Source of the DNA: Aneurinibacillus terranovensis DSM 18919
Lineage (GTDB): Bacteria; Bacillota; Bacilli; Aneurinibacillales; Aneurinibacillaceae
Assembly (NCBI RefSeq): GCF_000430625.1
Contig: NZ_AUMJ01000036.1
Location: 1-56,374 of the forward strand
Length of the DNA: 56,374 bases
Direction of reading: 5' to 3'
Shown: positions 1-56,374 of the stretch, piece by piece
How positions within the stretch are numbered: position 1 is the stretch's first letter
Layout: each line of letters begins with the position of its first letter
Notes under the pieces: generated by a model
Databases searched by the model: none
What the model was told of the DNA's origin: nothing
What the model saw: only the letters and a program-made list of their open reading frames with translations
Translations under genes and position numbers: made by a program

Positions 1-96
1 TTCATACCGACGAGCTACAAGGGTAATCTTTCCTGTTTCTTGGGCTTCTTTGATGACTTGTAATTTAAATTCTTTAGAATGCATTGTTCGTTTCAT
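1..96 (-). CDS. IS3-family transposase OrfA, N-terminal fragment (cut by window edge)
   Basis: The frame starts with ATG at 96 and reads MKRTMHSKEFKLQVIKEA and onward, ending in LVARRYE at the window edge (32 residues visible). The start 'xxxxYSxEFKxxVIxEAxxTGxxxxVARxYx' is the typical helix-turn-helix beginning of IS3-group OrfA proteins, which bind the element ends; the DDE catalytic part would be in OrfB, outside the window. A strong AGGAGG (complement of 105-110) lies 8-9 bases upstream and fixes the start. It belongs to the element whose end is at 158. Confidence 0.7.
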   Translation of the reverse strand, partial: MKRTMHSKEFKLQVIKEAQETGKITLVARRYE

Positions 97-158
97 AATG
101 TCAGCCTCCTTGGTACATTAAGCAGTATAATAAAAACCACTCTTATTGTCCAAGTTCA
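1..158 (-). mobile_element. IS3-family insertion sequence, one end (partial)
   Basis: The minus strand from 158 begins TGAACTTGGACAATAAGAG, which has the look of an IS3-family terminal repeat (starts with TG). It is followed by a leader, an AGGAGG ribosome site and the start of an OrfA reading frame that runs off the window edge. The base next to the end, 159, falls inside a phage methyltransferase gene, so the element seems to have inserted there. Only one end is in the window, so neither the target duplication nor the integrity of the element can be judged. Confidence 0.7.
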
Positions 159-173
159 TTTTGGGGCTTATGA

Positions 174-368
174 GGTGGAAGTACACTCATTGCTTGCCAA
201 AAAACTGACCGTGTTTGCTATATGATGGAGCTAGACCCAAAATACGTGGATGTAATCGTGAACCGCTATATAGCCAACGTGGAGGGCGACAGTGGGGTAT
301 TTTTGATCAGGGATGGGCAAAAGTATAGCTACCAAGAAGCCGTTGACTTAGTGGAAGGTGAGAGGTAG
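174..368 (+). pseudogene. Phage DNA methyltransferase, C-terminal remnant
   Basis: The frame reads GGSTLIACQKTDRVCYMMEL, then DPKYVDVIVNRY, and ends LVEGER-stop. The G-S-T-L-I-A block followed by CYxMELDPKYxDVI is the AdoMet-binding motif I region of beta-class N4/N6 DNA methyltransferases carried by many phages. Normally about 150-350 residues precede it; here everything upstream is lost, because the IS3-type end lies at 158 and a stop (TGA 171-173) precedes the readable part. About 64 residues remain. An ATG at 222 could start a 48-residue peptide, but there is no reason to think it is functional. Confidence 0.7.
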
Positions 369-401
369 CATGTGACCACTATAATGGAAAGGGTGGTTCG
401 A

Positions 402-559
402 TTGAGTAAGGTAAAAGTGAATATGGTAATTCGATTCCTGAAGGATATGCAGACGGATAAGGTCTGCTCGCAAGGGAAGAAGAGGCCAAAGGGGACAATG
501 AGTTGATCCAAAAGGTGATCGAGGACATTGAGATGTTTTATGAGGCGGAGTTGGAGTAG
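402..559 (+). pseudogene. Small phage-type gene, frameshifted
   Basis: A TTG start at 402 with a good ribosome site (AAAGGGTGG, 388-396) opens a frame reading LSKVKVNMVIRFLKDMQTDK that stops at 504-506. The next frame then continues as EEAKGDNELIQKVIEDIE and MFYEAELE-stop (557-559). The two halves join sensibly through a single-base indel near 470, giving a roughly 50-residue acidic protein. It lies 33 bases behind the methyltransferase remnant in the same orientation, as in a phage late operon. The family is not recognised. Confidence 0.45.
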
Positions 560-633
560 GGGCTGATATGGCTCCTTTTTTGGTTAGGCAAGTTTTTCAT
601 AGACATTTATAAGATGAATGAGTAATTAGTTTA

Positions 634-642
634 TGGTATAAT
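634..642 (+). promoter_or_regulatory. Extended -10 promoter for the GNAT-like gene
   Basis: TGGTATAAT (634-642) matches an extended -10 element (TGnTATAAT). The -35 position (about 614-619, ATGAAT) is poor, as is usual for extended -10 promoters. It sits 45 bases before the ATG at 687, with no other gene between. Confidence 0.45.
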
Positions 643-686
643 ATGGACAAAGATAGAAAAAAGAGTAGAGAAAGAGATTTTGTTGT

Positions 687-1214
687 ATGCTGATCGAAGT
701 GAAGACTGATACAGAAGTTGAATTTTATTTCCGAAAAGTGAGTCGAGAAGAAATAGTAAAAAGACAGTATTCACCAAAAGGTGGATGGGAATTTAGGTGG
801 TTAAAACCCCTATCTCAAAGTTTTGAAATTTATGGATTAGTAACTGAAAAATATCCAACCGATGTTCAAGGTCTGATTGCTGCTCGACCGAATTATGACG
901 AGGATTTTCTTTGTGTAGACGTAGACATTATTGAATCGTCACCTAAAAATAAAAAAATGATCAAAGGTAAGATCAACCCAAACCGCACTTACATTGGTGT
1001 AGGAAAATGTTTAGTTGCCTTTGCGTGTCAATATAGTATTGACAAAGGACTAGAAGGATTTGTGGAATTAACATCGAAGTCCTCTAAGTATGAATTATAT
1101 AAGGAATTAGGTGCTTATCAGACATACGGTCAAAGTATGGTGTTTTCAGATATTGCAGCTAATCAATTAGCTCAAATTTATTTTCCGGAGGGTGTGAAGT
1201 GGTGGGAAAGATAG
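687..1214 (+). CDS. GNAT-fold protein, putative acetyltransferase (phage-associated)
   Basis: 175 residues. The central stretch (about residues 100-145) has the pattern of a GNAT N-acetyltransferase: a V-G-V-G-K loop in place of the usual Q/RxxGxG/A acetyl-CoA loop, a helix (CLVAFACQYSIDKG), then a strand and ELYKELGAYQTY, which resembles the C-terminal 'FYxkxGF' part. The first 50 residues are specific to this group and the substrate cannot be read. The start at 687 has only a weak purine-rich ribosome site but lies 45 bases after an extended -10. The end overlaps the next gene by 16 bases, so the two are translationally coupled. It sits among phage remnants; a morphon gene or one half of an accessory pair are both possible. 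Confidence 0.5.
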   Translation: MLIEVKTDTEVEFYFRKVSREEIVKRQYSPKGGWEFRWLKPLSQSFEIYGLVTEKYPTDVQGLIAARPNYDEDFLCVDVDIIESSPKNKKMIKGKINPNRTYIGVGKCLVAFACQYSIDKGLEGFVELTSKSSKYELYKELGAYQTYGQSMVFSDIAANQLAQIYFPEGVKWWER

Positions 1215-1450
1215 TGGACATTCTAATACCAACAAATAAAGGGTATACTGTTAAAAAGGTGAGTGATAAAATGATTCGTAGAGAATTAGAACAATTTGAT
1301 AATGCTTTCCCCAACGGAGTGTACGCCGTCCCACGAAATCCAAAAGAACCCAGAGTAAAAGTTCGTGCTTTACATGAATATTGTAAAGCAAAAGGGATCA
1401 CACCTGAGGAACTAAGTGAACAAGAGATGAATCGGTTCCTTAGTCATTAA
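1199..1450 (+). CDS. Small conserved-looking protein coupled to the GNAT-like gene
   Basis: 83 residues from a GTG at 1199 preceded by GGAGGGTG (1187-1194), which favours this start and coupling to the upstream gene. A later ATG at 1271 would give a 59-residue protein beginning MIRREL. The C-terminal half (KVRALHEYCKAKGITPEEL, residues about 52-70) is a helical segment of a kind often seen in small helix-turn-helix or SAP-like folds, but I do not recognise the family. The two-gene overlap with a GNAT-like protein recalls GNAT toxin-antitoxin pairs. However, the order is acetyltransferase first, and the small protein lacks an evident ribbon-helix-helix (DUF1778) signature, so no toxin-antitoxin call is made. 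Confidence 0.5.
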   Translation: MVGKIVDILIPTNKGYTVKKVSDKMIRRELEQFDNAFPNGVYAVPRNPKEPRVKVRALHEYCKAKGITPEELSEQEMNRFLSH

Positions 1451-1532
1451 TCGCTACATCTATTTATATAAACATAAACTGAAGTCTATGCAATCAAACT
1501 GCATAGGCTTTTTTATTGGAGGTGAGGTGATT

Positions 1533-1814
1533 GTGGGCAGCCGAAAAGAAATTCCCAATAGAATTAGAAAATATGAAACGGACATATTGCCCCGTATTTC
1601 GGACATAAAGGATTGGATTGTACAAGGTGATTCTGCACGTGAAATTTGTAAGAAATTATCAATATCCCCTGATACTTGGTATCGTTATTGCAAAGAAAAT
1701 GAAACACTCTCTGAACTCGTTACACTGGGCAGGAGTATGTTAAACACTGAGGTGGAAAATTCACTTTTTAAACTCTGTACTGGTTATGAGGTCGAGGAAC
1801 CGTACCATAAGTAA
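1533..1814 (+). pseudogene. Phage terminase small subunit, truncated
   Basis: The frame reads VGSRKEIPNRIRKYETDILP and continues with DWIVQGDSAREICKKLSIS. This is the helix-turn-helix DNA-recognition region of terminase small subunits (packaging initiators); it then runs to FKLCTGYEVEEPYHK and stops. Full small subunits continue past the 'GYEVEE' block with an oligomerisation region of about 50-100 residues, and no large subunit follows, so the gene is cut. GGAGGTGAG (1518-1526) suits the GTG at 1533 (or one at 1527). It is the last recognisable piece of the prophage remnant, directly next to the ureide island. Confidence 0.6.
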
Positions 1815-1865
1815 CGGCGAAATTTTTTTCATGGTTGATAATCATAGAACATGAAGTAAAGTAAA

Positions 1866-1906
1866 GGGGCTATCCGAAGTATTTTTGCTTTTGGTAGCCC
1901 CGTTTT
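1866..1906. terminator. Bidirectional terminator-like hairpin
   Basis: GGGGCTA-CC (1866-1875) pairs with GG-TAGCCCC (1893-1901), followed by GTTTTC on the plus strand. On the minus strand the same hairpin is followed by TTTACTTTAC. It can end the phage remnant and the minus-strand gamma-glutamyltransferase transcript, whose stop is 10 bases away. Confidence 0.6.
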
Positions 1907-1915
1907 CAATAACAA

Positions 1916-3520
1916 CTAGAATCCTATCGCGCATCCATCCTTTCTCGGATCAGATCCTCCTTTGAACAGCCCGGTTTCCGGATCGATGAAAATCCCTTGG
2001 TAACCCCCAACGGCAAAATCATCGCCATCAGACTGCTCCAATAGCGTATAACCTTGATCAGAAAGCTCCTGGCGGATCTTTTGGCTAATCTCTGATTCCA
2101 AGAAAATTCCATGAGGATAATGGCGGAACCGGGGGGCATCTCCCGCCGCTTGGATATTCATGCCGAAATCAATCATGTTCACCAGCGTCTGGACTTGCCC
2201 TTGCGGCTGCATGTCGGCACCCATCACACCGAAAGAGATCAATGGTTTCTCATCTTTCAGGACCATTCCTGGGATAATGGTATGAAAAGGACGTTTTCCG
2301 GGTTGGAGGACATTGGGATGGTTCCGGTCCAAAGAAAATAATGAACCGCGGTTATGAATAAATATTCCGGTCTCGGGAATAAGTACTCCGCTGCCGAATA
2401 GACTAAAAATACTATTGGTCACAGAGGCTACGTTTCCTTCCTTGTCTGCGACGGTCAAATAAACTGTATCCCCGCCTAATTCTACCCATGATTGGCTTTT
2501 CTTCAGCCCGGATTGGATCGAATCAGCCAATTCTTTTGCATACTCCTTGGAAAGCAGGCGGTCTACAGGGATGTCTGCAAATTCCGAATCGGCAATATAC
2601 CGGTCTCGATCGGCATAAGCTAATTTCTTAGCTTCAACAAACAGTCCGATATACTCCGGGGAGTTATGCCCAATCGCTTTCAAATCGTAATTTTCGAGTA
2701 TATTCAGCATTTGAAGGACGACAAGCCCTTGACCGTTCGGGGGAATTTCCAAGACTTCGTATCCGCGGTAATTGGTCGATATCGGTGTGACCCACTGGGA
2801 ACGGTGTTCCCTTAGGTCTTCCTTTCGCAGCAATCCCTTATGGTTCTTCATGTATTCAACGATTTTATCGGCAATATCGCCCTGATAGAAGGCGTCTCTT
2901 CCATCCTTTGCGATTTGTTTGAGGGACCAAGCCAAATCGGGTTGTTTAAATAGCGTTCCTTCCTTTGGAGCTTTTCCGTTGATTAAATATTTTTTACTGG
3001 CTTCCTCAGACTGCAAAAGGAGCCGTTCTGCTTTTTTCCAGTAGTAGGCTACCATTTCCGGAATGGGGAATCCCTCTTCAGCATATCGAATGGCCGGAGC
3101 CAATACTTCTTTAAAGGTAAGAGTTCCATAGCTTTGAAGAAGCTGTGACCAACCATCGACAACTCCCGGTACTGTTGCGGATAAAATCCCAGTAGAGGGA
3201 ATGCTTGTGAAACCATTTTGCTCGAAAAAATCGGGGGTTGCTGATTGCGGAGCGCGTCCACTCGCATTCAGCCCTTTGATTTCCCGCTTTTTGGCGTCAT
3301 AAATCAGGGCGAACATGTCACCGCCCAAACCTGTCATCATGGGCTCTACCACGCATAATACGGAAGCGGTTGCGACGGCTGCATCAAAGGCATTTCCACC
3401 TTGCTGCAGGATTTGCAGCCCGGCCATGGCTGCCAGGGGATGACTGGTGACAACCATTCCATTTTGTGCATGAACTACAGAGCGGGTTTGTTTAAGATAA
3501 CCAGATGGTCGATCTGCCAT
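1916..3520 (-). CDS. Gamma-glutamyltransferase-family hydrolase, possible oxamate amidohydrolase
   Basis: 534 residues, an Ntn-hydrolase of the gamma-glutamyltranspeptidase family. Seen: the N-terminal TSHPLAAMAGLQILQQGGNA block, EPMMTGLGGDMF, and the self-processing site GGDTVYLTVAD, with T352 as the expected nucleophile exposed by autocleavage; SLFGSGV and NRG follow. No signal peptide is evident, so it is probably cytoplasmic. It begins with an AGGAGG site 9 bases before the ATG. In Klebsiella the family member HpxW hydrolyses oxamate to oxalate and ammonia beside purine-catabolic genes. This gene likewise sits with an amidase in a ureide island, so that role fits, but a glutathione or gamma-glutamyl substrate cannot be excluded from sequence. 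It is last in the minus-strand set pucR-amidase-FAH relic-ggt. Confidence 0.8.
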   Translation of the reverse strand: MADRPSGYLKQTRSVVHAQNGMVVTSHPLAAMAGLQILQQGGNAFDAAVATASVLCVVEPMMTGLGGDMFALIYDAKKREIKGLNASGRAPQSATPDFFEQNGFTSIPSTGILSATVPGVVDGWSQLLQSYGTLTFKEVLAPAIRYAEEGFPIPEMVAYYWKKAERLLLQSEEASKKYLINGKAPKEGTLFKQPDLAWSLKQIAKDGRDAFYQGDIADKIVEYMKNHKGLLRKEDLREHRSQWVTPISTNYRGYEVLEIPPNGQGLVVLQMLNILENYDLKAIGHNSPEYIGLFVEAKKLAYADRDRYIADSEFADIPVDRLLSKEYAKELADSIQSGLKKSQSWVELGGDTVYLTVADKEGNVASVTNSIFSLFGSGVLIPETGIFIHNRGSLFSLDRNHPNVLQPGKRPFHTIIPGMVLKDEKPLISFGVMGADMQPQGQVQTLVNMIDFGMNIQAAGDAPRFRHYPHGIFLESEISQKIRQELSDQGYTLLEQSDGDDFAVGGYQGIFIDPETGLFKGGSDPRKDGCAIGF

Positions 3521-3537
3521 GTTTAGCTCCTCCTAAA

Positions 3538-4086
3538 TTACAAACTGTTTTTGACTGGATTTAGCAAGGTCATTACTTGTGAAAAGAAAGAGACAATGAA
3601 CCATGGGCGGTAGATCATATTGGATAAGACGTTGCGCTTGTGGACTTCTCCATTCAGTACCGTACTAACCGCGATATCCATGAGGTTGGGGAATTCATCC
3701 TTCGTTATGAAAAGGGGCCCGAAGCTAAAGAACGTATCAAAACTTTTCGAACGCGTTAAGAATCGCGGATTTTTTGATGAATATCTGTAGTGGTTATATC
3801 CAATGAAGTCGTGAAACCGACGACAACATCAGGCACTTCGGATTCCGAAACCCGTTTGCAGAATTTCCCGATGATGATAGCCAACTCCGCCTCAGCGGTT
3901 GTTTTCTCAGATTGAGCTGGGATGCGTATCGAATCGAGTGGGCCAATCAGGCTGGAATATATCATAAAGATGGGGATCCCATTTTTTATTTACTGCTTGA
4001 TTGATCGTCTCTATTAAAACAAGTCCATTCTGCGTGACGATGGAAGAGCATTCCTTCCCTTCGATTTGTATGGTTGCTATTTTCAT
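3538..4086 (-). pseudogene. Fumarylacetoacetate hydrolase (FAH)-family protein, broken
   Basis: Three successive frames on the minus strand together spell one FAH-family protein. The N-terminal part starts at ATG 4086 (MKIATIQIEGKECSSIVTQ, with AGAGGTG upstream). A second piece (IRIPAQSEKTTAEAELAII, then VVVGFTTSLDITTTDIHQK) is shifted near 3910-3965 and stops at 3756. A third resumes as SKSFDTFFSFGPLFI, DEFPNLMDIAVSTVLNGEV, then FFSQVMTLLNPV and stops at 3538. The 'E-x-E-L' metal-ligand region and the 'DTFxxxGP' block are typical of the family. The end beyond MTL, normally with the GTP-x-G-V loop, is missing. With two frameshifts and a deletion it cannot make an active enzyme. It lies 24 bases behind the amidase, so it was an operon member. 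Confidence 0.75.
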
Positions 4087-4109
4087 AGAGTTCACCTCTT
4101 CATGTCTTT

Positions 4110-5285
4110 TCATTCAGTTCCTAATATTTGATGGACCCATTCAAGAAGTTTTGCATCCTGGCCATGTCCAGCGATAATGGACAATCCAATGGGTGAACTA
4201 TGTGTTTCTGCTATAGGCAGGGTCACCTGCGGTAAGCCGGCTAGTCCGGCAATACAGCATAGCTGTAAGGTTCTAGCCCGGCGCAGATCCATTTCATTTC
4301 CAGACATGCCCTTCAGCGGAGCGGAGCCTGGTGCTGTCGGAATGACTAAAAGGCCATTATTGCCCAATAGATCAGACATTTGATTCCTGATGTTCTGTCT
4401 CAGCTGCAATGGTTCGCGGCTTTCGTTTTTTTGCAATGTACTCGCCCAAGAGAACCGTTTGCCGATATGGGTTCCAAAACGCGGTTTCGTCTGCTCAATC
4501 CATTTTCCATGGGTCTCCCAGATTTCCAAACCTTGCAATATCCGAAATATGTCCATCCACTCGGTTAACCCGGCTGGGGATAGGGTGATCCATTTGCACT
4601 CATTTATCCGATTTTTGAATATTTGCACGGATGGAGATAAAGCATCGCGGCACTCCGCATCTGAGATGGACCAGGCATCATCGGCAAAATACATGCGCTG
4701 AAAATCGGATTCATGGGGTTGGTGGCCGTCCAGCAATACCTGCCCTACATCAAGAAGCGTCTTCGTGTCTCTTGCCATCCATCCTACAGTATCAAAACTA
4801 GGAGCTAAAGGGATGACTCCGTTGATATCGACGAGACCATGAGTAGGGCGGAATCCATATACCCCACAATAGCTTGAAGGAATCCGAACGGATCCCCCTG
4901 TATCTGTACCTAAAGCGAAATCGACCAAACCGGCTGAAACGGCTACAGCCGAACCACTGGATGATCCGCCGGGAATCCGTTCTGGTGCTTTTGGATTCAC
5001 AGGAGTTCCATAATGTTCATTTTCCCCGTCCAAGCTGTACATCAGTTCGTCGGTATGTGTAGTTCCGGTCAGCCGGGCTCCATGGTTTAACAATCGCTGG
5101 ATGCTGAGAGCATGTTGATTGGCGGGGCTATGGGTTCTGAGCCAATCCGGATTCCCTGCACCGGAAGTATACCCTCGAATGTCAAATACGTCCTTTACGG
5201 CAAATGATAAACTGTCTAATATTCCTGAGCCGGAAGGATCCACCTCAAGATCTCGATGGACAAAAGCGCCCCAATCTTTGTTCAT
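4110..5285 (-). CDS. Amidase (amidase signature family), ureide-cluster associated
   Basis: 391 residues with the full amidase-signature core: K31 in AVKD, S108 in PGGSSSGSAVAVS and S132 in GTDTGGSVRIPSS form the expected Ser-cisSer-Lys triad. The protein is shorter than most signature amidases (450-500), close to the AtzE/HpxY type or to small bacterial hydrolases, and lacks an allophanate-hydrolase C-terminal domain. It is cytoplasmic, with no signal peptide. The ATG at 5285 is followed by a plausible N-terminus; the next gene in the operon starts 24 bases downstream. An amide or ureide intermediate such as oxalurate or a carbamoyl compound is a reasonable substrate given the neighbours, but this is inference. 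Confidence 0.8.
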   Translation of the reverse strand: MNKDWGAFVHRDLEVDPSGSGILDSLSFAVKDVFDIRGYTSGAGNPDWLRTHSPANQHALSIQRLLNHGARLTGTTHTDELMYSLDGENEHYGTPVNPKAPERIPGGSSSGSAVAVSAGLVDFALGTDTGGSVRIPSSYCGVYGFRPTHGLVDINGVIPLAPSFDTVGWMARDTKTLLDVGQVLLDGHQPHESDFQRMYFADDAWSISDAECRDALSPSVQIFKNRINECKWITLSPAGLTEWMDIFRILQGLEIWETHGKWIEQTKPRFGTHIGKRFSWASTLQKNESREPLQLRQNIRNQMSDLLGNNGLLVIPTAPGSAPLKGMSGNEMDLRRARTLQLCCIAGLAGLPQVTLPIAETHSSPIGLSIIAGHGQDAKLLEWVHQILGTE

Positions 5286-5454
5286 TTCTTATTACACACC
5301 TTCCATGTGAGGTTAATTCACATTGTATAAAATTTATGTTACTGGTTAGGAGGGAGGAAGTCATTGTGTAGTGCAAATAAATTTGGAATAATTTATTGTG
5401 CAACTTGAACAAGTGCATGATTTTAAAACAATACAAGGAACCGCGTAGATATTG
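5286..5454. other. Gap between pucR and the amidase gene
   Basis: AT-rich, no gene. A single half-site ATGTTA occurs near 5336 but its partner arm is absent, so it was not counted as a PucR operator. No convincing terminator is seen. Confidence 0.4.
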
Positions 5455-7086
5455 TTAAGTCTGCAGCAGGGAACGGACCATAAGAGCGATCCTCAGTTTC
5501 AGCGCTTCGTTCGGATCTTTCAAACTCCTGCCTAGGATCTCCTCGCACTTGTTCAGCCGGTAGGAAACGGTGTTTCGATGAATATAGAGTTGTTTTGCCG
5601 TTTCCGTAATCAGGCAATTGTTTTCCAAATAAACGGCGATGGTTTGAATCAAATCCATATGTTCCCGATCGGTAGAATCAGCAAGACCTTTGAGGGTATT
5701 ATCATAAAATTGCTTTAAATTCTTATACGGAATCATTCGCAGCAATTCCACCAGCTCCTTAACGCGGTACGATTGAATAAATCGCGTTTTCTTGGATTGA
5801 TACCCGGACCGCAAGGCTTCCAGGGCTTTATGGAAACAAGCAGGAATATCCGTTAATTGTTCGGCATAATTGCCGATTCCAAAAGATAGGCTCACCTCCA
5901 ACTCCTCATAAAGCTTGTCCTGAATGTTTCGCAAGATGCTATTCCAATCCTGCTCCTCCGTTTCTTGCGGTGCCTGTGTTGCTGCAACTGGAATCAGCAA
6001 CACAAAATAATGGCCTTTCGTAAACAAAATGTAGGGTTTCTTTAGGTGTGAAAATAAATCATCCAAATATTCGTACACTTGATCCCTAAATTGACTGATG
6101 GCTTCTTCCCGATGAACAAACTTTTTGCTGTAAATTTCCGAGCTATCGTCGATTAAAGCTACGATACATTTGTAAGTTTGTCTTTTCTGGAGGCCGTAGT
6201 GCCTTCCACGGTTCATAATTTCTTCTTCTGAAGTAATCTGCTCATCCAGAAAATCAGCAAAAAATTCATTTTTAATCCGCCTTGAGCTTTCTTCTAACGC
6301 ATACTGCTTCATAAATTCAAACCGCACAACATTTGCTGCCTGTTCCACGGCTAGAACGGAAAAAGGATCATCCAGCATGGTCTCAAGAACGACTAAAAAC
6401 CCTTGCCGCTGTTGATAGATTTCAAAGAGAAATACGGTCACCGGCTCTTTGCTGGCCAGAAGTGAGAAATAGCAGACTTGATTCCCACGAATCGACTTCA
6501 AAAGATCGACAATCATCTTTTTTTTGTCCTGAGAGAGGGAAGGTGTTGCATATGATTCTGCCAACACTTGTCCCCGGTGATCAAAAAGAAGTACCGGATG
6601 TTGAATTAACGTGCTTAAGCTGTTCATCACCCCCAGCATCCCCTTCCCCTCCATAATGATGCGGGAAAAGGCTTGGTGGGTTTCCAGCGCATAACGCAAT
6701 TCATCGGTCCTTTTTTCCAAGATATAGCTGAGGATTTGCGTCGTCAATTCTCCTAAGGGGGAATCGAGCGGGATTTCAATAATCGGAAAAGCCAATTCAT
6801 TAGCCAGTTGTAGTACAGAATAGGGAATCTCGGAAATGAAGCGTTTGGTTTTAATTCCTAACCCCGCACATCCCTTTTCGGCCATCTGTTGGACTAATTC
6901 CAGCAAGTCATTCGGTGATTCCTTAATCGCAAAAGCTGTGGTCAATAATAATTCATTTGGTTTTAAATAATAAATGATGTCAGGAGCATCCATCATATTG
7001 ACGCTTTCTACTCTTCTGGCCATGCCGAGGTGCCCGGCAGCGAGTTTTGCATGTTTGAGAAGAGGCATATGAATCACATCCTTCAT
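5455..7086 (-). CDS. pucR: PucR-family transcriptional regulator of purine/ureide catabolism
   Basis: About 543 residues. The N-terminal PucR domain (MKDVIHMPLLKHAKLAAG, then PDIIYYLKPNELLLTTAFAI) is followed by a GGDEF-like middle region. The C-terminal PucR-type helix-turn-helix reads YLENNCLITETAKQLYIHRN, then TVSYRLNKCEEILG. In Bacillus subtilis PucR activates the puc genes in response to ureide inducers, and the gene order here fits. The frame is open from a GTG at 7101. The site GGGGTGAT lies at 7096-7103, so the ATG at 7086 or the TTG at 7092 is the more likely start. The gene is divergent from the allantoate amidohydrolase gene, with a probable binding site between them (7119-7137). 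It may read on into the amidase, as no terminator is visible in the 169-base gap. Confidence 0.85.
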   Translation of the reverse strand: MKDVIHMPLLKHAKLAAGHLGMARRVESVNMMDAPDIIYYLKPNELLLTTAFAIKESPNDLLELVQQMAEKGCAGLGIKTKRFISEIPYSVLQLANELAFPIIEIPLDSPLGELTTQILSYILEKRTDELRYALETHQAFSRIIMEGKGMLGVMNSLSTLIQHPVLLFDHRGQVLAESYATPSLSQDKKKMIVDLLKSIRGNQVCYFSLLASKEPVTVFLFEIYQQRQGFLVVLETMLDDPFSVLAVEQAANVVRFEFMKQYALEESSRRIKNEFFADFLDEQITSEEEIMNRGRHYGLQKRQTYKCIVALIDDSSEIYSKKFVHREEAISQFRDQVYEYLDDLFSHLKKPYILFTKGHYFVLLIPVAATQAPQETEEQDWNSILRNIQDKLYEELEVSLSFGIGNYAEQLTDIPACFHKALEALRSGYQSKKTRFIQSYRVKELVELLRMIPYKNLKQFYDNTLKGLADSTDREHMDLIQTIAVYLENNCLITETAKQLYIHRNTVSYRLNKCEEILGRSLKDPNEALKLRIALMVRSLLQT

Positions 7087-7118
7087 CTTCAAAATCATCA
7101 CCCCAATTTCTATAATTC

Positions 7119-7137
7119 ATGTAAATAAAACTAACAT
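7119..7137. promoter_or_regulatory. Probable PucR operator, copy 1 (imperfect dyad)
   Basis: ATGTAAA-TAAAA-CTAACAT, a 7-5-7 dyad with one good arm (CTAACAT) and one weaker arm. The same 19-bp layout recurs at 11064 and 11215. It lies in the divergent gap between pucR and the allantoate amidohydrolase gene, where an autoregulated activator would bind. Confidence 0.55.
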
Positions 7138-7285
7138 AACAATTGTACATCTTGCATGATCAAATGACAAAATTTTATTCAATGGATACAATGACTTCTG
7201 AAAAAGGATTCACTACAATAGGGATATCATTTGAAGTACCATAAAGGATCAAAAAAGTTGACACGAGAAAAAGGGGGACACGCGG

Positions 7286-8590
7286 ATGAAGATAGCGGAT
7301 CTCCAGCAGCGAATGGAAGAAATGGTACATTGGTTAGCGACTTACGGAGCTGATCCAGAAGGCGGCGTGACACGTCTTTTGTATACATCATCTTGGACAG
7401 AGGCTCAGCAGGCATTGGAACAGAAGATGAGAGAAAGCGGTTTGGAAACCTATTACGACGAAGTAGGGAATTTATATGGAAGGCTTACTTCGGCCAATCC
7501 AGAGGCAGGTACGATTCTCACTGGATCACATGTCGATACGGTCAAGTGCGGAGGAAAATATGATGGGGCATTCGGAATTCTCGCCGGTTTACTGGCGTTG
7601 CGCTATTTAAAAGAAACCTATGGACCTCCCATGCGGAATATTGAAGTTGTTTCGTTGTGCGAGGAGGAAGGAAGCCGGTTTCCGCTCACCTTTTGGGGAT
7701 CAACCAATATTACGGGAACAGCTCCTGTAAATAAAATCACGCAGATTCAGGATGCTGGGGAAATTCCCTTCATGGAGGCGATGAAAGAGGCAGGTTTTGG
7801 TTTGGGGTATTATCGAAACCCTCGACGGGAGGACATTCTCTCCTTTATTGAGCTTCACATCGAACAAGGGGCGATTTTGGAACGCGAAAAAATACCTATC
7901 GGAATTGTTGAGCAAATTGTGGGGCAAAAACGGTATACAATCGAGTGCATCGGGGAAGCCAATCATGCCGGAACGACACCGATGGTTTGGCGCAAAGACG
8001 CTTTGCGGGGATCTAGCCAAATGATCCTTTCAATCATGGAATCTGCAGATCGCATCGGTGCCCCGCTGGTCGCAACGGTGGGAAAAATCGAAATGGAACC
8101 CAATGTATCAAACGTCATTCCGGGTAAGGCAACTTTCACCTTAGATATCCGCCATCCACAAGGAGATGTGCTGGATGCTTTCTGCGCAGAGGCGATCGAA
8201 TCATGCTACGCCATTGCACGCAATCGAGGACTTCAAGTAAAGGTTGAAAAGCACATGGATGCTCGTCCCGTTGAAATGGATGAATCACTGATTAGCAGAG
8301 TTAAAGAGATTTGCCGACATCAGGACCTTCCTTATAAATTGATGCCAAGCGGAGCAGGGCATGATGCTCAAATCATGGCTCCGCATCACCCCACTTCGTT
8401 AATTTTTGTGCCGAGTCATCGGGGGATCAGTCATAACCCTGCGGAATACACGTCAAAAGAAGATTTGACAGCAGGCGTGCAAGTCTTGATCGAATTGCTA
8501 TACCAGTTAGGCTATGAAGGAGGAGAAATAAATGAAATACAGAGAACTCAATACGTCAACCCGAACGATCATGACTCCTGGTCCGGTTGA
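7286..8590 (+). CDS. allC: Allantoate amidohydrolase (M20 family Zn/Mn hydrolase)
   Basis: 434 residues. The metal-ligand set of the AllC/hydantoinase-carbamoylase group is complete: H82 in TGSHVDTV, D93 in GGKYDGAFG, E127-E128 in CEEEGSRFP, H191 in ELHIEQG and H383 in SHNPAEY. The inserted dimerisation domain lies between about 210 and 330. The enzyme hydrolyses allantoate to ureidoglycine, CO2 and ammonia in the cytoplasm, with two divalent metals per active site. The ATG at 7286 is preceded by AAAGGGGG. The last 20 codons overlap the aminotransferase gene by 59 bases in another frame, an unusually long overlap, so the C-terminal tail (INEIQRTQYVNPNDHDSWSG) may be a late addition. A related ureide or carbamoyl amino-acid substrate is possible, but the neighbours favour allantoate. 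Confidence 0.85.
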   Translation: MKIADLQQRMEEMVHWLATYGADPEGGVTRLLYTSSWTEAQQALEQKMRESGLETYYDEVGNLYGRLTSANPEAGTILTGSHVDTVKCGGKYDGAFGILAGLLALRYLKETYGPPMRNIEVVSLCEEEGSRFPLTFWGSTNITGTAPVNKITQIQDAGEIPFMEAMKEAGFGLGYYRNPRREDILSFIELHIEQGAILEREKIPIGIVEQIVGQKRYTIECIGEANHAGTTPMVWRKDALRGSSQMILSIMESADRIGAPLVATVGKIEMEPNVSNVIPGKATFTLDIRHPQGDVLDAFCAEAIESCYAIARNRGLQVKVEKHMDARPVEMDESLISRVKEICRHQDLPYKLMPSGAGHDAQIMAPHHPTSLIFVPSHRGISHNPAEYTSKEDLTAGVQVLIELLYQLGYEGGEINEIQRTQYVNPNDHDSWSG

Positions 8591-9776
8591 AGCTGAACCG
8601 CGCGTGCTCAGAGCGATGGCGACGCCTATCCTCGGACAATTCGATCCTGAATTTACGCACATTATGAATGAAACCATGGAAATGATTCGTGAGCTGTTTC
8701 AGACTGAAAACCACTGGGCATTTCCTGTCGATGGAACATCGCGTTCCGGGATCGAGGCGGTGTTAGCCAGTATCATCGAACCGGGCGACCGTGTTCTGAT
8801 CCCCATTTACGGCCGGTTTGGCCATCTCCTTACGGAGATAGCGGAACGGTACGGAGCGGAAATCTATAACATTGAAACTGAATGGGGAACTGTTTTCCAA
8901 CCGCAGGATGTCATCCGGGAAATTGATCGTGTACAACCGAAAATCGTCGCGATGGTTCATGGGGAAACATCCACGGGATGCATGCAGCCCTTAAAGGAAA
9001 TAGGCGTTGCTTGCCGGAAACGCGAAGTTCTCTTTGTGGTTGATATGGTCGCCTCTATAGGGGGGGCAGAAGTGAAGGTCGATGAATGGAAGATTGACGC
9101 GGCTATCGGTGGAACCCAAAAATGTTTGTCCGTACCATCCGGGATGGCGCCAATTACCTTCAACTCTCGTGTCGAAGCGCTGCTCTTGGAGCGGAAAAAG
9201 ATTGAACAAGGTTTACTCGAACCGGGTTCGAAAAGGATAGTGCAAACCCGGTCCATTCGAAGCAACTACTTCGATCTAAGTCAATTGATGGATTATTGGG
9301 GTCCTGCCCGCTTAAATCACCATACCGAAACCACTTCGATGCTTTACGCGCTGCGGGAAGGGTTACGGATTGTCTTGGAAGAAGGATTGGAAAGGCGTTT
9401 TGCGAGGCACAAATTGCACGAAAAAGCACTTGTTCAAGGAATTCAAGCGATGGGATTGGAATTATACGGCGATCTCGCCTGCAAACTCCCCGTGGTCACT
9501 TGCATTGCGATACCGGACGGAATCGATGGCGAATCGGTTCGTTCGATGTTACTGCATGATTTTGATATCGAAATCGCAAGTTCCTTCGGCCCGCTAAAGG
9601 GGAAGATTTGGCGGATCGGCACGATGGGTTACAGCTGCCGGAAGAAAAACGTGCTCCATGTCTTAGGGGCACTCGAAGCCGTACTTCTGCGCCATGGGGC
9701 AAAAATCCAGGCAGGTCAAGCTGTTCAGGCCGCATTGGATATTTATCATGCGAACGCTATAAATGAATCGGAATAA
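8532..9776 (+). CDS. pucG: (S)-ureidoglycine-glyoxylate aminotransferase
   Basis: 414 residues, a class V PLP-dependent aminotransferase of the length of B. subtilis PucG. Seen: TMTPGPVE-like N-terminus (TIMTPGPVEAEPRVL), FPVDGTSRSGIEA, D171 in VVDMVASIGG and the PLP lysine K197 in AIGGTQKCLSVPSG. PucG transfers the amino group of ureidoglycine to glyoxylate, making oxalurate and glycine. The start at 8532 is set by GGAGGAGA nine bases upstream, inside the end of allC. Being coupled to allC suits the instability of ureidoglycine, which is quickly lost if not used. An alanine- or serine-glyoxylate aminotransferase is the main alternative, made unlikely by the neighbours. Confidence 0.88.
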   Translation: MKYRELNTSTRTIMTPGPVEAEPRVLRAMATPILGQFDPEFTHIMNETMEMIRELFQTENHWAFPVDGTSRSGIEAVLASIIEPGDRVLIPIYGRFGHLLTEIAERYGAEIYNIETEWGTVFQPQDVIREIDRVQPKIVAMVHGETSTGCMQPLKEIGVACRKREVLFVVDMVASIGGAEVKVDEWKIDAAIGGTQKCLSVPSGMAPITFNSRVEALLLERKKIEQGLLEPGSKRIVQTRSIRSNYFDLSQLMDYWGPARLNHHTETTSMLYALREGLRIVLEEGLERRFARHKLHEKALVQGIQAMGLELYGDLACKLPVVTCIAIPDGIDGESVRSMLLHDFDIEIASSFGPLKGKIWRIGTMGYSCRKKNVLHVLGALEAVLLRHGAKIQAGQAVQAALDIYHANAINESE

Positions 9777-9873
9777 TGGAAGAGGAGGGTGACTCAATAG
9801 GTCTTTAATGCATGGGACTTGATGAGTACACTCTTTCTTTTTGATAGATTATTAGCATCAGGAGGGGGTAAAA

Positions 9874-10461
9874 GTGGGAGCTTCATATAAAGAACTCGTA
9901 TTGGCTATGTTTCGCACAGGGATATTCGGATTCGGCGGGGGTCCTTCGGTAATTCCTCTTATCCGCTATGAGGCGGTTTACCGATATCGATGGCTGGAAG
10001 ATGATGAATTTGGGGAAATTTTGGCTATTGCCAATGCATTGCCTGGCCCGATTGCTACCAAAATGGCGGCGTATTTGGGCTATAAGCTGAATGGCACAAT
10101 AGGGGCCATTGTTGGCGTGGCGGCACATATCATACCTACATGTCTGGCTATGGTTGCCCTGCTCGCCATGGTCAATGTCCTCAGTTATTCGGCGGCCGTA
10201 ACCGGCATGATTTCTGCTGTCATGCCTGTCATTGCGGTTATGCTTGGTCAGATGGCCTATGAATTTGCTGAGAAAGCAGTAAAAGGGCTGGGCAAATTAT
10301 TGGGTTTCCTGCTTTTTATGCTTTCCTTTTTCATGCTTCAGACGATTTCCATTCATCCGGCCATAGTCATTGTCATATTCCTGGCTTATGGTGCTTTCCA
10401 TTTCAAATTGAAGAATAAATTGCAGCATAAAAACCCGAAAAAGAAGGGGAGGTCGGCATAA
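9874..10461 (+). CDS. CHR-family chromate-type transporter, first half-size subunit
   Basis: 195 residues with five or six membrane segments. The N-terminal block FGFGGGPSVIPLIRYE and the NALPGPIATKMAAYLGY block are the CHR (chromate transporter) repeats. In the short-chain CHR group two half-size proteins from adjacent genes work together as an anion pair (as YwrA/YwrB in Bacillus). The GTG at 9874 follows a strong AGGAGGGGGT. Its stop TAA overlaps the ATG of the second subunit (TAATG). Its place between pucG and the permease is odd; substrates in a ureide setting could be another oxyanion or an organic anion such as oxalate, which is inference. Confidence 0.82.
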   Translation: MGASYKELVLAMFRTGIFGFGGGPSVIPLIRYEAVYRYRWLEDDEFGEILAIANALPGPIATKMAAYLGYKLNGTIGAIVGVAAHIIPTCLAMVALLAMVNVLSYSAAVTGMISAVMPVIAVMLGQMAYEFAEKAVKGLGKLLGFLLFMLSFFMLQTISIHPAIVIVIFLAYGAFHFKLKNKLQHKNPKKKGRSA

Positions 10462-11000
10462 TGATTTGGGCCAGCTTATTTTTAGGATTCTTTCTTGCCA
10501 ATGTTCTTGGATATGGAGGCGGACCAGCATCTATCCCTCTCATGTACGCGGAAATCGTGAATCACTATCACTGGCTGACCAATACCGAATTTTCCAATAT
10601 GCTGGCTCTGGGAAACGCCCTGCCGGGACCCATCGCAACCAAAATAGCTGCATATGTGGGGTATGATGTTTTCGGGTGGATGGGTTTTTTCATTGCTTTA
10701 TTTGCTACCGTATTTCCTTCTGCCTTTGCACTCATTTTCCTCTTAAAAATAATTCAACGGCATCGAAAATCGTTGGTTATAAAGGGAATGACTTTATCAG
10801 TACAGCCTGTAATAGCGGTCATGATGTTTATTTTAACGTGGAAAATGTCTGCAGACTCAATACGGTTTATGGGAATATGGCAATCGTTAATTATTGTATT
10901 TCTATCTTTTTTTGCATTGACAAAGTGGAAGATTCATCCGGCCCTTATCATTGTTTTCGCTTTTGTATATGGAGGGCTCATTCTGCCTCATATGAATTAA
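10461..11000 (+). CDS. CHR-family chromate-type transporter, second half-size subunit
   Basis: 179 residues. The same repeat motifs as the preceding gene appear: YGGGPASIPLMYAE near the start and NALPGPIATKIAAYVGY. Both proteins thus carry the single CHR domain and should have opposite membrane topology, the usual basis of a short-chain CHR pair. The start overlaps the upstream stop as TAATG, so the two are translated together. The membrane segments are strongly hydrophobic and there is no soluble domain. The C-terminus ends in GGLILPHMN. No terminator follows; 64 bases downstream lies the best copy of the putative PucR operator, which would make the permease a separate unit. Confidence 0.82.
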   Translation: MIWASLFLGFFLANVLGYGGGPASIPLMYAEIVNHYHWLTNTEFSNMLALGNALPGPIATKIAAYVGYDVFGWMGFFIALFATVFPSAFALIFLLKIIQRHRKSLVIKGMTLSVQPVIAVMMFILTWKMSADSIRFMGIWQSLIIVFLSFFALTKWKIHPALIIVFAFVYGGLILPHMN

Positions 11001-11063
11001 CGGATCCTGCCAACCTGTGCTGTCAATCAATCGAATAATCGCAAATGGAGTTTTAAAAAAAGT

Positions 11064-11082
11064 ATGTTAGATAACCTAACAT
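11064..11082. promoter_or_regulatory. Probable PucR operator, copy 2 (perfect dyad)
   Basis: ATGTTAG-ATAAC-CTAACAT, perfect 7-bp arms around a 5-bp centre. It is the best copy of a 19-bp dyad also seen at 7119 and 11215, and lies in the 253-base gap before the permease relic. Confidence 0.6.
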
Positions 11083-11214
11083 AAAAGTGAATGAGAAGCC
11101 TTGGCATCATTGAAGTTTATGCGCTATGAATAATATATTGTTTTCAATTTGTGTAATGTGAATAATGATAAATCACCACCTTTCGATTATATTAGTGATT
11201 AAAGGTAACAGATG

Positions 11215-11233
11215 ATGTTAACTAAACTAACAT
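11215..11233. promoter_or_regulatory. Probable PucR operator, copy 3
   Basis: ATGTTAA-CTAAA-CTAACAT, 13 of 14 arm positions symmetric. It lies 21 bases ahead of the ATG of the permease relic at 11254 and 133 bases downstream of copy 2. Two spaced sites suggest cooperative or looped binding upstream of the transport genes. Confidence 0.6.
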
Positions 11234-11253
11234 AATAAGAGAGGTGTTTTTTT

Positions 11254-11391
11254 ATGAAATTAAGGAATTACTCTCCGTCTTTGAGAAATGAAGATTTACT
11301 GCCCGTAAAATCGGAAGGACGAACGTGTAAGGCTTTTAACTTTGTTGATTATATCAAAGCCTATTGGCAAACATCTAAGATCTATTTGTAA
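11254..11391 (+). pseudogene. N-terminal relic of an NCS1 allantoin permease (or leader peptide)
   Basis: A 45-codon frame with its own ribosome site (GAGAGGTG, 11239-11246) reads MKLRNYSPSLRNEDLLPVKS, then EGRTCKAFNFVDYI, and ends SKIYL-stop. From memory, the N-terminus of B. subtilis PucI has the pattern 'RLSNEDLVPLgqEkRTWKAmNFASIW', so this is the first 35-40 residues of a PucI-like transporter whose membrane part has been lost. The intact NCS1 gene behind it has a different N-terminus, so it is not the same gene with a frameshift. The best explanation is replacement of the original permease by another, keeping its promoter and operators. A retained function as a translated leader is possible. 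Confidence 0.6.
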
Positions 11392-11442
11392 ACCAGTACA
11401 TTATCAGAAGTACGGCAAACACTAAAAAGGAGTTGGTGTTCA

Positions 11443-12840
11443 ATGTCTACTCGTTTAGAAAGTTACCATACAATAGATACGCGGATCCAACATGATACAG
11501 GTGTGGACGAATCACTAAATCCGAAAACCGAAGCGGGTAGGATGGTAGGTCCTCTTACCTATATGTTTATGTGGATTGGAGACGGCGTTAATCTAGGCAA
11601 TATGACCCTCGGAGCTAGTTTGGTTGTAGCGGGGACCGCAACGCTAAACATCTTTCAGACATTTGCCGCAGCCATCATAGCCATTGGCATCATTTCAACT
11701 ATTTTTGCTTTAAATGACAGACTCGGATACAAAACAGGAATACCGTATGTTGTACAGCTCAGAATGTCCTTCGGTATGAAAGGATCTATTATATCATCAC
11801 TTTGCCGAGGTATCCCCGCCATTGTTTGGTACGGTTTTCAAAGCTGGATTGGCGGTACTGCCTTAAATGAAATTGCGAAGATTATTACGGGCGGCGCCTT
11901 TGATCATGTTGCCATTTGCTTTGTCGTGCTGCAGCTGGTGCAAATCGGGATTTCGATGTACGGCTTCCATGCCATTAAATGGATTGAAACGCTTGTATCT
12001 ATTGTTATTATGCTGGCGCTTCTCTATGTATTTAGCGTTCTTCTAACATCCTATAGCGCTGTGATTACAGAAAAATGGGTTCATGCAAAAGGTTCATGGG
12101 GCTTGCCGTTCTTTGCATTTGTAATGATGTTTATGGGGAATTATGCGGCTATCTTTTTAAGCGCAGCGGACTATTCAAGGGAGCTTAAAGCCGGTATTCG
12201 TGACTCAAAACGTGGATTTTTGTACTTTTTGCCTATTTTAGTAGCGTACGGTATGACACTTACCATCGGCGCAATGCTTGCTTCCGCAACCGGCATCTCG
12301 AATCCTGTTAAGGCATTTGCTATAGTAGTCGATAACTCTTACATTACATTCTTTGTATCCGCATTTATTGTAGTAGGCGCGATTGCAGTAAACATGGTTG
12401 CCAATATTATTCCGCCGACCTATGTCATTACATTACTTACAAAATTAAAATTTAAACCTGCTGTTACCATAACCGGACTCCTTGCGTTAGGTTCATTCCC
12501 TTGGGTGCTTGTACAGGATTCTTCGGCAAAGGGTCTTGGGATATTCATTCTTATCTATTCCGCATTTTTAGGCCCGATTGTTTCTATTTTATTAATTGAA
12601 TATTATATTTTAAGAAAGCAAAAGGTAGATATTGCAGATTTGTACAAGGAAGACGGTCCATTTGCCGGATATAATCCAGCCGCGGTGCTTGCAATGCTTA
12701 TCGGCGCCGGCGCCGCATTTATAAAAGTGGAACTGGTATGGATTATCGGTGTTGTTGTGGCAGGTATTGCATATATTCTTCTGATGAAGTTTGCATTTAA
12801 AGATTCAAAATTCAAAAAGGGTACGATATTTGAAAATTAA
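11443..12840 (+). CDS. NCS1-family permease, probable allantoin/ureide transporter
   Basis: 465 residues with about twelve membrane segments and the NCS1 pattern: a short cytoplasmic N-terminus, then GPLTYMFMWIGDGVNLGNMT (segment 1), CRGIPAIVWYGFQSWIGGTA (segment 3) and, near residue 325, VNMVANIIPPTYVIT. NCS1 proteins import allantoin, uracil, cytosine or hydantoins with Na+ or H+. The location between aminotransferase/CHR genes and allantoinase makes allantoin or a related purine-derived ureide the likely substrate. It is not close in its N-terminus to PucI, so it may have come from the cytosine/hydantoin branch. AAAGGAG lies 10 bases before the ATG at 11443. Two operator-like dyads lie upstream. 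Confidence 0.83.
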   Translation: MSTRLESYHTIDTRIQHDTGVDESLNPKTEAGRMVGPLTYMFMWIGDGVNLGNMTLGASLVVAGTATLNIFQTFAAAIIAIGIISTIFALNDRLGYKTGIPYVVQLRMSFGMKGSIISSLCRGIPAIVWYGFQSWIGGTALNEIAKIITGGAFDHVAICFVVLQLVQIGISMYGFHAIKWIETLVSIVIMLALLYVFSVLLTSYSAVITEKWVHAKGSWGLPFFAFVMMFMGNYAAIFLSAADYSRELKAGIRDSKRGFLYFLPILVAYGMTLTIGAMLASATGISNPVKAFAIVVDNSYITFFVSAFIVVGAIAVNMVANIIPPTYVITLLTKLKFKPAVTITGLLALGSFPWVLVQDSSAKGLGIFILIYSAFLGPIVSILLIEYYILRKQKVDIADLYKEDGPFAGYNPAAVLAMLIGAGAAFIKVELVWIIGVVVAGIAYILLMKFAFKDSKFKKGTIFEN

Positions 12841-12909
12841 TTGTAAACCTGTTAATGCAATCAAATCTATAATTAGAGATAAAGGATAAGTCATTTTCGT
12901 TTGTGGACT

Positions 12910-12954
12910 GTCGTGGATGGGGAAGGTGCCGTTTCACAGTTGCCCTCCCACGAC
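12910..12954 (+). other. Stem-loop between permease and allantoinase genes
   Basis: GTCGTGG (12910-12916) pairs with CCACGAC (12948-12954) across a 31-base loop that holds further G- and C-rich tracts (GGGGAAGG, GCCCTCC). No T-run follows, so it is not an ordinary terminator. It could stabilise the upstream message or tune read-through into allB. Confidence 0.35.
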
Positions 12955-13000
12955 CATACCTAGCACTTACAATTGAGGAATTATAGAGAAGGGATCAGTC

Positions 13001-14395
13001 ATGAAATATGATTTAATTATTAGAAACGGTAATGTCGTTTTCAGAGATGTCGTGAAAAAGGCGGATCTAGCCATTCAAAATGGGAAGGTTGTTGCCATTG
13101 CTAACAAAATATATGAGACAGCAGACCAAGTTGTTGATGCGACAGGTCAATATGTTATGCCTGGGATGATCGATACGCATGTCCATATTTGTGAACCGGG
13201 GCGTACGGAATGGGAAGGCTTTGAAACCGGTACGAAAGCACTGGCAGCCGGAGGAACCACAACCTATGTGGATATGCCCTTGAACGCTTTGCCCGCAACG
13301 ACGACGAAAGAAGCATTAGAATTAAAACTTGCAGCAGCTGTCGGAAAAAACTACGTAGACTACGCCTTGTACGGCGGATTAGTTCCGGGGAATCTCGAAA
13401 ACTTGCAAGAGCTTTCCGATGCGGGAGTTGTAGCCTATAAGTGTTTCATGGCCACGTGCGGAAGTGACCTGCCGGACGATTTTAAAAATGTAGATGACTA
13501 TACGCTTTATGCAGGAATGAAAAAATTAGCCGAGCTTGGTCATATCTTATCCATTCATGCAGAAAATGCTGAGATTACGGACCGTTTAGCTGGGGAAATG
13601 ATCAAGCAAGGAAAGTTAACACCTTACGATTATGTCGCATCCCGTCCTGTCTTTACGGAGGTAGATGCCATAAAGAGAGCATTGTTATTGGCTAAAGAAA
13701 CCGGGTGTAAACTGCACTTTGTTCATGTTAGTAGTGCTGCAGGAGTAGAAGAGATTATCAAAGCACGAAATGAAGGTCAGGATGTGACTCTTGAGTCATG
13801 CCCGCACTACTTTACGATTACGACGAGTCAGTTTGAAGAAATCGGGCCCCTTGCCAAATGTTCGCCACCTTTGCGGGATGAAGTGGAGCAAGAAAAATTA
13901 TGGGAAGCATTAAAACAAGGCAAAATTGATATGCTAACATCGGATCATTCCCCTTGTCCGCCGGAAATGAAGTATAGTGAAACCAATAATATCTTTGAAA
14001 TATGGGGCGGAATTACGGGCTGCCAGAACAATGTCGACTTGATGTTCGATGAAGCTGTGAAAAAGCGTAATCTACCTGTAACCGAATTTGTCCGGATGAT
14101 TGCGACTAAACCTGCCGAAAGGTTCAATTTAAGAACGAAAGGTGAAATCGCGATCTCAAAAGACGCAGACATTATCTTGATCGACCCTAATCAATCGTAT
14201 GTAGTTAAAGCCGAAAACTTCTATTACCGCCATAAGCATAGCCCATATACAAACAGAACCATCAATTGCCGGGTTACCAAAACATTCGTTAGAGGGCATT
14301 TAGTGTTTGATCTAAATGAAGGAATCGTAGGAGAACCCATTGGGCAATTCATACAATCCTTGAATGTTTCAGTTAATGAAGTCGTGCAATCTTAA
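13001..14395 (+). CDS. allB: Allantoinase (cyclic amidohydrolase)
   Basis: 464 residues, a binuclear-metal TIM-barrel amidohydrolase. The ligand set is complete: H60 and H62 in DTHVH, the carboxylated lysine K147 in AYKCFMATCG, H186 in SIHAEN, H242 in FVHVSS and D315 in TSDHSPC. It opens the allantoin ring to allantoate, the step just before AllC. Allantoinase rather than dihydropyrimidinase or dihydroorotase is supported by the A-Y-K-C-F-M block, the TSDHSPCPPEMK block and the neighbours. The AGAAGGG ribosome site precedes the ATG at 13001. A terminator follows directly, so this closes the plus-strand ureide unit. Confidence 0.9.
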   Translation: MKYDLIIRNGNVVFRDVVKKADLAIQNGKVVAIANKIYETADQVVDATGQYVMPGMIDTHVHICEPGRTEWEGFETGTKALAAGGTTTYVDMPLNALPATTTKEALELKLAAAVGKNYVDYALYGGLVPGNLENLQELSDAGVVAYKCFMATCGSDLPDDFKNVDDYTLYAGMKKLAELGHILSIHAENAEITDRLAGEMIKQGKLTPYDYVASRPVFTEVDAIKRALLLAKETGCKLHFVHVSSAAGVEEIIKARNEGQDVTLESCPHYFTITTSQFEEIGPLAKCSPPLRDEVEQEKLWEALKQGKIDMLTSDHSPCPPEMKYSETNNIFEIWGGITGCQNNVDLMFDEAVKKRNLPVTEFVRMIATKPAERFNLRTKGEIAISKDADIILIDPNQSYVVKAENFYYRHKHSPYTNRTINCRVTKTFVRGHLVFDLNEGIVGEPIGQFIQSLNVSVNEVVQS

Positions 14396-14402
14396 TCTCT
14401 AT

Positions 14403-14430
14403 AAGCCAGGTACTTCTGCCTGGCTTTCTT
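14403..14430 (+). terminator. Terminator after allantoinase
   Basis: AAGCCAGG (14403-14410) pairs with CCTGGCTT (14419-14426) around an 8-base loop and is followed by TCTTC. It lies just after the allB stop. Confidence 0.75.
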
Positions 14431-14812
14431 CATTGTACGCCCAGCATGGGCGCTATTTATACTCAAATACCTGCATATCTTCCCGACACGGAATTCGAAG
14501 CGGTGTTCATGGATAAAGGAATAAATCACTTCCGGTCTTTGATGTAGATGTGCCTGGCCTTTTTTAAGATCGCATTTTCCTCCTGTAGGTCCTTTATTTG
14601 CTTTTGAAGTTCGCGAATTGCCGCATCCTCTGGCTTCAGGTTGCCACTTCCAGGAAAGGCTTGATTCACATCCTTTTTAAACGGCTTCACCCATGCATAC
14701 AACGTTTTCTCCGATATGCCGAGTTCTTTGGCCACTTGAGGTACTGATTTTCCTTGCTCCAAAATCACTGGACAGTATTCATCTTAAATTCACAACGGGG
14801 CTTAAGAGGTGA
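14430..14812 (-). pseudogene. IS3-family element relic (orfA plus start of orfB)
   Basis: On the minus strand a frame reads VILEQGKSVPQVAKELGISE, then KTLYAWVKPFKKD, with the coiled-coil part ELQKQIKDLQEENAILKKA, and stops at 14526: an IS3-group OrfA. Its beginning is out of frame by one base (R-C-E-F-K then D-E-Y-C-P, near 14785). Past the stop, another frame gives VIYSFIHEHRFEFRVGKICR, the start of OrfB, which decays by 14430. No DDE region remains, so the element is dead. It differs from the IS3-type end at position 1. Confidence 0.7.
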
Positions 14813-15554
14813 AATAGTTAAAGAAGCTAATCAAAATGCACTGGTCAAAAAGTTTAATACGTTTTTGCAAGAACGATTTGCAAAAAGTATGATCTTAAAA
14901 GAAGGTGAATTGACCGACTATCTCAATCGATATACTCTCCATTCTATGCAACAGTATCGAACGCGCTACCTGCTAGCTAAATTGACGCAATATGTGGATA
15001 TGGCTTATAAAGGCATAAAGATACCTGGTTCTTTGCAAGAGTATACGGTTTTAGAAATTGAACATATTCTTCCTAATACACCGACTGCTGTTGAGATCGA
15101 ACACTTACAGTCAATATTAAAGAAATGTCAATATTCATATGAGTTGATTCAACATGACAAGCCTATTCTTTCAGCGCAAGAGGGGGCAGATTATTTTGGA
15201 ATTGAAATTGGGCAAACAGCACCGACATTAGTCATAAAAACGGACAAAGGATTCTTTGTGATCATTGTGTCGGGGAGTCATGGGAAAGTGAATTTTGATG
15301 AAATAGCAGAAACATTGGGTTGTAGCGAAGTCAAATTAGCATCGCCTAAAGAAGTTAAGACACTAACTGGATTTGAAGTGGGCAGCGTACCGTTAGTGGG
15401 TCTAAACTTACCTTTTGTTCTAGATAAAAATTTATATCGCTACCCTTTCATTTACGGGGGAACTGGCGAACGAACTTGCACACTAAAAATAGAACCTCAG
15501 GCCTTGGAAAAATTAAATCGCGTTGAAGTAATTCTTTGGTTAAATAAAGTTTAA
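14806..15554 (+). CDS. Chimera: DUF262/DUF1524 C-terminal fragment fused to a YbaK-type deacylase domain
   Basis: The readable part (about 249 residues) has two unrelated halves. Residues of 14806-15080 (VKKFNTFLQERFAKSMILKE, then TLHSMQQYRTRYLLAKL and EIEHILPNTP) match the end of a DUF262/DUF1524 (GmrSD-like) protein; E-H-I-L-P is the His-containing DUF1524 nuclease motif. From about 15081 on, the protein is a YbaK/ProX aminoacyl-tRNA deacylase-like domain (YELIQHDKPILSAQEGADYF, GQTAPTLVIKTDKG, LASPKEVKTLTGFEVGSVP). The join occurs at NTP/TAVEIEHLQS. The frame is open back to 14754, inside the IS3 relic, with no good start; AGAGGTG (14806-14812) precedes only GTT/TTG candidates. The YbaK half is complete and may be what selection keeps, or the whole is a deletion scar. 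Confidence 0.6.
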
Positions 15555-15569
15555 GAAAGATAGACGTAA

Positions 15570-16067
15570 ATAAACGCCCATTGGGGCGGAGGTGGTGAAT
15601 CGACGGAGTGAGAGCGTTTGTCATACATCTCTTTCTGTTGGCGATACAATTCGGAAATGACGAGCAGTTGCCGATACGGCAAGGAGTTCAATCGGCACAA
15701 TCCACTTTTCGATGCAAGCCTTTCAACAATGCGAAGATTACGTGAGACGTAGCGAAGTTGTTTTCCGATGGCTTGCGAATCAATTTGGCTCCGACTCGAC
15801 GTTTTTTAGCTACCTCAAGGTATTAGCCCCGCCATCATTCTCATCCGATGTCCCATCGGAACCGTTGATCGGTGGGTCATCAGGATCGTTCTTGTCCTGT
15901 TGTTGCTTTTGATACGACGCTTCTTCCTCCAAAATCCAGTCATTGATTTGCACGTCTTCATGAACTTCAATTTTATTGCAAAGTTGCTGAATCATTTGCT
16001 TTAAATACCGTTTTAGATAGCATCCCGTTAGTTCAGAATTTTTTTCATAGTAACCATTTGTTATCAA
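15570..16067 (-). pseudogene. IS5/IS1182-type transposase relic
   Basis: The minus strand holds pieces of one DDE transposase in different frames. One runs from 16067 to 15810 (QMIQQLCNKIEVHEDVQIND and onward, ending GGANTLR-stop). Another gives QLRYVSRNLRIVERLASKSG and then LLVISELYRQQKEMYDKRSH (about 15740 down to 15600), a pattern found in the middle of IS5/IS1182-type transposases. At least two frameshifts separate them and both termini are missing. It fills the 660-base gap between the YbaK chimera and the Wadjet operon. Confidence 0.6.
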
Positions 16068-16185
16068 TAAGATTCCACTATGTATTCGTGTATTTCCTCA
16101 ATCACGGCACATCATTCCTCTTCCCACTTCTCTCCCTATAACGATTCTAATATTTACATTCCCCATAACCCGACCATTTTGCTAC

Positions 16186-16191
16186 TATAAT
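16186..16191 (+). promoter_or_regulatory. -10 element for the Wadjet operon
   Basis: TATAAT in CTACTATAATAG, 30 bases before the jetD start region. The -35 position 17 bases upstream (about 16163-16168) is not a good match. This gap (16068-16214) holds no gene. Confidence 0.45.
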
Positions 16192-16220
16192 AGATAATAA
16201 AATAAAAAAGAGGAATGGAT

Positions 16221-17759
16221 ATGCTTGCTCCGTCTATTATCACCTACATAGAAACATTTATTTTAAAAAGTGCCGAACAGCTTGAGCTAACCAATAAATC
16301 AAATCCCGGGTCTCCCTTTATAGATGTAAATATCATCAAACGAACAGAACGAACGTATCGGGTCGTAGGAGTGCTCACATTGGCTTCCAATGTCTGTAAT
16401 GATGCCTCTGCTGACAGCTCTACTAGCTCTACTGACGTCTCTACTAATCAAGAAGAATCTCCCGACGAGGAATTAACGAACATCAATTTTATGCCAAGAA
16501 AGAAAGTAAAATTGGATGACCGTCATCCGACCACACTGCGGTGGTTGGAGAAAGGCTGGATTATCAAAGAAGTTCGCTTTAAAAAGGACGAGAAAACGAT
16601 CGATTCTATGCATTATCGAATGGGGTATCGTTTGCACAAATATCAGGCAGATCAAGTTCAGCAAAAGAAAGACGCGCTCGCGCAAGAGTTTCAGACCTGG
16701 AAAAAGAGAGCAGCATTGCTGGAATGCACCTGGCAAATCGAGCAATCCGAGCAGCAGCCTGAGCAACCCGAGCAGCAGCCTGAGCAACCCGAGCAATCTG
16801 AGCAAATTAAACAACCTGACCAAATTGAGCAACCTGAGCAGCAAATGTCACACACGCGCCAAAAAGGCGTTCAATCTTTGCTAAACATGATAAACGAAAC
16901 CTATTGGGAAGACCTTCATGAACTGGAGGTTTCGCCGCTTTTCCCATCAAAGTGGCCCATGCAGAAACGGCTGAAATTCCTTCATTTTGTGTTAGCTTTC
17001 TTACAGTTGTGCGTTACAAAAACGGATTTTGACTGGAAGGAGATCGGAGCGAGTTATTATAAGAAAATAGGAGGGTCGAAGGAATTTGATTTGAACAAAG
17101 AAGAGTTTATCGCCTGGCTGGAGGATTGGGCGCAATGTCCGGCGGCTTTGCTTGGCCTTACCAGTCTGGGCAAGATTACGCCACTCTATTTTTCCGGGGA
17201 GATTGCCGGTCGGTTTTCGACCTACCATTTTGGCCCTGTCCATGCGTTGACCGATTTATCGATTTCTGAAGATGACTATTCAACGACAGCAGCGACACTC
17301 TGGCTCGTGGAAAATCGAGCGGTTTTGACTCGAATGGCTGCCGAAAAAGACTTTATGAAAAAAACGAATTCACTTGTCGTGTGTGTCGATGGACATCTCA
17401 GAACCTCGCATAAGCAGTGCATTGGCCAGCTCTTAAAAAATAGTTCACTGAAAAATCATTCACTCCGGCAAGTCATCATTTGGACGGATTACGACCCGGA
17501 CGGTCTGCAAATCGCAAAAGAATTATATTTGGCGATTTCACAAGCGGTTCCACAAGCTGTTTCACAAGCGATTTCACAAGCGGCTTCACCATATGGCATC
17601 CCCATCCTTACCCTTAAATGGATTACCCATGACCATGAAGTGATCGCAAACTGGCAGCACTACGAGGATTATATGATAGCATTCCTAAAACATCAAAAAG
17701 CGGAACAGGAACAAGTCGTAGGGGGTGTGGAAGATTGGAAAAAGTGGATCGGCCGTTAA
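16221..17759 (+). CDS. jetD: Wadjet JetD, TOPRIM-type nuclease subunit
   Basis: About 512 residues. The C-terminal half is the JetD (DUF2220) TOPRIM domain: E366 in LWLVENRAVL is the expected TOPRIM glutamate, and D425-Y-D427-P-D429-G is the D-x-D-x-D metal motif. JetD cuts closed-circular plasmid DNA once the JetABC motor has processed it. It is longer than typical JetD proteins (about 350-400), partly through a low-complexity E/Q/P linker near residues 178-210 encoded by tandem repeats (16749-16840), and a second Q-A-V/I-S repeat at about 442-458, right after the metal motif. AGAGGAATGG suits the ATG at 16221, though an in-frame ATG at 16215 exists. It overlaps jetA by 25 bases. It leads the operon here, unlike the canonical A-B-C-D order. 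Confidence 0.87.
   Translation: MLAPSIITYIETFILKSAEQLELTNKSNPGSPFIDVNIIKRTERTYRVVGVLTLASNVCNDASADSSTSSTDVSTNQEESPDEELTNINFMPRKKVKLDDRHPTTLRWLEKGWIIKEVRFKKDEKTIDSMHYRMGYRLHKYQADQVQQKKDALAQEFQTWKKRAALLECTWQIEQSEQQPEQPEQQPEQPEQSEQIKQPDQIEQPEQQMSHTRQKGVQSLLNMINETYWEDLHELEVSPLFPSKWPMQKRLKFLHFVLAFLQLCVTKTDFDWKEIGASYYKKIGGSKEFDLNKEEFIAWLEDWAQCPAALLGLTSLGKITPLYFSGEIAGRFSTYHFGPVHALTDLSISEDDYSTTAATLWLVENRAVLTRMAAEKDFMKKTNSLVVCVDGHLRTSHKQCIGQLLKNSSLKNHSLRQVIIWTDYDPDGLQIAKELYLAISQAVPQAVSQAISQAASPYGIPILTLKWITHDHEVIANWQHYEDYMIAFLKHQKAEQEQVVGGVEDWKKWIGR
16749..16840 (+). repeat. In-frame tandem repeat encoding an E/Q/P linker in jetD
   Basis: Two perfect 21-base copies (16749-16769 and 16770-16790, unit beginning GAGCAGCAGCC) are followed by degenerate GAGCAA(CCC/TCT) units to about 16840. 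All are multiples of three, so copy-number change would lengthen or shorten the linker without a frameshift. The linker separates the N-terminal domain from the rest of JetD. Confidence 0.8.
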
Positions 17760-19150
17760 TATCCATTTTTCAAGCCGGTGAATCGGCTCCCGAGGTTCTG
17801 CAGTCGATGCGGGATATTGCGTCTTTATCGGGTGTTTTGAGCGATTTAGGTTCACAAAATGCCTTTCAATCACCGGCTGAAATTCTTCGCTTTCTGCGCA
17901 TCATTCAATTAATCAATGAAGAAGCGCTCGGTCTTGATGACCCGATTGAAAATGCCGAGACGGTTTATTATCGCTACCGAAACCGTTATCACGACCCGGA
18001 ACCGCCCTCTAAAAAGAAAGTTGAGCAAATCGTCAACGTCCTTATTAAGTACAATTGGATTTCCAAACAGTCGCGCCAGTTGAAGATGAGGGATGTCGGG
18101 AAACGGATGATGGATGCATTGATTCGACTGGCCAACGATTCCCTGGCCTATTATATGCATGATGATATCGGCCGCTCTCTTTTTCAGGCGAGGCGCGATG
18201 CCGAATTAAGTGAAGCGTACGATGACCATGGGATTTCCGGCGGAAATAAGATTGCCAGCATGATCCGCAATGTTGAAAATGCGATTCAATTAATCAAAGA
18301 GCGCGAGTTGGAAATGCTGGCGGATCGTAATGCGCTGCCGCAGCTCGAACTGATTCATCAATTAATGCAGGAGTTAGAAATGAAATTGCAGGAACGTTTT
18401 CGGCAGTTTCAAACGCTAGAAGACAGTTTAATTCTTACCGATCTCATGCAAAAAGGAACCGCCGTTCTGGCAGAAGGAACGAATGTAAGTCTTGGGATGA
18501 TCAATAAGTATTTGAAGTTTACTCATATGCAGAAAACCCCTTTATCCTCAACGATTCAGCCGGAAAAAGTCCGCGAGTTTATCATTCAGATGTTTGATCC
18601 GCCTCTTGATTCTGATGTCCCGAATGCTTATCAATTATTAAGTTTTATGGAACAGGGCCGGTACGAAGAGGAGGCAGTTGATGGGTTATGGATTCCGGTT
18701 AAATTTGCCGCCCCTCTTTCCGCGGCTGCAATAGAGGAAGCCGTACACTATCTGGAAACGTATGAGCCATTGATTGACCCCATTGATGAAACGGAAGAGG
18801 AAATCGTTTATTCATCAGAGGAAATTTCTCAAGATAAAATGGAAGAATTGCTGGGTGAATCGAACTGGCTGCTGACGAAAGCGATGATTGAAACGGAAGC
18901 GATTGAATCATTTTTAGACAAGCATGAAGAAGCGCCAATGGAACAAGTCGTTATTGAAGCCACTTCGGCTCAGTGGAGTGATGCCGTCAATGCACTCACG
19001 GCCATCTCCGCCTTGGTCGGCAATAAAAAAATTACGATAACAAAGCCGGAACAGAGAAAGGAAATACCGGCATACGAAAGAAAATGGGAGTGGATGAATC
19101 GTGAAGATCGATCCAGTATCATCCGGAAACGAACGAACCGAAGCGAGTAA
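17735..19150 (+). CDS. jetA: Wadjet JetA, MukF-like kleisin subunit (DUF5716 type)
   Basis: 471 residues, starting at TTG 17735 with GGGGGTG upstream, inside the end of jetD. The N-terminal part resembles a winged-helix/helical domain (IQLINEEALGLDDPIENAET, KKVEQIVNVLIKYNWIS), followed by long helices (about 180-240) and an acidic C-terminal region ending in a basic tail. In Wadjet, JetA is the kleisin that links the JetC heads and recruits JetB. The family call rests on position, size, helical make-up and resemblance to JetA-family (DUF5716) proteins as I remember them; there is no short diagnostic motif. It overlaps jetB by 50 bases, so all four genes are translated as one unit. Confidence 0.82.
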   Translation: MEKVDRPLISIFQAGESAPEVLQSMRDIASLSGVLSDLGSQNAFQSPAEILRFLRIIQLINEEALGLDDPIENAETVYYRYRNRYHDPEPPSKKKVEQIVNVLIKYNWISKQSRQLKMRDVGKRMMDALIRLANDSLAYYMHDDIGRSLFQARRDAELSEAYDDHGISGGNKIASMIRNVENAIQLIKERELEMLADRNALPQLELIHQLMQELEMKLQERFRQFQTLEDSLILTDLMQKGTAVLAEGTNVSLGMINKYLKFTHMQKTPLSSTIQPEKVREFIIQMFDPPLDSDVPNAYQLLSFMEQGRYEEEAVDGLWIPVKFAAPLSAAAIEEAVHYLETYEPLIDPIDETEEEIVYSSEEISQDKMEELLGESNWLLTKAMIETEAIESFLDKHEEAPMEQVVIEATSAQWSDAVNALTAISALVGNKKITITKPEQRKEIPAYERKWEWMNREDRSSIIRKRTNRSE

Positions 19151-19853
19151 GCAGGATGCAAGTAAGCAGGATCCTATGGGGGACCCGCAAAACGAAGAGG
19201 TCAATGTCAATCCATTAAATGTGATGCAGTCACTAAAAGGCATCTTATCAGAGGAAGAGGAGGTAACGTTTATGAACATTCTTTTCTCGTCCTCTGCTTC
19301 CATACGGTCAGGAAACTTTGGCCTTTCCAGAAAAGAGGTGGAAAAACAGCTTCATATCCAGGCCAATGATGAGAAATTTTACTCTTTCTTAACGCGGATC
19401 AATCAAGCGGTTAGCCGCTATTTTCAAGTGATTTATGATGAACGGCGCGATCAGGTCATCGCGTTAATGAGAGTGCCGGCACGGGCCGCCCGCAACACGT
19501 TAACCAAAGAAAGTCTTTCGATTCTTTTGTACATGTTTTATCAGCAGGAAGTATTGCAGCACGAATTTACCCTTTTTGAACAACTGCTGAATGCGTTTGG
19601 ACACGAAACGACGAAAGCCAATCAACGCATTTTAATGAACATCGACCCGCTCAAAAAAATTGGTGCCATTGAAGAATATGATACAAATTCACCAGAAAAA
19701 GCCTACCGGTTGACGGCCATTGGCGTTCATATGTTTTCGGATTCTTTTTTGCGGCGTGCAACGGAATTCAGCCAATCGAATCAATTAAATAAAGAAGAGG
19801 TTTTGAAATTTTTCAGGCGTTATAACCTTTATCAGAAAGGGGAAAACGAATGA
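19101..19853 (+). CDS. jetB: Wadjet JetB, MukE-like subunit (DUF6063 type)
   Basis: 250 residues. The start is a GTG at 19101 inside the end of jetA, preceded by GGGAGTGG. After a polar, low-complexity leader of about 35 residues (EASKQDASKQDPMGD) come helical/winged-helix parts (EVTFMNILFSSSASIRSGNF, LSRKEVEKQLHIQAND) and a C-terminal helical region. MukE-like subunits bind the kleisin as dimers and help load the SMC on DNA. The stop overlaps the jetC start as ATGA. The leader contains duplicated ASKQD units. An internal ATG start near 19222 would remove most of the leader, so the start is less sure than the gene. Confidence 0.8.
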   Translation: MKIDPVSSGNERTEASKQDASKQDPMGDPQNEEVNVNPLNVMQSLKGILSEEEEVTFMNILFSSSASIRSGNFGLSRKEVEKQLHIQANDEKFYSFLTRINQAVSRYFQVIYDERRDQVIALMRVPARAARNTLTKESLSILLYMFYQQEVLQHEFTLFEQLLNAFGHETTKANQRILMNIDPLKKIGAIEEYDTNSPEKAYRLTAIGVHMFSDSFLRRATEFSQSNQLNKEEVLKFFRRYNLYQKGENE

Positions 19854-22800
19854 TTCCGTGGAGGCTTACTTTCTCAGGGATTCGCGATTATCCCCCTACC
19901 TTATTAGATTTGTCCGGAATCGACAACCATGTGATGATCACCGGACCAAATGGGGCCGGGAAATCGACCATTACATTTTGCATGGGGGCTGTCTTATATT
20001 CCGCAAAAGTGGATGTCGAGGGCTTAAGATCCCGCAATTTACCGGCGGATCAAACGTGGAAAGCAAGAATCTCATTTCTTTTTAAGAATGACGGGTTGAT
20101 GAAAATTGATGCTCCGGCGTTTATTGAGTTTACATTAAACATGGTCCAGGATCCCGGGCAACCGCTGAAAAAAGAGTTTTCGATTTCAACCGGTGAACAA
20201 ATCGATCAATGGGAAGAGACGGTCACGTATACGTCAGGCGATCGCTATTACAATTTTTCCGCTTACAAAAAAGATTTACAGTATAAATACAAAATTGATC
20301 CGGACCTTTTCTATCTGATTTGGTATCAGCAAGAAGTGAATCAGTTTGCGGTCATGCACCCGGAGGAACGTTTCCGCATTTTCAGTGAAATGCACGGCAT
20401 TGACAAAGTCCAGCGAGACTGGGAAGAAAGCATAGAAAAAATGAAAGACACACAAGAAACACTCCGGGTTGCCGAATCGAACGTGAAATACATGAAATCG
20501 GAGCTATCAATGAAAAAGGCGGCATTAGACCGCTTTTTGGATAATCAAAAACGGCTGCATGAAGGGGGAGAACTTTATATTGAATCTTTGCTGCGGTTAG
20601 AGGTTCACTTTAAAAAGGAAAAAGAGAGAATAGAAGACATTGTGGAGCAGCTGGCAGAGGAAATTGAAGAGGCAAAAGACGAGCTGGCGTTAAAAAAGGG
20701 GCTAAAAGAGAAATCAGAGGAATTAGTAGAAACACTGAAGAGTAAGCAGGAACAACTGGGTGCACAGATTGAAGAGGAACAACGGAATATGGAAAACATC
20801 AGCCGATGTATCGAGCATATCGAAACACGGATTGAAGTACTTGAGAAAGAATTAGAGACGATTACGTTAAGAAAAAATCAACTGACAAGAACAGAGGAAG
20901 AAGTTAAAGCTGAGCTGCACAAGCTTTTGGATGAACAGGTGAAAACGAACGGTGAATTTGAACGCACCCAATCTTTATTGGATGGGCGAAACGAAGCCTG
21001 GCAGGAAAAAGTAAAACTCATTGCGGGAATCAACGAGAAAGTGGCAGCTGATAAAAAATTAGAAGCGGACCATCTTGAAAGATTGCGCCAATATAAAAGT
21101 AGCCATGCTGTGCAAGAAAAGATCAATACACTTGATGAAAGAATCGCAGAGAATAAAGATGCAAAAAGTAATTTGTCCCGTAAATGGCAAGAGTTAAAAG
21201 AAGAACTCGTTTTGCTTGAAGAAGAGCGTGATTGGTCGGCCCGTCAAGTCGAGTCGATGAAATTTTTCCGTTCACAACAAATAAAAGCCTATCCTCTCCG
21301 TGAATTAATTGAGCTTGACGAGACAGCCCGGTTAAGAGATGAACAGTTGTTTAATGCGATCAAATATACGATCTTTTTTAACGGAACATATGTGAATCCA
21401 CCGAACGATTTGTACCATGTCCCTCTGATGAAGGTCGTTCCGGACCGGTCGATTACGACATTGCAGGCCCTTCATTTACGGGTGAAGGAAGGGCTTCGTG
21501 AAGAAGAACTCGCCCACGCGATCAAAGCACTCTGGTGGGTAGAACAATTTTTCAAAGGCGGGGTCTTTTCCATTAAAAATGGAACATTAATCGATCCGAT
21601 CGGCATTCGCGGGCCGCAAGAAAAAGACAGGTTTATTTTGAGTGTAAAGGCATTAAGGGCCCGGAAACAGGACGTGGTGCAGCAAATCGACATGCTCGCT
21701 CAGGGACTTTCCGAATTAGACCGGCAGATCCAGGCGGATACAAAGACCTTACAGGAGCTGAATAGTATTATTCATCAAGTTCGGGAATCGGAAGCGTTCA
21801 TGACGAATGAACATGAGCGGGTGCTTCGGAAAAAGAAATTGGAAGAAGAAATGGCCAACGAGGAAAAAATCAAACATGAAATAAAACAGTTGGAAACAGA
21901 AAAAGACCGATTCATGCGTCTGCAAGTTGAGCAAGAAAGCTTTGAAAAAGAATTGCGCGAAGAAGAGGCTGTATACGAAGAGCTTGGTAAGATGAAAGAT
22001 AAATATGAAGAATTGAACGAGCAGCGGAAGCAGTTGGCGCTGCAAAAAGACCATTTAAGAGAACACAAAAGTAAGCTTTCATCCCTTGAGGAAGAACTCG
22101 ACCGACTGGAACGGAATATCAGCCGGACCGAGCGGGACATCAGAAATGTAGTGAATGTGCTGGAAGATGGTGAATATGACCTTTCCTCTAAAATAAGACA
22201 GAAGGACAACTATATGGACCAAATCGAAACAACAAAGGAAGAACTTGTGCAAGTGATTAAAGAATTGGCCGACTTGCAGAACATCATCCCTGACATTTAT
22301 TCCGAAGTCGTAGCGAATGTTTCTGCAGCGAATGCTTCTGTAGTGAGTGTTTCTTTAGAAAAAACGACTTCGGTCAATCAGTTGAAGAGAGATCGTGAAA
22401 ATGGCCGGGTGATGTTGCACCAGGCCAGGACTGAGCATGACATTGACCCGGCCGCACCGGAAAATTACGAGACCGTTAAACAGGAATATGAACGCCTTGA
22501 GGACGAATATAAACGGACAACCATTCTGCTGGAACAAGATAGGGAACGCACGGAACAACTGAAAGATAAGCTGGAAACGACGATTAACATGCGTGTCCTC
22601 GAGTTACAGCAGCGGTTTAAGTCTTATATGAGCGATTTTCAATTTGAAGGGGATATTAGCTGGGAATCGTACGAAGATCGGCGCCAGCGAACCCATTTTA
22701 CCTTGTATATTAAAGCCCGCAAAGAAGGCCACCGCGGTTCTATGGAAGATGTCAGTATAAAAGCACGTGGCGGAAAAGTCGGAAAAGGTGTGTCCGGCGG

Positions 22801-23083
22801 TGAAGAGTCGCTCAGCTCGCTCCTATTTGCCCTGGCACTGTTGCAGAATCTTCAAACCGCACCGGGATTCATTGTTCTTGATGAATTTGACAGCGCTCTC
22901 GACGAACACCGTAAAGTAAAAGTGTTTGATTTGTATGTACAAGAACTAAAACGAAAACTGATTATTTTAACTCCGAAGTCGCATGAAGAAACGTATTTGA
23001 ACCGGTTTACGAAAGCATTTGTCGTTCAACACGATCCTACCATTCCGAAAAGTAAAGTTGTGGGGATCGTGAAGGTGGATTAA
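19850..23083 (+). CDS. jetC: Wadjet JetC, MukB/SMC-like ATPase
   Basis: 1077 residues in the SMC layout. The N-terminal head has Walker A GPNGAGKST (residues 32-40). Two long coiled-coil arms (about 190-500 and 640-900) flank a hinge region near 500-640 (RSQQIKAYPLRELIELDE to LRARKQDVV). The C-terminal head has the ABC signature VSGGEESLSSLL (about 981-992) and Walker B FIVLDEFDSALDEH (about 1007-1020). This is the motor that extrudes DNA loops on plasmids in the Wadjet complex. The length agrees with JetC proteins of about 1100 residues. The ATG overlaps the jetB stop by four bases. All ATPase motifs are intact, so the system should be active. Confidence 0.92.
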   Translation: MIPWRLTFSGIRDYPPTLLDLSGIDNHVMITGPNGAGKSTITFCMGAVLYSAKVDVEGLRSRNLPADQTWKARISFLFKNDGLMKIDAPAFIEFTLNMVQDPGQPLKKEFSISTGEQIDQWEETVTYTSGDRYYNFSAYKKDLQYKYKIDPDLFYLIWYQQEVNQFAVMHPEERFRIFSEMHGIDKVQRDWEESIEKMKDTQETLRVAESNVKYMKSELSMKKAALDRFLDNQKRLHEGGELYIESLLRLEVHFKKEKERIEDIVEQLAEEIEEAKDELALKKGLKEKSEELVETLKSKQEQLGAQIEEEQRNMENISRCIEHIETRIEVLEKELETITLRKNQLTRTEEEVKAELHKLLDEQVKTNGEFERTQSLLDGRNEAWQEKVKLIAGINEKVAADKKLEADHLERLRQYKSSHAVQEKINTLDERIAENKDAKSNLSRKWQELKEELVLLEEERDWSARQVESMKFFRSQQIKAYPLRELIELDETARLRDEQLFNAIKYTIFFNGTYVNPPNDLYHVPLMKVVPDRSITTLQALHLRVKEGLREEELAHAIKALWWVEQFFKGGVFSIKNGTLIDPIGIRGPQEKDRFILSVKALRARKQDVVQQIDMLAQGLSELDRQIQADTKTLQELNSIIHQVRESEAFMTNEHERVLRKKKLEEEMANEEKIKHEIKQLETEKDRFMRLQVEQESFEKELREEEAVYEELGKMKDKYEELNEQRKQLALQKDHLREHKSKLSSLEEELDRLERNISRTERDIRNVVNVLEDGEYDLSSKIRQKDNYMDQIETTKEELVQVIKELADLQNIIPDIYSEVVANVSAANASVVSVSLEKTTSVNQLKRDRENGRVMLHQARTEHDIDPAAPENYETVKQEYERLEDEYKRTTILLEQDRERTEQLKDKLETTINMRVLELQQRFKSYMSDFQFEGDISWESYEDRRQRTHFTLYIKARKEGHRGSMEDVSIKARGGKVGKGVSGGEESLSSLLFALALLQNLQTAPGFIVLDEFDSALDEHRKVKVFDLYVQELKRKLIILTPKSHEETYLNRFTKAFVVQHDPTIPKSKVVGIVKVD

Positions 23084-23212
23084 TACCTTTTCTAGTCTTA
23101 TATTCTAATGATCCCATTATTGTTAGGATCTCAATCCAGATATACACAGGCGGCATGAGGAATTGGCAGAAATGGAAGTGGTGTTAATTAACAGCTACGC
23201 AAAACAGTCTGT

Positions 23213-23242
23213 TTGATTTTGTGGGTATAACTGGTGTATAAT
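23213..23242 (+). promoter_or_regulatory. Promoter of the putative antitoxin RNA
   Basis: TTGATT (23213-23218), an 18-base spacer, and TATAAT (23237-23242). It drives a short transcript starting near 23249 and converging on the small toxin gene. Confidence 0.6.
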
Positions 23243-23248
23243 GGATAA

Positions 23249-23387
23249 TAATAAGATAGACCGAAGATGTTTGTTGGTAGCATCTCCGATCAAGCAACGG
23301 TCGCCCTTCATAGGGGATAGGCTATCCGAACAAAAGGAAAATAAGCTCCCAAAGTCGGCTAAAACTCATGGGGGCTTATTTTTTTGT
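23249..23387 (+). ncRNA. Putative type I antitoxin RNA converging on the holin-like toxin gene
   Basis: About 140 bases between a good promoter and a strong terminator (AATAAGCTCCC, 23340-23350, pairing with GGGGGCTTATT, 23370-23380, then T's). No reading frame is visible. The terminator overlaps the last codons and stop (23376-23378) of the small hydrophobic protein encoded on the other strand. This tail-to-tail overlap is the layout of the Bacillus type I systems txpA/RatA and bsrG/SR4, in which the antisense RNA blocks translation or triggers decay of the toxin message. A stem is possible near 23268-23292 (GATG/CATC). The hairpin can work as a terminator in both directions. Confidence 0.6.
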
Positions 23388-23474
23388 ATTGATTAAAACA
23401 ACAATCAGGGAGAGTAGGGACAGTATGGTAGCTATGCTACTATTAATTAACACCAACGCCTGAAATGTTGTCAT
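23376..23474 (-). CDS. Holin-like type I toxin, 32 aa
   Basis: 32 residues: MTTFQALVLINSSIATILSL followed by LSLIVVLINTKK. A single membrane-spanning helix with an F-x-A-L start and a two-lysine tail is the pattern of the 'putative holin-like toxin' family of Firmicutes type I systems, which insert in the membrane and stop growth. The ATG at 23474 has a very strong ribosome site (AAAGGGGGTGA), and no other start fits, although the frame is open upstream to 23606. The 3' end is overlapped by the terminator of a convergent RNA. It lies beside the Wadjet operon, where an addiction module would help hold the island. The antisense relation is seen in the sequence; the toxicity is inferred from family resemblance. 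Confidence 0.7.
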   Translation of the reverse strand: MTTFQALVLINSSIATILSLLSLIVVLINTKK

Positions 23475-23547
23475 ATTTAGCTCACCCCCTTTCGAGGGAG
23501 TAAGCCTAAACCACCCATGAGAGCCTATTCCGTTGTAAGATAATATA

Positions 23548-23569
23548 CCATATTTTAGCGTAAATATGG
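23548..23569. promoter_or_regulatory. Palindrome in the toxin promoter/leader region
   Basis: CCATATTT-TAGCGT-AAATATGG, perfect 8-bp arms, 74 bases before the toxin start. On the minus strand it is directly followed by GGTATATTATCTT, which includes a -10-like TATATT/TATTAT. It could be an operator over the toxin promoter or a 5' hairpin. Confidence 0.45.
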
Positions 23570-23659
23570 AATTACTTTCCTTTTCAAGCATCTCTCTTAA
23601 TTCCACAAACCTCGATTTCTCTTATTGAACTCAGAATTGGGTTTTTTGTATATTCATAG

Positions 23660-23785
23660 TCCATGTCGACTGTTGACACGTTCCACTGCTGTTCGTTTGT
23701 CGTACTCTTTTTCCCACTTGTAGCTGGACCGGTCGATGTGATAACAGTCATATGATTGGTCACGAATATTCTTGTTTCAACTGTG
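23660..23785 (-). pseudogene. DDE transposase fragment
   Basis: On the minus strand one frame reads RDQSYDCYHIDRSSYKWEKE, then YDKRTAVERVNSRHG. 'Y-x-x-R-T-x-V-E-R-x-N-x-R' is a hallmark near the C-terminus of IS4/IS5-type DDE transposases. Nothing else of the gene remains. The rest of the gap 23475-23925 holds only the toxin leader and a terminator. Confidence 0.6.
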
Positions 23786-23896
23786 AATATGCATGAAAAC
23801 TAACGACAGGCGACGTTATGTTCAAGGGGTATAATTGAAGCGAGGGATCATCGGATCGTCCGAGAAGTTTAGAAAAATTCGATGTTTCTTATTCGG

Positions 23897-23927
23897 AAAA
23901 AAATGAGAGGGCCCTCAGCACCCTCTC
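23897..23927 (-). terminator. Terminator of the SEC-C/SNF2 unit
   Basis: GAGAGGG (23905-23911) pairs with CCCTCTC (23921-23927) around GCCCTCAGCA-like loop sequence. Read on the minus strand, seven T's follow (complement of 23897-23903). It overlaps the stop codon of the helicase gene. Confidence 0.8.
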
Positions 23928-26900
23928 ATGAACCAATCATCAGTAGTTCGCGTATTTCTTCCTCTGTCAAAGCGGACAGGGTTTGTTCGCCGGGTTGAAT
24001 CACCTGGTCGATCAAGTCCCTCTTTCTTTGCTGCAGTTCGTACATTTTCTCTTCAATCGTGCCCTCTGTGACCAGCCGGAACACCTGGACTACGTTTTTT
24101 TGCCCGATGCGGTGGGCTCGGTCTGCGGCCTGCTGTTCAACTGCGGGATTCCACCACAGATCATAGAGAATAACGGTGTCCGCTCCGGTCAAATTCAGTC
24201 CGGTTCCACCTGCTTTTAAGGAAATGAGAAAGATGTTTTCCTCCCCTTCGTTAAACCGCCGGCAAAGCTCCACCCTCTCCATGGAAGGTGTTTTACCGTC
24301 CAGATAAAAACAGGATAAACCGCTTTGTGCGAGTTCTTGACGGATGATCCCCAGCATTTCTGTAAACTGAGAAAAGATCAGCATTCGTTTGCCGCTGCTA
24401 AGACATTCATCGACAAGTTCCATAAGCTGCTCCAGTTTTCCGGAGCCGCCGTTGTAATTGTCCACAAACAACGCCGGGTGGCAGCATAGCTGGCGCAGCC
24501 GCGTTAGCCCAGCGAGAATTTTCATCCGGGTTTTTTGGAAGCTATCCACTTGAAGTTGTTGAACGGTTTCTTGCTGCAGTCTCGACAGATATCCCACGTA
24601 TAGTGCTTTCTGTTCCTTTGAGAGTTCGGACGATCGAATGGTTTCAATTTTATCCGGCAGCTCCTTCAGCACATCAGTTTTCAGCCGACGCAGGATAAAG
24701 GGGCGCAGCCGTATCGCAATTTGTTCACTCGTAAGTTCAGAAAATGCCTTTTTGCCGGAGAAAAGTTCCGGGAATATCGCATTGAAGATGGACCAGAGTT
24801 CCTCCAACCTATTTTCCACCGGTGTTCCAGTCAGGGCAAAACGATGCCGGGCCTGGATTAATTTAACGGATTGCGCTGTCTGTGTCGCATGGTTTTTAAT
24901 TGCCTGGGCTTCGTCGAGAATCAGGATATGGAAGCGTTGATCCGCATATAGTTCCTGGTCTCTGCGGAGCAAAGGATAGGATGTAATCAAAACATCTGCG
25001 TCCGAGGCGCCGCCTAAAACCTGACTGCGCTCCTGCTTATCGCCCGCTACGACGGCTGTTTTCAACTCAGGCGCGAATTTTTTCAATTCGTTTTTCCAGT
25101 TATAAATTAATGAAGCGGGGGATACGATCAAGACCGGCAGTCCAACCTGCTTGTTCTCTTGCCGCTCCGACAGAATAAAAGCAATGCTTTGCAGTGTTTT
25201 GCCAAGTCCCATATCATCCGCCAGAATGCCCCCGAAGCGGTAGTAGGCGAGAGTCTTCATCCATTGAAAGCCAAATTTTTGATAGTCTCGCAGCACGGGG
25301 ATCAGCGTTTCCGGAACGGTGAAGTCCAGGTTGTCCGGGTTTCGCAAATTGTCGAGCAGCTGGCGCAGCGATTTTCCAAATTTGATGTTACGGTTTTTTT
25401 CATTTGCATCGATCAGGGAAAATCCACGAACGACTGGCAGTTCGATGCGCTTGCCCTTGATTTCAGAGGTTCGGATGCCCATTCTTTCCATAAGCAGAGC
25501 AATTTCCTGAAACCCGTCTTCCTCTAATGATAAAAATGAACCGTTTGGCAACCGGTAATATTTCTGTTTCTCTACAACCGATCCGAGAATGTTGCGAATG
25601 TCCTGTTCGTCGATGCCTTCCATGTCGAAGTTGACTTCCAACCACTCCGTTTTCGTGTCAACATCCACTGATGCTTTCGGCTGGTGGATCGTCCTGTGCA
25701 TCAGCGACTTGACTGATGGGGTTACATAAACGTCGGCAAGTTTCTCAAATTCAGGCAGGACATGGTATAAAAAGTTATAAATCGATTCTTCTTCATCCAT
25801 GTAAAGTTCGTTTGTGTTAATTTTGAAAGCAGAATTTTCAAAGAGGTTCATGATCCGGTTTTCCTGCTCCACATCCCGGATGAGGATGCGGTCTGACCGA
25901 TCATAATTCCCGGTGTTTGAGCGCATCGGTTCAATAACGATATCACCGTATACATACTCCAGCCTGGCCAGCAGCCGATCGTCGTCCCGATTCAGATAAA
26001 GCCTGGCCAGTAAAGGAGGGCTTACGATTCGATCGGAAATCTGCGCAGCGATATTCACGGTGCCAAGTTTTTTTAGCCCCGGGACGACCTTCTCCATAAA
26101 GGGTTCGATTTGATCGGGTGCCACCCATACCTGCCTGCGGGACGAAAATTGAAACATCTTTTTCAGTTCCGCGAGTCTTTTTATTTGTGTCTGGTCTGAT
26201 TTCCATAAGTCCCCGCCGACAATGACGTACCCATAGTTCTCCATTACCGTTACATTTTCCAGCCCTTGAAACTCGAATTGATATCCATTGGACGGAGCTT
26301 TATTTAATTCAAAGCTAAGGGGAATTTGCCCCTGGGTTACTTCAATGTGATCGTACGTTTCGGAGTTATGTTCAAAACGAACGGTTGCTTGCAATAATTT
26401 TGGCAGCATCGTCTCCCATGCCAGTGGAGGAATCAATATATCCCGTTCATTGTTCGACGTATAAAGCTTATAGCCACTGGAATAGTGGTTTAACACGTCA
26501 CGGTAAACCGATTCATTATGATTCAATTCGATCAACTGCTGAATGATTGCCCAATCCGTTTCTTTAAAAGCATGTACCGTCGGATCGAATGTAAAGAGTT
26601 TAGTAAATACACAGGGAGCCTGACTCTCAATTTTTGAAAGAAATTCTTTAATTTTCTGGACGATGTACAAACGCTTGGCGCCGATTTTCATCTCAAGTGT
26701 AAATGTGTTTTTTCCCGAGGCAAAGCTGGTGGCTTTGCATGTGAATTCTACGTCAACCAACTGCTTGCTTTCTCTAAGCGGCTCGGCGGCTTCAGGGTAA
26801 ACAGCCGTATTATCAAATAGAGCCAGAATGTTCTTCGTCAACTGTGCGTCTTTGCTTGAGATAACCGGTTCACGGAACGCATTGCCTTTCCCCTCACGGA

Positions 26901-27219
26901 TAGCGTTAACAGGCGCAAGTCCGGGTATGCCTGTACTGTTAGCATAAATGTAAAATAAAACGGCAGCAATATGCTTACAGCAAGTGTCATAGGAATTGTA
27001 GGCAGGGCAGTTGCACTCGGCTTCGACTCCGTCCGCTTCGTCAAAAAAAACTCTGACGCTGTATCGTTTGCTGCCCATGACAATCGCGTCATAACGAAGT
27101 TCGTCCGGGTCGTAACTGACCCGGATTACCCGCTGCGATTTATAATATGCCTCTCCACGCTGGTAGGCAGCTGCGCCGCATAATAATTTAATATCTTTCA
27201 GGGATAGTGCGTGATTCAT
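23926..27219 (-). CDS. SWIM zinc-finger SNF2-family helicase
   Basis: 1097 residues. A SWIM domain is near the N-terminus (AECNCPAYNSYDTCCKHIAA, residues about 68-87, C-x-C-xn-C-x-H), with a long middle region and then a two-lobe SNF2 motor. The motor shows ILADDMGLGKTLQS (Walker A), LILDEAQAIKN (DEAQ box) and LTGTPVEN, and in the second lobe GGTGLNLTGADTVIL and QAADRAHRIGQ. SNF2 enzymes move on double-stranded DNA and remodel bound proteins; the bacterial SWIM-type members have no firmly known role. The start ATG at 27219 has a weak AGGAC site, 34 bases behind the SEC-C gene on the same strand. Both belong to one transcript with a promoter near 28590. Its neighbourhood (Wadjet, toxin) suggests but does not show a defence link. 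Confidence 0.88.
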   Translation of the reverse strand: MNHALSLKDIKLLCGAAAYQRGEAYYKSQRVIRVSYDPDELRYDAIVMGSKRYSVRVFFDEADGVEAECNCPAYNSYDTCCKHIAAVLFYIYANSTGIPGLAPVNAIREGKGNAFREPVISSKDAQLTKNILALFDNTAVYPEAAEPLRESKQLVDVEFTCKATSFASGKNTFTLEMKIGAKRLYIVQKIKEFLSKIESQAPCVFTKLFTFDPTVHAFKETDWAIIQQLIELNHNESVYRDVLNHYSSGYKLYTSNNERDILIPPLAWETMLPKLLQATVRFEHNSETYDHIEVTQGQIPLSFELNKAPSNGYQFEFQGLENVTVMENYGYVIVGGDLWKSDQTQIKRLAELKKMFQFSSRRQVWVAPDQIEPFMEKVVPGLKKLGTVNIAAQISDRIVSPPLLARLYLNRDDDRLLARLEYVYGDIVIEPMRSNTGNYDRSDRILIRDVEQENRIMNLFENSAFKINTNELYMDEEESIYNFLYHVLPEFEKLADVYVTPSVKSLMHRTIHQPKASVDVDTKTEWLEVNFDMEGIDEQDIRNILGSVVEKQKYYRLPNGSFLSLEEDGFQEIALLMERMGIRTSEIKGKRIELPVVRGFSLIDANEKNRNIKFGKSLRQLLDNLRNPDNLDFTVPETLIPVLRDYQKFGFQWMKTLAYYRFGGILADDMGLGKTLQSIAFILSERQENKQVGLPVLIVSPASLIYNWKNELKKFAPELKTAVVAGDKQERSQVLGGASDADVLITSYPLLRRDQELYADQRFHILILDEAQAIKNHATQTAQSVKLIQARHRFALTGTPVENRLEELWSIFNAIFPELFSGKKAFSELTSEQIAIRLRPFILRRLKTDVLKELPDKIETIRSSELSKEQKALYVGYLSRLQQETVQQLQVDSFQKTRMKILAGLTRLRQLCCHPALFVDNYNGGSGKLEQLMELVDECLSSGKRMLIFSQFTEMLGIIRQELAQSGLSCFYLDGKTPSMERVELCRRFNEGEENIFLISLKAGGTGLNLTGADTVILYDLWWNPAVEQQAADRAHRIGQKNVVQVFRLVTEGTIEEKMYELQQRKRDLIDQVIQPGEQTLSALTEEEIRELLMIGS

Positions 27220-27253
27220 GCTTTTTTCCGTCCTCGCTGCGTTTTTGCGCCAT

Positions 27254-28528
27254 TCACTTTTTACTTTTCCCGGGTGTATTCGCTTTGACCTGTTCCTTCA
27301 ACCAGCGCATCAGAACCGGTTCTCTCTGCCATAAGTGAATATGGTCCTGAACATAGGCAACCGCTTCATCCTTGTCACCGAAGCCGATGTATTCAGGCAT
27401 TTCGTCAGGAATTCTCTTCTTCCCCAGAACATAATCGACTACAAATGAATTTTGCTGGATAGCCTCTTGTAATAGTGAAACAAGCCGACTGGAAACTCCA
27501 TTTTTCCCGTATTCTATCAGAATCCGGTTATAGTTAAAATTCGCGGTATGATCCTCACTATACGTATTTATCACTTTTAAAGCTTCACTGTATTTTCTCC
27601 ATTCAATATAAGCGGTCAGTAACGCATAGCGGACACCCTGGTTGTCGTTAGGGTTTAGTTCCAACAGTTCTTTATATTCCCGCACCGCTTCTTTTAAATG
27701 GCCTAAAAATGACAACCCCTGGGCATATCCTAATTTTGATCGCATATAAGGGCGGGTTTCTATCATTCCCCAGAAATGGCCTTTGTTTTCTTTAAAAAAG
27801 GCTTGTCCCAAATTACGCTCACCTGCCAGCATTCCCTGCCTGTAATATTCAATCATATCTTCCAGGCTGTCGGCTGTTTCTGCAAGGATGTTGTAAGCGT
27901 CCGGACCATCAGGAGACAGCTGCAAAGCTTTTTTCGTACGCATTTCCCTTTCTGTACCTATGGAACGGGGAAGAGGGGGCAGAAGAAAAGGGTCTTCGTC
28001 ATCCTCATCATCCGTCAAAGCAATATGCTCTGCCAGGTCTTCAGCAAAATCCAGCAGTTGATTCACACGCTGGGAAATGGTGCCTGCTGACAGCCCGTAT
28101 TTTTTAGCCAGCCCGGCCTGTGTTGCTTCTGCTCTTCCATAAAGTTGATCAATACAATATTCAACCGCAGCAGGGTATACGCCCACTTTTCTGATGATGG
28201 GTTGAATTACGGAAGAGTAGGCATTCCATAGTAAAATACCTGCAACAACGGATTCAAGATCATACTCCTGAACCATATTGTCCAAAATTTTTCTAGCAAT
28301 CAATTGGTAGAGAAAGTTACCCCAATCCAATTCTTCTTCGATTAGAGTTACAAGAGAATCATAGTCAATCTGTTCCGGGTGCTGTTCACAAGGAGGCCAA
28401 TTGTTTTCCTCGTCACTGTGAGAAGCGATTCGGATTACATTATTCTGCTGGTCTTTTTCGAGACAGCAGCGTTTATACTTCTTTCCACTCCCACACGGGC
28501 AGGGGTCATTTCTTCCTACCTTTATCAT
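27254..28528 (-). CDS. SEC-C zinc-motif protein with TPR-like repeats
   Basis: 424 residues. The N-terminus VGRNDPCPCGSGKKYKRCC is a complete SEC-C motif (C-P-C-G-S-G-K-K-Y-K-x-C-C), the zinc-binding hook first seen in SecA. The middle includes a helix-turn-helix-like stretch (YGLSAGTISQRVNQLLDFAE, about 152-171) and an acidic run (DDEDDEDPF). The C-terminal half is TPR-like (LSFLGHLKEAVREYKELLEL, NPNDNQGVRYALLTAYIEW). Proteins of this build are common in Bacilli and of unknown function; the motif suggests docking to another protein. AAAGGAGAT precedes the ATG at 28528. It shares a promoter with the SNF2 helicase, a pairing that suggests a joint task. Confidence 0.75.
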   Translation of the reverse strand: MIKVGRNDPCPCGSGKKYKRCCLEKDQQNNVIRIASHSDEENNWPPCEQHPEQIDYDSLVTLIEEELDWGNFLYQLIARKILDNMVQEYDLESVVAGILLWNAYSSVIQPIIRKVGVYPAAVEYCIDQLYGRAEATQAGLAKKYGLSAGTISQRVNQLLDFAEDLAEHIALTDDEDDEDPFLLPPLPRSIGTEREMRTKKALQLSPDGPDAYNILAETADSLEDMIEYYRQGMLAGERNLGQAFFKENKGHFWGMIETRPYMRSKLGYAQGLSFLGHLKEAVREYKELLELNPNDNQGVRYALLTAYIEWRKYSEALKVINTYSEDHTANFNYNRILIEYGKNGVSSRLVSLLQEAIQQNSFVVDYVLGKKRIPDEMPEYIGFGDKDEAVAYVQDHIHLWQREPVLMRWLKEQVKANTPGKSKK

Positions 28529-28570
28529 GCGTATATATCTCCTTTTTCAAACCTCGTTTATTATAATACT

Positions 28571-28599
28571 ATTATAGGATTTAGAGGACGCGAGGTAAA
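28571..28599 (-). promoter_or_regulatory. Sigma-A promoter of the SEC-C/SNF2 unit
   Basis: On the minus strand TTTACC (28594-28599), exactly 17 bases, then TATAAT (28571-28576). A second TATAAT-like element follows closely (complement of 28561-28566). It lies 43 bases before the ATG at 28528. Confidence 0.65.
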
Positions 28600-28740
28600 C
28601 CGGGGAAGCGAATGTACTTACCGCGATCATAGAAAAAGTGTGCTAATCGTAAAATGGATTCCTTCTGCTTGCCTTGCAGCACGTCATGACCTTTGTCAAA
28701 GTGTACATACCTCTACCTTCGTTGACCATAATAACCAAAC

Positions 28741-28761
28741 AAAAAGGGCCGCAAACGGCCC
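28741..28761 (-). terminator. Terminator of the ger operon
   Basis: GGGCCG (28746-28751) pairs with CGGCCC (28756-28761) around CAAA. On the minus strand TTTTTG follows. It lies 93 bases after the gerB-type stop. The rest of the gap 28529-28853 holds the SEC-C promoter and no convincing gene. Confidence 0.8.
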
Positions 28762-28853
28762 CTGGGTTAACAACAAAGAATTGGTGTTTGCGATACAACC
28801 ACAAGCGGTGCGAAGTGCTTGTTTTTTTATACGAAATTACTGCCACATGCAAA

Positions 28854-29954
28854 TTACCTCATTGTCCTTATCCTACCGAATCGTTTTTTCACCCAAGCCA
28901 TACAGAACAGTAACACCGGAATCACCACCAACACAGTCAATAGAGAAAATGTCACAGACGTAGAAATCGCATGCGTTAATTCCTGCAGATTGGTCGCTAC
29001 CCAAAAGTTAAACAAGATTAAAATAAAACCGAGCGGAAACACGATCGGCCGATAATCGGACAGGTTCATCCATTGGGCGGTGCCAAGAACAGACACATAA
29101 AAAAATACGCAGATTTTCACAAACGCACCTAACACCCAAATGGCCATGTGCAGCGATTCCAGATGGGCGAAAAATTCTGCCAGACTGATGTACCTCGCAA
29201 CGATCAAAAAGGGATAAGTATAATTGTCCGTCATCTCCCCCAAGAGCAGCAGTGTTTCCAGATTGGAAATAACCAGCGTCAATATCACTGCAAATAGGGA
29301 AATCAAAGTGCTTTTCAGCGCTTTTTTGCGATCGGTTACAAAAGGGAGAAGAAACGATACGGTGATATATTCGCTAAACCAGGTCTGCAGAACGCCAGCA
29401 CCCGCGATAGAAGGCATAATCCCTTCTCCCATGACCGGAAGCATGTTCGATGGGCTCAGATCAGGAATGATCGGAATAAGGATGAGTAGAAAAAAAATAA
29501 CAATAGCAGGTAGGAAAAGTTGGGCAAACCTCCCCACGATTTCCACACCTCCGCGAACGGCTAATGCACATACCAGCACCATGCTGCTTGACACCACGAT
29601 GAGCGGGGTCCGCTGCAGGAATGCCCCGACCAAGAATTCGCTGTATTCTCGAATGACAACACCATTGAGATATAGATAAACGAAGAGGATGATTAACCCG
29701 ATTATTTTTCCGGGAACCCGGCCGACGATTCGTTCGCTCACTTGGACGATATTTTGGCCCGGATACATGTTATGGAGTCGAAATGCGATAAATACGGTAA
29801 TCAATCCACTCAAGGCCCAAATCGGCGAAATCCATAGATCTTGTTTTGCATATTTGTACGTAATCGCTGGTGCGGAGAGAATCGCTGTAGGGGTGATTGC
29901 CAAATACATCATCATTCCCATTTGTAATGCAGAAATCTTCCCTTTTTCGATCAT
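28854..29954 (-). CDS. Spore germination permease, GerB family
   Basis: 366 residues from the ATG at 29954, which follows AAAGGAG at a good distance; the frame is open to 30062 but lacks a better start. About ten membrane segments form an amino-acid-permease-like fold. MIEKGKISALQMGMMMYLAI at the N-terminus is the typical GerB start and VQVSERIVGRVPGKIIG is a conserved GerB loop. It sits in the inner spore membrane with GerA- and GerC-type partners as a nutrient receptor, and the B subunit is thought to bind the germinant. It is the last gene of the operon gerA-gerC-small-gerB and is followed by a terminator. Confidence 0.88.
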   Translation of the reverse strand: MIEKGKISALQMGMMMYLAITPTAILSAPAITYKYAKQDLWISPIWALSGLITVFIAFRLHNMYPGQNIVQVSERIVGRVPGKIIGLIILFVYLYLNGVVIREYSEFLVGAFLQRTPLIVVSSSMVLVCALAVRGGVEIVGRFAQLFLPAIVIFFLLILIPIIPDLSPSNMLPVMGEGIMPSIAGAGVLQTWFSEYITVSFLLPFVTDRKKALKSTLISLFAVILTLVISNLETLLLLGEMTDNYTYPFLIVARYISLAEFFAHLESLHMAIWVLGAFVKICVFFYVSVLGTAQWMNLSDYRPIVFPLGFILILFNFWVATNLQELTHAISTSVTFSLLTVLVVIPVLLFCMAWVKKRFGRIRTMR

Positions 29955-29979
29955 CTTTTTTTGAACTCCTTTCCGCGGT

Positions 29980-30207
29980 TTATTTATAAATAAATTTTCC
30001 CAGCGGTTTATAAATGGCATCAATCCATTGTGTGGGACCCGGCATTTCTGGATAGAAAACAAGCAGAAAAGCCAGCCCCCCTCCCAACATGGTTAAAGCG
30101 GCAAAGGCAATTTTCTCTTTTTTCATTTGCCCCTTCATTTTCGGCCATTCGTATATGGTCATGAAAACTAAAACCACTGTGATCCCCAAGATTTCCGCCC
30201 ATTTCAT
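29980..30207 (-). CDS. Small two-helix membrane protein of the ger operon
   Basis: 75 residues: an N-terminal membrane helix (ILGITVVLVFMTIYEW), a basic loop (KMKGQMKKEK), a second helix (IAFAALTMLGGGLAFLLVF) and a polar tail with PGPTQWIDAIYKPLGKF. Small two-helix proteins of 70-90 residues occur in some ger operons of Bacillales (often called D-type accessory subunits) and modulate the receptor. It lies 7 bases behind the gerC gene and 25 bases before the gerB start, so it is clearly in the operon. The ATG at 30207 has AGAGGTG upstream. Its role is inferred from position. Confidence 0.7.
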   Translation of the reverse strand: MKWAEILGITVVLVFMTIYEWPKMKGQMKKEKIAFAALTMLGGGLAFLLVFYPEMPGPTQWIDAIYKPLGKFIYK

Positions 30208-30214
30208 TTTTTGA

Positions 30215-31402
30215 TCACCTCTGTTCCGGCTTAATAAAGCTTTTACCGGTCATCCCTGGCCTGGTAACTTTTGGATTTGTTTCCAGCTTGACTTTCACTT
30301 TCGGGAATATCTCGTCCCAGCGATCCTTTGCTTGATTCCACTCTTTCGGATATTTACGGTAAAAAACATCGGCAAAATTGAAAATGTCGGCGTTCATCTT
30401 TTCCTGTGCTTGCGTCAGGGCCTTCTTCACACGATGTTCAATATCGGTTCTCAATTCCGTTTCCAGCGCTTGCGTATGCTCCGGTTCCATGAGATTCAGG
30501 TTCGTTGTATTTTCGACGATATCGTCCTGAGTTTCAATCTTAACGGCGATCCTCCAATTATTACCCTTAATATGAGGGATCAATTTCGTATGACTTCTGA
30601 TCAGATAGAAAGAAACATATCCTTTAGTGCCTTTTGGGGAAACGGTCACGGTGGCACTTTTTACTTCGTTTCTTAGCCACATGATCCCTCTGGTTGTGTA
30701 ATCATTCACACGACCGGTCATTTTTCCGTTCTTTACTATCGCTGTTCCATTAATAAACGGAATTGCTTTTTGAGCATCTTGTGCTTGTTTGATTTCCACC
30801 CAAGGTATGACAGCCGCATTGGCTTTACCGGCCAGCATTTGCGCCAACTCTTTTATCGTGATATTCAGCCCTGTTTGGGACTTGGCCAATTCCCGCAGCA
30901 CTTCCGCGACATTTCGCTCAATAGGGGGTTGAAGTTGCAGCACATCTTTCGCCAATCCTTTGCTGACGAATACGTTTGCGCGTTCTCTTGGAGCGTGGTG
31001 CCGAGTCAAGTATTCCATCGGTTCGATAATGCCTTGCTTCGCCAATCTTTCTCCAAAAATGAAAACATCGTCATGCCCCCAAAACACTTTGCGAGGAAGC
31101 ATCTGCTGCAATTTGGATGCCGCATCCGCCATGGTCAGCCCTGCCGCTGATCGAACGATGGATTGTCCGCCCTTCCCGCGACCGCCGCCGGACATTCCCT
31201 CCATCTGTTGACCACCTGACGGATTGGTAACAAATATGTTTACAGACAGTTCAAGTTTATGATCGTCCGTTACATCCAAACCAGCCGCTGTAATGATAGC
31301 CAAATCGTTCACTTCCGTTCGGTCCCAACAGCCGGAAAGAAAAAGCGTATTGATTGAAAGGAAAAAGAGGACAAGAATGGTTTTTCGTTTTGTTGTATAC
31401 AT
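30215..31402 (-). CDS. Spore germination lipoprotein, Ger(x)C family
   Basis: 395 residues with a lipoprotein signal: basic start (MYTTKRK), hydrophobic core (TILVLFFLSINTLF) and lipobox LSGC, followed by WDRTEVNDLAII, the hallmark of GerC proteins. The mature protein is anchored on the outer face of the inner spore membrane. An unusual M/G-rich insert (GGQQMEGMSGGGRGKGGQS, about residues 61-79) sits in the N-terminal domain. The C-terminal domain includes VKKALTQAQEKMNADIFNFA, typical of the family. It lies 15 bases after the gerA gene. Confidence 0.9.
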   Translation of the reverse strand: MYTTKRKTILVLFFLSINTLFLSGCWDRTEVNDLAIITAAGLDVTDDHKLELSVNIFVTNPSGGQQMEGMSGGGRGKGGQSIVRSAAGLTMADAASKLQQMLPRKVFWGHDDVFIFGERLAKQGIIEPMEYLTRHHAPRERANVFVSKGLAKDVLQLQPPIERNVAEVLRELAKSQTGLNITIKELAQMLAGKANAAVIPWVEIKQAQDAQKAIPFINGTAIVKNGKMTGRVNDYTTRGIMWLRNEVKSATVTVSPKGTKGYVSFYLIRSHTKLIPHIKGNNWRIAVKIETQDDIVENTTNLNLMEPEHTQALETELRTDIEHRVKKALTQAQEKMNADIFNFADVFYRKYPKEWNQAKDRWDEIFPKVKVKLETNPKVTRPGMTGKSFIKPEQR

Positions 31403-31417
31403 AAAAATCCCCTTTGA

Positions 31418-32998
31418 TTATTCTTCCTCATCCCTTTTGGTTGGATTTGGTTGTTGTCCGGGGGCCTGACGATATTGGTTCCATTCTCCGGTTAAGTGTG
31501 GACGTGTGTTCATCGCCCAGCGTGGAGCCCGCAAAAGTACATCTTTCATGTCGCGGCCTTTCATAGGGGCCAATGGAGACATATACGGGACACCAAAAGA
31601 ACGAAGAGTGAGGAGATGATTCAAAATCAAAATTATCCCCAGCATCAAGCCGAGAAATCCCAGGAAGCCCGCAAGGATTATCATAGGGAAGCGAAGGAGC
31701 CTTACGGCAATTCCCACGGTGAACCGGGGCGCCATAAACGAAGCGATCCCCGTAATCGCCACAACCATGACCATCGGAGCGGAAGCGATACCGGCTGCAA
31801 TCGCTGCTTGACCAATAACAAGCGCTCCAACAATACTGACGGCTGACCCGACTTGCTTAGGAAGTCTGGCTCCGGCCTCGCGCAGCGCTTCAAACACGGT
31901 CTCCATAAGCATGGCCTCCACAAGTGCAGGAAATGGCACCTGTTCTCGTGACTCGGCCATCGTTAATAAAAGGGTGGTCGGAATCATTTCTTGATGAAAC
32001 GAAACAACGGCGACATAGAGCGAAGGCCCCAGTAAAGAGATGGCAAGAAAAAGGTAACGCAGCCAACGAATCGCAGTACCGACAAAGTATCGCTCGTAGT
32101 AATCTTCCGGTGATTGCAGCAAAGAAAAAAACGTCACCGGAGCGATCAACACACTGGGGGTTCCGTCGACGAACACAACGACATGACCTTCCAGCAAATA
32201 TGCGCTGGCAACATCAGGACGTTCCGTCGAAAGAAGTTGAGGGAAAGGGGAATAAGGGTTGTCTTCAATCAATTCCTCGATATTTGCGCTTTCCAATACA
32301 CCGTCGATCTCAATCCGCTGTAACCGATTCGTCATTTCCTCAATTAAACCGGGGTCCGCAATTCCCTCGATATAGGCAATTGCGATTGAGGTTCTGGAAT
32401 ATGTCCCGATGTTCATTGATTTGATTTTCAGGTTCGGACTTCTTAATTTCCGCCGCAACAAAGAAGTATTGGTCCGCAGTGTTTCGATGAATCCTTCCCT
32501 TGGACCCCGTAATACCGATTCGGCCACAGGTTCTTCGATTCCGCGTTTTTCCCACTTCGATAATCCAATTGACAATCCTTGCTTTTCCTGATTCACAAGC
32601 AGAACGGGATTTCCGCCGGATATTTCTTCGATGGCATCAGCTACGGTTCGTACATGTTTTATGGACGAGACGGCGATTTTCTGACGAATGTTCGAAAGTG
32701 TATGTTCCAGAACGAAATCCTGCTGAAGCGGCGCTAGTACATGTTGGTCGACCTCTTCGACATTGGCAAGACCATCGATGTAAATAAGCGCGGCTTTTGT
32801 TTGATCGCCGATCAAAAAGTCATGGAAAATGACGTCGGAACAATCCGCATAAATGTCTTGTATCATTTGCAGATTTTCATTCAATTCTCCGGAGAGCAAT
32901 GTTTTGGTTTGAGGATTCTTGCTTGGCAGTTCGGCATTTACCGACTTTCGCCGGTCGGAGCGTAACAGATGGTTCAAGATTTTCTTCCAGTCGCCCAT
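31418..32998 (-). CDS. Spore germination protein, GerA family
   Basis: 526 residues. A soluble N-terminal domain (about 1-300; SDVIFHDFLIGDQTKAALIY, YIDGLANVEEVDQHVL, TYSRTSIAIAYIEGIADPGL) is followed by four to six membrane segments. The segment after the conserved PFPALVEAMLMETVFEALREAG marks the family strongly. A subunits form the oligomeric ion-channel part of the nutrient receptor in the inner spore membrane. The ATG at 32998 follows TAGGAGAT. It is the first gene of the operon. A clear sigma-G promoter could not be picked out in the leader. The C-terminus ends in a polar, proline-rich tail. Confidence 0.92.
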   Translation of the reverse strand: MGDWKKILNHLLRSDRRKSVNAELPSKNPQTKTLLSGELNENLQMIQDIYADCSDVIFHDFLIGDQTKAALIYIDGLANVEEVDQHVLAPLQQDFVLEHTLSNIRQKIAVSSIKHVRTVADAIEEISGGNPVLLVNQEKQGLSIGLSKWEKRGIEEPVAESVLRGPREGFIETLRTNTSLLRRKLRSPNLKIKSMNIGTYSRTSIAIAYIEGIADPGLIEEMTNRLQRIEIDGVLESANIEELIEDNPYSPFPQLLSTERPDVASAYLLEGHVVVFVDGTPSVLIAPVTFFSLLQSPEDYYERYFVGTAIRWLRYLFLAISLLGPSLYVAVVSFHQEMIPTTLLLTMAESREQVPFPALVEAMLMETVFEALREAGARLPKQVGSAVSIVGALVIGQAAIAAGIASAPMVMVVAITGIASFMAPRFTVGIAVRLLRFPMIILAGFLGFLGLMLGIILILNHLLTLRSFGVPYMSPLAPMKGRDMKDVLLRAPRWAMNTRPHLTGEWNQYRQAPGQQPNPTKRDEEE

Positions 32999-33136
32999 AG
33001 CGATCTCCTAATCGTTCTTTTCCTTTCATTATTGACATATACGGTTTTGTAAAAACATTTTGAGCTTTTTGAGATGATATTACATGCCCATCAAGTTAAG
33101 GTTATCCAATATCCTCAAACAGAAAAAATCTATTAT

Positions 33137-33340
33137 TTATGCAAACGAACGTGTTTGTTCTTTTTTATACATCCCGTATTTTACGTATGCTTCCCATTTT
33201 TCTTTTTTTAGATTCACATGGCCTTCTTCGAAGAGAAGCCTCAAGACCTGCTTGAATATTTCATCCACGGGGCCTTTGAATCGCTCCGCTCGAAAACGGT
33301 TGATGGTATGACATAACTGTAAAAAAGGGGCTGTCGCCAA
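33137..33340 (-). pseudogene. IS1182-type transposase fragment
   Basis: The frame reads FLQLCHTINRFRAERFKGPV, then DEIFKQVLRLLFEEGHVNL. 'TINRFRxxRxKxxxexvFxxvLxxLxEeGyv' is the N-terminal DNA-binding part of IS1182/IS5-type transposases. About 50 residues survive, ended by frameshift. It occupies the gap between the ger operon and the radical SAM gene; apart from the hairpin at 33327, the rest of 32999-33455 shows nothing. Confidence 0.6.
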
Positions 33341-33374
33341 AAGGTCACTTTATGCATCCTTTTGGGTCAGCCCC
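33321..33374 (-). terminator. Long hairpin terminator (radical SAM gene) or IS end
   Basis: GGGGCTG (33327-33333) pairs with CAGCCCC (33368-33374), and inside them CCAAAAGG (33337-33344) pairs with CCTTTTGG (33358-33365). Six T's follow on the minus strand. It lies 82 bases past the radical SAM stop. GGGGCTGTCGC-type sequences also occur at ends of IS1182-like elements, and an IS fragment is adjacent, so it may be a captured IS end serving as terminator. Confidence 0.6.
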
Positions 33375-33455
33375 TCTTCTCTTTTTCAGGCATAACCAGA
33401 AAATGTAGGGAAAACTTTCGGATTTTGGTAGGGTTCGTCAACTAGGATCCGTCAA

Positions 33456-34604
33456 CTAATCGCTTACCGCCTGTTTCGGTTGATAAATACAGAACGGTTC
33501 TTCTGCGAGGAGGTCGCCCGTCATTCCATAGGCTCTGGCACGGCAGCCCTCGCAAACATTTCTGTACTCACAGATGCCGCATTTTCCTTTAAGATTGGCT
33601 GTATCACGTAATTGGCTGAAAATTTCTGAGCCTTCCCAAATCTCCTGGATGGTCTGGCGGCGGATATTTCCCGCTTCAACAGGCAGATAACCGCAGGGCT
33701 GTACGATTCCCTTATGGGAAAGGAAGCAGACGCCGGTACCGGCCAGACACCCCTTGGTCATAGCGGCCATGCCGTGCGTTTTTGAGGTAACCTGAATTCC
33801 TTCCGCTTTGGCGCGCTGGCGCATGATTCGGAAGTAGTGGGGGGCACAGGTAGCCTTTAATTCCAGCGGAACTTTTAAAGACTGATCGTAAAACCAGTTA
33901 AGCACCCGTTCATACTCAGCAGCCGGAATCATTTGCGTCGCAGAAAGCTGCGCGCCGCATCCTACCGGCACCAGCATAAACAGATGAAGAGCCGTCGCTT
34001 TTTCATCGAGCGCAAGCTGCATCACCTGTTCGATTTCCTGCACATTGTGTGTGGTGATTGTCGTATTAAATTGAATGGGTACACCCTGGTTCACCAGATG
34101 GCGGGCGCCGTTTAACGCCGTTTGAAAAGCGCCATGTATCCCACGGAATTGGTCATGCGTTTCCTGTCGGGCTCCGTCCAGGCTAATCGAGACGCGCTGC
34201 ACACCGGCCTTTTTAATTTTTTTAGCCATCTCTTCATTAATCAGGGTGCCGTTGGAGGCAAGGGCGATACGCAAGCCTTTCGAAGTTGCGTAACCGGCAA
34301 TTTCAAAAATATCCGGCCGGTACAGCGGTTCTCCTCCGGTTAAAATGATAATTGGATTGGCAAAACCGGCAATTTCATCAATCATCCGAAAGGCTTCCTC
34401 TGTCGAGAGCTCGTCCGGATTTCGCTGCGGTTGAGCCGTTGCCCGGCAATGAACGCATTTTAAATTACATCCTTCTGTTAGTTCCCAGAAAATCAGGCGA
34501 AGTTGATTTTTCTTATTCTTCATGTATTGACCGGCTTCCTCTGTGCTCATCTGTTTCATCTTTTCCCGTGCCGTATAAATGGGCATTGCGCCTGGATGTT
34601 CCAT
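33456..34604 (-). CDS. Radical SAM/SPASM protein, AhbC/AhbD/NirJ-like
   Basis: About 382 residues from ATG 34604, chosen because GGGGAG lies 12 bases upstream; the frame is open to 34640. The radical SAM cluster motif C-x3-C-x2-C is in ELTEGCNLKCVHCRATAQP (C46, C50, C53 from this start), followed by LTGGEPL and SLDGA. The C-terminal region has SPASM-type cysteines (GCLAGTGVCFLS, QPCGYLPVEAGNIR, CGICEYRNVCEGCRARAYG) for extra Fe-S clusters. The pattern is that of the AhbC/AhbD/NirJ group (side-chain removal in siroheme-dependent heme or heme d1 synthesis). Relatives include peptide-modifying enzymes, and no heme-path neighbours or precursor peptide are visible, so the substrate stays open. Confidence 0.8.
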   Translation of the reverse strand: MEHPGAMPIYTAREKMKQMSTEEAGQYMKNKKNQLRLIFWELTEGCNLKCVHCRATAQPQRNPDELSTEEAFRMIDEIAGFANPIIILTGGEPLYRPDIFEIAGYATSKGLRIALASNGTLINEEMAKKIKKAGVQRVSISLDGARQETHDQFRGIHGAFQTALNGARHLVNQGVPIQFNTTITTHNVQEIEQVMQLALDEKATALHLFMLVPVGCGAQLSATQMIPAAEYERVLNWFYDQSLKVPLELKATCAPHYFRIMRQRAKAEGIQVTSKTHGMAAMTKGCLAGTGVCFLSHKGIVQPCGYLPVEAGNIRRQTIQEIWEGSEIFSQLRDTANLKGKCGICEYRNVCEGCRARAYGMTGDLLAEEPFCIYQPKQAVSD

Positions 34605-34753
34605 ATAGCTTTTCCACTCCCCGTTACCTGTTAAATACATACAAAATAGGCTCGTTTACAAGATGTAATTTTAACATGGCCGGTATAAATTGGACGCGCA
34701 TTCATTCCCGTTTCTCTGTCGGATTTGTGAATTTTTTTCGCAAAATACATGAA

Positions 34754-34784
34754 CGGATATTCTTATGGATTGGGAGGAATACTT
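34754..34784 (+). promoter_or_regulatory. Sigma-G-like promoter of the spore protein gene
   Basis: CGGATA (34754-34759), 18 bases, AATACTT (34778-34784). Compared with the forespore sigma-G pattern TGAATA/CATACTA this matches 4 of 6 and 5 of 7 positions with correct spacing. It lies 29 bases before the ATG of the small spore protein. Confidence 0.5.
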
Positions 34785-34812
34785 GATAGTGGAATGAGGA
34801 GGTGAGCACATT

Positions 34813-34989
34813 ATGGCAAACAAGAAAAATGCGATCGAGCAGGGACTAAAAGCTGCACAGCAGCAGGCGAAAAACAGCCAGGAACAGCAGCAGGTTCAAG
34901 AATTATCCTCCCAGCTGCAAAATAACACCACAAATACCGGAACAAACGGTACGGCTGTAACTGAGGCCGAAACGAATGTGGAAAGCTAA
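34813..34989 (+). CDS. Small acid-soluble spore protein, gamma-type-like
   Basis: 58 residues, very rich in Q, N, A and T with no aromatic residues: MANKKNAIEQGLKAAQQQAK and so on, ending TEAETNVES. Gamma-type SASPs are small Q/N-rich storage proteins of the spore core, broken down by the GPR protease during germination to supply amino acids; an 'E(T/F)xxETNVxxV'-like site is partly seen in TEAETNVES. GAGGAGGTGA directly precedes the ATG, and a sigma-G-like promoter lies upstream. The resemblance is compositional, so a different small spore protein is possible. Confidence 0.6.
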   Translation: MANKKNAIEQGLKAAQQQAKNSQEQQQVQELSSQLQNNTTNTGTNGTAVTEAETNVES

Positions 34990-35000
34990 AAATGGAAAAA

Positions 35001-35034
35001 AATAAAGGCGGTGCATTTTGCATCCGCCTTATTT
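35001..35034 (+). terminator. Terminator of the spore protein gene
   Basis: AATAAAGGCGG-TGCA pairs with TGCA-CCGCCTTATT (35001-35034 overall) with a short T loop. It lies 12 bases after the stop codon, and the 38-bp repeat starts right behind it. Confidence 0.75.
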
Positions 35035-35072
35035 ACCGTTAAAGAAAGTATATGTTGCTTTACAGTGTTAAA
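35035..35072. repeat. 38-bp dispersed repeat, copy 1 (half palindrome)
   Basis: The 38 bases from ACCGTTAAAGAAAGTATATG onward are identical to 56233-56270. In this copy only the left arm of the palindrome is present; the sequence after GTTAAA diverges. Both copies lie just behind a terminator hairpin. Confidence 0.85.
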
Positions 35073-35220
35073 CTGAATGGAGTTGCCTTCGTTAGTCTAT
35101 TTTTGTTTGAATGATAAAAAAATATCAGGCATAGACTACACACAAACCTGAAACTCCAAAAGAGTATAAAGAAAGAAAAAAGTAAAAGATTAGGGCCTCA
35201 AAGAACAGTTGTGTATGTTC

Positions 35221-35799
35221 TTACTTTGTATTTGTCTTATTCAACTCCTTATATCGAAAACACTCCATAACATGATCACTCACCATCCCGGTAGCCTGCA
35301 TGAAAGAGTAACAGATGGTGCTGCCGACGAATTTAAATCCTCGTTTTTTTAAAGCTTTGCTCATTTGATCCGACATGGGTGTACTGGCAGGCACTTCCGC
35401 CAGGCTGCTCCAATGATTCAACAGCGGTGTGCCCCCGACGAATTCCCAAATATAGCGGTCAAAACTGCCAAACTCATCCTGGACACGGAGGAAAGACTGC
35501 GCGTTGCCTATCGCGGCGTTTATTTTTATCCGATTTCGAATAATCCCTTCGTTATTCAGCAGTTCTTGAATCTTATGCTCGTCATAAGCCGCAATTTTTC
35601 TAGCATCAAAGTTATCAAATGCCTTTCGGTAATTCTCTCTTTTTTTCAAAACGGTAATCCAGCTTAACCCCGCCTGCACACCTTCCAATATCAGCATTTC
35701 AAACAATTTTTGATCGTCGTGAACCGGCACTCCCCACTCCGCATCATGATATTCAATATAGAGGGGGTCGTTGGTTGCCCATCCGCATCGTGTTTTCAT
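35221..35799 (-). CDS. tag: DNA-3-methyladenine glycosylase I
   Basis: 192 residues, full length for Tag. The N-terminal RCGWATNDPLYIEYHDAEWG carries the first zinc-ligand cysteine (C5) and histidine (H18); the C-terminal SDHVMECFRYKEL supplies H and C for the same HHCC-type zinc site. The middle shows LFEMLILEGVQAGLSWITVL, with the conserved E and W residues that hold 3-methyladenine. It removes 3-methyladenine from alkylated DNA, starting base-excision repair. The ATG at 35799 lies after a weak ribosome site. It stands alone, divergent from the riboswitch-controlled unit. Confidence 0.92.
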   Translation of the reverse strand: MKTRCGWATNDPLYIEYHDAEWGVPVHDDQKLFEMLILEGVQAGLSWITVLKKRENYRKAFDNFDARKIAAYDEHKIQELLNNEGIIRNRIKINAAIGNAQSFLRVQDEFGSFDRYIWEFVGGTPLLNHWSSLAEVPASTPMSDQMSKALKKRGFKFVGSTICYSFMQATGMVSDHVMECFRYKELNKTNTK

Positions 35800-36029
35800 T
35801 GTCTATACCTCATATTTGTTTGTTTTTTCTTTTATGATAACACAGCGGAGGAAGCCCACCCACTGTTCCATGAAGACTGCTGTTGCATTCATCGTCATTT
35901 GCTGTCCTCTTTTGTCATTCAATGTAACATATTGGCACATTGAAATTTTTATAGTGGAAATGATTTTGAAAAAATGTAAAATAAAAGAGGTGATTGGTAT
36001 AAAGGATTCGCTTCTTTCTTCCTAAAAAA

Positions 36030-36112
36030 ACATATTTGGCAAACCTGTCGAAAGGCAGGGACGCAAAGCTATGGGCCTAAAGCAGTTCGCTGCTATGGTT
36101 GCCAAGTTGCAC
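36030..36112 (+). promoter_or_regulatory. Cyclic di-GMP-I (GEMM) riboswitch
   Basis: The segment TTTGGCAAACCTGTCGAAAG, GCAGGGACGCAAAGC, TATGGGCCTAAAG and ATGGTTGCCAAG has the GEMM-I layout. It contains the P1b GAAA tetraloop (CCTGTC-GAAA-GGCAGG), the invariant GGGACGCAAAGC, GGGCCTAA, and a closing GGTTGCCAAGTTGC that pairs with GGCAA. A terminator follows at 36119, so c-di-GMP should decide between termination and read-through into the chemoreceptor gene. The region 35800-36030 upstream shows no gene; its promoter was not located with confidence. Confidence 0.92.
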
Positions 36113-36118
36113 GTAAAA

Positions 36119-36167
36119 AACAACTTCCGGTTGCTTTGTTGCAGTGCCTTGGAAGTTGTTTTTATTT
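36119..36167 (+). terminator. Terminator controlled by the c-di-GMP riboswitch
   Basis: AACAACTTCC (36119-36128) pairs with GGAAGTTGTT (36151-36160), then TTTATTT. The 5' arm follows the aptamer (GTTGCACGTAAAA) closely, so pairing of the aptamer's 3' strand with it or with the terminator stem could form the switch. It lies 120 bases before the chemoreceptor start. Confidence 0.8.
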
Positions 36168-36286
36168 GCTCCCAAAGCTGAACAGGAAGGGAGGAGAAGG
36201 ACTGCCGAATGATTTTCAGGAGATGTTTATCAACAAAAAGAGAGCCGTTTAATTACAAACAAGAACAAATCTAAGGAGAGTAAAAA

Positions 36287-38029
36287 ATGAAAAAGAAAAA
36301 GCTTAAAATGTCTGTTACTGCTAAACTTGTTTCTATTTCACTCGCGATTTTGCTTCTTTTTGGTTTATCAACGATGACGCTGGCTTATTTTATGCTGAAA
36401 AACAGCAACCTGAAAAGCATGGATAAACAGTTGAATGACACTTCTACCATTCTGGCCGAGCAGATCAATCGTGATAAATTAAAGTCGATTATGAACGAGC
36501 CGAACGATAAAAACCCGGACGTCCTTGAAGCCACGAAGAACATGGATAAGATGATGGGCCAATCCGCAATTATCAGCAATTTATACATAATTACGTCAAA
36601 GAACGGCTCGTACTATGCGCCTACAATGAGTACGAGTGTTTTAAAAACAGGGGCCAAGTATGATACCGACATGGTAAAAGCAGGCTTATCCCCGGATATG
36701 ATCGCTGCGGTAAAGAGAGCGTTTGAAGAGAAAAAAGTTCAGGCAACAGCGATTTACGGGGATGCCTTCGGACAGTATAAAACCGGATTTGCTCCTATAC
36801 TCGATGAAAATGGCACGGTGCTTGCTGTGTATGCCGTGGATTACGACGTATCTTCAGTAACCCGGAAGGCATGGGCGGAAGCTCTCAATATCTTTTATTT
36901 CACTCTGCTGTTCATCGTTATTTTTGGAGTCGTTCTGTATGCTTTTATTAAGAAAATGGTGAAGCCGATCGTTTATTTGTCAGAAGTATCCCGAAAAGTA
37001 GCAGACGGCAACTTGGAGATAGAGCTCACAGAGGTGAAAACAGAGGACGAAATCGGTACCCTCAGCAGGAATTTTGCTACTATGGTCAATAGTCTGCGGG
37101 GCATTATCCAGAAGGTAACAAGCGTTTCAAGCCAGGTTTCGCATTTATCCACCAATTTATCGTCCTACATTGAAGAAACAACGTTGGAAACGAATCAAAT
37201 TTCCGCCTCCATTCAAGAAATTGCGAGTGGAACCGAGGTGCAGGTAAGCAGTGCGTCCAGCAGTGCACAATCCATTGAAGAATTGGCAATAGGAATTCAG
37301 CGTATTGCGGAGACGTCTGTTGCGGTATCGGAAGCCTCCATTACAACAGCGGAGGAGGCGCAGAGAGGAAACCAGTCTACGCAAAAAGCGGTTCAGCAGA
37401 TGGATTCGATCAGCAAATCGGTCAATAAATCGGCCTCCATCGTCCAATCGCTTGGAAACCGCTCCCAGGAAATTGTGCAGATTGTTGAAATTATCGCCGG
37501 AATCGCTTCACAGACGAACCTGTTGGCATTGAATGCCGCGATTGAAGCGGCGCGTGCCGGAGAACAAGGAAGAGGGTTTGCCGTCGTTGCGGATGAAGTG
37601 CGGAAGCTTGCGGAACAATCGGAAGAATCAGCACGACAGATTGCCGATCTTGTCCAGGAAATTCAAGGAGACACTTCGCATTCGATAACCGCGATGAATC
37701 AGGTCGTAGAAGAGGTACAGGCCGGGTTGGACGTTGTACAGCACGCGGAAAATGCGTTTTGTCAGATTCAGAAGTCGATCGAAAATATTTCCGATCAAAT
37801 CCGGGACGTTTCATCGACTTCACAGGAAATGGCGGCAAGCTCACAGGAAGTGACGGCATCTGTAGAAGAAATCGAACAGATTGCCAGGAGTTCGTCTGAC
37901 AGTACACAGGCTGTGGCGGCTTCTTCAATGAAACAGTTGTCTTCCATGAAAGAAATTCACAGTGAAGCCCAGTTGCTCCGTGAACTGGTTGAGGAACTGC
38001 AGCAGGCGATTCATCAATTCAAATTATAA
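36287..38029 (+). CDS. Methyl-accepting chemotaxis protein under c-di-GMP riboswitch control
   Basis: 580 residues. A first membrane helix (about 12-36) leads to an extracellular sensor of about 155 residues (Cache-like, [11 protein letters not shown] before the second helix). A second membrane helix (about 197-221) is followed by a HAMP domain ([20 protein letters not shown]) and a cytoplasmic signalling rod. The hairpin tip is [20 protein letters not shown] and [20 protein letters not shown]. The tail lacks a CheR-binding pentapeptide, as usual in Bacilli. AAGGAGAG precedes the ATG at 36287. The only gene-free leader is the c-di-GMP riboswitch and terminator, so receptor levels should follow c-di-GMP. 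The synthetase gene follows 53 bases later with no terminator between. Confidence 0.92.
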
Positions 38030-38082
38030 ATTTTGCAGGCTATGTGAAAACACTTCTTAGAAAGCAGAGGAGAAATTTGAAG

Positions 38083-41000
38083 ATGAACATACATCCTAAT
38101 GAAAAATCCGGAACGTATTCGGCTACGGCAGAGCAGTACTGGCTGACACATATGGCGCCGCCTTTGCCTGTCATGGAATTTCCGCTCGATTTTTCCCGTT
38201 CGCCTGTATATGAGTTCGCGGGACAATGCATTAGCGATGCCCCCGACAAAAGCTTTCTTTACCAGATAAAAAAGGTCTGCCGGGATAAGGGGATAAATGT
38301 AAATACCCTGCTGCTCACCGCCTACTTTGTATGGATGTACCGGTTGACGAATGAAGAAGACATGATTATAGGCATTCCCTCCACAGGATACAAAAAGACA
38401 GGTGAGGTGACTCTCATTCCTCTGCGTGTTTCGATGGCGGGGCTGAACAGGATAGACGAGGCTCTTTCTCTCGTAAGCCAGCGGGTAACTGAAGCCGCGC
38501 ATTATAGCGATTACGCATTTGATGAACTAGCGGACAAGCTCAATCCGGATAAGGATGCCGGCCGGCCCCCTGTGTATTCGACCATCTTTTCCTTGACGGA
38601 GGAAAGAATCGCCGATCCTGCGGACCTTATCTGGCAGGTGCGGGACGATGGGGAGCAGCTGAAATTTAAACTTACATTCAATAAAACGGTGTTTAAAGCC
38701 GAGTCAGTGTATCGGTTTATCAAGCAGTATAAAAAAATACTCAAGGCATTCATAGAAGACGCGTCTTTTTTATTCCGGACGTTTGACATCTTAACGGAAC
38801 AGGAACATCTCCTTTACAAGGAGTTAAATCATTCCCGTGCAGATTTTCCTGCCACACAAACTCTACCTGGCCTGTTTTACCTGGCGGCGGACAAGCACCC
38901 AAACAATATCGCCCTGTCTGCTGAGGATGGCCGGATGACATACGAGGACGTAAACAAACGTTCCAATCAACTGGCGCACAGGCTGCAATTTTATGGCCTG
39001 AAAAAAGGCGATTTTATAGGGGTTTTTATGGAACGAAGCTTGGACACTGTCGTTAGCTTACTCGGTATTATGAAAGCCGGCGGAGTGTATGTTCCGATTG
39101 ACCCTGAATATCCGGAAGACCGTGCAAGGTATATGATCCAGGATAGCAGGATATCCCATGTCGTGACGAAAAGACAGCATGAAGAAAAAGCAGTGGAACT
39201 AATCGCGGGCAATGCGTGCGTTGAAAAGATACTTTGTGTGGATGACGGTGAGTGTGAACATTATTCCGCAGATAACGTGACAAGCGGTCTCACACCGGAT
39301 GACTTTGCCTACGTTATTTATACGTCTGGCTCAACCGGCCGCCCGAAGGGAACGCTGCTTTCCCACCGGAGTGTTGTCAATCAGATTGATTATGCGATAC
39401 GGTATTATGATTGCCAGGAGTATGACATTTTTACCCAGTTCACTTCGTTTAGCTTTGATCCCTCGGTGTGCGAGACGTTTTCCGCTTTATTTTCCGGGGC
39501 AAGGCTGCATTTGCTGTCGCCTTCACAGCGCGTTTCCATCGAAGAATTCACCAATATCATCGAAGAAATAAAGGTGACCGGGGTTTTAGCCCTTCCTACC
39601 GCTTTCTTTAATCAATTGGCTTCGTATTTGTCCGACGAAGACTGTAAAAAACTCGCTTCCGTAAAACGCATCGTTGTAGGGGGAGAAGCATTAACCGGTT
39701 CCATGGTCCGCCTCTGGCAAAAACGGTTTGGGACCAACATTACGATTATCAATGCGTATGGGCCGACAGAATGTACGATCATGTCTACCTCGTATAAAAT
39801 TAGCCATCTTGTACCGGATACACAGAACGGTATACCGATAGGAAGGCCGGTGCAAAATTATGAAATGTACATCCTCGACAGCGCAGGGCAGCTTTGTCCG
39901 GTTCATGTACCCGGTGAGCTGTATATCGGAGGCGAGGGGTTGGCGCAGGGCTATCTGAATCAGCCAGAAAAAACAGCTGAAGCGTTTATACCCCACCCAT
40001 TTTCTACTATGCCGGGGGCACGTCTCTATAAAACAGGCGACCTTGTCCGCTTGCTCGCGGATGGAAATATTGAATTTATCAGCCGTAAAGATACGCAGGT
40101 GAAAATTCGCGGGCACCGCATTGAACCGGGTGAAATCGAAGAGGTATTGGCCGGGCGGGAAGAAGTGCAGGAGGCGGCGGTCATTGCACAGAAAGCGCAG
40201 GACGGAAACAATCGCCTGATTGCTTATTATACGACGGTGGACAAGCAGCCTCTTCACGGGAGAGAAATTCGGGACTTTCTTGCCGGTTCGCTGCCGGGCT
40301 ACATGGTCCCCGAACAAATCATCCACCTGGCAGCTATGCCTCTTTCCCCGACCGGTAAAATTGACCGGAAAGGTCTGGCAGCCAGAGAAATAGAGTCGGC
40401 GATGCCGCAGGAAAGCTATGCGCCTCCCCGAAATGCGACGGAGAAGCTGATAGCAGAAGCCTGGGAAAAAGTCCTTGGTGTGAAAAAAGTAGGCATTTAT
40501 GACGACTTCTTTATGATTGGCGGGCATTCGCTGAAGGTTCTGCGCATTCTCGTACTGGTAAAGCCTTCTTTTCCCCATTTAAAAATCCAGGACTTTTTCC
40601 GCTACCGTACCGTCGCCGAACTGGCCGAGTATGCTGAGAAGCGGGAACCGCAGGAATCACAGAAAGTACAGACGGCGGGTGAGACGATTTCGAATGCCAA
40701 TCTGGCTTCCGGGGAATGGAAAGTGCGAGACCTTGCGGAACCTGCACGAATAACAGGAGCTGTCTCTTCCGGGAGCAAGCCGGAAAATATTCTGCTCACA
40801 GGAGCGACCGGTTATCTTGGGGCCCATATCTTATATGAGCTTTTACTGCAAACTTCGGCAACGGTTTACTGCCTTGTTCGAAGTTCAGAGGGAATTTCCG
40901 GGGAAGAACGCCTTACGGATACGATGCGCTTTTACTTTGGCGGGGAAGGCGCAAAAAGGCTGGAAGACCGGGCTGTTATCGTTGAGGGGGATTTAGGGAA

Positions 41001-41919
41001 AGCTGATCTGGGTCTATCGCCGGCAATAACGTTCCACCTGCACAAGGTGATTGACACGATTATTCACAGCGGCGCCGATGTTCGCCATTTCGGCGACTCC
41101 GCCCAGTTTGATAAGGTTAACACCCGGGGAACCTCGTTTCTGCTGGACATCGCCCGTCATAAAAAAGGTGTTCATTTTCACCACATCTCCACGATAAGCG
41201 TACCGGAAGAACTCGCGGAAAGCGGGCAGTGGGGTGATTTTGCTCAAACGGGCGACTTTACGTATGATGTGACGCTGGAAAACGGATATACAAACAGCAA
41301 GCTCCAGGCGGAGAAGCTGGTTCGCGAAGCGATGCGTACCGGCGTGCCGGCGACCATTTATCGGGCGGGCAATTTAACCTGCCACTCTGAAACGGGGTTA
41401 TTTCAGCGCAACATGGAAAGCAACGCGTTTTACCGGATGATAAAAGCGGCGCTGCTGCTGGGAGCGGCTCCTTCCGCCAATTGGTACGTCGACGTAACGC
41501 CAATCGATTACGCGAGCCGGGCGATTGTAAACCTGGTGCATCAATCCGATATGGAAGGGCGGACGTTCCACATTTGCAACCCGCAGCAGCTTCTGTATGA
41601 CGAGTTTATCCGGATATTGCAATCGTTCGGGTATGACATACAGCTGATGGAAGCCGACCGTTATCAACAATGGTTATTCCTGTCAAATCACGATACCGGG
41701 CGTGAGGAAGCGCTGCAGCTGGCGATGGCGCAGCTGGATGGAGACGGAGCGAAGGATTCGGAATATCGCTATACCTGTAACGAGACAGAAAAATTCCTCA
41801 GGGGAACGGGCATCAGCTGCGCGAAACCCGACCGTCAACTGCTTCAGCTGCTCGTAAACTATGCGGTCAAGACCAGATATTTTCCGGCAGCAAACGGGCA
41901 TGAAAAAGTACTGGTATAA
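38083..41919 (+). CDS. Single-module NRPS-like synthetase: half-condensation, adenylation, carrier, thioester reductase
   Basis: 1278 residues from ATG 38083, chosen for AGAGGAGA upstream; the frame is open to 38044. Residues 1-250 equal the C-terminal lobe of a condensation domain; the N-lobe with HHxxxDG is absent. Adenylation domain 260-765: YTSGSTGRPKG (core A3), NAYGPTE (A5), YKTGDLVR (A7), KIRGHRIEPGEIE (A8), PTGKIDRKGL (A10). Carrier domain 780-850 with GGHSL, S816 for phosphopantetheine. Reductase domain 900-1278: LLTGATGYLGAHIL (NADPH fold) and Y-x3-K in GYTNSKLQAEKL. The enzyme should activate one acid, load it, and release it as an aldehyde or alcohol. By hand alignment to GrsA the specificity residues are D-P-C-A-V-G-A-I-M, matching no code I know. 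The PPTase gene follows directly. Confidence 0.85.
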   Translation: MNIHPNEKSGTYSATAEQYWLTHMAPPLPVMEFPLDFSRSPVYEFAGQCISDAPDKSFLYQIKKVCRDKGINVNTLLLTAYFVWMYRLTNEEDMIIGIPSTGYKKTGEVTLIPLRVSMAGLNRIDEALSLVSQRVTEAAHYSDYAFDELADKLNPDKDAGRPPVYSTIFSLTEERIADPADLIWQVRDDGEQLKFKLTFNKTVFKAESVYRFIKQYKKILKAFIEDASFLFRTFDILTEQEHLLYKELNHSRADFPATQTLPGLFYLAADKHPNNIALSAEDGRMTYEDVNKRSNQLAHRLQFYGLKKGDFIGVFMERSLDTVVSLLGIMKAGGVYVPIDPEYPEDRARYMIQDSRISHVVTKRQHEEKAVELIAGNACVEKILCVDDGECEHYSADNVTSGLTPDDFAYVIYTSGSTGRPKGTLLSHRSVVNQIDYAIRYYDCQEYDIFTQFTSFSFDPSVCETFSALFSGARLHLLSPSQRVSIEEFTNIIEEIKVTGVLALPTAFFNQLASYLSDEDCKKLASVKRIVVGGEALTGSMVRLWQKRFGTNITIINAYGPTECTIMSTSYKISHLVPDTQNGIPIGRPVQNYEMYILDSAGQLCPVHVPGELYIGGEGLAQGYLNQPEKTAEAFIPHPFSTMPGARLYKTGDLVRLLADGNIEFISRKDTQVKIRGHRIEPGEIEEVLAGREEVQEAAVIAQKAQDGNNRLIAYYTTVDKQPLHGREIRDFLAGSLPGYMVPEQIIHLAAMPLSPTGKIDRKGLAAREIESAMPQESYAPPRNATEKLIAEAWEKVLGVKKVGIYDDFFMIGGHSLKVLRILVLVKPSFPHLKIQDFFRYRTVAELAEYAEKREPQESQKVQTAGETISNANLASGEWKVRDLAEPARITGAVSSGSKPENILLTGATGYLGAHILYELLLQTSATVYCLVRSSEGISGEERLTDTMRFYFGGEGAKRLEDRAVIVEGDLGKADLGLSPAITFHLHKVIDTIIHSGADVRHFGDSAQFDKVNTRGTSFLLDIARHKKGVHFHHISTISVPEELAESGQWGDFAQTGDFTYDVTLENGYTNSKLQAEKLVREAMRTGVPATIYRAGNLTCHSETGLFQRNMESNAFYRMIKAALLLGAAPSANWYVDVTPIDYASRAIVNLVHQSDMEGRTFHICNPQQLLYDEFIRILQSFGYDIQLMEADRYQQWLFLSNHDTGREEALQLAMAQLDGDGAKDSEYRYTCNETEKFLRGTGISCAKPDRQLLQLLVNYAVKTRYFPAANGHEKVLV

Positions 41920-41924
41920 AGCTG

Positions 41925-42602
41925 TTGAAAATAACCGAACCGATGATTCAACTTTTTGCGAGTGCTTTTGGAGAGCCGTTTTCAGACTTTCAAATGAAAA
42001 AATATATGAATGAGCTGTCCCCCGAAGAACAGGAGCGCATTTTGCAGTATAAGAACCCGGAAGACCGGCAGAGAACACTGCTGGCAAGTAAAATGACCAG
42101 TGCGATCCTTGAACGTTATTTTGATAAAAAGCATCCTGTACAAATAAAACGGGACAACATGGGACGCCCTTATCTTTGCTCGGAACCGGCATGGGGGGGA
42201 GATTTTAATCTCAGCCACTCGGGAGCATGGATTCTTTGCGCCGTTGCGAATTCGGGCAGGGTAGGCATTGATGTGGAAAGAATCGAGCCGATTGATCTTT
42301 CGGCTGCCGCGTACTGTTTTTCCGACGATGAATGCAGGCGGCTGTTCCGGCAACCCGCGGAAAACCAGCTCCACTTTTTTTATGAACGGTGGACGGAAAA
42401 AGAAGCTCTCGCTAAAACGGTGGGGGTCGGATTGCTGGAGACAATAACAGATCTTAAAGCGGAGCCTCATTCCTCCCACACAGTTAAGTGGAACGTGAAG
42501 CATTACTGTCTCGATCGGGAGTACCTTGCATGTCTGGTGTCTACGGAAGGGTGCTGTCCGGAGGAAATTGTATTCTTGGCTCATAGAGATATTGGTTTAT
42601 AA
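41925..42602 (+). CDS. Sfp-type 4'-phosphopantetheinyl transferase
   Basis: 225 residues. The magnesium and CoA motifs of Sfp-type transferases are present: NLSHSGAWILCAV, VGIDVERIEPID (D and E ligands) and FYERWTEKEALAKTVGVGL. It moves phosphopantetheine from CoA to S816 of the carrier domain in the preceding synthetase, five bases upstream. The TTG at 41925 or the ATG at 41943 may be the start; neither has a strong ribosome site, which suggests coupling to the synthetase stop. A terminator follows 100 bases later, closing the MCP-synthetase-PPTase unit. Confidence 0.9.
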   Translation: MKITEPMIQLFASAFGEPFSDFQMKKYMNELSPEEQERILQYKNPEDRQRTLLASKMTSAILERYFDKKHPVQIKRDNMGRPYLCSEPAWGGDFNLSHSGAWILCAVANSGRVGIDVERIEPIDLSAAAYCFSDDECRRLFRQPAENQLHFFYERWTEKEALAKTVGVGLLETITDLKAEPHSSHTVKWNVKHYCLDREYLACLVSTEGCCPEEIVFLAHRDIGL

Positions 42603-42675
42603 GCGAAGTTAAGCAGGAAGAAATAGCGGACGTGTTGAATTGCCCTGCTTCAGTATTGAATTACCGGATTCACCA

Positions 42676-42740
42676 TTGAATAAAAATTTATTCAAAAAAA
42701 GCAAGGCCCCCCTCGCAAATTTTGCCGTTGGGGGTTTTTA
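42676..42740 (+). terminator. Palindrome and terminator after the PPTase gene
   Basis: A perfect dyad TTGAATAAA-AA-TTTATTCAA (42676-42695) is followed by CCCCCC (42707-42712) pairing with GGGGG (42730-42734) and TTTTT. The second is a normal terminator for the synthetase-PPTase transcript. The rest of the gap up to 42860 holds no gene. Confidence 0.65.
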
Positions 42741-42860
42741 GATAGGGAAAGCCGTTCAATAAACGCGCTTATCTATCCTGCCATATTTGGCCTCCTTTTT
42801 GCTAGAAACAGAGATAGACAAGACTACCCGAGAGGGAAGCGGAAAGAGAGGCGTTTTTTT

Positions 42861-43526
42861 ATGTTTAGAGCGAAAAAAATAGTGGATTTATCGCTGCCGT
42901 TAACCAACCAAACTCCCATTTATCCCGGAGATCCTGAGCCGAACATCAGCGTAGCCACCACATTAGAGAATGAAGGCTACAATCTAAAGCATGTTCATCT
43001 GGGATCGCAGACAGGTTCCCATGTAGACGCTCCCTACCATTTTTTAAACGAAGGGGAAACGATCGACCAATCAGATCTGCGGCTGTTTATTGGCACAGGA
43101 ATCGTCATTCCCGTTCTTGATAAAGGGGAGCGGGAAGAAATCGTGATGGAGGATGTGGAACCGTATTTGGATCAACTGCAAGCGGGAAAGGTTGTACTCT
43201 TTCATACAGGGTGGTCCAGGTATGCCGGGGAAGAAAAATATTTTAACCATCCATACGTCCATATTGAAGTGATAAACGAAATGATCCGCAGAGGGATTCG
43301 AACCTTCTGTATTGACTGTATCAATATGGATTTTACGGGCGGAACTTCATTCCCTGTCCATGAAGCGGTGGGGGCGGTTAATGGGATTATTGCAGAGAAC
43401 CTGACCAATTTTGCGGGCATTGATTTTGACGAACCTTTAATTTGTGTCTTTCCTCTCCGCATTATTGGTGCCGATGGTTCGCCTGTCCGGGCAGTGGCGA
43501 TCGAGGCTGCAGGCGCTGAAAGATAA
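42861..43526 (+). CDS. Cyclase-family (KynB-like) metal-dependent hydrolase
   Basis: 221 residues with the cyclase/kynurenine formamidase family layout: DLSLPLTNQTPIYPGDPEP at the N-terminus and the metal site SQTGSHVDAPYHF (the family's H-x-G-T-H-x-D-x-P-x-H in a variant form with Q for the first H). CIDCINMDFTGG and FPVHEAV follow in the C-terminal half. Family members hydrolyse N-formylkynurenine, isatin or other amides/lactams. No tryptophan-degradation genes are near, so the substrate is unknown. The ATG at 42861 has AGAGAGG upstream. A terminator follows. Confidence 0.82.
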   Translation: MFRAKKIVDLSLPLTNQTPIYPGDPEPNISVATTLENEGYNLKHVHLGSQTGSHVDAPYHFLNEGETIDQSDLRLFIGTGIVIPVLDKGEREEIVMEDVEPYLDQLQAGKVVLFHTGWSRYAGEEKYFNHPYVHIEVINEMIRRGIRTFCIDCINMDFTGGTSFPVHEAVGAVNGIIAENLTNFAGIDFDEPLICVFPLRIIGADGSPVRAVAIEAAGAER

Positions 43527-43561
43527 ACCGTACAGACCTAACGGCAGCTTCCCATGGTAAT

Positions 43562-43604
43562 CCGATTACTTGCCTGCTGGTGCAGCATCTGTAATCGGTC
43601 TTTT
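43562..43604 (+). terminator. Terminator of the cyclase-family gene
   Basis: CCGATTAC (43562-43569) pairs with GTAATCGG (43591-43598), followed by TCTTTTAATT. It separates this gene from the convergent antiporter gene. Confidence 0.75.
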
Positions 43605-43613
43605 AATTGTTTG

Positions 43614-44819
43614 TTAACTTTTTGTCGGCCCCCGCCTGTATACCATTGTAAATAAAATAGGGGATAGGGTGCTGGTAATAATGGCGACGACGAGCAGGGC
43701 TTGATCAATTTCCGGGGGAATAGTGCCCAGGTGTACACCAATGGATGAGGCAACGATCACGAGAGTCATCCTCGAAGACAGCAGAAATCCACCGGCTAAG
43801 ACAGCGCGGCTGCCGAATGAGCGGGCAAACCATAGCATGGGAAGCACTTTTACGGCGTACGCGGACAAAAGCAAGAAGGGAATCCAAACCCAAACATTTG
43901 GCGAGTTTTCCAGCGTTCCCAGGTGAAAATGAAACCCGACCATGACGAAAAATATCGGAATGATGAAGCTATATCCTACGGACTCTAACTGCTGGCGTAA
44001 TCGGTTATTCTCGTTCATTTGGAAGAAGGACAGCAGGATCCCTGCCAGAAAGCTTCCCAGCATTGGTTCCGAGCCGGTAAAATCCGTTATCACCCCGAAT
44101 AACCCAAGCAGGGCGAAGACAGCTTGCATTTTCGCAATCGAATCGGAACGAAACCAATCCCGCCAGATACGGGTGCGCTGAAAACGGGAGATGGCGACGT
44201 AGCTCAGCATAATGAACGGAAGTAAAAGGCCGACCGATAGCTTGCGCCAGGTAAAACCCATTTGATACATATCAGCGACAATAGAGATAAAAAGCATTGT
44301 AATAAGGTCGGCGAGTAACGCTGCAACGAGTATACTTTGCCCGTAACGCGTACGCTGCAAATCTAATTCTTTTAAAACCGGAAGCACGATGCCTAGCGAG
44401 GTTGTCGATAAGACAAGCATCATCATCCAGGGTTGAATCGTGCTGTCAAGTGATTTCATCATGACAGACAGAACATACGATAATACCAATGTACATAAAA
44501 ATAGGACGAGACCGAGAAAAAGCGGATTCGGGTAGTCAGCCGCTGCATGTTCCCCGGGAAGACGCGTGCGTTTAAATATCCGTATGTCCACCTCCATACC
44601 GGACAAAAACAGTAAATAGAGAAGGCCAAACTGGCTGATTCCGTTCAACCACTGCAAGTTTTGCGGTTGAAACAGCCGGAACTCTCCATTTCCGATTATC
44701 ATGCCGAACAAAATATAAGCAATGACCGAAGGAATGCGCAGCCAAGGCAGTTTAGTCGTGAGCATTTGAAATAAAAAGGACAGGAATAGTATCCAGAACA
44801 AGGGCAGAAGAGAGTCCAT
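43614..44819 (-). CDS. CPA2-family cation/proton antiporter (KefB/NapA-type membrane domain)
   Basis: 401 residues with about twelve membrane segments. The pattern is that of the Na+/H+ exchanger domain: PSVIAYILFGMIIGNGEF near the N-terminus, YLLFLSGMEVDIRIFKR, VLSTTSLGIVLPVLKEL (segment 4 unwound region), AALLADLITMLFI with the conserved A-D (functional Asp) in segment 5, and FVMVGFHFHLG. There is no C-terminal RCK/TrkA domain, so it is the transport domain only. It exchanges Na+ or K+ for protons across the cytoplasmic membrane. The ATG at 44819 follows GGGAGGATAAC. It lies between and apart from its neighbours. Confidence 0.87.
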   Translation of the reverse strand: MDSLLPLFWILFLSFLFQMLTTKLPWLRIPSVIAYILFGMIIGNGEFRLFQPQNLQWLNGISQFGLLYLLFLSGMEVDIRIFKRTRLPGEHAAADYPNPLFLGLVLFLCTLVLSYVLSVMMKSLDSTIQPWMMMLVLSTTSLGIVLPVLKELDLQRTRYGQSILVAALLADLITMLFISIVADMYQMGFTWRKLSVGLLLPFIMLSYVAISRFQRTRIWRDWFRSDSIAKMQAVFALLGLFGVITDFTGSEPMLGSFLAGILLSFFQMNENNRLRQQLESVGYSFIIPIFFVMVGFHFHLGTLENSPNVWVWIPFLLLSAYAVKVLPMLWFARSFGSRAVLAGGFLLSSRMTLVIVASSIGVHLGTIPPEIDQALLVVAIITSTLSPILFTMVYRRGPTKS

Positions 44820-44948
44820 CGTTATCCTCCCTGAGAAATAATTATCGGTAAAAGAGTGGCATGTTCCATCTTATTCGGACGACCCGCCCTTTACTACTGT
44901 TTTAAAATCGTGAAATTGGCGATTTTTGTTTCTTGTTGCAACCCTTTT

Positions 44949-44957
44949 TGATATAAT
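44949..44957 (+). promoter_or_regulatory. Extended -10 promoter of the amino-acid ABC operon
   Basis: TGATATAAT (44949-44957) is an extended -10. Just after it a run of repeated GTTA(C/A) elements (TTTGTTACAAATTTGTTAAC and GTAACGGTACGTTAAC, 44964-45000) contains inverted repeats, a possible regulator site. It is 70 bases before the ATG of the binding-protein gene. Confidence 0.5.
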
Positions 44958-45026
44958 TTTATTTGTTACAAATTTGTTAACTCTGTAACGGTACGTTAAC
45001 AAAAAGATTATAGGGGGTTAAGACAT

Positions 45027-45875
45027 ATGAAGGGAACTACGAAATACTTACTCAGTGCCGTTCTGTTAGGGGCCACATTGGTTGGCTGCAGCACGAATTC
45101 AGCTCCAGGTTCATCGAGTGCGGGCAGCGCAGCCAATAATTCCGGCTCTTCCCAGGGTCAAACCATCAACGTGGCAGCGGATACAACATTCCCGCCGTTT
45201 GAAACTCAAATGAACGGAAAAGTAACCGGGTTTGATATCGATTTAATCAATGCAATTGCCAAAGAAGAGAACTTAAAGGTCAATATGAGAACGATGAACT
45301 TCTCCGGTCTTATCCCCGCTCTCCAGGCAGATCAGGTGGATATTGCCGTAGCAGGTATTACGATTAAAACAAGCCGTGAAAAAGTTGTTAATTTCTCCAA
45401 CGCTTACTACAAATCCGGCTTAAGCATCCTGGTGAAAAAATCGGATTCATCTGTAAATGGCCTCAATGACCTGAAAGGAAAAACAGTAGCAACTAAGAAA
45501 GCAACGTCATCCGTTGATATTCTGAATAAAGTTGGCGGTGTTAAAGTCCAACAATTCGATAACATTGACGACGCCTACAACCAATTAGAAAACGGCGGCG
45601 CACAAGCGGTTGTATTCGACCATCCGGTTAACCTTAACTTCATGAAATCGCATCCTGATGTAAAAACGGTGGGCGGACTTTTAACCGGGGAATATTATGG
45701 TATTGCGGTTCGCAAAGACAATCCTGACCTTCTCAAGAAAGTAAATGAAGGATTCAAGAAACTTCAGGATAACGGGGAATATGCAAAACTGTACAAACAG
45801 TACTTTGGTGATGACAAAAACGGTATTGTGACAACGACAGTTGACCCGGCTACTGTTGCTTTACACGATAAATAA
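45027..45875 (+). CDS. Polar amino-acid ABC transporter, substrate-binding lipoprotein (GlnH-like)
   Basis: 282 residues. Lipoprotein signal MKGTTKYLLSAVLLGATLVG-C with lipobox LVGC, then an S/G/N-rich tether and a type II periplasmic-binding fold: VAADTTFPPFETQMNGKVTG, FDIDLINAIAKEEN, the ligand-binding IAVAGITIKTSREKVVNFS and the C-terminal lobe DNPDLLKKVNEGFKKL. The family binds glutamine, glutamate, arginine or other polar amino acids; the DTTFPPFE start and the NFS block favour glutamine-like substrates. AGGGGGTT is 10 bases before the ATG. The permease gene follows 88 bases later and the ATPase gene after that. Confidence 0.9.
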   Translation: MKGTTKYLLSAVLLGATLVGCSTNSAPGSSSAGSAANNSGSSQGQTINVAADTTFPPFETQMNGKVTGFDIDLINAIAKEENLKVNMRTMNFSGLIPALQADQVDIAVAGITIKTSREKVVNFSNAYYKSGLSILVKKSDSSVNGLNDLKGKTVATKKATSSVDILNKVGGVKVQQFDNIDDAYNQLENGGAQAVVFDHPVNLNFMKSHPDVKTVGGLLTGEYYGIAVRKDNPDLLKKVNEGFKKLQDNGEYAKLYKQYFGDDKNGIVTTTVDPATVALHDK

Positions 45876-45963
45876 TCTTTGTACATTTGAAAATGGTGAT
45901 GGCATAGCATGCGTATGGCTGCTATGCCATCATTACTGTACGAGTAAGAAAGGTAGTTGAATT

Positions 45964-46638
45964 ATGGACATCATACAAGCCATTAGAGATGCTATGCCCC
46001 AGTTGCTGCATGGTCTTGGATTTACCATCGAATATTCGATATTAGGCGTATTGTTTGCCTCCATTGTTGGCCTCGTTGCCGCTTTTATGAAACTGTCGCG
46101 CTTTTCTTTGTTTCGCTTAATCAGCAATATGTATGTAGAAATCTTTCGTGGAACGCCGCTTCTTATCCAGATCTTATTTATTTATTCCGGACTGCCTGTT
46201 GTGCTTCCCCTTCATCAATGGTTCGGGGAATCGTATTTGTTAATAGCTGCGACCACGGCGCTTGCGCTTAATGAAGGAGCTTACATTACGGAAATTATCC
46301 GAGCAGGGATTCTGTCTGTTGACCGCGGCCAAAAGGAAGCCGCTGAAAGTATCGGAATGACCGGCTTCCAGACGATGTTTTATATCATCCTGCCTCAGGC
46401 GTTTAAACGCATGATTCCTCCGCTTGTGAATCAATTTGCTCAAACGATAAAAGATACGTCTCTGTTATCCGCCATCTCGGTTGGTGAATTAATTTATACC
46501 GGACAGATTATTATCGCCCAAACGTTTCAGGCTTTCCAAATATACACAGCCATTGCCTTCCTCTACTTTGTTTTTATTTTTGCCCTGACTCAAATTGCCA
46601 GGTATTTGGAAAGGAGATTTCAAATTGATCAGCGTTAA
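45964..46638 (+). CDS. Polar amino-acid ABC transporter, permease (GlnP/HisM-like)
   Basis: 224 residues with four or five membrane helices. The HisM/GlnP-type pattern is clear: a [20 protein letters not shown] start, [19 protein letters not shown], and the EAA loop [20 protein letters not shown] with [14 protein letters not shown], which docks the ATPase. It forms a homodimer in the membrane with two copies of the ATPase. The ATG at 45964 follows GAAAGG. Its end overlaps the ATPase gene start by 14 bases. Confidence 0.92.
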
Positions 46639-47347
46639 GAATCTCAAAAAATCATTTGGATCCCTGGAAGTATTGAAAGATGTGAGTATTGATATACATC
46701 CCCAGGAAGTAGTCGTTGTTATTGGCCCATCCGGGAGCGGAAAGAGCACATTTCTCCGCTGCCTCAACTTCCTGGAAAAACCAACGGCTGGCCAAATTAT
46801 CATTGATGACATTGAATTAACCGACCCAAAAACAAATATTACAAAGATGCGGCAGCGTGTAGGGATGGTGTTCCAGCGGTTTAATCTGTTTCACCATCTT
46901 ACGGTAATGGAAAACATTACAATCGGCCCCCGTAAAGTTCTCGGCGTTTCAAAAGAAGAAAGTGAAAAGCTTGCGAGAGAACTCCTGAAAAAAGTCGGAC
47001 TTGCCGCAAAAGAAAACAGCTATCCGGATCAGTTGTCGGGCGGCCAGCAGCAGCGGGTTGCGATTGCCAGAGCGCTTGCGATGAAGCCGGAAGTGATGCT
47101 GTTTGATGAACCGACATCTGCGCTAGACCCTGAAATGGTTGGCGAAGTGCTTCAGGTTATGAAAGACCTTGCTAAAGAAGGGATGACCATGTGTGTGGTT
47201 ACCCACGAGATGGGCTTCGCGAAAGAGGTAGGCGACCGGGTTATTTTTATGGATCACGGTACGATTGTAGAAGAAGGAACACCGGAAGAAATATTCGGAA
47301 GCGCCAGGGAAGAGCGTACACGTTCATTTTTAAGCAAAATATTATAA
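46625..47347 (+). CDS. glnQ: Polar amino-acid ABC transporter, ATPase (GlnQ-like)
   Basis: 240 residues from a TTG at 46625, chosen because AAAGGAGAT lies 8 bases upstream; an in-frame TTG at 46595 exists but has no ribosome site. It begins [12 protein letters not shown]. Walker [11 protein letters not shown]-loop [13 protein letters not shown], signature [15 protein letters not shown], Walker [15 protein letters not shown] and the switch histidine in VVTHEMGFA are all complete. It ends with the typical [20 protein letters not shown]. It powers the upstream permease for amino-acid import. Confidence 0.93.
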
Positions 47348-47351
47348 GGGA

Positions 47352-47394
47352 AAACCGGAGGGTGATGGCTTGCCATTTCACCCTCCGGTTTTTT
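47352..47394. terminator. Bidirectional terminator between glnQ and the SleB-like gene
   Basis: AAACCGGAGGGTGA (47352-47365) pairs with TCACCCTCCGGTTT (47378-47391), with T's on the plus strand and T's (from AAAA) on the minus strand. It serves both convergent genes. Confidence 0.85.
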
Positions 47395-47410
47395 GCGGCG
47401 TATTTTTTCT

Positions 47411-48247
47411 TTATTTTGCAAATACATGGTGACCAATTGTGGCCGTTACCGCATGGCTGCGAACCCATTGGTTCGAGGTTTGGCTTGGATTGTAGAAAAT
47501 GACGGCATGGTTGCTCGGATCCGAACCTTGTAACGCGTCATTAACAGCCGCGATCGTGTCGGCAGAAGGTGTTACGTTGTAAATTCGTTTGTCCTGTACG
47601 GTGGAATACTGGTAGTAATCCGTTCCGTTGATGTGGTATACCTGGAAAATGACTCCCTTGATCGTCTTGGGCCAGTCCGGGCTTTTTACCCGATTCAGCA
47701 CGGAAGCGGCAACCGCTACTTTTCCGGCATGGGATTCTCCGCCAGCTTCCGCTTCGGTCAGCTGGTAAAGCCAGTACACATTATCATCCTTTGGCACTGC
47801 CGCAGTCTTGGTTTGCACAGAACCGGTCTGAGATGCGGAATTATATGTAACCTTCATTCCCAGTTTTTCCGCTACATAACGCATCGGAACGTATGTACCA
47901 TCCCGGCGGTCAGTTGTCGTGGTAGAAACATAGTCGCGAGTCCAGGTACCCGTTTTGTTCGTGTAAACATCGGCGTATTTTTTTCCTGATGGCATTGCGA
48001 TAATCATACCGTTACGTTGAAACGTAACCGCTTGATACTTTGTGCTCCATCCTACAACGGTTCCTGTGTTGATAAACAGGACGGCAGGAACCATTACCGT
48101 ATTCCCCTGCACAAAACTCTGCGTTTGCAATGGTTTGCCGTCAATCGTCACTGATGCTGACGAAGTTGAATCTGCAAAAGACATACCCGGAAGCATTAAG
48201 ACGAGCAGCAAAACGGTCATTAAAACGGCGGCGTATTTCTTAGACAT
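47411..48247 (-). CDS. Secreted SleB/CwlJ-type cell wall hydrolase with copper-amine-oxidase-like domain
   Basis: 278 residues. The signal peptide ends near residue 25 (AVLMTVLLLVLMLPGMSFAD). A copper-amine-oxidase-N-like domain (about 30-140; VMVPAVLFINTGTVVGWSTK, YVPMRYVAEKLGMKVTYN) is followed by a Hydrolase_2 domain (about 155-278) with LTEAEAGGESHAGKVAVAAS, in which the first glutamate is the expected catalytic residue, and VLNRVKSPDWPKTIKGVIF. This domain cuts muropeptides in spore cortex or cell wall; the N-terminal domain probably binds the wall. The ATG at 48247 follows GGAGGGGAAAA. The architecture is common in Paenibacillaceae-like bacteria. Confidence 0.88.
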   Translation of the reverse strand: MSKKYAAVLMTVLLLVLMLPGMSFADSTSSASVTIDGKPLQTQSFVQGNTVMVPAVLFINTGTVVGWSTKYQAVTFQRNGMIIAMPSGKKYADVYTNKTGTWTRDYVSTTTTDRRDGTYVPMRYVAEKLGMKVTYNSASQTGSVQTKTAAVPKDDNVYWLYQLTEAEAGGESHAGKVAVAASVLNRVKSPDWPKTIKGVIFQVYHINGTDYYQYSTVQDKRIYNVTPSADTIAAVNDALQGSDPSNHAVIFYNPSQTSNQWVRSHAVTATIGHHVFAK

Positions 48248-48387
48248 TTTTTCCCCTCCCTTACCTTAATTGTAATAGAGAGGATAGAGTTATCTCCATT
48301 ATTAAATAATGGTAATTTACTCGGGATAATTTTACATGTATTCCGAAAAAATCAGTCGCGGTGCGGAGGGAAAAAGTAACGCGCGCT

Positions 48388-48411
48388 TTTACATATGTGA
48401 TAAAATGTAAA
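48388..48411. promoter_or_regulatory. Dyad in the xpaC promoter region
   Basis: TTTACAT (48388-48394), 10 bases, ATGTAAA (48405-48411), containing a -10-like TAAAAT. It lies 57 bases before the xpaC start and is the only regulatory-looking element in the divergent gap. Confidence 0.35.
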
Positions 48412-48468
48412 TGATAAATATCGATAAAGTCTGCATAAGACTTGAAACGGTAAGGGAGGACAAGCCTT

Positions 48469-49182
48469 ATGGGAAATTTGTTCAAAACAGCCTTGAAGTC
48501 GGAAATTGGCGCGAAGACATTTGTTGGAGCCGTCGCAGGGTATGTCATTGCTCTCCTGTCGACCCCGTTTCTTCCCGACTTTCTTTCCCTTGCTATCGCG
48601 CCTGCTTTTACATTTGCCGGATTTGCCTGGGGATATAAGAAAATGAATCGTTCCCGGCGGCAGCCCCGTTCTGTGCAGGAATTCATCCAGGGAGATGATG
48701 TTCTCTTCCAGACGGCATCTTCTCAGCATGCTTTGATTGGAAGTGAAAGCGGGCAGTCAGTCGTCGAGCCAGTGTCGGACTATGCGAAAGAAGTGATGCA
48801 GTCGCTTGATTCGCTCCGGGACAAGGTTATCATTGAAAATAATAAACAAAATCTTGATAATGAGATTACGGATAAAACCCTGCGTCTCGTTTCCCGCATT
48901 CAAACAATGCTGCCTTACGTAGAAGAGATAAACAGCATTGAATTAAACCATGTGGTTAAGCGCCTGGTTACAACAGACTTATCCAGTGTGATCAACCCGT
49001 TTCTTCGCTTAACCGGGGAAAATAAAATCAAAAACAGGCGACTTATCTTAACGAGTTTAAAAAACATAGACGAAAAAATAAGCGAGATTTTTTCCGATGT
49101 GGAACAGAGCGACCTATATGAGCTGGATCGAAAGGCGACCCTTATTGCCCATCGTTACCATTCTGATGAAAAGATTAGATGA
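48469..49182 (+). CDS. xpaC: XpaC-like protein (5-bromo-4-chloroindolyl phosphate hydrolysis family)
   Basis: 237 residues. A short N-terminus is followed by two close membrane helices (about 17-60; TFVGAVAGYVIALLS and PAFTFAGFAWGY), a basic stop (KKMNRSRRQPR) and a long helical cytoplasmic part (about 100-237; YAKEVMQSLDSLRDKVI, TLRLVSRIQTMLPYVEEI). The layout and the link to telA match B. subtilis xpaC-yaaN. The name comes from an old phosphatase-type screen, and the real function is unknown; the pair is associated with envelope-stress and toxic-anion phenotypes. GGGAGGACAAG precedes the ATG. The telA gene follows 26 bases later. Confidence 0.83.
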   Translation: MGNLFKTALKSEIGAKTFVGAVAGYVIALLSTPFLPDFLSLAIAPAFTFAGFAWGYKKMNRSRRQPRSVQEFIQGDDVLFQTASSQHALIGSESGQSVVEPVSDYAKEVMQSLDSLRDKVIIENNKQNLDNEITDKTLRLVSRIQTMLPYVEEINSIELNHVVKRLVTTDLSSVINPFLRLTGENKIKNRRLILTSLKNIDEKISEIFSDVEQSDLYELDRKATLIAHRYHSDEKIR

Positions 49183-49208
49183 AAAGGACCAGATAAGGAG
49201 AGGGTAGG

Positions 49209-50297
49209 ATGAACGAGCCAATGACACTGATAAAAGAGGAAGATATACAAAAAATTCATCGGGAAGCGGAAACGGTCGTACAGAAAATGTCCGACAAAAA
49301 CCAGACAGAAGTGGAGAAGCTTGTGCTTCAATTAGGAAGTCTGGGCGAAACAACGCAGCGTGAGGCCGGCCAGTCGCTGGAAATTCTTAAGCGTCCTGTC
49401 AAGGAATTAATGTCGGATAAAAACAGCGAGGTGTCCAACACTCTTTTGAAATTACGGAGCTGTGTCGACGAATTAAACCCGAGCAAAGGAGCGAGGGGGA
49501 ATTTTGTCTCCCGCCTTCTAGGAAAAAACCCGATTCAGGCGTATATCCGTAAATATGAGTCGGTTGAAAAACAAATCGCTGCCATTAATGAATCACTGCT
49601 GCGCGGCCGGGACCAGCTCCAGGAAGATATTGTGGAATTGCGCCAGATTAAGAATATCGCCATAGATAAAATTTATGAACTCGAAAAGCGGACGTATTTC
49701 GGCAAAAAACTGTTAGAAATGCTGGAGGCCGAGAGCCTGACACCTGCCTATGCGGACAATAAAACCCTGATTGAGAAAGCGATGCAAAAAGTCGTGACCA
49801 GGGTTAAAAATATGACCCAAATGGTCAATCTGCTGCAGCAGTCGATCGCCTCCATCGATCTCATCATCGAAAACAATGAAAAACTGGATGAGGCCGTTTT
49901 CAATGCTCTTACGATGATGCAGAATGTCGTAACCGTCTCCGCTTCCATTCAGGTGGCGTTAGGGCATCAGGAGAAAGTGATTAATGCGGTACAGAAAGTA
50001 AATGAAGGAATCGAGGAGATTATGCTGTCAAATGCCGCTTCTCTTCGCTCGAATACGGAACGAACGAATGCCCTGCTGGAGAAGCCCTCAATTGCGATTG
50101 ATAAAATCCAAACCGCCTGCAATGATTTATATGCGGCGATCCAGGCTTCTGAAGAATCGAACAGCCGGATGATTTCATCCGGGAAAAATTACATTTCAAT
50201 CATGGATAAGCTGAACCAGGATATGCGCGCCAAACTATCGGTGGGAAGCGCCCTTCCTGACCAGACGGGCAAACTAACAGAAAGCTTATTTGATTAA
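49209..50297 (+). CDS. telA: TelA/YaaN-family toxic-anion resistance protein
   Basis: 362 residues, almost fully helical and cytoplasmic. Family blocks: LVLQLGSLGETTQREAGQSL, the G-x-F-V-S-R-L-x-G-K-N-P-I-Q-A-Y-I-R-K-Y-E segment (about 97-118), ELEKRTYFGKKLLEMLEAES and MTQMVNLLQQSIASIDLIIE. TelA-type proteins accompany tellurite resistance and also occur as chromosomal stress genes in Bacilli, for example with lantibiotic or envelope stress. The ATG at 49209 follows GGAGAGGGTAGG. It is co-transcribed with xpaC and closed by a terminator. Confidence 0.9.
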   Translation: MNEPMTLIKEEDIQKIHREAETVVQKMSDKNQTEVEKLVLQLGSLGETTQREAGQSLEILKRPVKELMSDKNSEVSNTLLKLRSCVDELNPSKGARGNFVSRLLGKNPIQAYIRKYESVEKQIAAINESLLRGRDQLQEDIVELRQIKNIAIDKIYELEKRTYFGKKLLEMLEAESLTPAYADNKTLIEKAMQKVVTRVKNMTQMVNLLQQSIASIDLIIENNEKLDEAVFNALTMMQNVVTVSASIQVALGHQEKVINAVQKVNEGIEEIMLSNAASLRSNTERTNALLEKPSIAIDKIQTACNDLYAAIQASEESNSRMISSGKNYISIMDKLNQDMRAKLSVGSALPDQTGKLTESLFD

Positions 50298-50303
50298 TAT
50301 CAC

Positions 50304-50334
50304 AGTCCGGCATGCCAAATGCTGGACTTTTTTC
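50304..50334 (+). terminator. Terminator of the xpaC-telA unit
   Basis: AGTCCGGCAT (50304-50313) pairs with ATGCTGGACT (50319-50328, one G-T pair), followed by TTTTT. Confidence 0.8.
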
Positions 50335-50389
50335 GTGACTCGCTCTATAATTTCCCCAATGTGACTTTAACATTAACGGGGTGAAAGCG

Positions 50390-50791
50390 ATGCAATACGG
50401 AAAGCGTTTCATTCTTTTGATAGTATTAGCCTTATTTGCCAGTTTGAACGGGTGCAGTCCGAACAAGAATACGATTACGTATAATGGCCAGGGAGACAGC
50501 TGGAAAGGAATTCTGACCATAACGAAGAATAAAGCCGCCAAACAAGGGACCGGAAAATTAACGTTAATTTACTATAAAACTGATTCTGACCCTGTTAAAC
50601 ACGTATCGTATGAACTCAGAGGGCTGGGCGATGATGTGAAAGGATATGTCCCTTTGTTAAGTGAGAATGGAACGCTTGCCCAGGATTTTACCTGTACAAA
50701 GTGTATGGATATGAAAAACGATGCCGTTCAGGTGAAGGTAAAATGGAATTTTGGCAGAGAAGCTTTCGTGTTGCCCCTGGTGAAACAATAG
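50390..50791 (+). CDS. Small lipoprotein of unknown function
   Basis: 133 residues from ATG 50390; GGGGTGAAAGC just upstream fixes this start over the GTG at 50381, which lies inside the ribosome site. Signal MQYGKRFILLIVLALFASLN with lipobox LNGC, then SPNKNTITYNGQGDSWKGIL. The mature part is a beta-rich domain with a C-x-x-C pair (FTCTKCMDMKN, about 106-109), of about 110 residues. Lipoproteins beginning with an N-x-x-Y-x-G-x-x-x-x-W-x pattern are common in Bacillales and uncharacterised. It is anchored on the outer face of the membrane. No operon partner is clear. Confidence 0.75.
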   Translation: MQYGKRFILLIVLALFASLNGCSPNKNTITYNGQGDSWKGILTITKNKAAKQGTGKLTLIYYKTDSDPVKHVSYELRGLGDDVKGYVPLLSENGTLAQDFTCTKCMDMKNDAVQVKVKWNFGREAFVLPLVKQ

Positions 50792-50870
50792 TAAATAATA
50801 ATCGTAGGGAGAAATATATAAAAAAGAGAAGATGATTTTTTACATAAAAATACGAAAAGGAGCTTGATTA

Positions 50871-52409
50871 ATGGCTGCTATGACACATTTAAGTGATTCG
50901 GTGCAAAAGTCAGTTCAGCAATTTAAAGAACTCGACCAGAAAATTTCTCATTATACCGATATATTAGGCTTAATGGGCTGGGATCTTCAGACAGGGGCTC
51001 CCAAAAAAGGAAGGGAACTTTTCTCTAAAGCAAAAGGGACGCTTTCCCAGGAACTGTTCAACATTACGGTATCAGAGGAAATGGGCCGCTGTCTTGAAAC
51101 ACTGTCATCTCCCGAAGTATATGACCAGCTGGATGAAGTCACGCGCGCCTGTGTGCGGGAACGTAAACATGCGTACAGCAAGTTTAAAAAGATTCCCCCG
51201 GATTTATACAAAGAGTTTATTATTTTAACGTCCGATGCTCACAGTGTATGGGAAAATGCCAAGGCGAACAATGATTTCGCCCACTACCAGCCGACGCTTG
51301 AAAAAATCGTAAGCACGATGAGGAAGTTTATCGAGTGTTACGGATATGAAGGCCATCCCTATAACGCCTTGCTCGATGATTATGAACCCGGTTTAACGGT
51401 GGAGAAGCTGGACCCGCTGTTTGCCAGCTTGCGGGAAAGCACCATCCGACTGCTCCAGCGGATTCAAAAAGCAGGCAACCGGCCAAAAACGGAGGCGTTG
51501 GAAGGTCGTTTTGCCCCTGAAAAGCAAAGGGAATTTAGTTTACATGTCCTCCCTAAACTCGGGTTTGATATGGACGCAGGCAGATTAGACGAAAGTGCCC
51601 ACCCATTCTCCCAGACGATAAACACAGGCGATGTTCGCATTACTACGCACTACCTTGAAAACAATGTGTTCAGCGCAATTTTAAGTACGATCCACGAATG
51701 CGGGCATGCGCTTTATGAGCAGGGGATTAATCCGGAATACGAGGGAACGGTCATACGTGAAGGAGCATCGATGGGCGTCCATGAATCCCAATCCCGGTTT
51801 CTGGAGAATATGGTGGGCAGGAGCTTTGAATTCTGGAAGTTTTTCTATGCAGACCTGCAGTCGTATTTTCCCGAACCGTTTGGCTTGCTGCCTGTGGAAG
51901 ATTTCCACCGGGCGATCAATGCGGTGGAACCTTCCTTTATTCGGACGGAAGCGGATGAACTTACGTATAACCTGCACATTATGATTCGGTATGAAATCGA
52001 GAAGGGCTTAATGGCTGGGGAAATGGAAGTCAGAGATTTGCCGCGCATCTGGAACGAGAAAATGCAGGAATATCTTGGCATCACCCCGCCGGACGATGCC
52101 CATGGTGTTCTGCAGGATGTCCACTGGTCATTCGGCGGGTTTGGCTACTTCCCGTCTTATTCTCTCGGGAATCTGTATGCCGCTCAGATTTTGCATACAT
52201 TGAAACAAGAAATGCCCGGCTTCTACGGCAATATTGCAAAAGGCGAATTTGCGCCGATACGGCAGTGGCTTAAAGAGAACATTCATCAGTACGGCAAACT
52301 GTACACGCCAAATGAGTTGATCAAAAAGGTAACGGGCGAGGAACTTAACGCTAAATATCTCGTTTCCTATTTGGAAGATAAATTCAGTAAGATTTACAAT
52401 CTTACCTAA
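50871..52409 (+). CDS. M32-family metallocarboxypeptidase
   Basis: 512 residues, full length for thermostable carboxypeptidase Taq-type enzymes (B. subtilis YpwA). The zinc site is H275-E276-x-x-H279 in TIHECGHALYEQG, followed by the third ligand in GVHESQSRFLENMVGRS (HESQSR, a family hallmark). ITTHYLENNVF, the substrate-loop GTVIREGASMG and the C-terminal IRYEIEKGLMAGEM also fit. The enzyme removes C-terminal residues from peptides in the cytoplasm. AAAGGAGCTTGATTA precedes the ATG at 50871. It stands alone. Confidence 0.93.
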   Translation: MAAMTHLSDSVQKSVQQFKELDQKISHYTDILGLMGWDLQTGAPKKGRELFSKAKGTLSQELFNITVSEEMGRCLETLSSPEVYDQLDEVTRACVRERKHAYSKFKKIPPDLYKEFIILTSDAHSVWENAKANNDFAHYQPTLEKIVSTMRKFIECYGYEGHPYNALLDDYEPGLTVEKLDPLFASLRESTIRLLQRIQKAGNRPKTEALEGRFAPEKQREFSLHVLPKLGFDMDAGRLDESAHPFSQTINTGDVRITTHYLENNVFSAILSTIHECGHALYEQGINPEYEGTVIREGASMGVHESQSRFLENMVGRSFEFWKFFYADLQSYFPEPFGLLPVEDFHRAINAVEPSFIRTEADELTYNLHIMIRYEIEKGLMAGEMEVRDLPRIWNEKMQEYLGITPPDDAHGVLQDVHWSFGGFGYFPSYSLGNLYAAQILHTLKQEMPGFYGNIAKGEFAPIRQWLKENIHQYGKLYTPNELIKKVTGEELNAKYLVSYLEDKFSKIYNLT

Positions 52410-52447
52410 TTATCTTTGTTTATACACAGCAGCAAGGAGTCGACATC

Positions 52448-52903
52448 ATGTTAGGAGTTACGCATATGATTGCAGGTGCGATGGCCGGCTATCTGGTCTC
52501 ACCTGATTGGATAGGGATTGTAATAGGAGGGGTTGCCGGCCTTTTGCCTGATATCGACCAGCCACGCACGAAGATTGGAAAATGGCTGCGCCCTGTCTCT
52601 TACCTTGTTCACCGTAAGTTTCAACACCGTACCTTTACCCATTCGCTGCTGTTTACGGCTGCCATGTACGTCATTTTGAAGTCGTACTCACCCGGGATAG
52701 CCCGAATTGTAGCAGTAGCTATGGCCTCGCATATCATCGGTGATATGGTCACAGGCCGGGTGATGCTGCTGTGGCCGTACCGACAGTGGATAGGGATTCG
52801 TATTCCAAGGGGAATGTATGGGCTGATGGATAAGGGTATCCGGCTAGTACTGATTGCGGCTGCCATCTGGTATGGATGGGAACGCTTGCTCCACAGGATA
52901 TAA
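52448..52903 (+). CDS. YdjM-like membrane-bound metal-dependent hydrolase
   Basis: 151 residues with four membrane helices. Histidine/aspartate motifs of the YdjM (DUF457) family are seen: GVTHMIAGAM at the N-terminus, LLPDIDQPRTKIGKWL, HRTFTHSLLF and SHIIGDMVTGRVML. These residues are thought to hold a metal at the membrane face, and some family members are linked to SOS or stress regulons; the substrate is unknown. GCAAGGAGTCGAC precedes the ATG at 52448. The last bases overlap a possible small gene that leads to the rhodanese gene. Confidence 0.85.
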   Translation: MLGVTHMIAGAMAGYLVSPDWIGIVIGGVAGLLPDIDQPRTKIGKWLRPVSYLVHRKFQHRTFTHSLLFTAAMYVILKSYSPGIARIVAVAMASHIIGDMVTGRVMLLWPYRQWIGIRIPRGMYGLMDKGIRLVLIAAAIWYGWERLLHRI

Positions 52904-53046
52904 GGGGCTATGAGCATAAACCTGTACAAAATGCGTTCAGCCACCTGGCAGACCGCATTTTTGCAGCGGCGCCTCAACGTGGTGGCCGGAAAGAAGAGGG
53001 CAGCATACTTGGCGGGCTCGGAGACTTTTTCAATGGAGATGACTAA
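52876..53046 (+). CDS. Possible small gene between ydjM-like and rhodanese genes
   Basis: 56 codons from ATG 52876: MGTLAPQDIRGYEHKPVQNA, then FSHLADRIFAAAPQRGGRKE, ending LGGLGDFFNGDD-stop. The composition looks like real protein, unlike the competing frame from 52910. Its stop overlaps the rhodanese ATG as TAATG, a common coupling. It overlaps the ydjM-like gene by 28 bases and lacks a strong ribosome site, so it may instead be the shifted C-terminal tail of that gene. The family is not recognised. Confidence 0.4.
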   Translation: MGTLAPQDIRGYEHKPVQNAFSHLADRIFAAAPQRGGRKEEGSILGGLGDFFNGDD

Positions 53047-53360
53047 TGGAACCTTTATCAATTACACCTCAAGAGTTTGCACAAAAATATAACGATAATG
53101 AGCTGAAACACGACATCATTCTCGACGTGCGGGAGCCGTATGAATGGGATGCATACCATCTTGAAGATGCCACTCACCTTCCCATGAAGGATATTCCGGA
53201 GAATCTGGATCAATTGGACAAGAAAAAAACGATTTATGTGATGTGTGCGCATGGGGTGCGAAGCTGGCATGTGCAGCAGTATTTGCTTACCAATGGTTTC
53301 GATAAGGTGGTTAACGTGGAAGGCGGCATCGCTGCGGTTGCTTACTATATGAAAGAGTAA
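53046..53360 (+). CDS. Single-domain rhodanese-like protein
   Basis: 104 residues. The rhodanese fold is clear: ITPQEFAQKY, ILDVREPYEWDAYHLEDATH (LDVREPxE) and the active-site loop VMCAHGVRSWH with the sulfur-carrying cysteine (C71), then GFDKVVNVEGGIAAV. Single-domain rhodaneses pass persulfide sulfur to thiols or other proteins in the cytoplasm. The loop C-A-H-G-V-R-S is six residues between C and the end, the size typical for sulfur transferases rather than phosphatases. The ATG overlaps the stop of the small upstream frame. A terminator follows. Confidence 0.87.
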   Translation: MEPLSITPQEFAQKYNDNELKHDIILDVREPYEWDAYHLEDATHLPMKDIPENLDQLDKKKTIYVMCAHGVRSWHVQQYLLTNGFDKVVNVEGGIAAVAYYMKE

Positions 53361-53400
53361 CGGCACACACAGGCCAGAGGATTCTCTGGCTGCATAACAA

Positions 53401-53440
53401 AACCCGGATTCGGCCAAATTCAACCGATTTCCGGGTTTTT
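53401..53440. terminator. Bidirectional terminator between rhodanese and uppP genes
   Basis: AAACCCGGA-TCGG pairs with CCGA-TCCGGGTTT around AATTC, with a T-run on the plus strand (GGGTTTTTG) and AAAA giving T's on the minus strand. Confidence 0.8.
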
Positions 53441-53470
53441 GTCATCAAAAAACACCGTAAAATACCCCTT

Positions 53471-54271
53471 TTACCGCATGATAAACAGCCAGAATACGGC
53501 GGCTAAAATAAAGCGGTAAATCGCAAACGGAGTCAGTTTTACTCTTTCAAGCAGCCGCAGGAATGTAACAACGGCCGCTAGGGCAACGATAAAAGCGACA
53601 ATAAACCCAACAGCGAAGAAACCCAAATCGCTGGTGGTAAGAATTCCGGCACTCTTATACAAATCAAGGGCACTGGCGGCAAGCATAATCGGAATCGCCA
53701 TGATGAACGAGAAGTCGGCAACCGCTTTATGCGATGTTCCTAAGAGCAAACCTCCCGCAATCGTAGCTCCTGATCGGGAGAACCCGGGCCAGAGAGAAAG
53801 AACCTGGAAAAGACCGATGCCAAACGCCTGTCCATAGCTAATATCATCCACCGTCTCAGCCGTAACAAATGTTTTGCGCCGTTCAGCAAAAATCATAAAA
53901 ATACCGCCGACGATTAAACTCAGGAGAACCGTTTTCGGTGAAAATAAATGCGTTTTAATAAATTTGTGCAGCAGCAGCCCGATGATCGATGCCGGTATCA
54001 TACCGATGATAATATGGAGCAGGTTAAGCTGCGGGCCGAAACGCCGGCGTTCACGGCCTATGCCAAACAGGTTTAAAATACGTTTCCAATAAAGAATGGC
54101 TACGGCAAGAATGGCGCCAAGCTGAATGACAATTTCAAACGTGTCCGCTTTTTCCCCGGTAAAATTCAGCAGGCTTCCCGTTAGGATCATATGGCCTGTA
54201 GAAGACACCGGCAAGAATTCCGTCAATCCTTCGACAATTCCCTGAATGACGGCGACTAAATATGAGTGCAT
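53471..54271 (-). CDS. uppP: Undecaprenyl-diphosphate phosphatase
   Basis: 266 residues from ATG 54271, chosen for GGAGGG 10 bases upstream; the frame is open to 54307. The two catalytic blocks are complete: [17 protein letters not shown] (residues 14-30) and [17 protein letters not shown], with about eight membrane helices and the [15 protein letters not shown] helix. It dephosphorylates undecaprenyl diphosphate so the lipid carrier can be reused in peptidoglycan synthesis, and it causes bacitracin resistance when overproduced. Length agrees with UppP/BacA. Confidence 0.94.
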
Positions 54272-54307
54272 AAATACCCTCCGCTTATTAAGTAATTTCA
54301 CTACCAC

Positions 54308-54964
54308 GCTATATTATATTATTGATAGCGAAAGTAGACTACCTTTTTTTATACAAGCGTAGGAGGGTTCCTGCGTTATGCGTGCGGGTGTTAAAAGTTT
54401 AAAATAATAAGGGCAGCCTGTCCGATGCTTTCTGCATGCTCATATGGCCGGCCCCCTCAATCGTTTCCACGGTATACTATTTCTAACACGCGCTGCACCT
54501 CCGTTTTCATCGATTCCAGATGAGCCGGGCAAACAATTTTGGTACCAGGTTTTTAATGATAAAGCTTTGATGAACCGGGCGCTGTTTCAGTGGTTTCGCC
54601 GGTTCAACCGGTTTGGCTGGTTCGTTCTATCCCTGTATTTTCCGATCGGGTCAAGGTTTAATCTTATTCTGCCATTCTTGCAGGATTGCATCCGGTTACT
54701 TCCGAACCGATTTCCCGTGTGCATTTCCCGGGCTTTTTTAGCCGTTCCCTGAATATAGTATTTCCAATCGTTTAGCAATTTCATTTTACCAGCAATGGAG
54801 CCAGATTATATAGGGAATTATGAAGCCTGCTTATGATGCCACATTATAAAGCCGACAAATGAAGGAGTATTGGGAAAGTGAGACGTTATTTATCATTTAC
54901 AGTAAATCAAAAGGATTTTTCTAGGTAAAAAGCTAATTTCTTTTTGTAGTAGGTTAATTGCTGT
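54308..54964. other. Gap of 657 bases with a possible hydrolase scrap
   Basis: No convincing gene. On the minus strand near 54400-54475 one frame reads VETIEGAGHMSMQKASDRLP, resembling the C-terminal end of an alpha/beta hydrolase (the histidine region 'EGAGHMSMxEkPeE'), with stops just upstream. A basic 65-codon minus frame (54587-54784) has no ribosome site. The stretch 54590-54625 has repeated GGTT(C/T)... units (GGTTTCGCCGGTTCAACCGG) of no clear meaning. Confidence 0.35.
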
Positions 54965-54985
54965 ATGGGAAGGATGATTGCAATC

Positions 54986-56140
54986 ATGTTAAATGGCATT
55001 CGGGTAGTCGATTTCTCATTATATTTGCCTGGACCATATGCCAGTCTCCGCCTGGCTGATATGGGAGCAGAGGTGATTAAAGTCGAATCTCCTGCAGGTG
55101 ACCCGGCACGCGTGCTTTCAGCAACGGAAGACGGAAACGGGGACGGATATGTTTTTCAAGTTCAGAATCGTTCGAAGAAAAGCATTGTTCTTAATTTGAA
55201 GGAAGCGGAAGGACAGCGTATTGCGCGCGAGATGATTCGCCGGGCGGATATTGTTATCGAAAGTTTTCGCCCCGGTGTAGCTGAACGCTTAGGCATCGGC
55301 TACGAGCAAATCAAACAGGTACGGCCTGATATTATCTATTGTTCGCTTTCCGGGTATGGTCAGCATGGAATGATGAGCCACCTGGCAAGTCATGACCTTA
55401 ATTATGTAGCGCTTAGCGGTGTGCTTTCCCAAATGAAAGACCATTTTGGAACACCGATCCACCCAAGTATTACGTTTGCTGATTTAATCGGCGGAATCGC
55501 GGCAAGTGAAGCGATTCTCGGAGCGCTTGTACAGCGTGGGAGAAGCGGACAGGGTGCTTATCTAGACATCTCGCTCGCTGATGTCCTGATTACACTAATG
55601 GGAAATCATGTTCTCCTTGAGTCTGCAACCGGGGAACAGCATGGAGTTCCCGCCTTAAATAAACGTATCATCTCTTATTATATTTATGAAACCCGGGACG
55701 GCCGATTTGTAAGTCTGGCTGCATTGGAAGCAAAGTTCTGGACGAATTTTTGCCGGGCGGTAAATCGGGAAGATTGGATTCCGGCTCATCTCACGGCGCC
55801 TCATGAGGATAACCTGGTTTTTCAGGAAATTAAGGAGCTTTTCCGCAGCCGTCCCCTTGCCGAATGGGATCGGCTTTCTCTGGAAGTAGATTGCTGCCTG
55901 GCTCCCGTTCTGGAGGTCGGAGAACTGTACGGACATCCTTATATTAAAGAAAGAGGGCTTATTCGTGAACAGTGGGGGACACGACATGTGGCCACGCGAT
56001 ATACAGGAGATGAAACGCTGGTAAGCCGGTCAACACCGCCGCCCGGACATGGGGAGCATACAGATGAAGTACTGAGTGAGTTAGTCGGCGCTTCTCGTTC
56101 GCAGCTGGAGGAATGGAGAAAAAAAGGGGTTATCGGCTAG
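54986..56140 (+). CDS. Class III CoA-transferase (CaiB/BaiF family)
   Basis: 384 residues from ATG 54986, preferred because GGAAGGA lies about 12 bases upstream; the frame opens at 54965. The family blocks are seen: VVDFSLYLPGPYASLRLADM, GAEVIKVESPAGDPAR, the FQVQNRSKKSIVLNLKEAEG block, DIVIESFRPGVAERLGIGYE and HDLNYVALSG, in which the D is the expected nucleophile forming the CoA-thioester intermediate; then PSITFADLIGG. Members transfer CoA between organic acids (carnitine, formyl/oxalate, 2-hydroxy acids) or racemise methyl-branched CoAs. The substrate cannot be read, and no partner genes are in the window. It is 384 long, near alpha-methylacyl-CoA racemase size. Confidence 0.88.
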   Translation: MLNGIRVVDFSLYLPGPYASLRLADMGAEVIKVESPAGDPARVLSATEDGNGDGYVFQVQNRSKKSIVLNLKEAEGQRIAREMIRRADIVIESFRPGVAERLGIGYEQIKQVRPDIIYCSLSGYGQHGMMSHLASHDLNYVALSGVLSQMKDHFGTPIHPSITFADLIGGIAASEAILGALVQRGRSGQGAYLDISLADVLITLMGNHVLLESATGEQHGVPALNKRIISYYIYETRDGRFVSLAALEAKFWTNFCRAVNREDWIPAHLTAPHEDNLVFQEIKELFRSRPLAEWDRLSLEVDCCLAPVLEVGELYGHPYIKERGLIREQWGTRHVATRYTGDETLVSRSTPPPGHGEHTDEVLSELVGASRSQLEEWRKKGVIG

Positions 56141-56198
56141 TTTTTACGTTACATTCAACAGTGATGGCAGGTAATGGAAGGTGATGGCAGTATAAAAG

Positions 56199-56230
56199 AC
56201 GGGTGCATTTTTTCGCACCCGTTGTTCTTT
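56199..56230 (+). terminator. Terminator after the CoA-transferase gene
   Basis: ACGGGTGC (56199-56206) pairs with GCACCCGT (56215-56222) around ATTTTTTC, followed by TGTTCTTTT. Confidence 0.8.
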
Positions 56231-56232
56231 TC

Positions 56233-56284
56233 ACCGTTAAAGAAAGTATATGTTGCTTTACAGTGTTAAAGCAACATATACTTT
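56233..56284. repeat. 38-bp dispersed repeat, copy 2, with complete 18-bp-arm palindrome
   Basis: Bases 56233-56270 are identical to 35035-35072. From 56243 the arm AAAGTATATGTTGCTTTA pairs perfectly with TAAAGCAACATATACTTT (56267-56284) around CAGTGT. The hairpin is AT-rich and has no T-run of its own. It follows the terminator at 56199. Confidence 0.85.
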
Positions 56285-56374
56285 CCTCCATGGGTCACCT
56301 GAGAAAAACTCGCGGGCGTTGCCGCTCGTCCTTTTTCTGCAGGGAAGCGAAACGGCCGCTTAGTGACCGGAAGG
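56285..56374. other. Window end: inverted GGTCAC/GTGACC in GC-rich sequence
   Basis: GGGTCAC (56293-56299) is inverted as GTGACC (56364-56369) around a G+C-rich stretch. No frame is recognised. It may be a structured leader or an element edge; the window ends here. Confidence 0.3.

Follow-up and report, generated by a model that had tools for sequence, protein, structure and literature searches.

Why should a c-di-GMP-I riboswitch stand ahead of a chemoreceptor gene that is followed by an NRPS-like synthetase, and might the receptor sense what the synthetase makes? The question is raised by a stretch of 56,374 nucleotides from Aneurinibacillus terranovensis DSM 18919 (contig NZ_AUMJ01000036.1), the whole of which is referred to here as the window. 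The reading that we favour, and to which we give an even chance of being correct, is a c-di-GMP-OFF unit that makes an amino-acid-derived aldehyde or pyrazine and carries a receptor tuned to that product or to its precursor. The features of the unit are as follows.

36028..36114, forward strand: c-di-GMP-I (GEMM-I) riboswitch aptamer (RF01051, 81.4 bits, E 1.6e-14)
36116..36163, forward strand: intrinsic terminator of the expression platform (hairpin of -21.3 kcal/mol, 36116-36165 folded, with a T run next to it)
36287..38029, forward strand: methyl-accepting chemotaxis protein (MCP), 580 aa (HAMP PF00672, MCPsignal PF00015)
36389..36871, forward strand: extracytoplasmic sensor domain of the MCP (no Pfam match at E <= 0.01)
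38083..41919, forward strand: half-C/A/T/R NRPS-like reductase (ATR), 1278 aa (PF00668, C-terminal half; PF00501, PF00550, PF07993, TIGR01746)
38125..38805, forward strand: C-terminal half of a condensation domain (profile 193-451 of 456; N-lobe missing)
38884..40359, forward strand: adenylation (A) domain (motif-based 10-residue code DPCAVGAIMK)
40447..40632, forward strand: thiolation (carrier, T) domain (PF00550)
40786..41877, forward strand: thioester reductase (R) domain (TIGR01746 above cut-off; Tyr-x3-Lys kept)
41925 (or 41943)..42602, forward strand: Sfp-type 4'-phosphopantetheinyl transferase (PPTase; PF01648, ACPS, and PF22624, AASDHPPT_N)
about 42699..42740, forward strand: terminator 3' of the PPTase gene (hairpin of -16.7 kcal/mol, T run)

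This anatomy bears out the earlier note, which had described a well-formed GEMM-I aptamer and terminator ahead of a chemoreceptor, then a one-module NRPS-like reductase and a PPTase, with no visible terminator between receptor and synthetase and the first one after the three genes at 42707-42740. The aptamer spans the Rfam model in full (1-87) and lies well above the gathering score of 35, with the letters GGCAAACC at what we take to be its ligand-contact stretch; as a member of this family it probably binds c-di-GMP. Domains of all three proteins were matched, those of the receptor above the Pfam cut-off (PF00672, 45.7 bits; PF00015, 170.6 bits) and the ACPS domain of the PPTase at 55.9 bits against a cut-off of 25.

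The layout of the expression platform suggests, more tentatively, an OFF switch, with expression reduced by c-di-GMP. The accessible text of PMC6366702 places riboswitches of this class ahead of chemotaxis genes and reports an OFF switch in C. difficile, and the leaders of relatives also have hairpins and T runs (in the leader of L097 the hairpin given is not clean, and a better one lies further downstream). Were the switch of the opposite kind, c-di-GMP would favour read-through and the product would be a sessile-state metabolite. ON switches exist in class I, Bc2 of B. thuringiensis being one in the accessible text of PMC6366702, and an antiterminator is not strongly supported: the 3' strand of P1 pairs with the terminator arm in a duplex of -7.7 kcal/mol in the window (shuffle p 0.12), and this complementarity was weak in general (p 0.07 to 0.94, below 0.05 in 0 of 10 loci). 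Equilibrium folding did not discriminate between ON and OFF, and the P1 strands were mispicked in most rows. However, the stem of the window terminator starts 3' of the aptamer and leaves the P1 strand unused, so that ligand binding would not break the terminator directly, and we regard an ON switch as unlikely.

In the window the MCP-ATR gap of 53 nt contains no T run and no hairpin better than -7.0 kcal/mol, and a consensus scan of it revealed no promoter-like or terminator-like site on the + strand. Elsewhere the gap measures 0 nt (L114), 17 nt (L094) and 13-42 nt (16 g33 loci), with ORF starts as listed. Strong hairpins (-13.6 kcal/mol or lower) do occur between MCP and ATR genes at 10 of 37 loci, all of them in relatives and none in the window (L074-L076, L093, L095, L096, L098, L103, L106 and L108), and these would favour an ATR promoter of its own, with the order being incidental in this strain; given the window gap, the short gaps elsewhere and the recurrence of the order in 11 of 14 genera, we consider this very improbable.

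The synthetase itself keeps the core motifs of its A, T and R domains, and D235 and K517 (by the customary numbering) are conserved in 48 of the 49 listed ATRs. By analogy with the respective families, the A domain would load an amino acid and the R domain would release it reductively, which makes an aldehyde or alcohol the probable product. The missing lobe of the condensation domain is presumably the part that carries HHxxxDG, and even the remaining half is absent from the ATRs of L074-L076, L093 and L114. Two known systems resemble parts of the unit. In the aureusimine system AusA/AusB an NRPS with a terminal reductase has an adjacent PPTase, as in the window, whereas the window ATR reached only 760.5 bits with the AusA model (NF047350, cut-off 2500) and the PPTase 57.5 bits (cut-off 225). 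L-aminoadipate reductases of the Lys2 type have an A-T-R layout, and the N-terminus and A domain of the window ATR align to their model, under its cut-off (TIGR03443, 427.5 bits against 1030); by these cut-offs, membership of the enzyme in either family is rejected. An A-T-R core with predicted reductive release is also found in ATRed of Xenorhabdus indica, for which the accessible text of PMC7586950 mentions no chemoreceptor; there, a minimal Xenorhabdus A-T-R enzyme yields a pyrazine, proposed to arise from Phe aldehyde. The window ATR differs from ATRed by the half condensation domain before its A domain, by its MCP link and, often, by a riboswitch.

The order of receptor and synthetase genes is conserved. 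In a survey of 398 Bacilli genomes, ATRs were present in 45, at a minimum of 49 loci (lower bounds, from the best two candidates per genome), and an MCP gene lay directly upstream on the same strand at 37 of the 49 listed loci and directly downstream at three, corresponding to 11 and one of 14 genera. The aptamer was found at the ATR locus in 12 of the 45 genomes, or 12 of the 25 with any c-di-GMP-I match, and was absent from it in 33. Tallies of 37, 3, 12, 28 and 14 in this report are manual counts from listings. All four same-family relatives having an ATR showed the order aptamer-MCP-ATR, as did six further loci of the first set, and in a later set the MCP gene was upstream at 19 of 19 loci and the aptamer present at 14; as the taxa of this later set were picked as relatives of carriers, its aptamer rate is not class-wide, and both matches at one of its loci (L213, in G423) are incomplete. 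A search of genome contigs for related loci returned two, at 29 and 23% identity, and aptamer, MCP and ATR are all present in two named Paenibacillus replicons. Thus the order has not been lost in all relatives, and the conservation of three genes behind the riboswitch raised in the earlier note holds for receptor and synthetase but not for the PPTase, which adjoins the ATR at 10 of the 49 listed loci (one query) and three of the 19 later ones and is therefore an optional part.

The arrangement is more than chance: it recurs in other families, and the 4.25 Mb of G000 hold seven c-di-GMP-I matches and 23 MCP domains. With 6 to 55 MCP domains per genome (16 genomes), MCP adjacency by chance is rare; none of 21 other NRPS matches in the same family had an MCP within 1.5 kb (four genomes; many of these matches are modules of shared assembly lines). 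The elements can also part company: G168 has aptamer and ATR with the receptor missing, and the g33 loci have the MCP-ATR pair at 16 of 16 with the aptamer at none. Nine aptamer-less loci compared with other Rfam families gave a single match at gathering score, a T-box that lies downstream of the L103 ATR; for the g33 leader of L078, lax thresholds gave just two matches, far under the gathering scores.

The sensor domain and the synthetase also occur together. For both sensor types combined, 37 of 40 genomes had their best sensor-domain matches at an ATR locus (matches per genome being lower bounds, from the best eight candidates). At cut-offs chosen after the lists had been seen, and with the query's own locus counted, the window type accompanied an ATR locus in 9 of 9 genomes (E <= 1e-50) and the second type in 28 of 31 (E <= 1e-40). 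Against the favoured reading, weaker matches to the same sensor type (E of about 1e-31 to 1e-38) occur in 16 second g33 paralogues, in G266 and, for the window type, in G104 and G254, all of them away from the listed ATR loci.

Judged by sequence comparison, the sensor domain of this receptor is unusually conserved. For 12 ATR-linked receptors the ratio of sensor to signalling identity had a median of 0.98, and for 36 other MCPs the median was 0.67 (the region definition differing slightly between the two sets). The difference gave a Mann-Whitney p of 2e-6, with rows that are best hits and non-independent; the controls were 36 of 40 MCPs, four without the hairpin motif having been dropped, and represent best hits in the sample rather than full repertoires. 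No Pfam sensor family matched the window or L114 sensor types at E <= 0.01, MCP-like_PDC_1 was matched by two of 13 sensor-domain members (best E 8e-4), and PDB searches with the sensor domain returned nothing convincing. Single-sequence structure predictions were of low confidence, with a mean pLDDT of 44 for the sensor domain and 33 for the half-C region.

Do receptor and synthetase share a ligand, or merely a regulator? They could both be expressed at low c-di-GMP with the receptor responding to a nutrient that has nothing to do with the ATR, whose own product would be a defensive volatile, for instance a pyrazine. Aptamers of the c-di-GMP-I class also head other MCP or chemotaxis genes of the same genome (L042, L045), and an antimicrobial pyrazine has been attributed to a Paenibacillus strain, with no biosynthetic gene given in the accessible text of PMC5481530. 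The A-domain codes, moreover, vary while the sensor is conserved: 20 distinct codes occur among the 49 listed ATRs, with wide differences between genera, and together with the conserved sensor of the larger subfamily they fit poorly with a strict product-receptor match. With one locus per genus, reductase distances were hardly correlated with those of the sensor (r 0.22, p 0.07), a further point against the favoured reading, and A-domain distances followed those of the signalling domain (r 0.85, Mantel p 0.0005), a point for it. However, shared c-di-GMP regulation alone explains neither the aptamer-less g33 pairs nor the location of the nearest sensor relatives, mostly at ATR loci, and we consider it somewhat unlikely as the whole account.

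Same-type receptors without an ATR in G317, G361 and G308 adjoin a PLP decarboxylase, as does the weaker match in G107 (loci L139, L140, L141 and L156), and the setting of the three best sensor matches away from ATRs is a hint that the ligand may be an amino acid or an amine. The receptor might then respond to the parent amino acid (or amine) as a sign of nutrients, the ATR consuming the same amino acid and its product going unsensed. L139 and L140 also have an SNF-type symporter, which fits this explanation, but decarboxylase and symporter are both absent from 48 ATR neighbourhoods, and gene lists inspected by eye held no other conserved transport or catabolic gene near the pair; it seems to us quite unlikely.

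Our data support the earlier note's interpretation of the riboswitch-MCP-ATR unit and are consistent with a model where 36028-42740 would form a single transcription unit. High c-di-GMP would close the aptamer and let the terminator halt transcription, and at low c-di-GMP, in the motile state, receptor, synthetase and PPTase would be expressed. The PPTase would charge the T domain. A single alpha-amino acid would be loaded by the A domain and leave the R domain as an amino aldehyde; two such molecules may join to form a pyrazine, or the aldehyde may be reduced to an amino alcohol. With its extracytoplasmic domain the receptor may sense this product, or the amino acid or amine from which it derives, and so steer swimming.

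Units of this riboswitch class with the same aptamer, a terminator-type platform and an MCP gene first were known before, as for a B. anthracis MCP (accessible text of PMC6366702); the window unit adds a dedicated NRPS-like synthetase. No description of a riboswitch unit with both MCP and NRPS-like synthetase surfaced in the accessible open-licence literature (including PMC7586950, PMC6366702, PMC6878767 and PMC5481530). It is possible, somewhat short of an even chance, that the pair is an undescribed, class-wide self-chemotaxis module of Bacilli, encoding in a single unit both the synthetase of a small signal derived from an amino acid (an amino aldehyde or a pyrazine) and the receptor that guides swimming by it, and co-switched by a c-di-GMP riboswitch in many genera. 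Movement towards a self-made small molecule is the principle of E. coli AI-2 chemotaxis, where, to our knowledge, synthase and receptor are not in one transcription unit, unlike in our proposal.

Overall, this short unit joins c-di-GMP, motility and specialised metabolism, and it predicts a receptor-ligand pair that could be tested by purifying a single domain and offering it a handful of synthetic compounds. Should the receptor sense the product, Bacilli would need just two genes to move collectively to their own scent or away from it, and the unit would open the way to what many uncharacterised one-module synthetases produce. The pair recurs in many Bacilli, which points to a scent that these bacteria may produce themselves and, when motile, follow.

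The window contains a c-di-GMP-I aptamer and terminator ahead of genes for a chemoreceptor (MCP), an NRPS-like reductase (here ATR) and an Sfp-type phosphopantetheinyl transferase (PPTase), as an earlier note had proposed and as the Rfam score, hairpin energy and domain matches bear out:

36028-36114, c-di-GMP-I aptamer (Rfam, 81.4 bits against a gathering score of 35)
36116-36163, terminator behind the aptamer (hairpin of -21.3 kcal/mol)
36287-38029, MCP gene
38083-41919, ATR gene (C-terminal half of a condensation domain, A, T, thioester reductase)
41925 or 41943-42602, PPTase gene (two candidate starts)
about 42699-42740, terminator after the PPTase, the next one downstream in the window
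42861-43526, cyclase family gene (PF04199), beyond the terminator and left out of the unit

The same note saw no terminator between MCP and ATR, and this holds in the window: the best hairpin in the 53 nt gap is not strong (-7.0 kcal/mol), there is no T run, and a consensus scan of the + strand of the gap found neither promoter nor terminator. A promoter-like match at 35955-35982 was discarded as evidence, as it was one of 8 matches, compared with 8.6 in shuffles. Elsewhere in the window, positions 23262-23536 (-) match BsrG (RF01412; 72 bits, cut-off 55), a type I toxin-antitoxin RNA family. Downstream of the unit lies a polar amino acid ABC transporter (45027-47347); similar transporter genes lie close to the unit at two other loci, L037 and L039, in orientations that differ from the window, and their solute-binding proteins are merely 28-29% identical to that of the window.

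Comparison with relatives, one of the checks named in the earlier note, favoured a conserved arrangement. Full-length ATR orthologues (53-54% identity) occur in four of the ten other genomes of the family, all of one genus; the window's own genus is represented by one further genome, and none was found there. In all four the order is aptamer, MCP (54-57% identity), ATR, the aptamer being followed by a terminator, and in two a PPTase gene comes after ATR, which it overlaps or abuts. In a different genus of the family, a c-di-GMP-I aptamer (L115:5178-5273; G008:C6:25177-25272), accompanied by a terminator-like hairpin as judged by eye, stands directly ahead of a multi-module NRPS assembly line beginning at L115 5346.

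Across the Bacilli, an ATR match (E <= 1e-220) was present in 45 of 398 genomes and 14 of 145 genera, at 49 loci or more, a lower bound since no more than two candidates per genome were scored; neighbourhoods were then inspected. At 37 of 49 loci (11 of 14 genera) the gene immediately upstream of ATR, in the same orientation, encodes an MCP. At three, all in genus g82 (L110-L112), the order is reversed and MCP directly follows ATR. The nine loci lacking an adjacent MCP comprise three of genus g70, where an MCP lies about 4.5 kb off on the opposite strand, three encoding long g55 proteins, and L102, L107 and L113. As a control, 21 further NRPS matches in the window's family, drawn from four genomes and some from the same assembly lines, were checked, and none had an MCP within 1.5 kb. 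The 16 genomes counted carry 6 to 55 MCP domains; in G208, G092 and G306, with 6, 7 and 9, one of these is at ATR. At 10 of the 37 loci (L074-L076, L093, L095, L096, L098, L103, L106 and L108) a strong hairpin separates MCP from ATR, and in the species concerned it may uncouple them.

The aptamer is found at 12 of 49 ATR loci: five in the window's family, plus those of genomes G144, G306, G208, G092, G330, G393 and G168, the last with the aptamer directly ahead of ATR and no MCP. Twenty of the 40 ATR genomes outside the first family set, including 15 of 16 in genus g33, have no c-di-GMP-I aptamer genome-wide; 25 ATR genomes carry at least one, and in 12 of these one is at the ATR locus. A scripted search placed a hairpin and T run behind the aptamer in 11 of the 12 leaders, the hairpin chosen for L097 not being clean; in the L109 leader both were seen on inspection. 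The 16 g33 loci (L077-L092) share a long conserved leader, about 250 nt upstream of MCP. Two of these loci were compared with Rfam and nothing in the leader reached the gathering score; it could be a further regulatory RNA or promoter region.

A later set, assembled after the hypothesis from the genus of G393 and the family of G144, picked since a member had the unit, contained ATR in 18 of 40 and 4 of 24 genomes, respectively. Three of these 22 genomes had been seen previously; in the 19 new loci, MCP was upstream on the same strand in all, including G423, where neither match is complete, and the aptamer preceded it in 14. Of the five without, three (G431, G414, G415) are short copies from g73 and two (G450, G451) belong to family f29. 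In a plasmid collection the two best ATR matches were to Paenibacillus cellulosilyticus NZ_CP054613.1 and P. cellulositrophicus NZ_CP045296.1; each record carries aptamer, MCP and ATR, and the latter also has a PPTase gene upstream of the aptamer. The P. cellulosilyticus aptamer (L199:2897-2983) reads GCACAC near the ligand site, compared with GCAAAC in the window, and might differ in ligand preference.

The core motifs of ATR are conserved: 48 of 49 proteins have both D235 and K517 (A-domain numbering), and L102 has G in place of D235. The half-C part is dispensable, since it is absent in L074-L076, L093 and L114. The 49 A domains have 20 different codes. With one locus per genus, A-domain and receptor signalling-part distances correlate (r 0.85), as expected if the genes were passed on together, or both may simply track species; reductase and sensor distances hardly correlate (r 0.22, p 0.07).

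The receptor sensor domains fall into two subfamilies. The window and L114 types have no Pfam match at E <= 0.01, and MCP-like_PDC_1 matched 2 of 13 members (best E 8e-4). Counting the query's own locus, and with cut-offs chosen once the lists were seen, the window-type sensor (E <= 1e-50) occurs in 9 of 398 genomes, 9/9 at ATR, and the other (E <= 1e-40) in 31, 28 of them at ATR. In the three exceptions (G317, G361, G308) and in G107, a weaker match, MCP is adjoined by a PLP-dependent decarboxylase gene that runs the other way; relative to the G317 enzyme, the decarboxylases of G361, G308 and G107 show 72, 66 and 52% identity. At these loci (L139, L140, L141 and L156) the receptor, whose sensor domain is of the same type or related, stands without the synthetase, and L139 and L140 have an SNF-type symporter besides the decarboxylase; neither gene was found in the 48 ATR neighbourhoods examined. 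Other paralogues, matching at E about 1e-31 to 1e-38, are located elsewhere than at ATR, 16 in g33 and one in G266 among the matches listed, and, of the window type, in G104 and G254. In G392 a second, more distant receptor paralogue also has an upstream c-di-GMP-I aptamer (L152; G392:C1:3957694-3957779). The sensor/signalling conservation ratio has a median of 0.98 in ATR-linked receptors (n=12) versus 0.67 in other MCPs (n=36); a sensor about as conserved as the signalling part speaks for a conserved ligand.

We propose that the unit would be switched off by c-di-GMP, a direction suggested by the terminator, which does not use the P1 strand of the aptamer; an antiterminator test on the leaders gave a weak result. 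By analogy with the Xenorhabdus ATRed enzyme (PMC7586950), the product would be an amino-acid-derived aldehyde or pyrazine. The co-made receptor may sense this product or its precursor, the least certain step, and the varied A-domain codes alongside a conserved sensor count against a strict product-receptor match. c-di-GMP-I riboswitches ahead of MCP genes are already known (PMC6366702). A literature search of titles found neither an MCP-ATR unit nor a c-di-GMP riboswitch ahead of an NRPS; the parts are known, and their conserved combination appears to be new.
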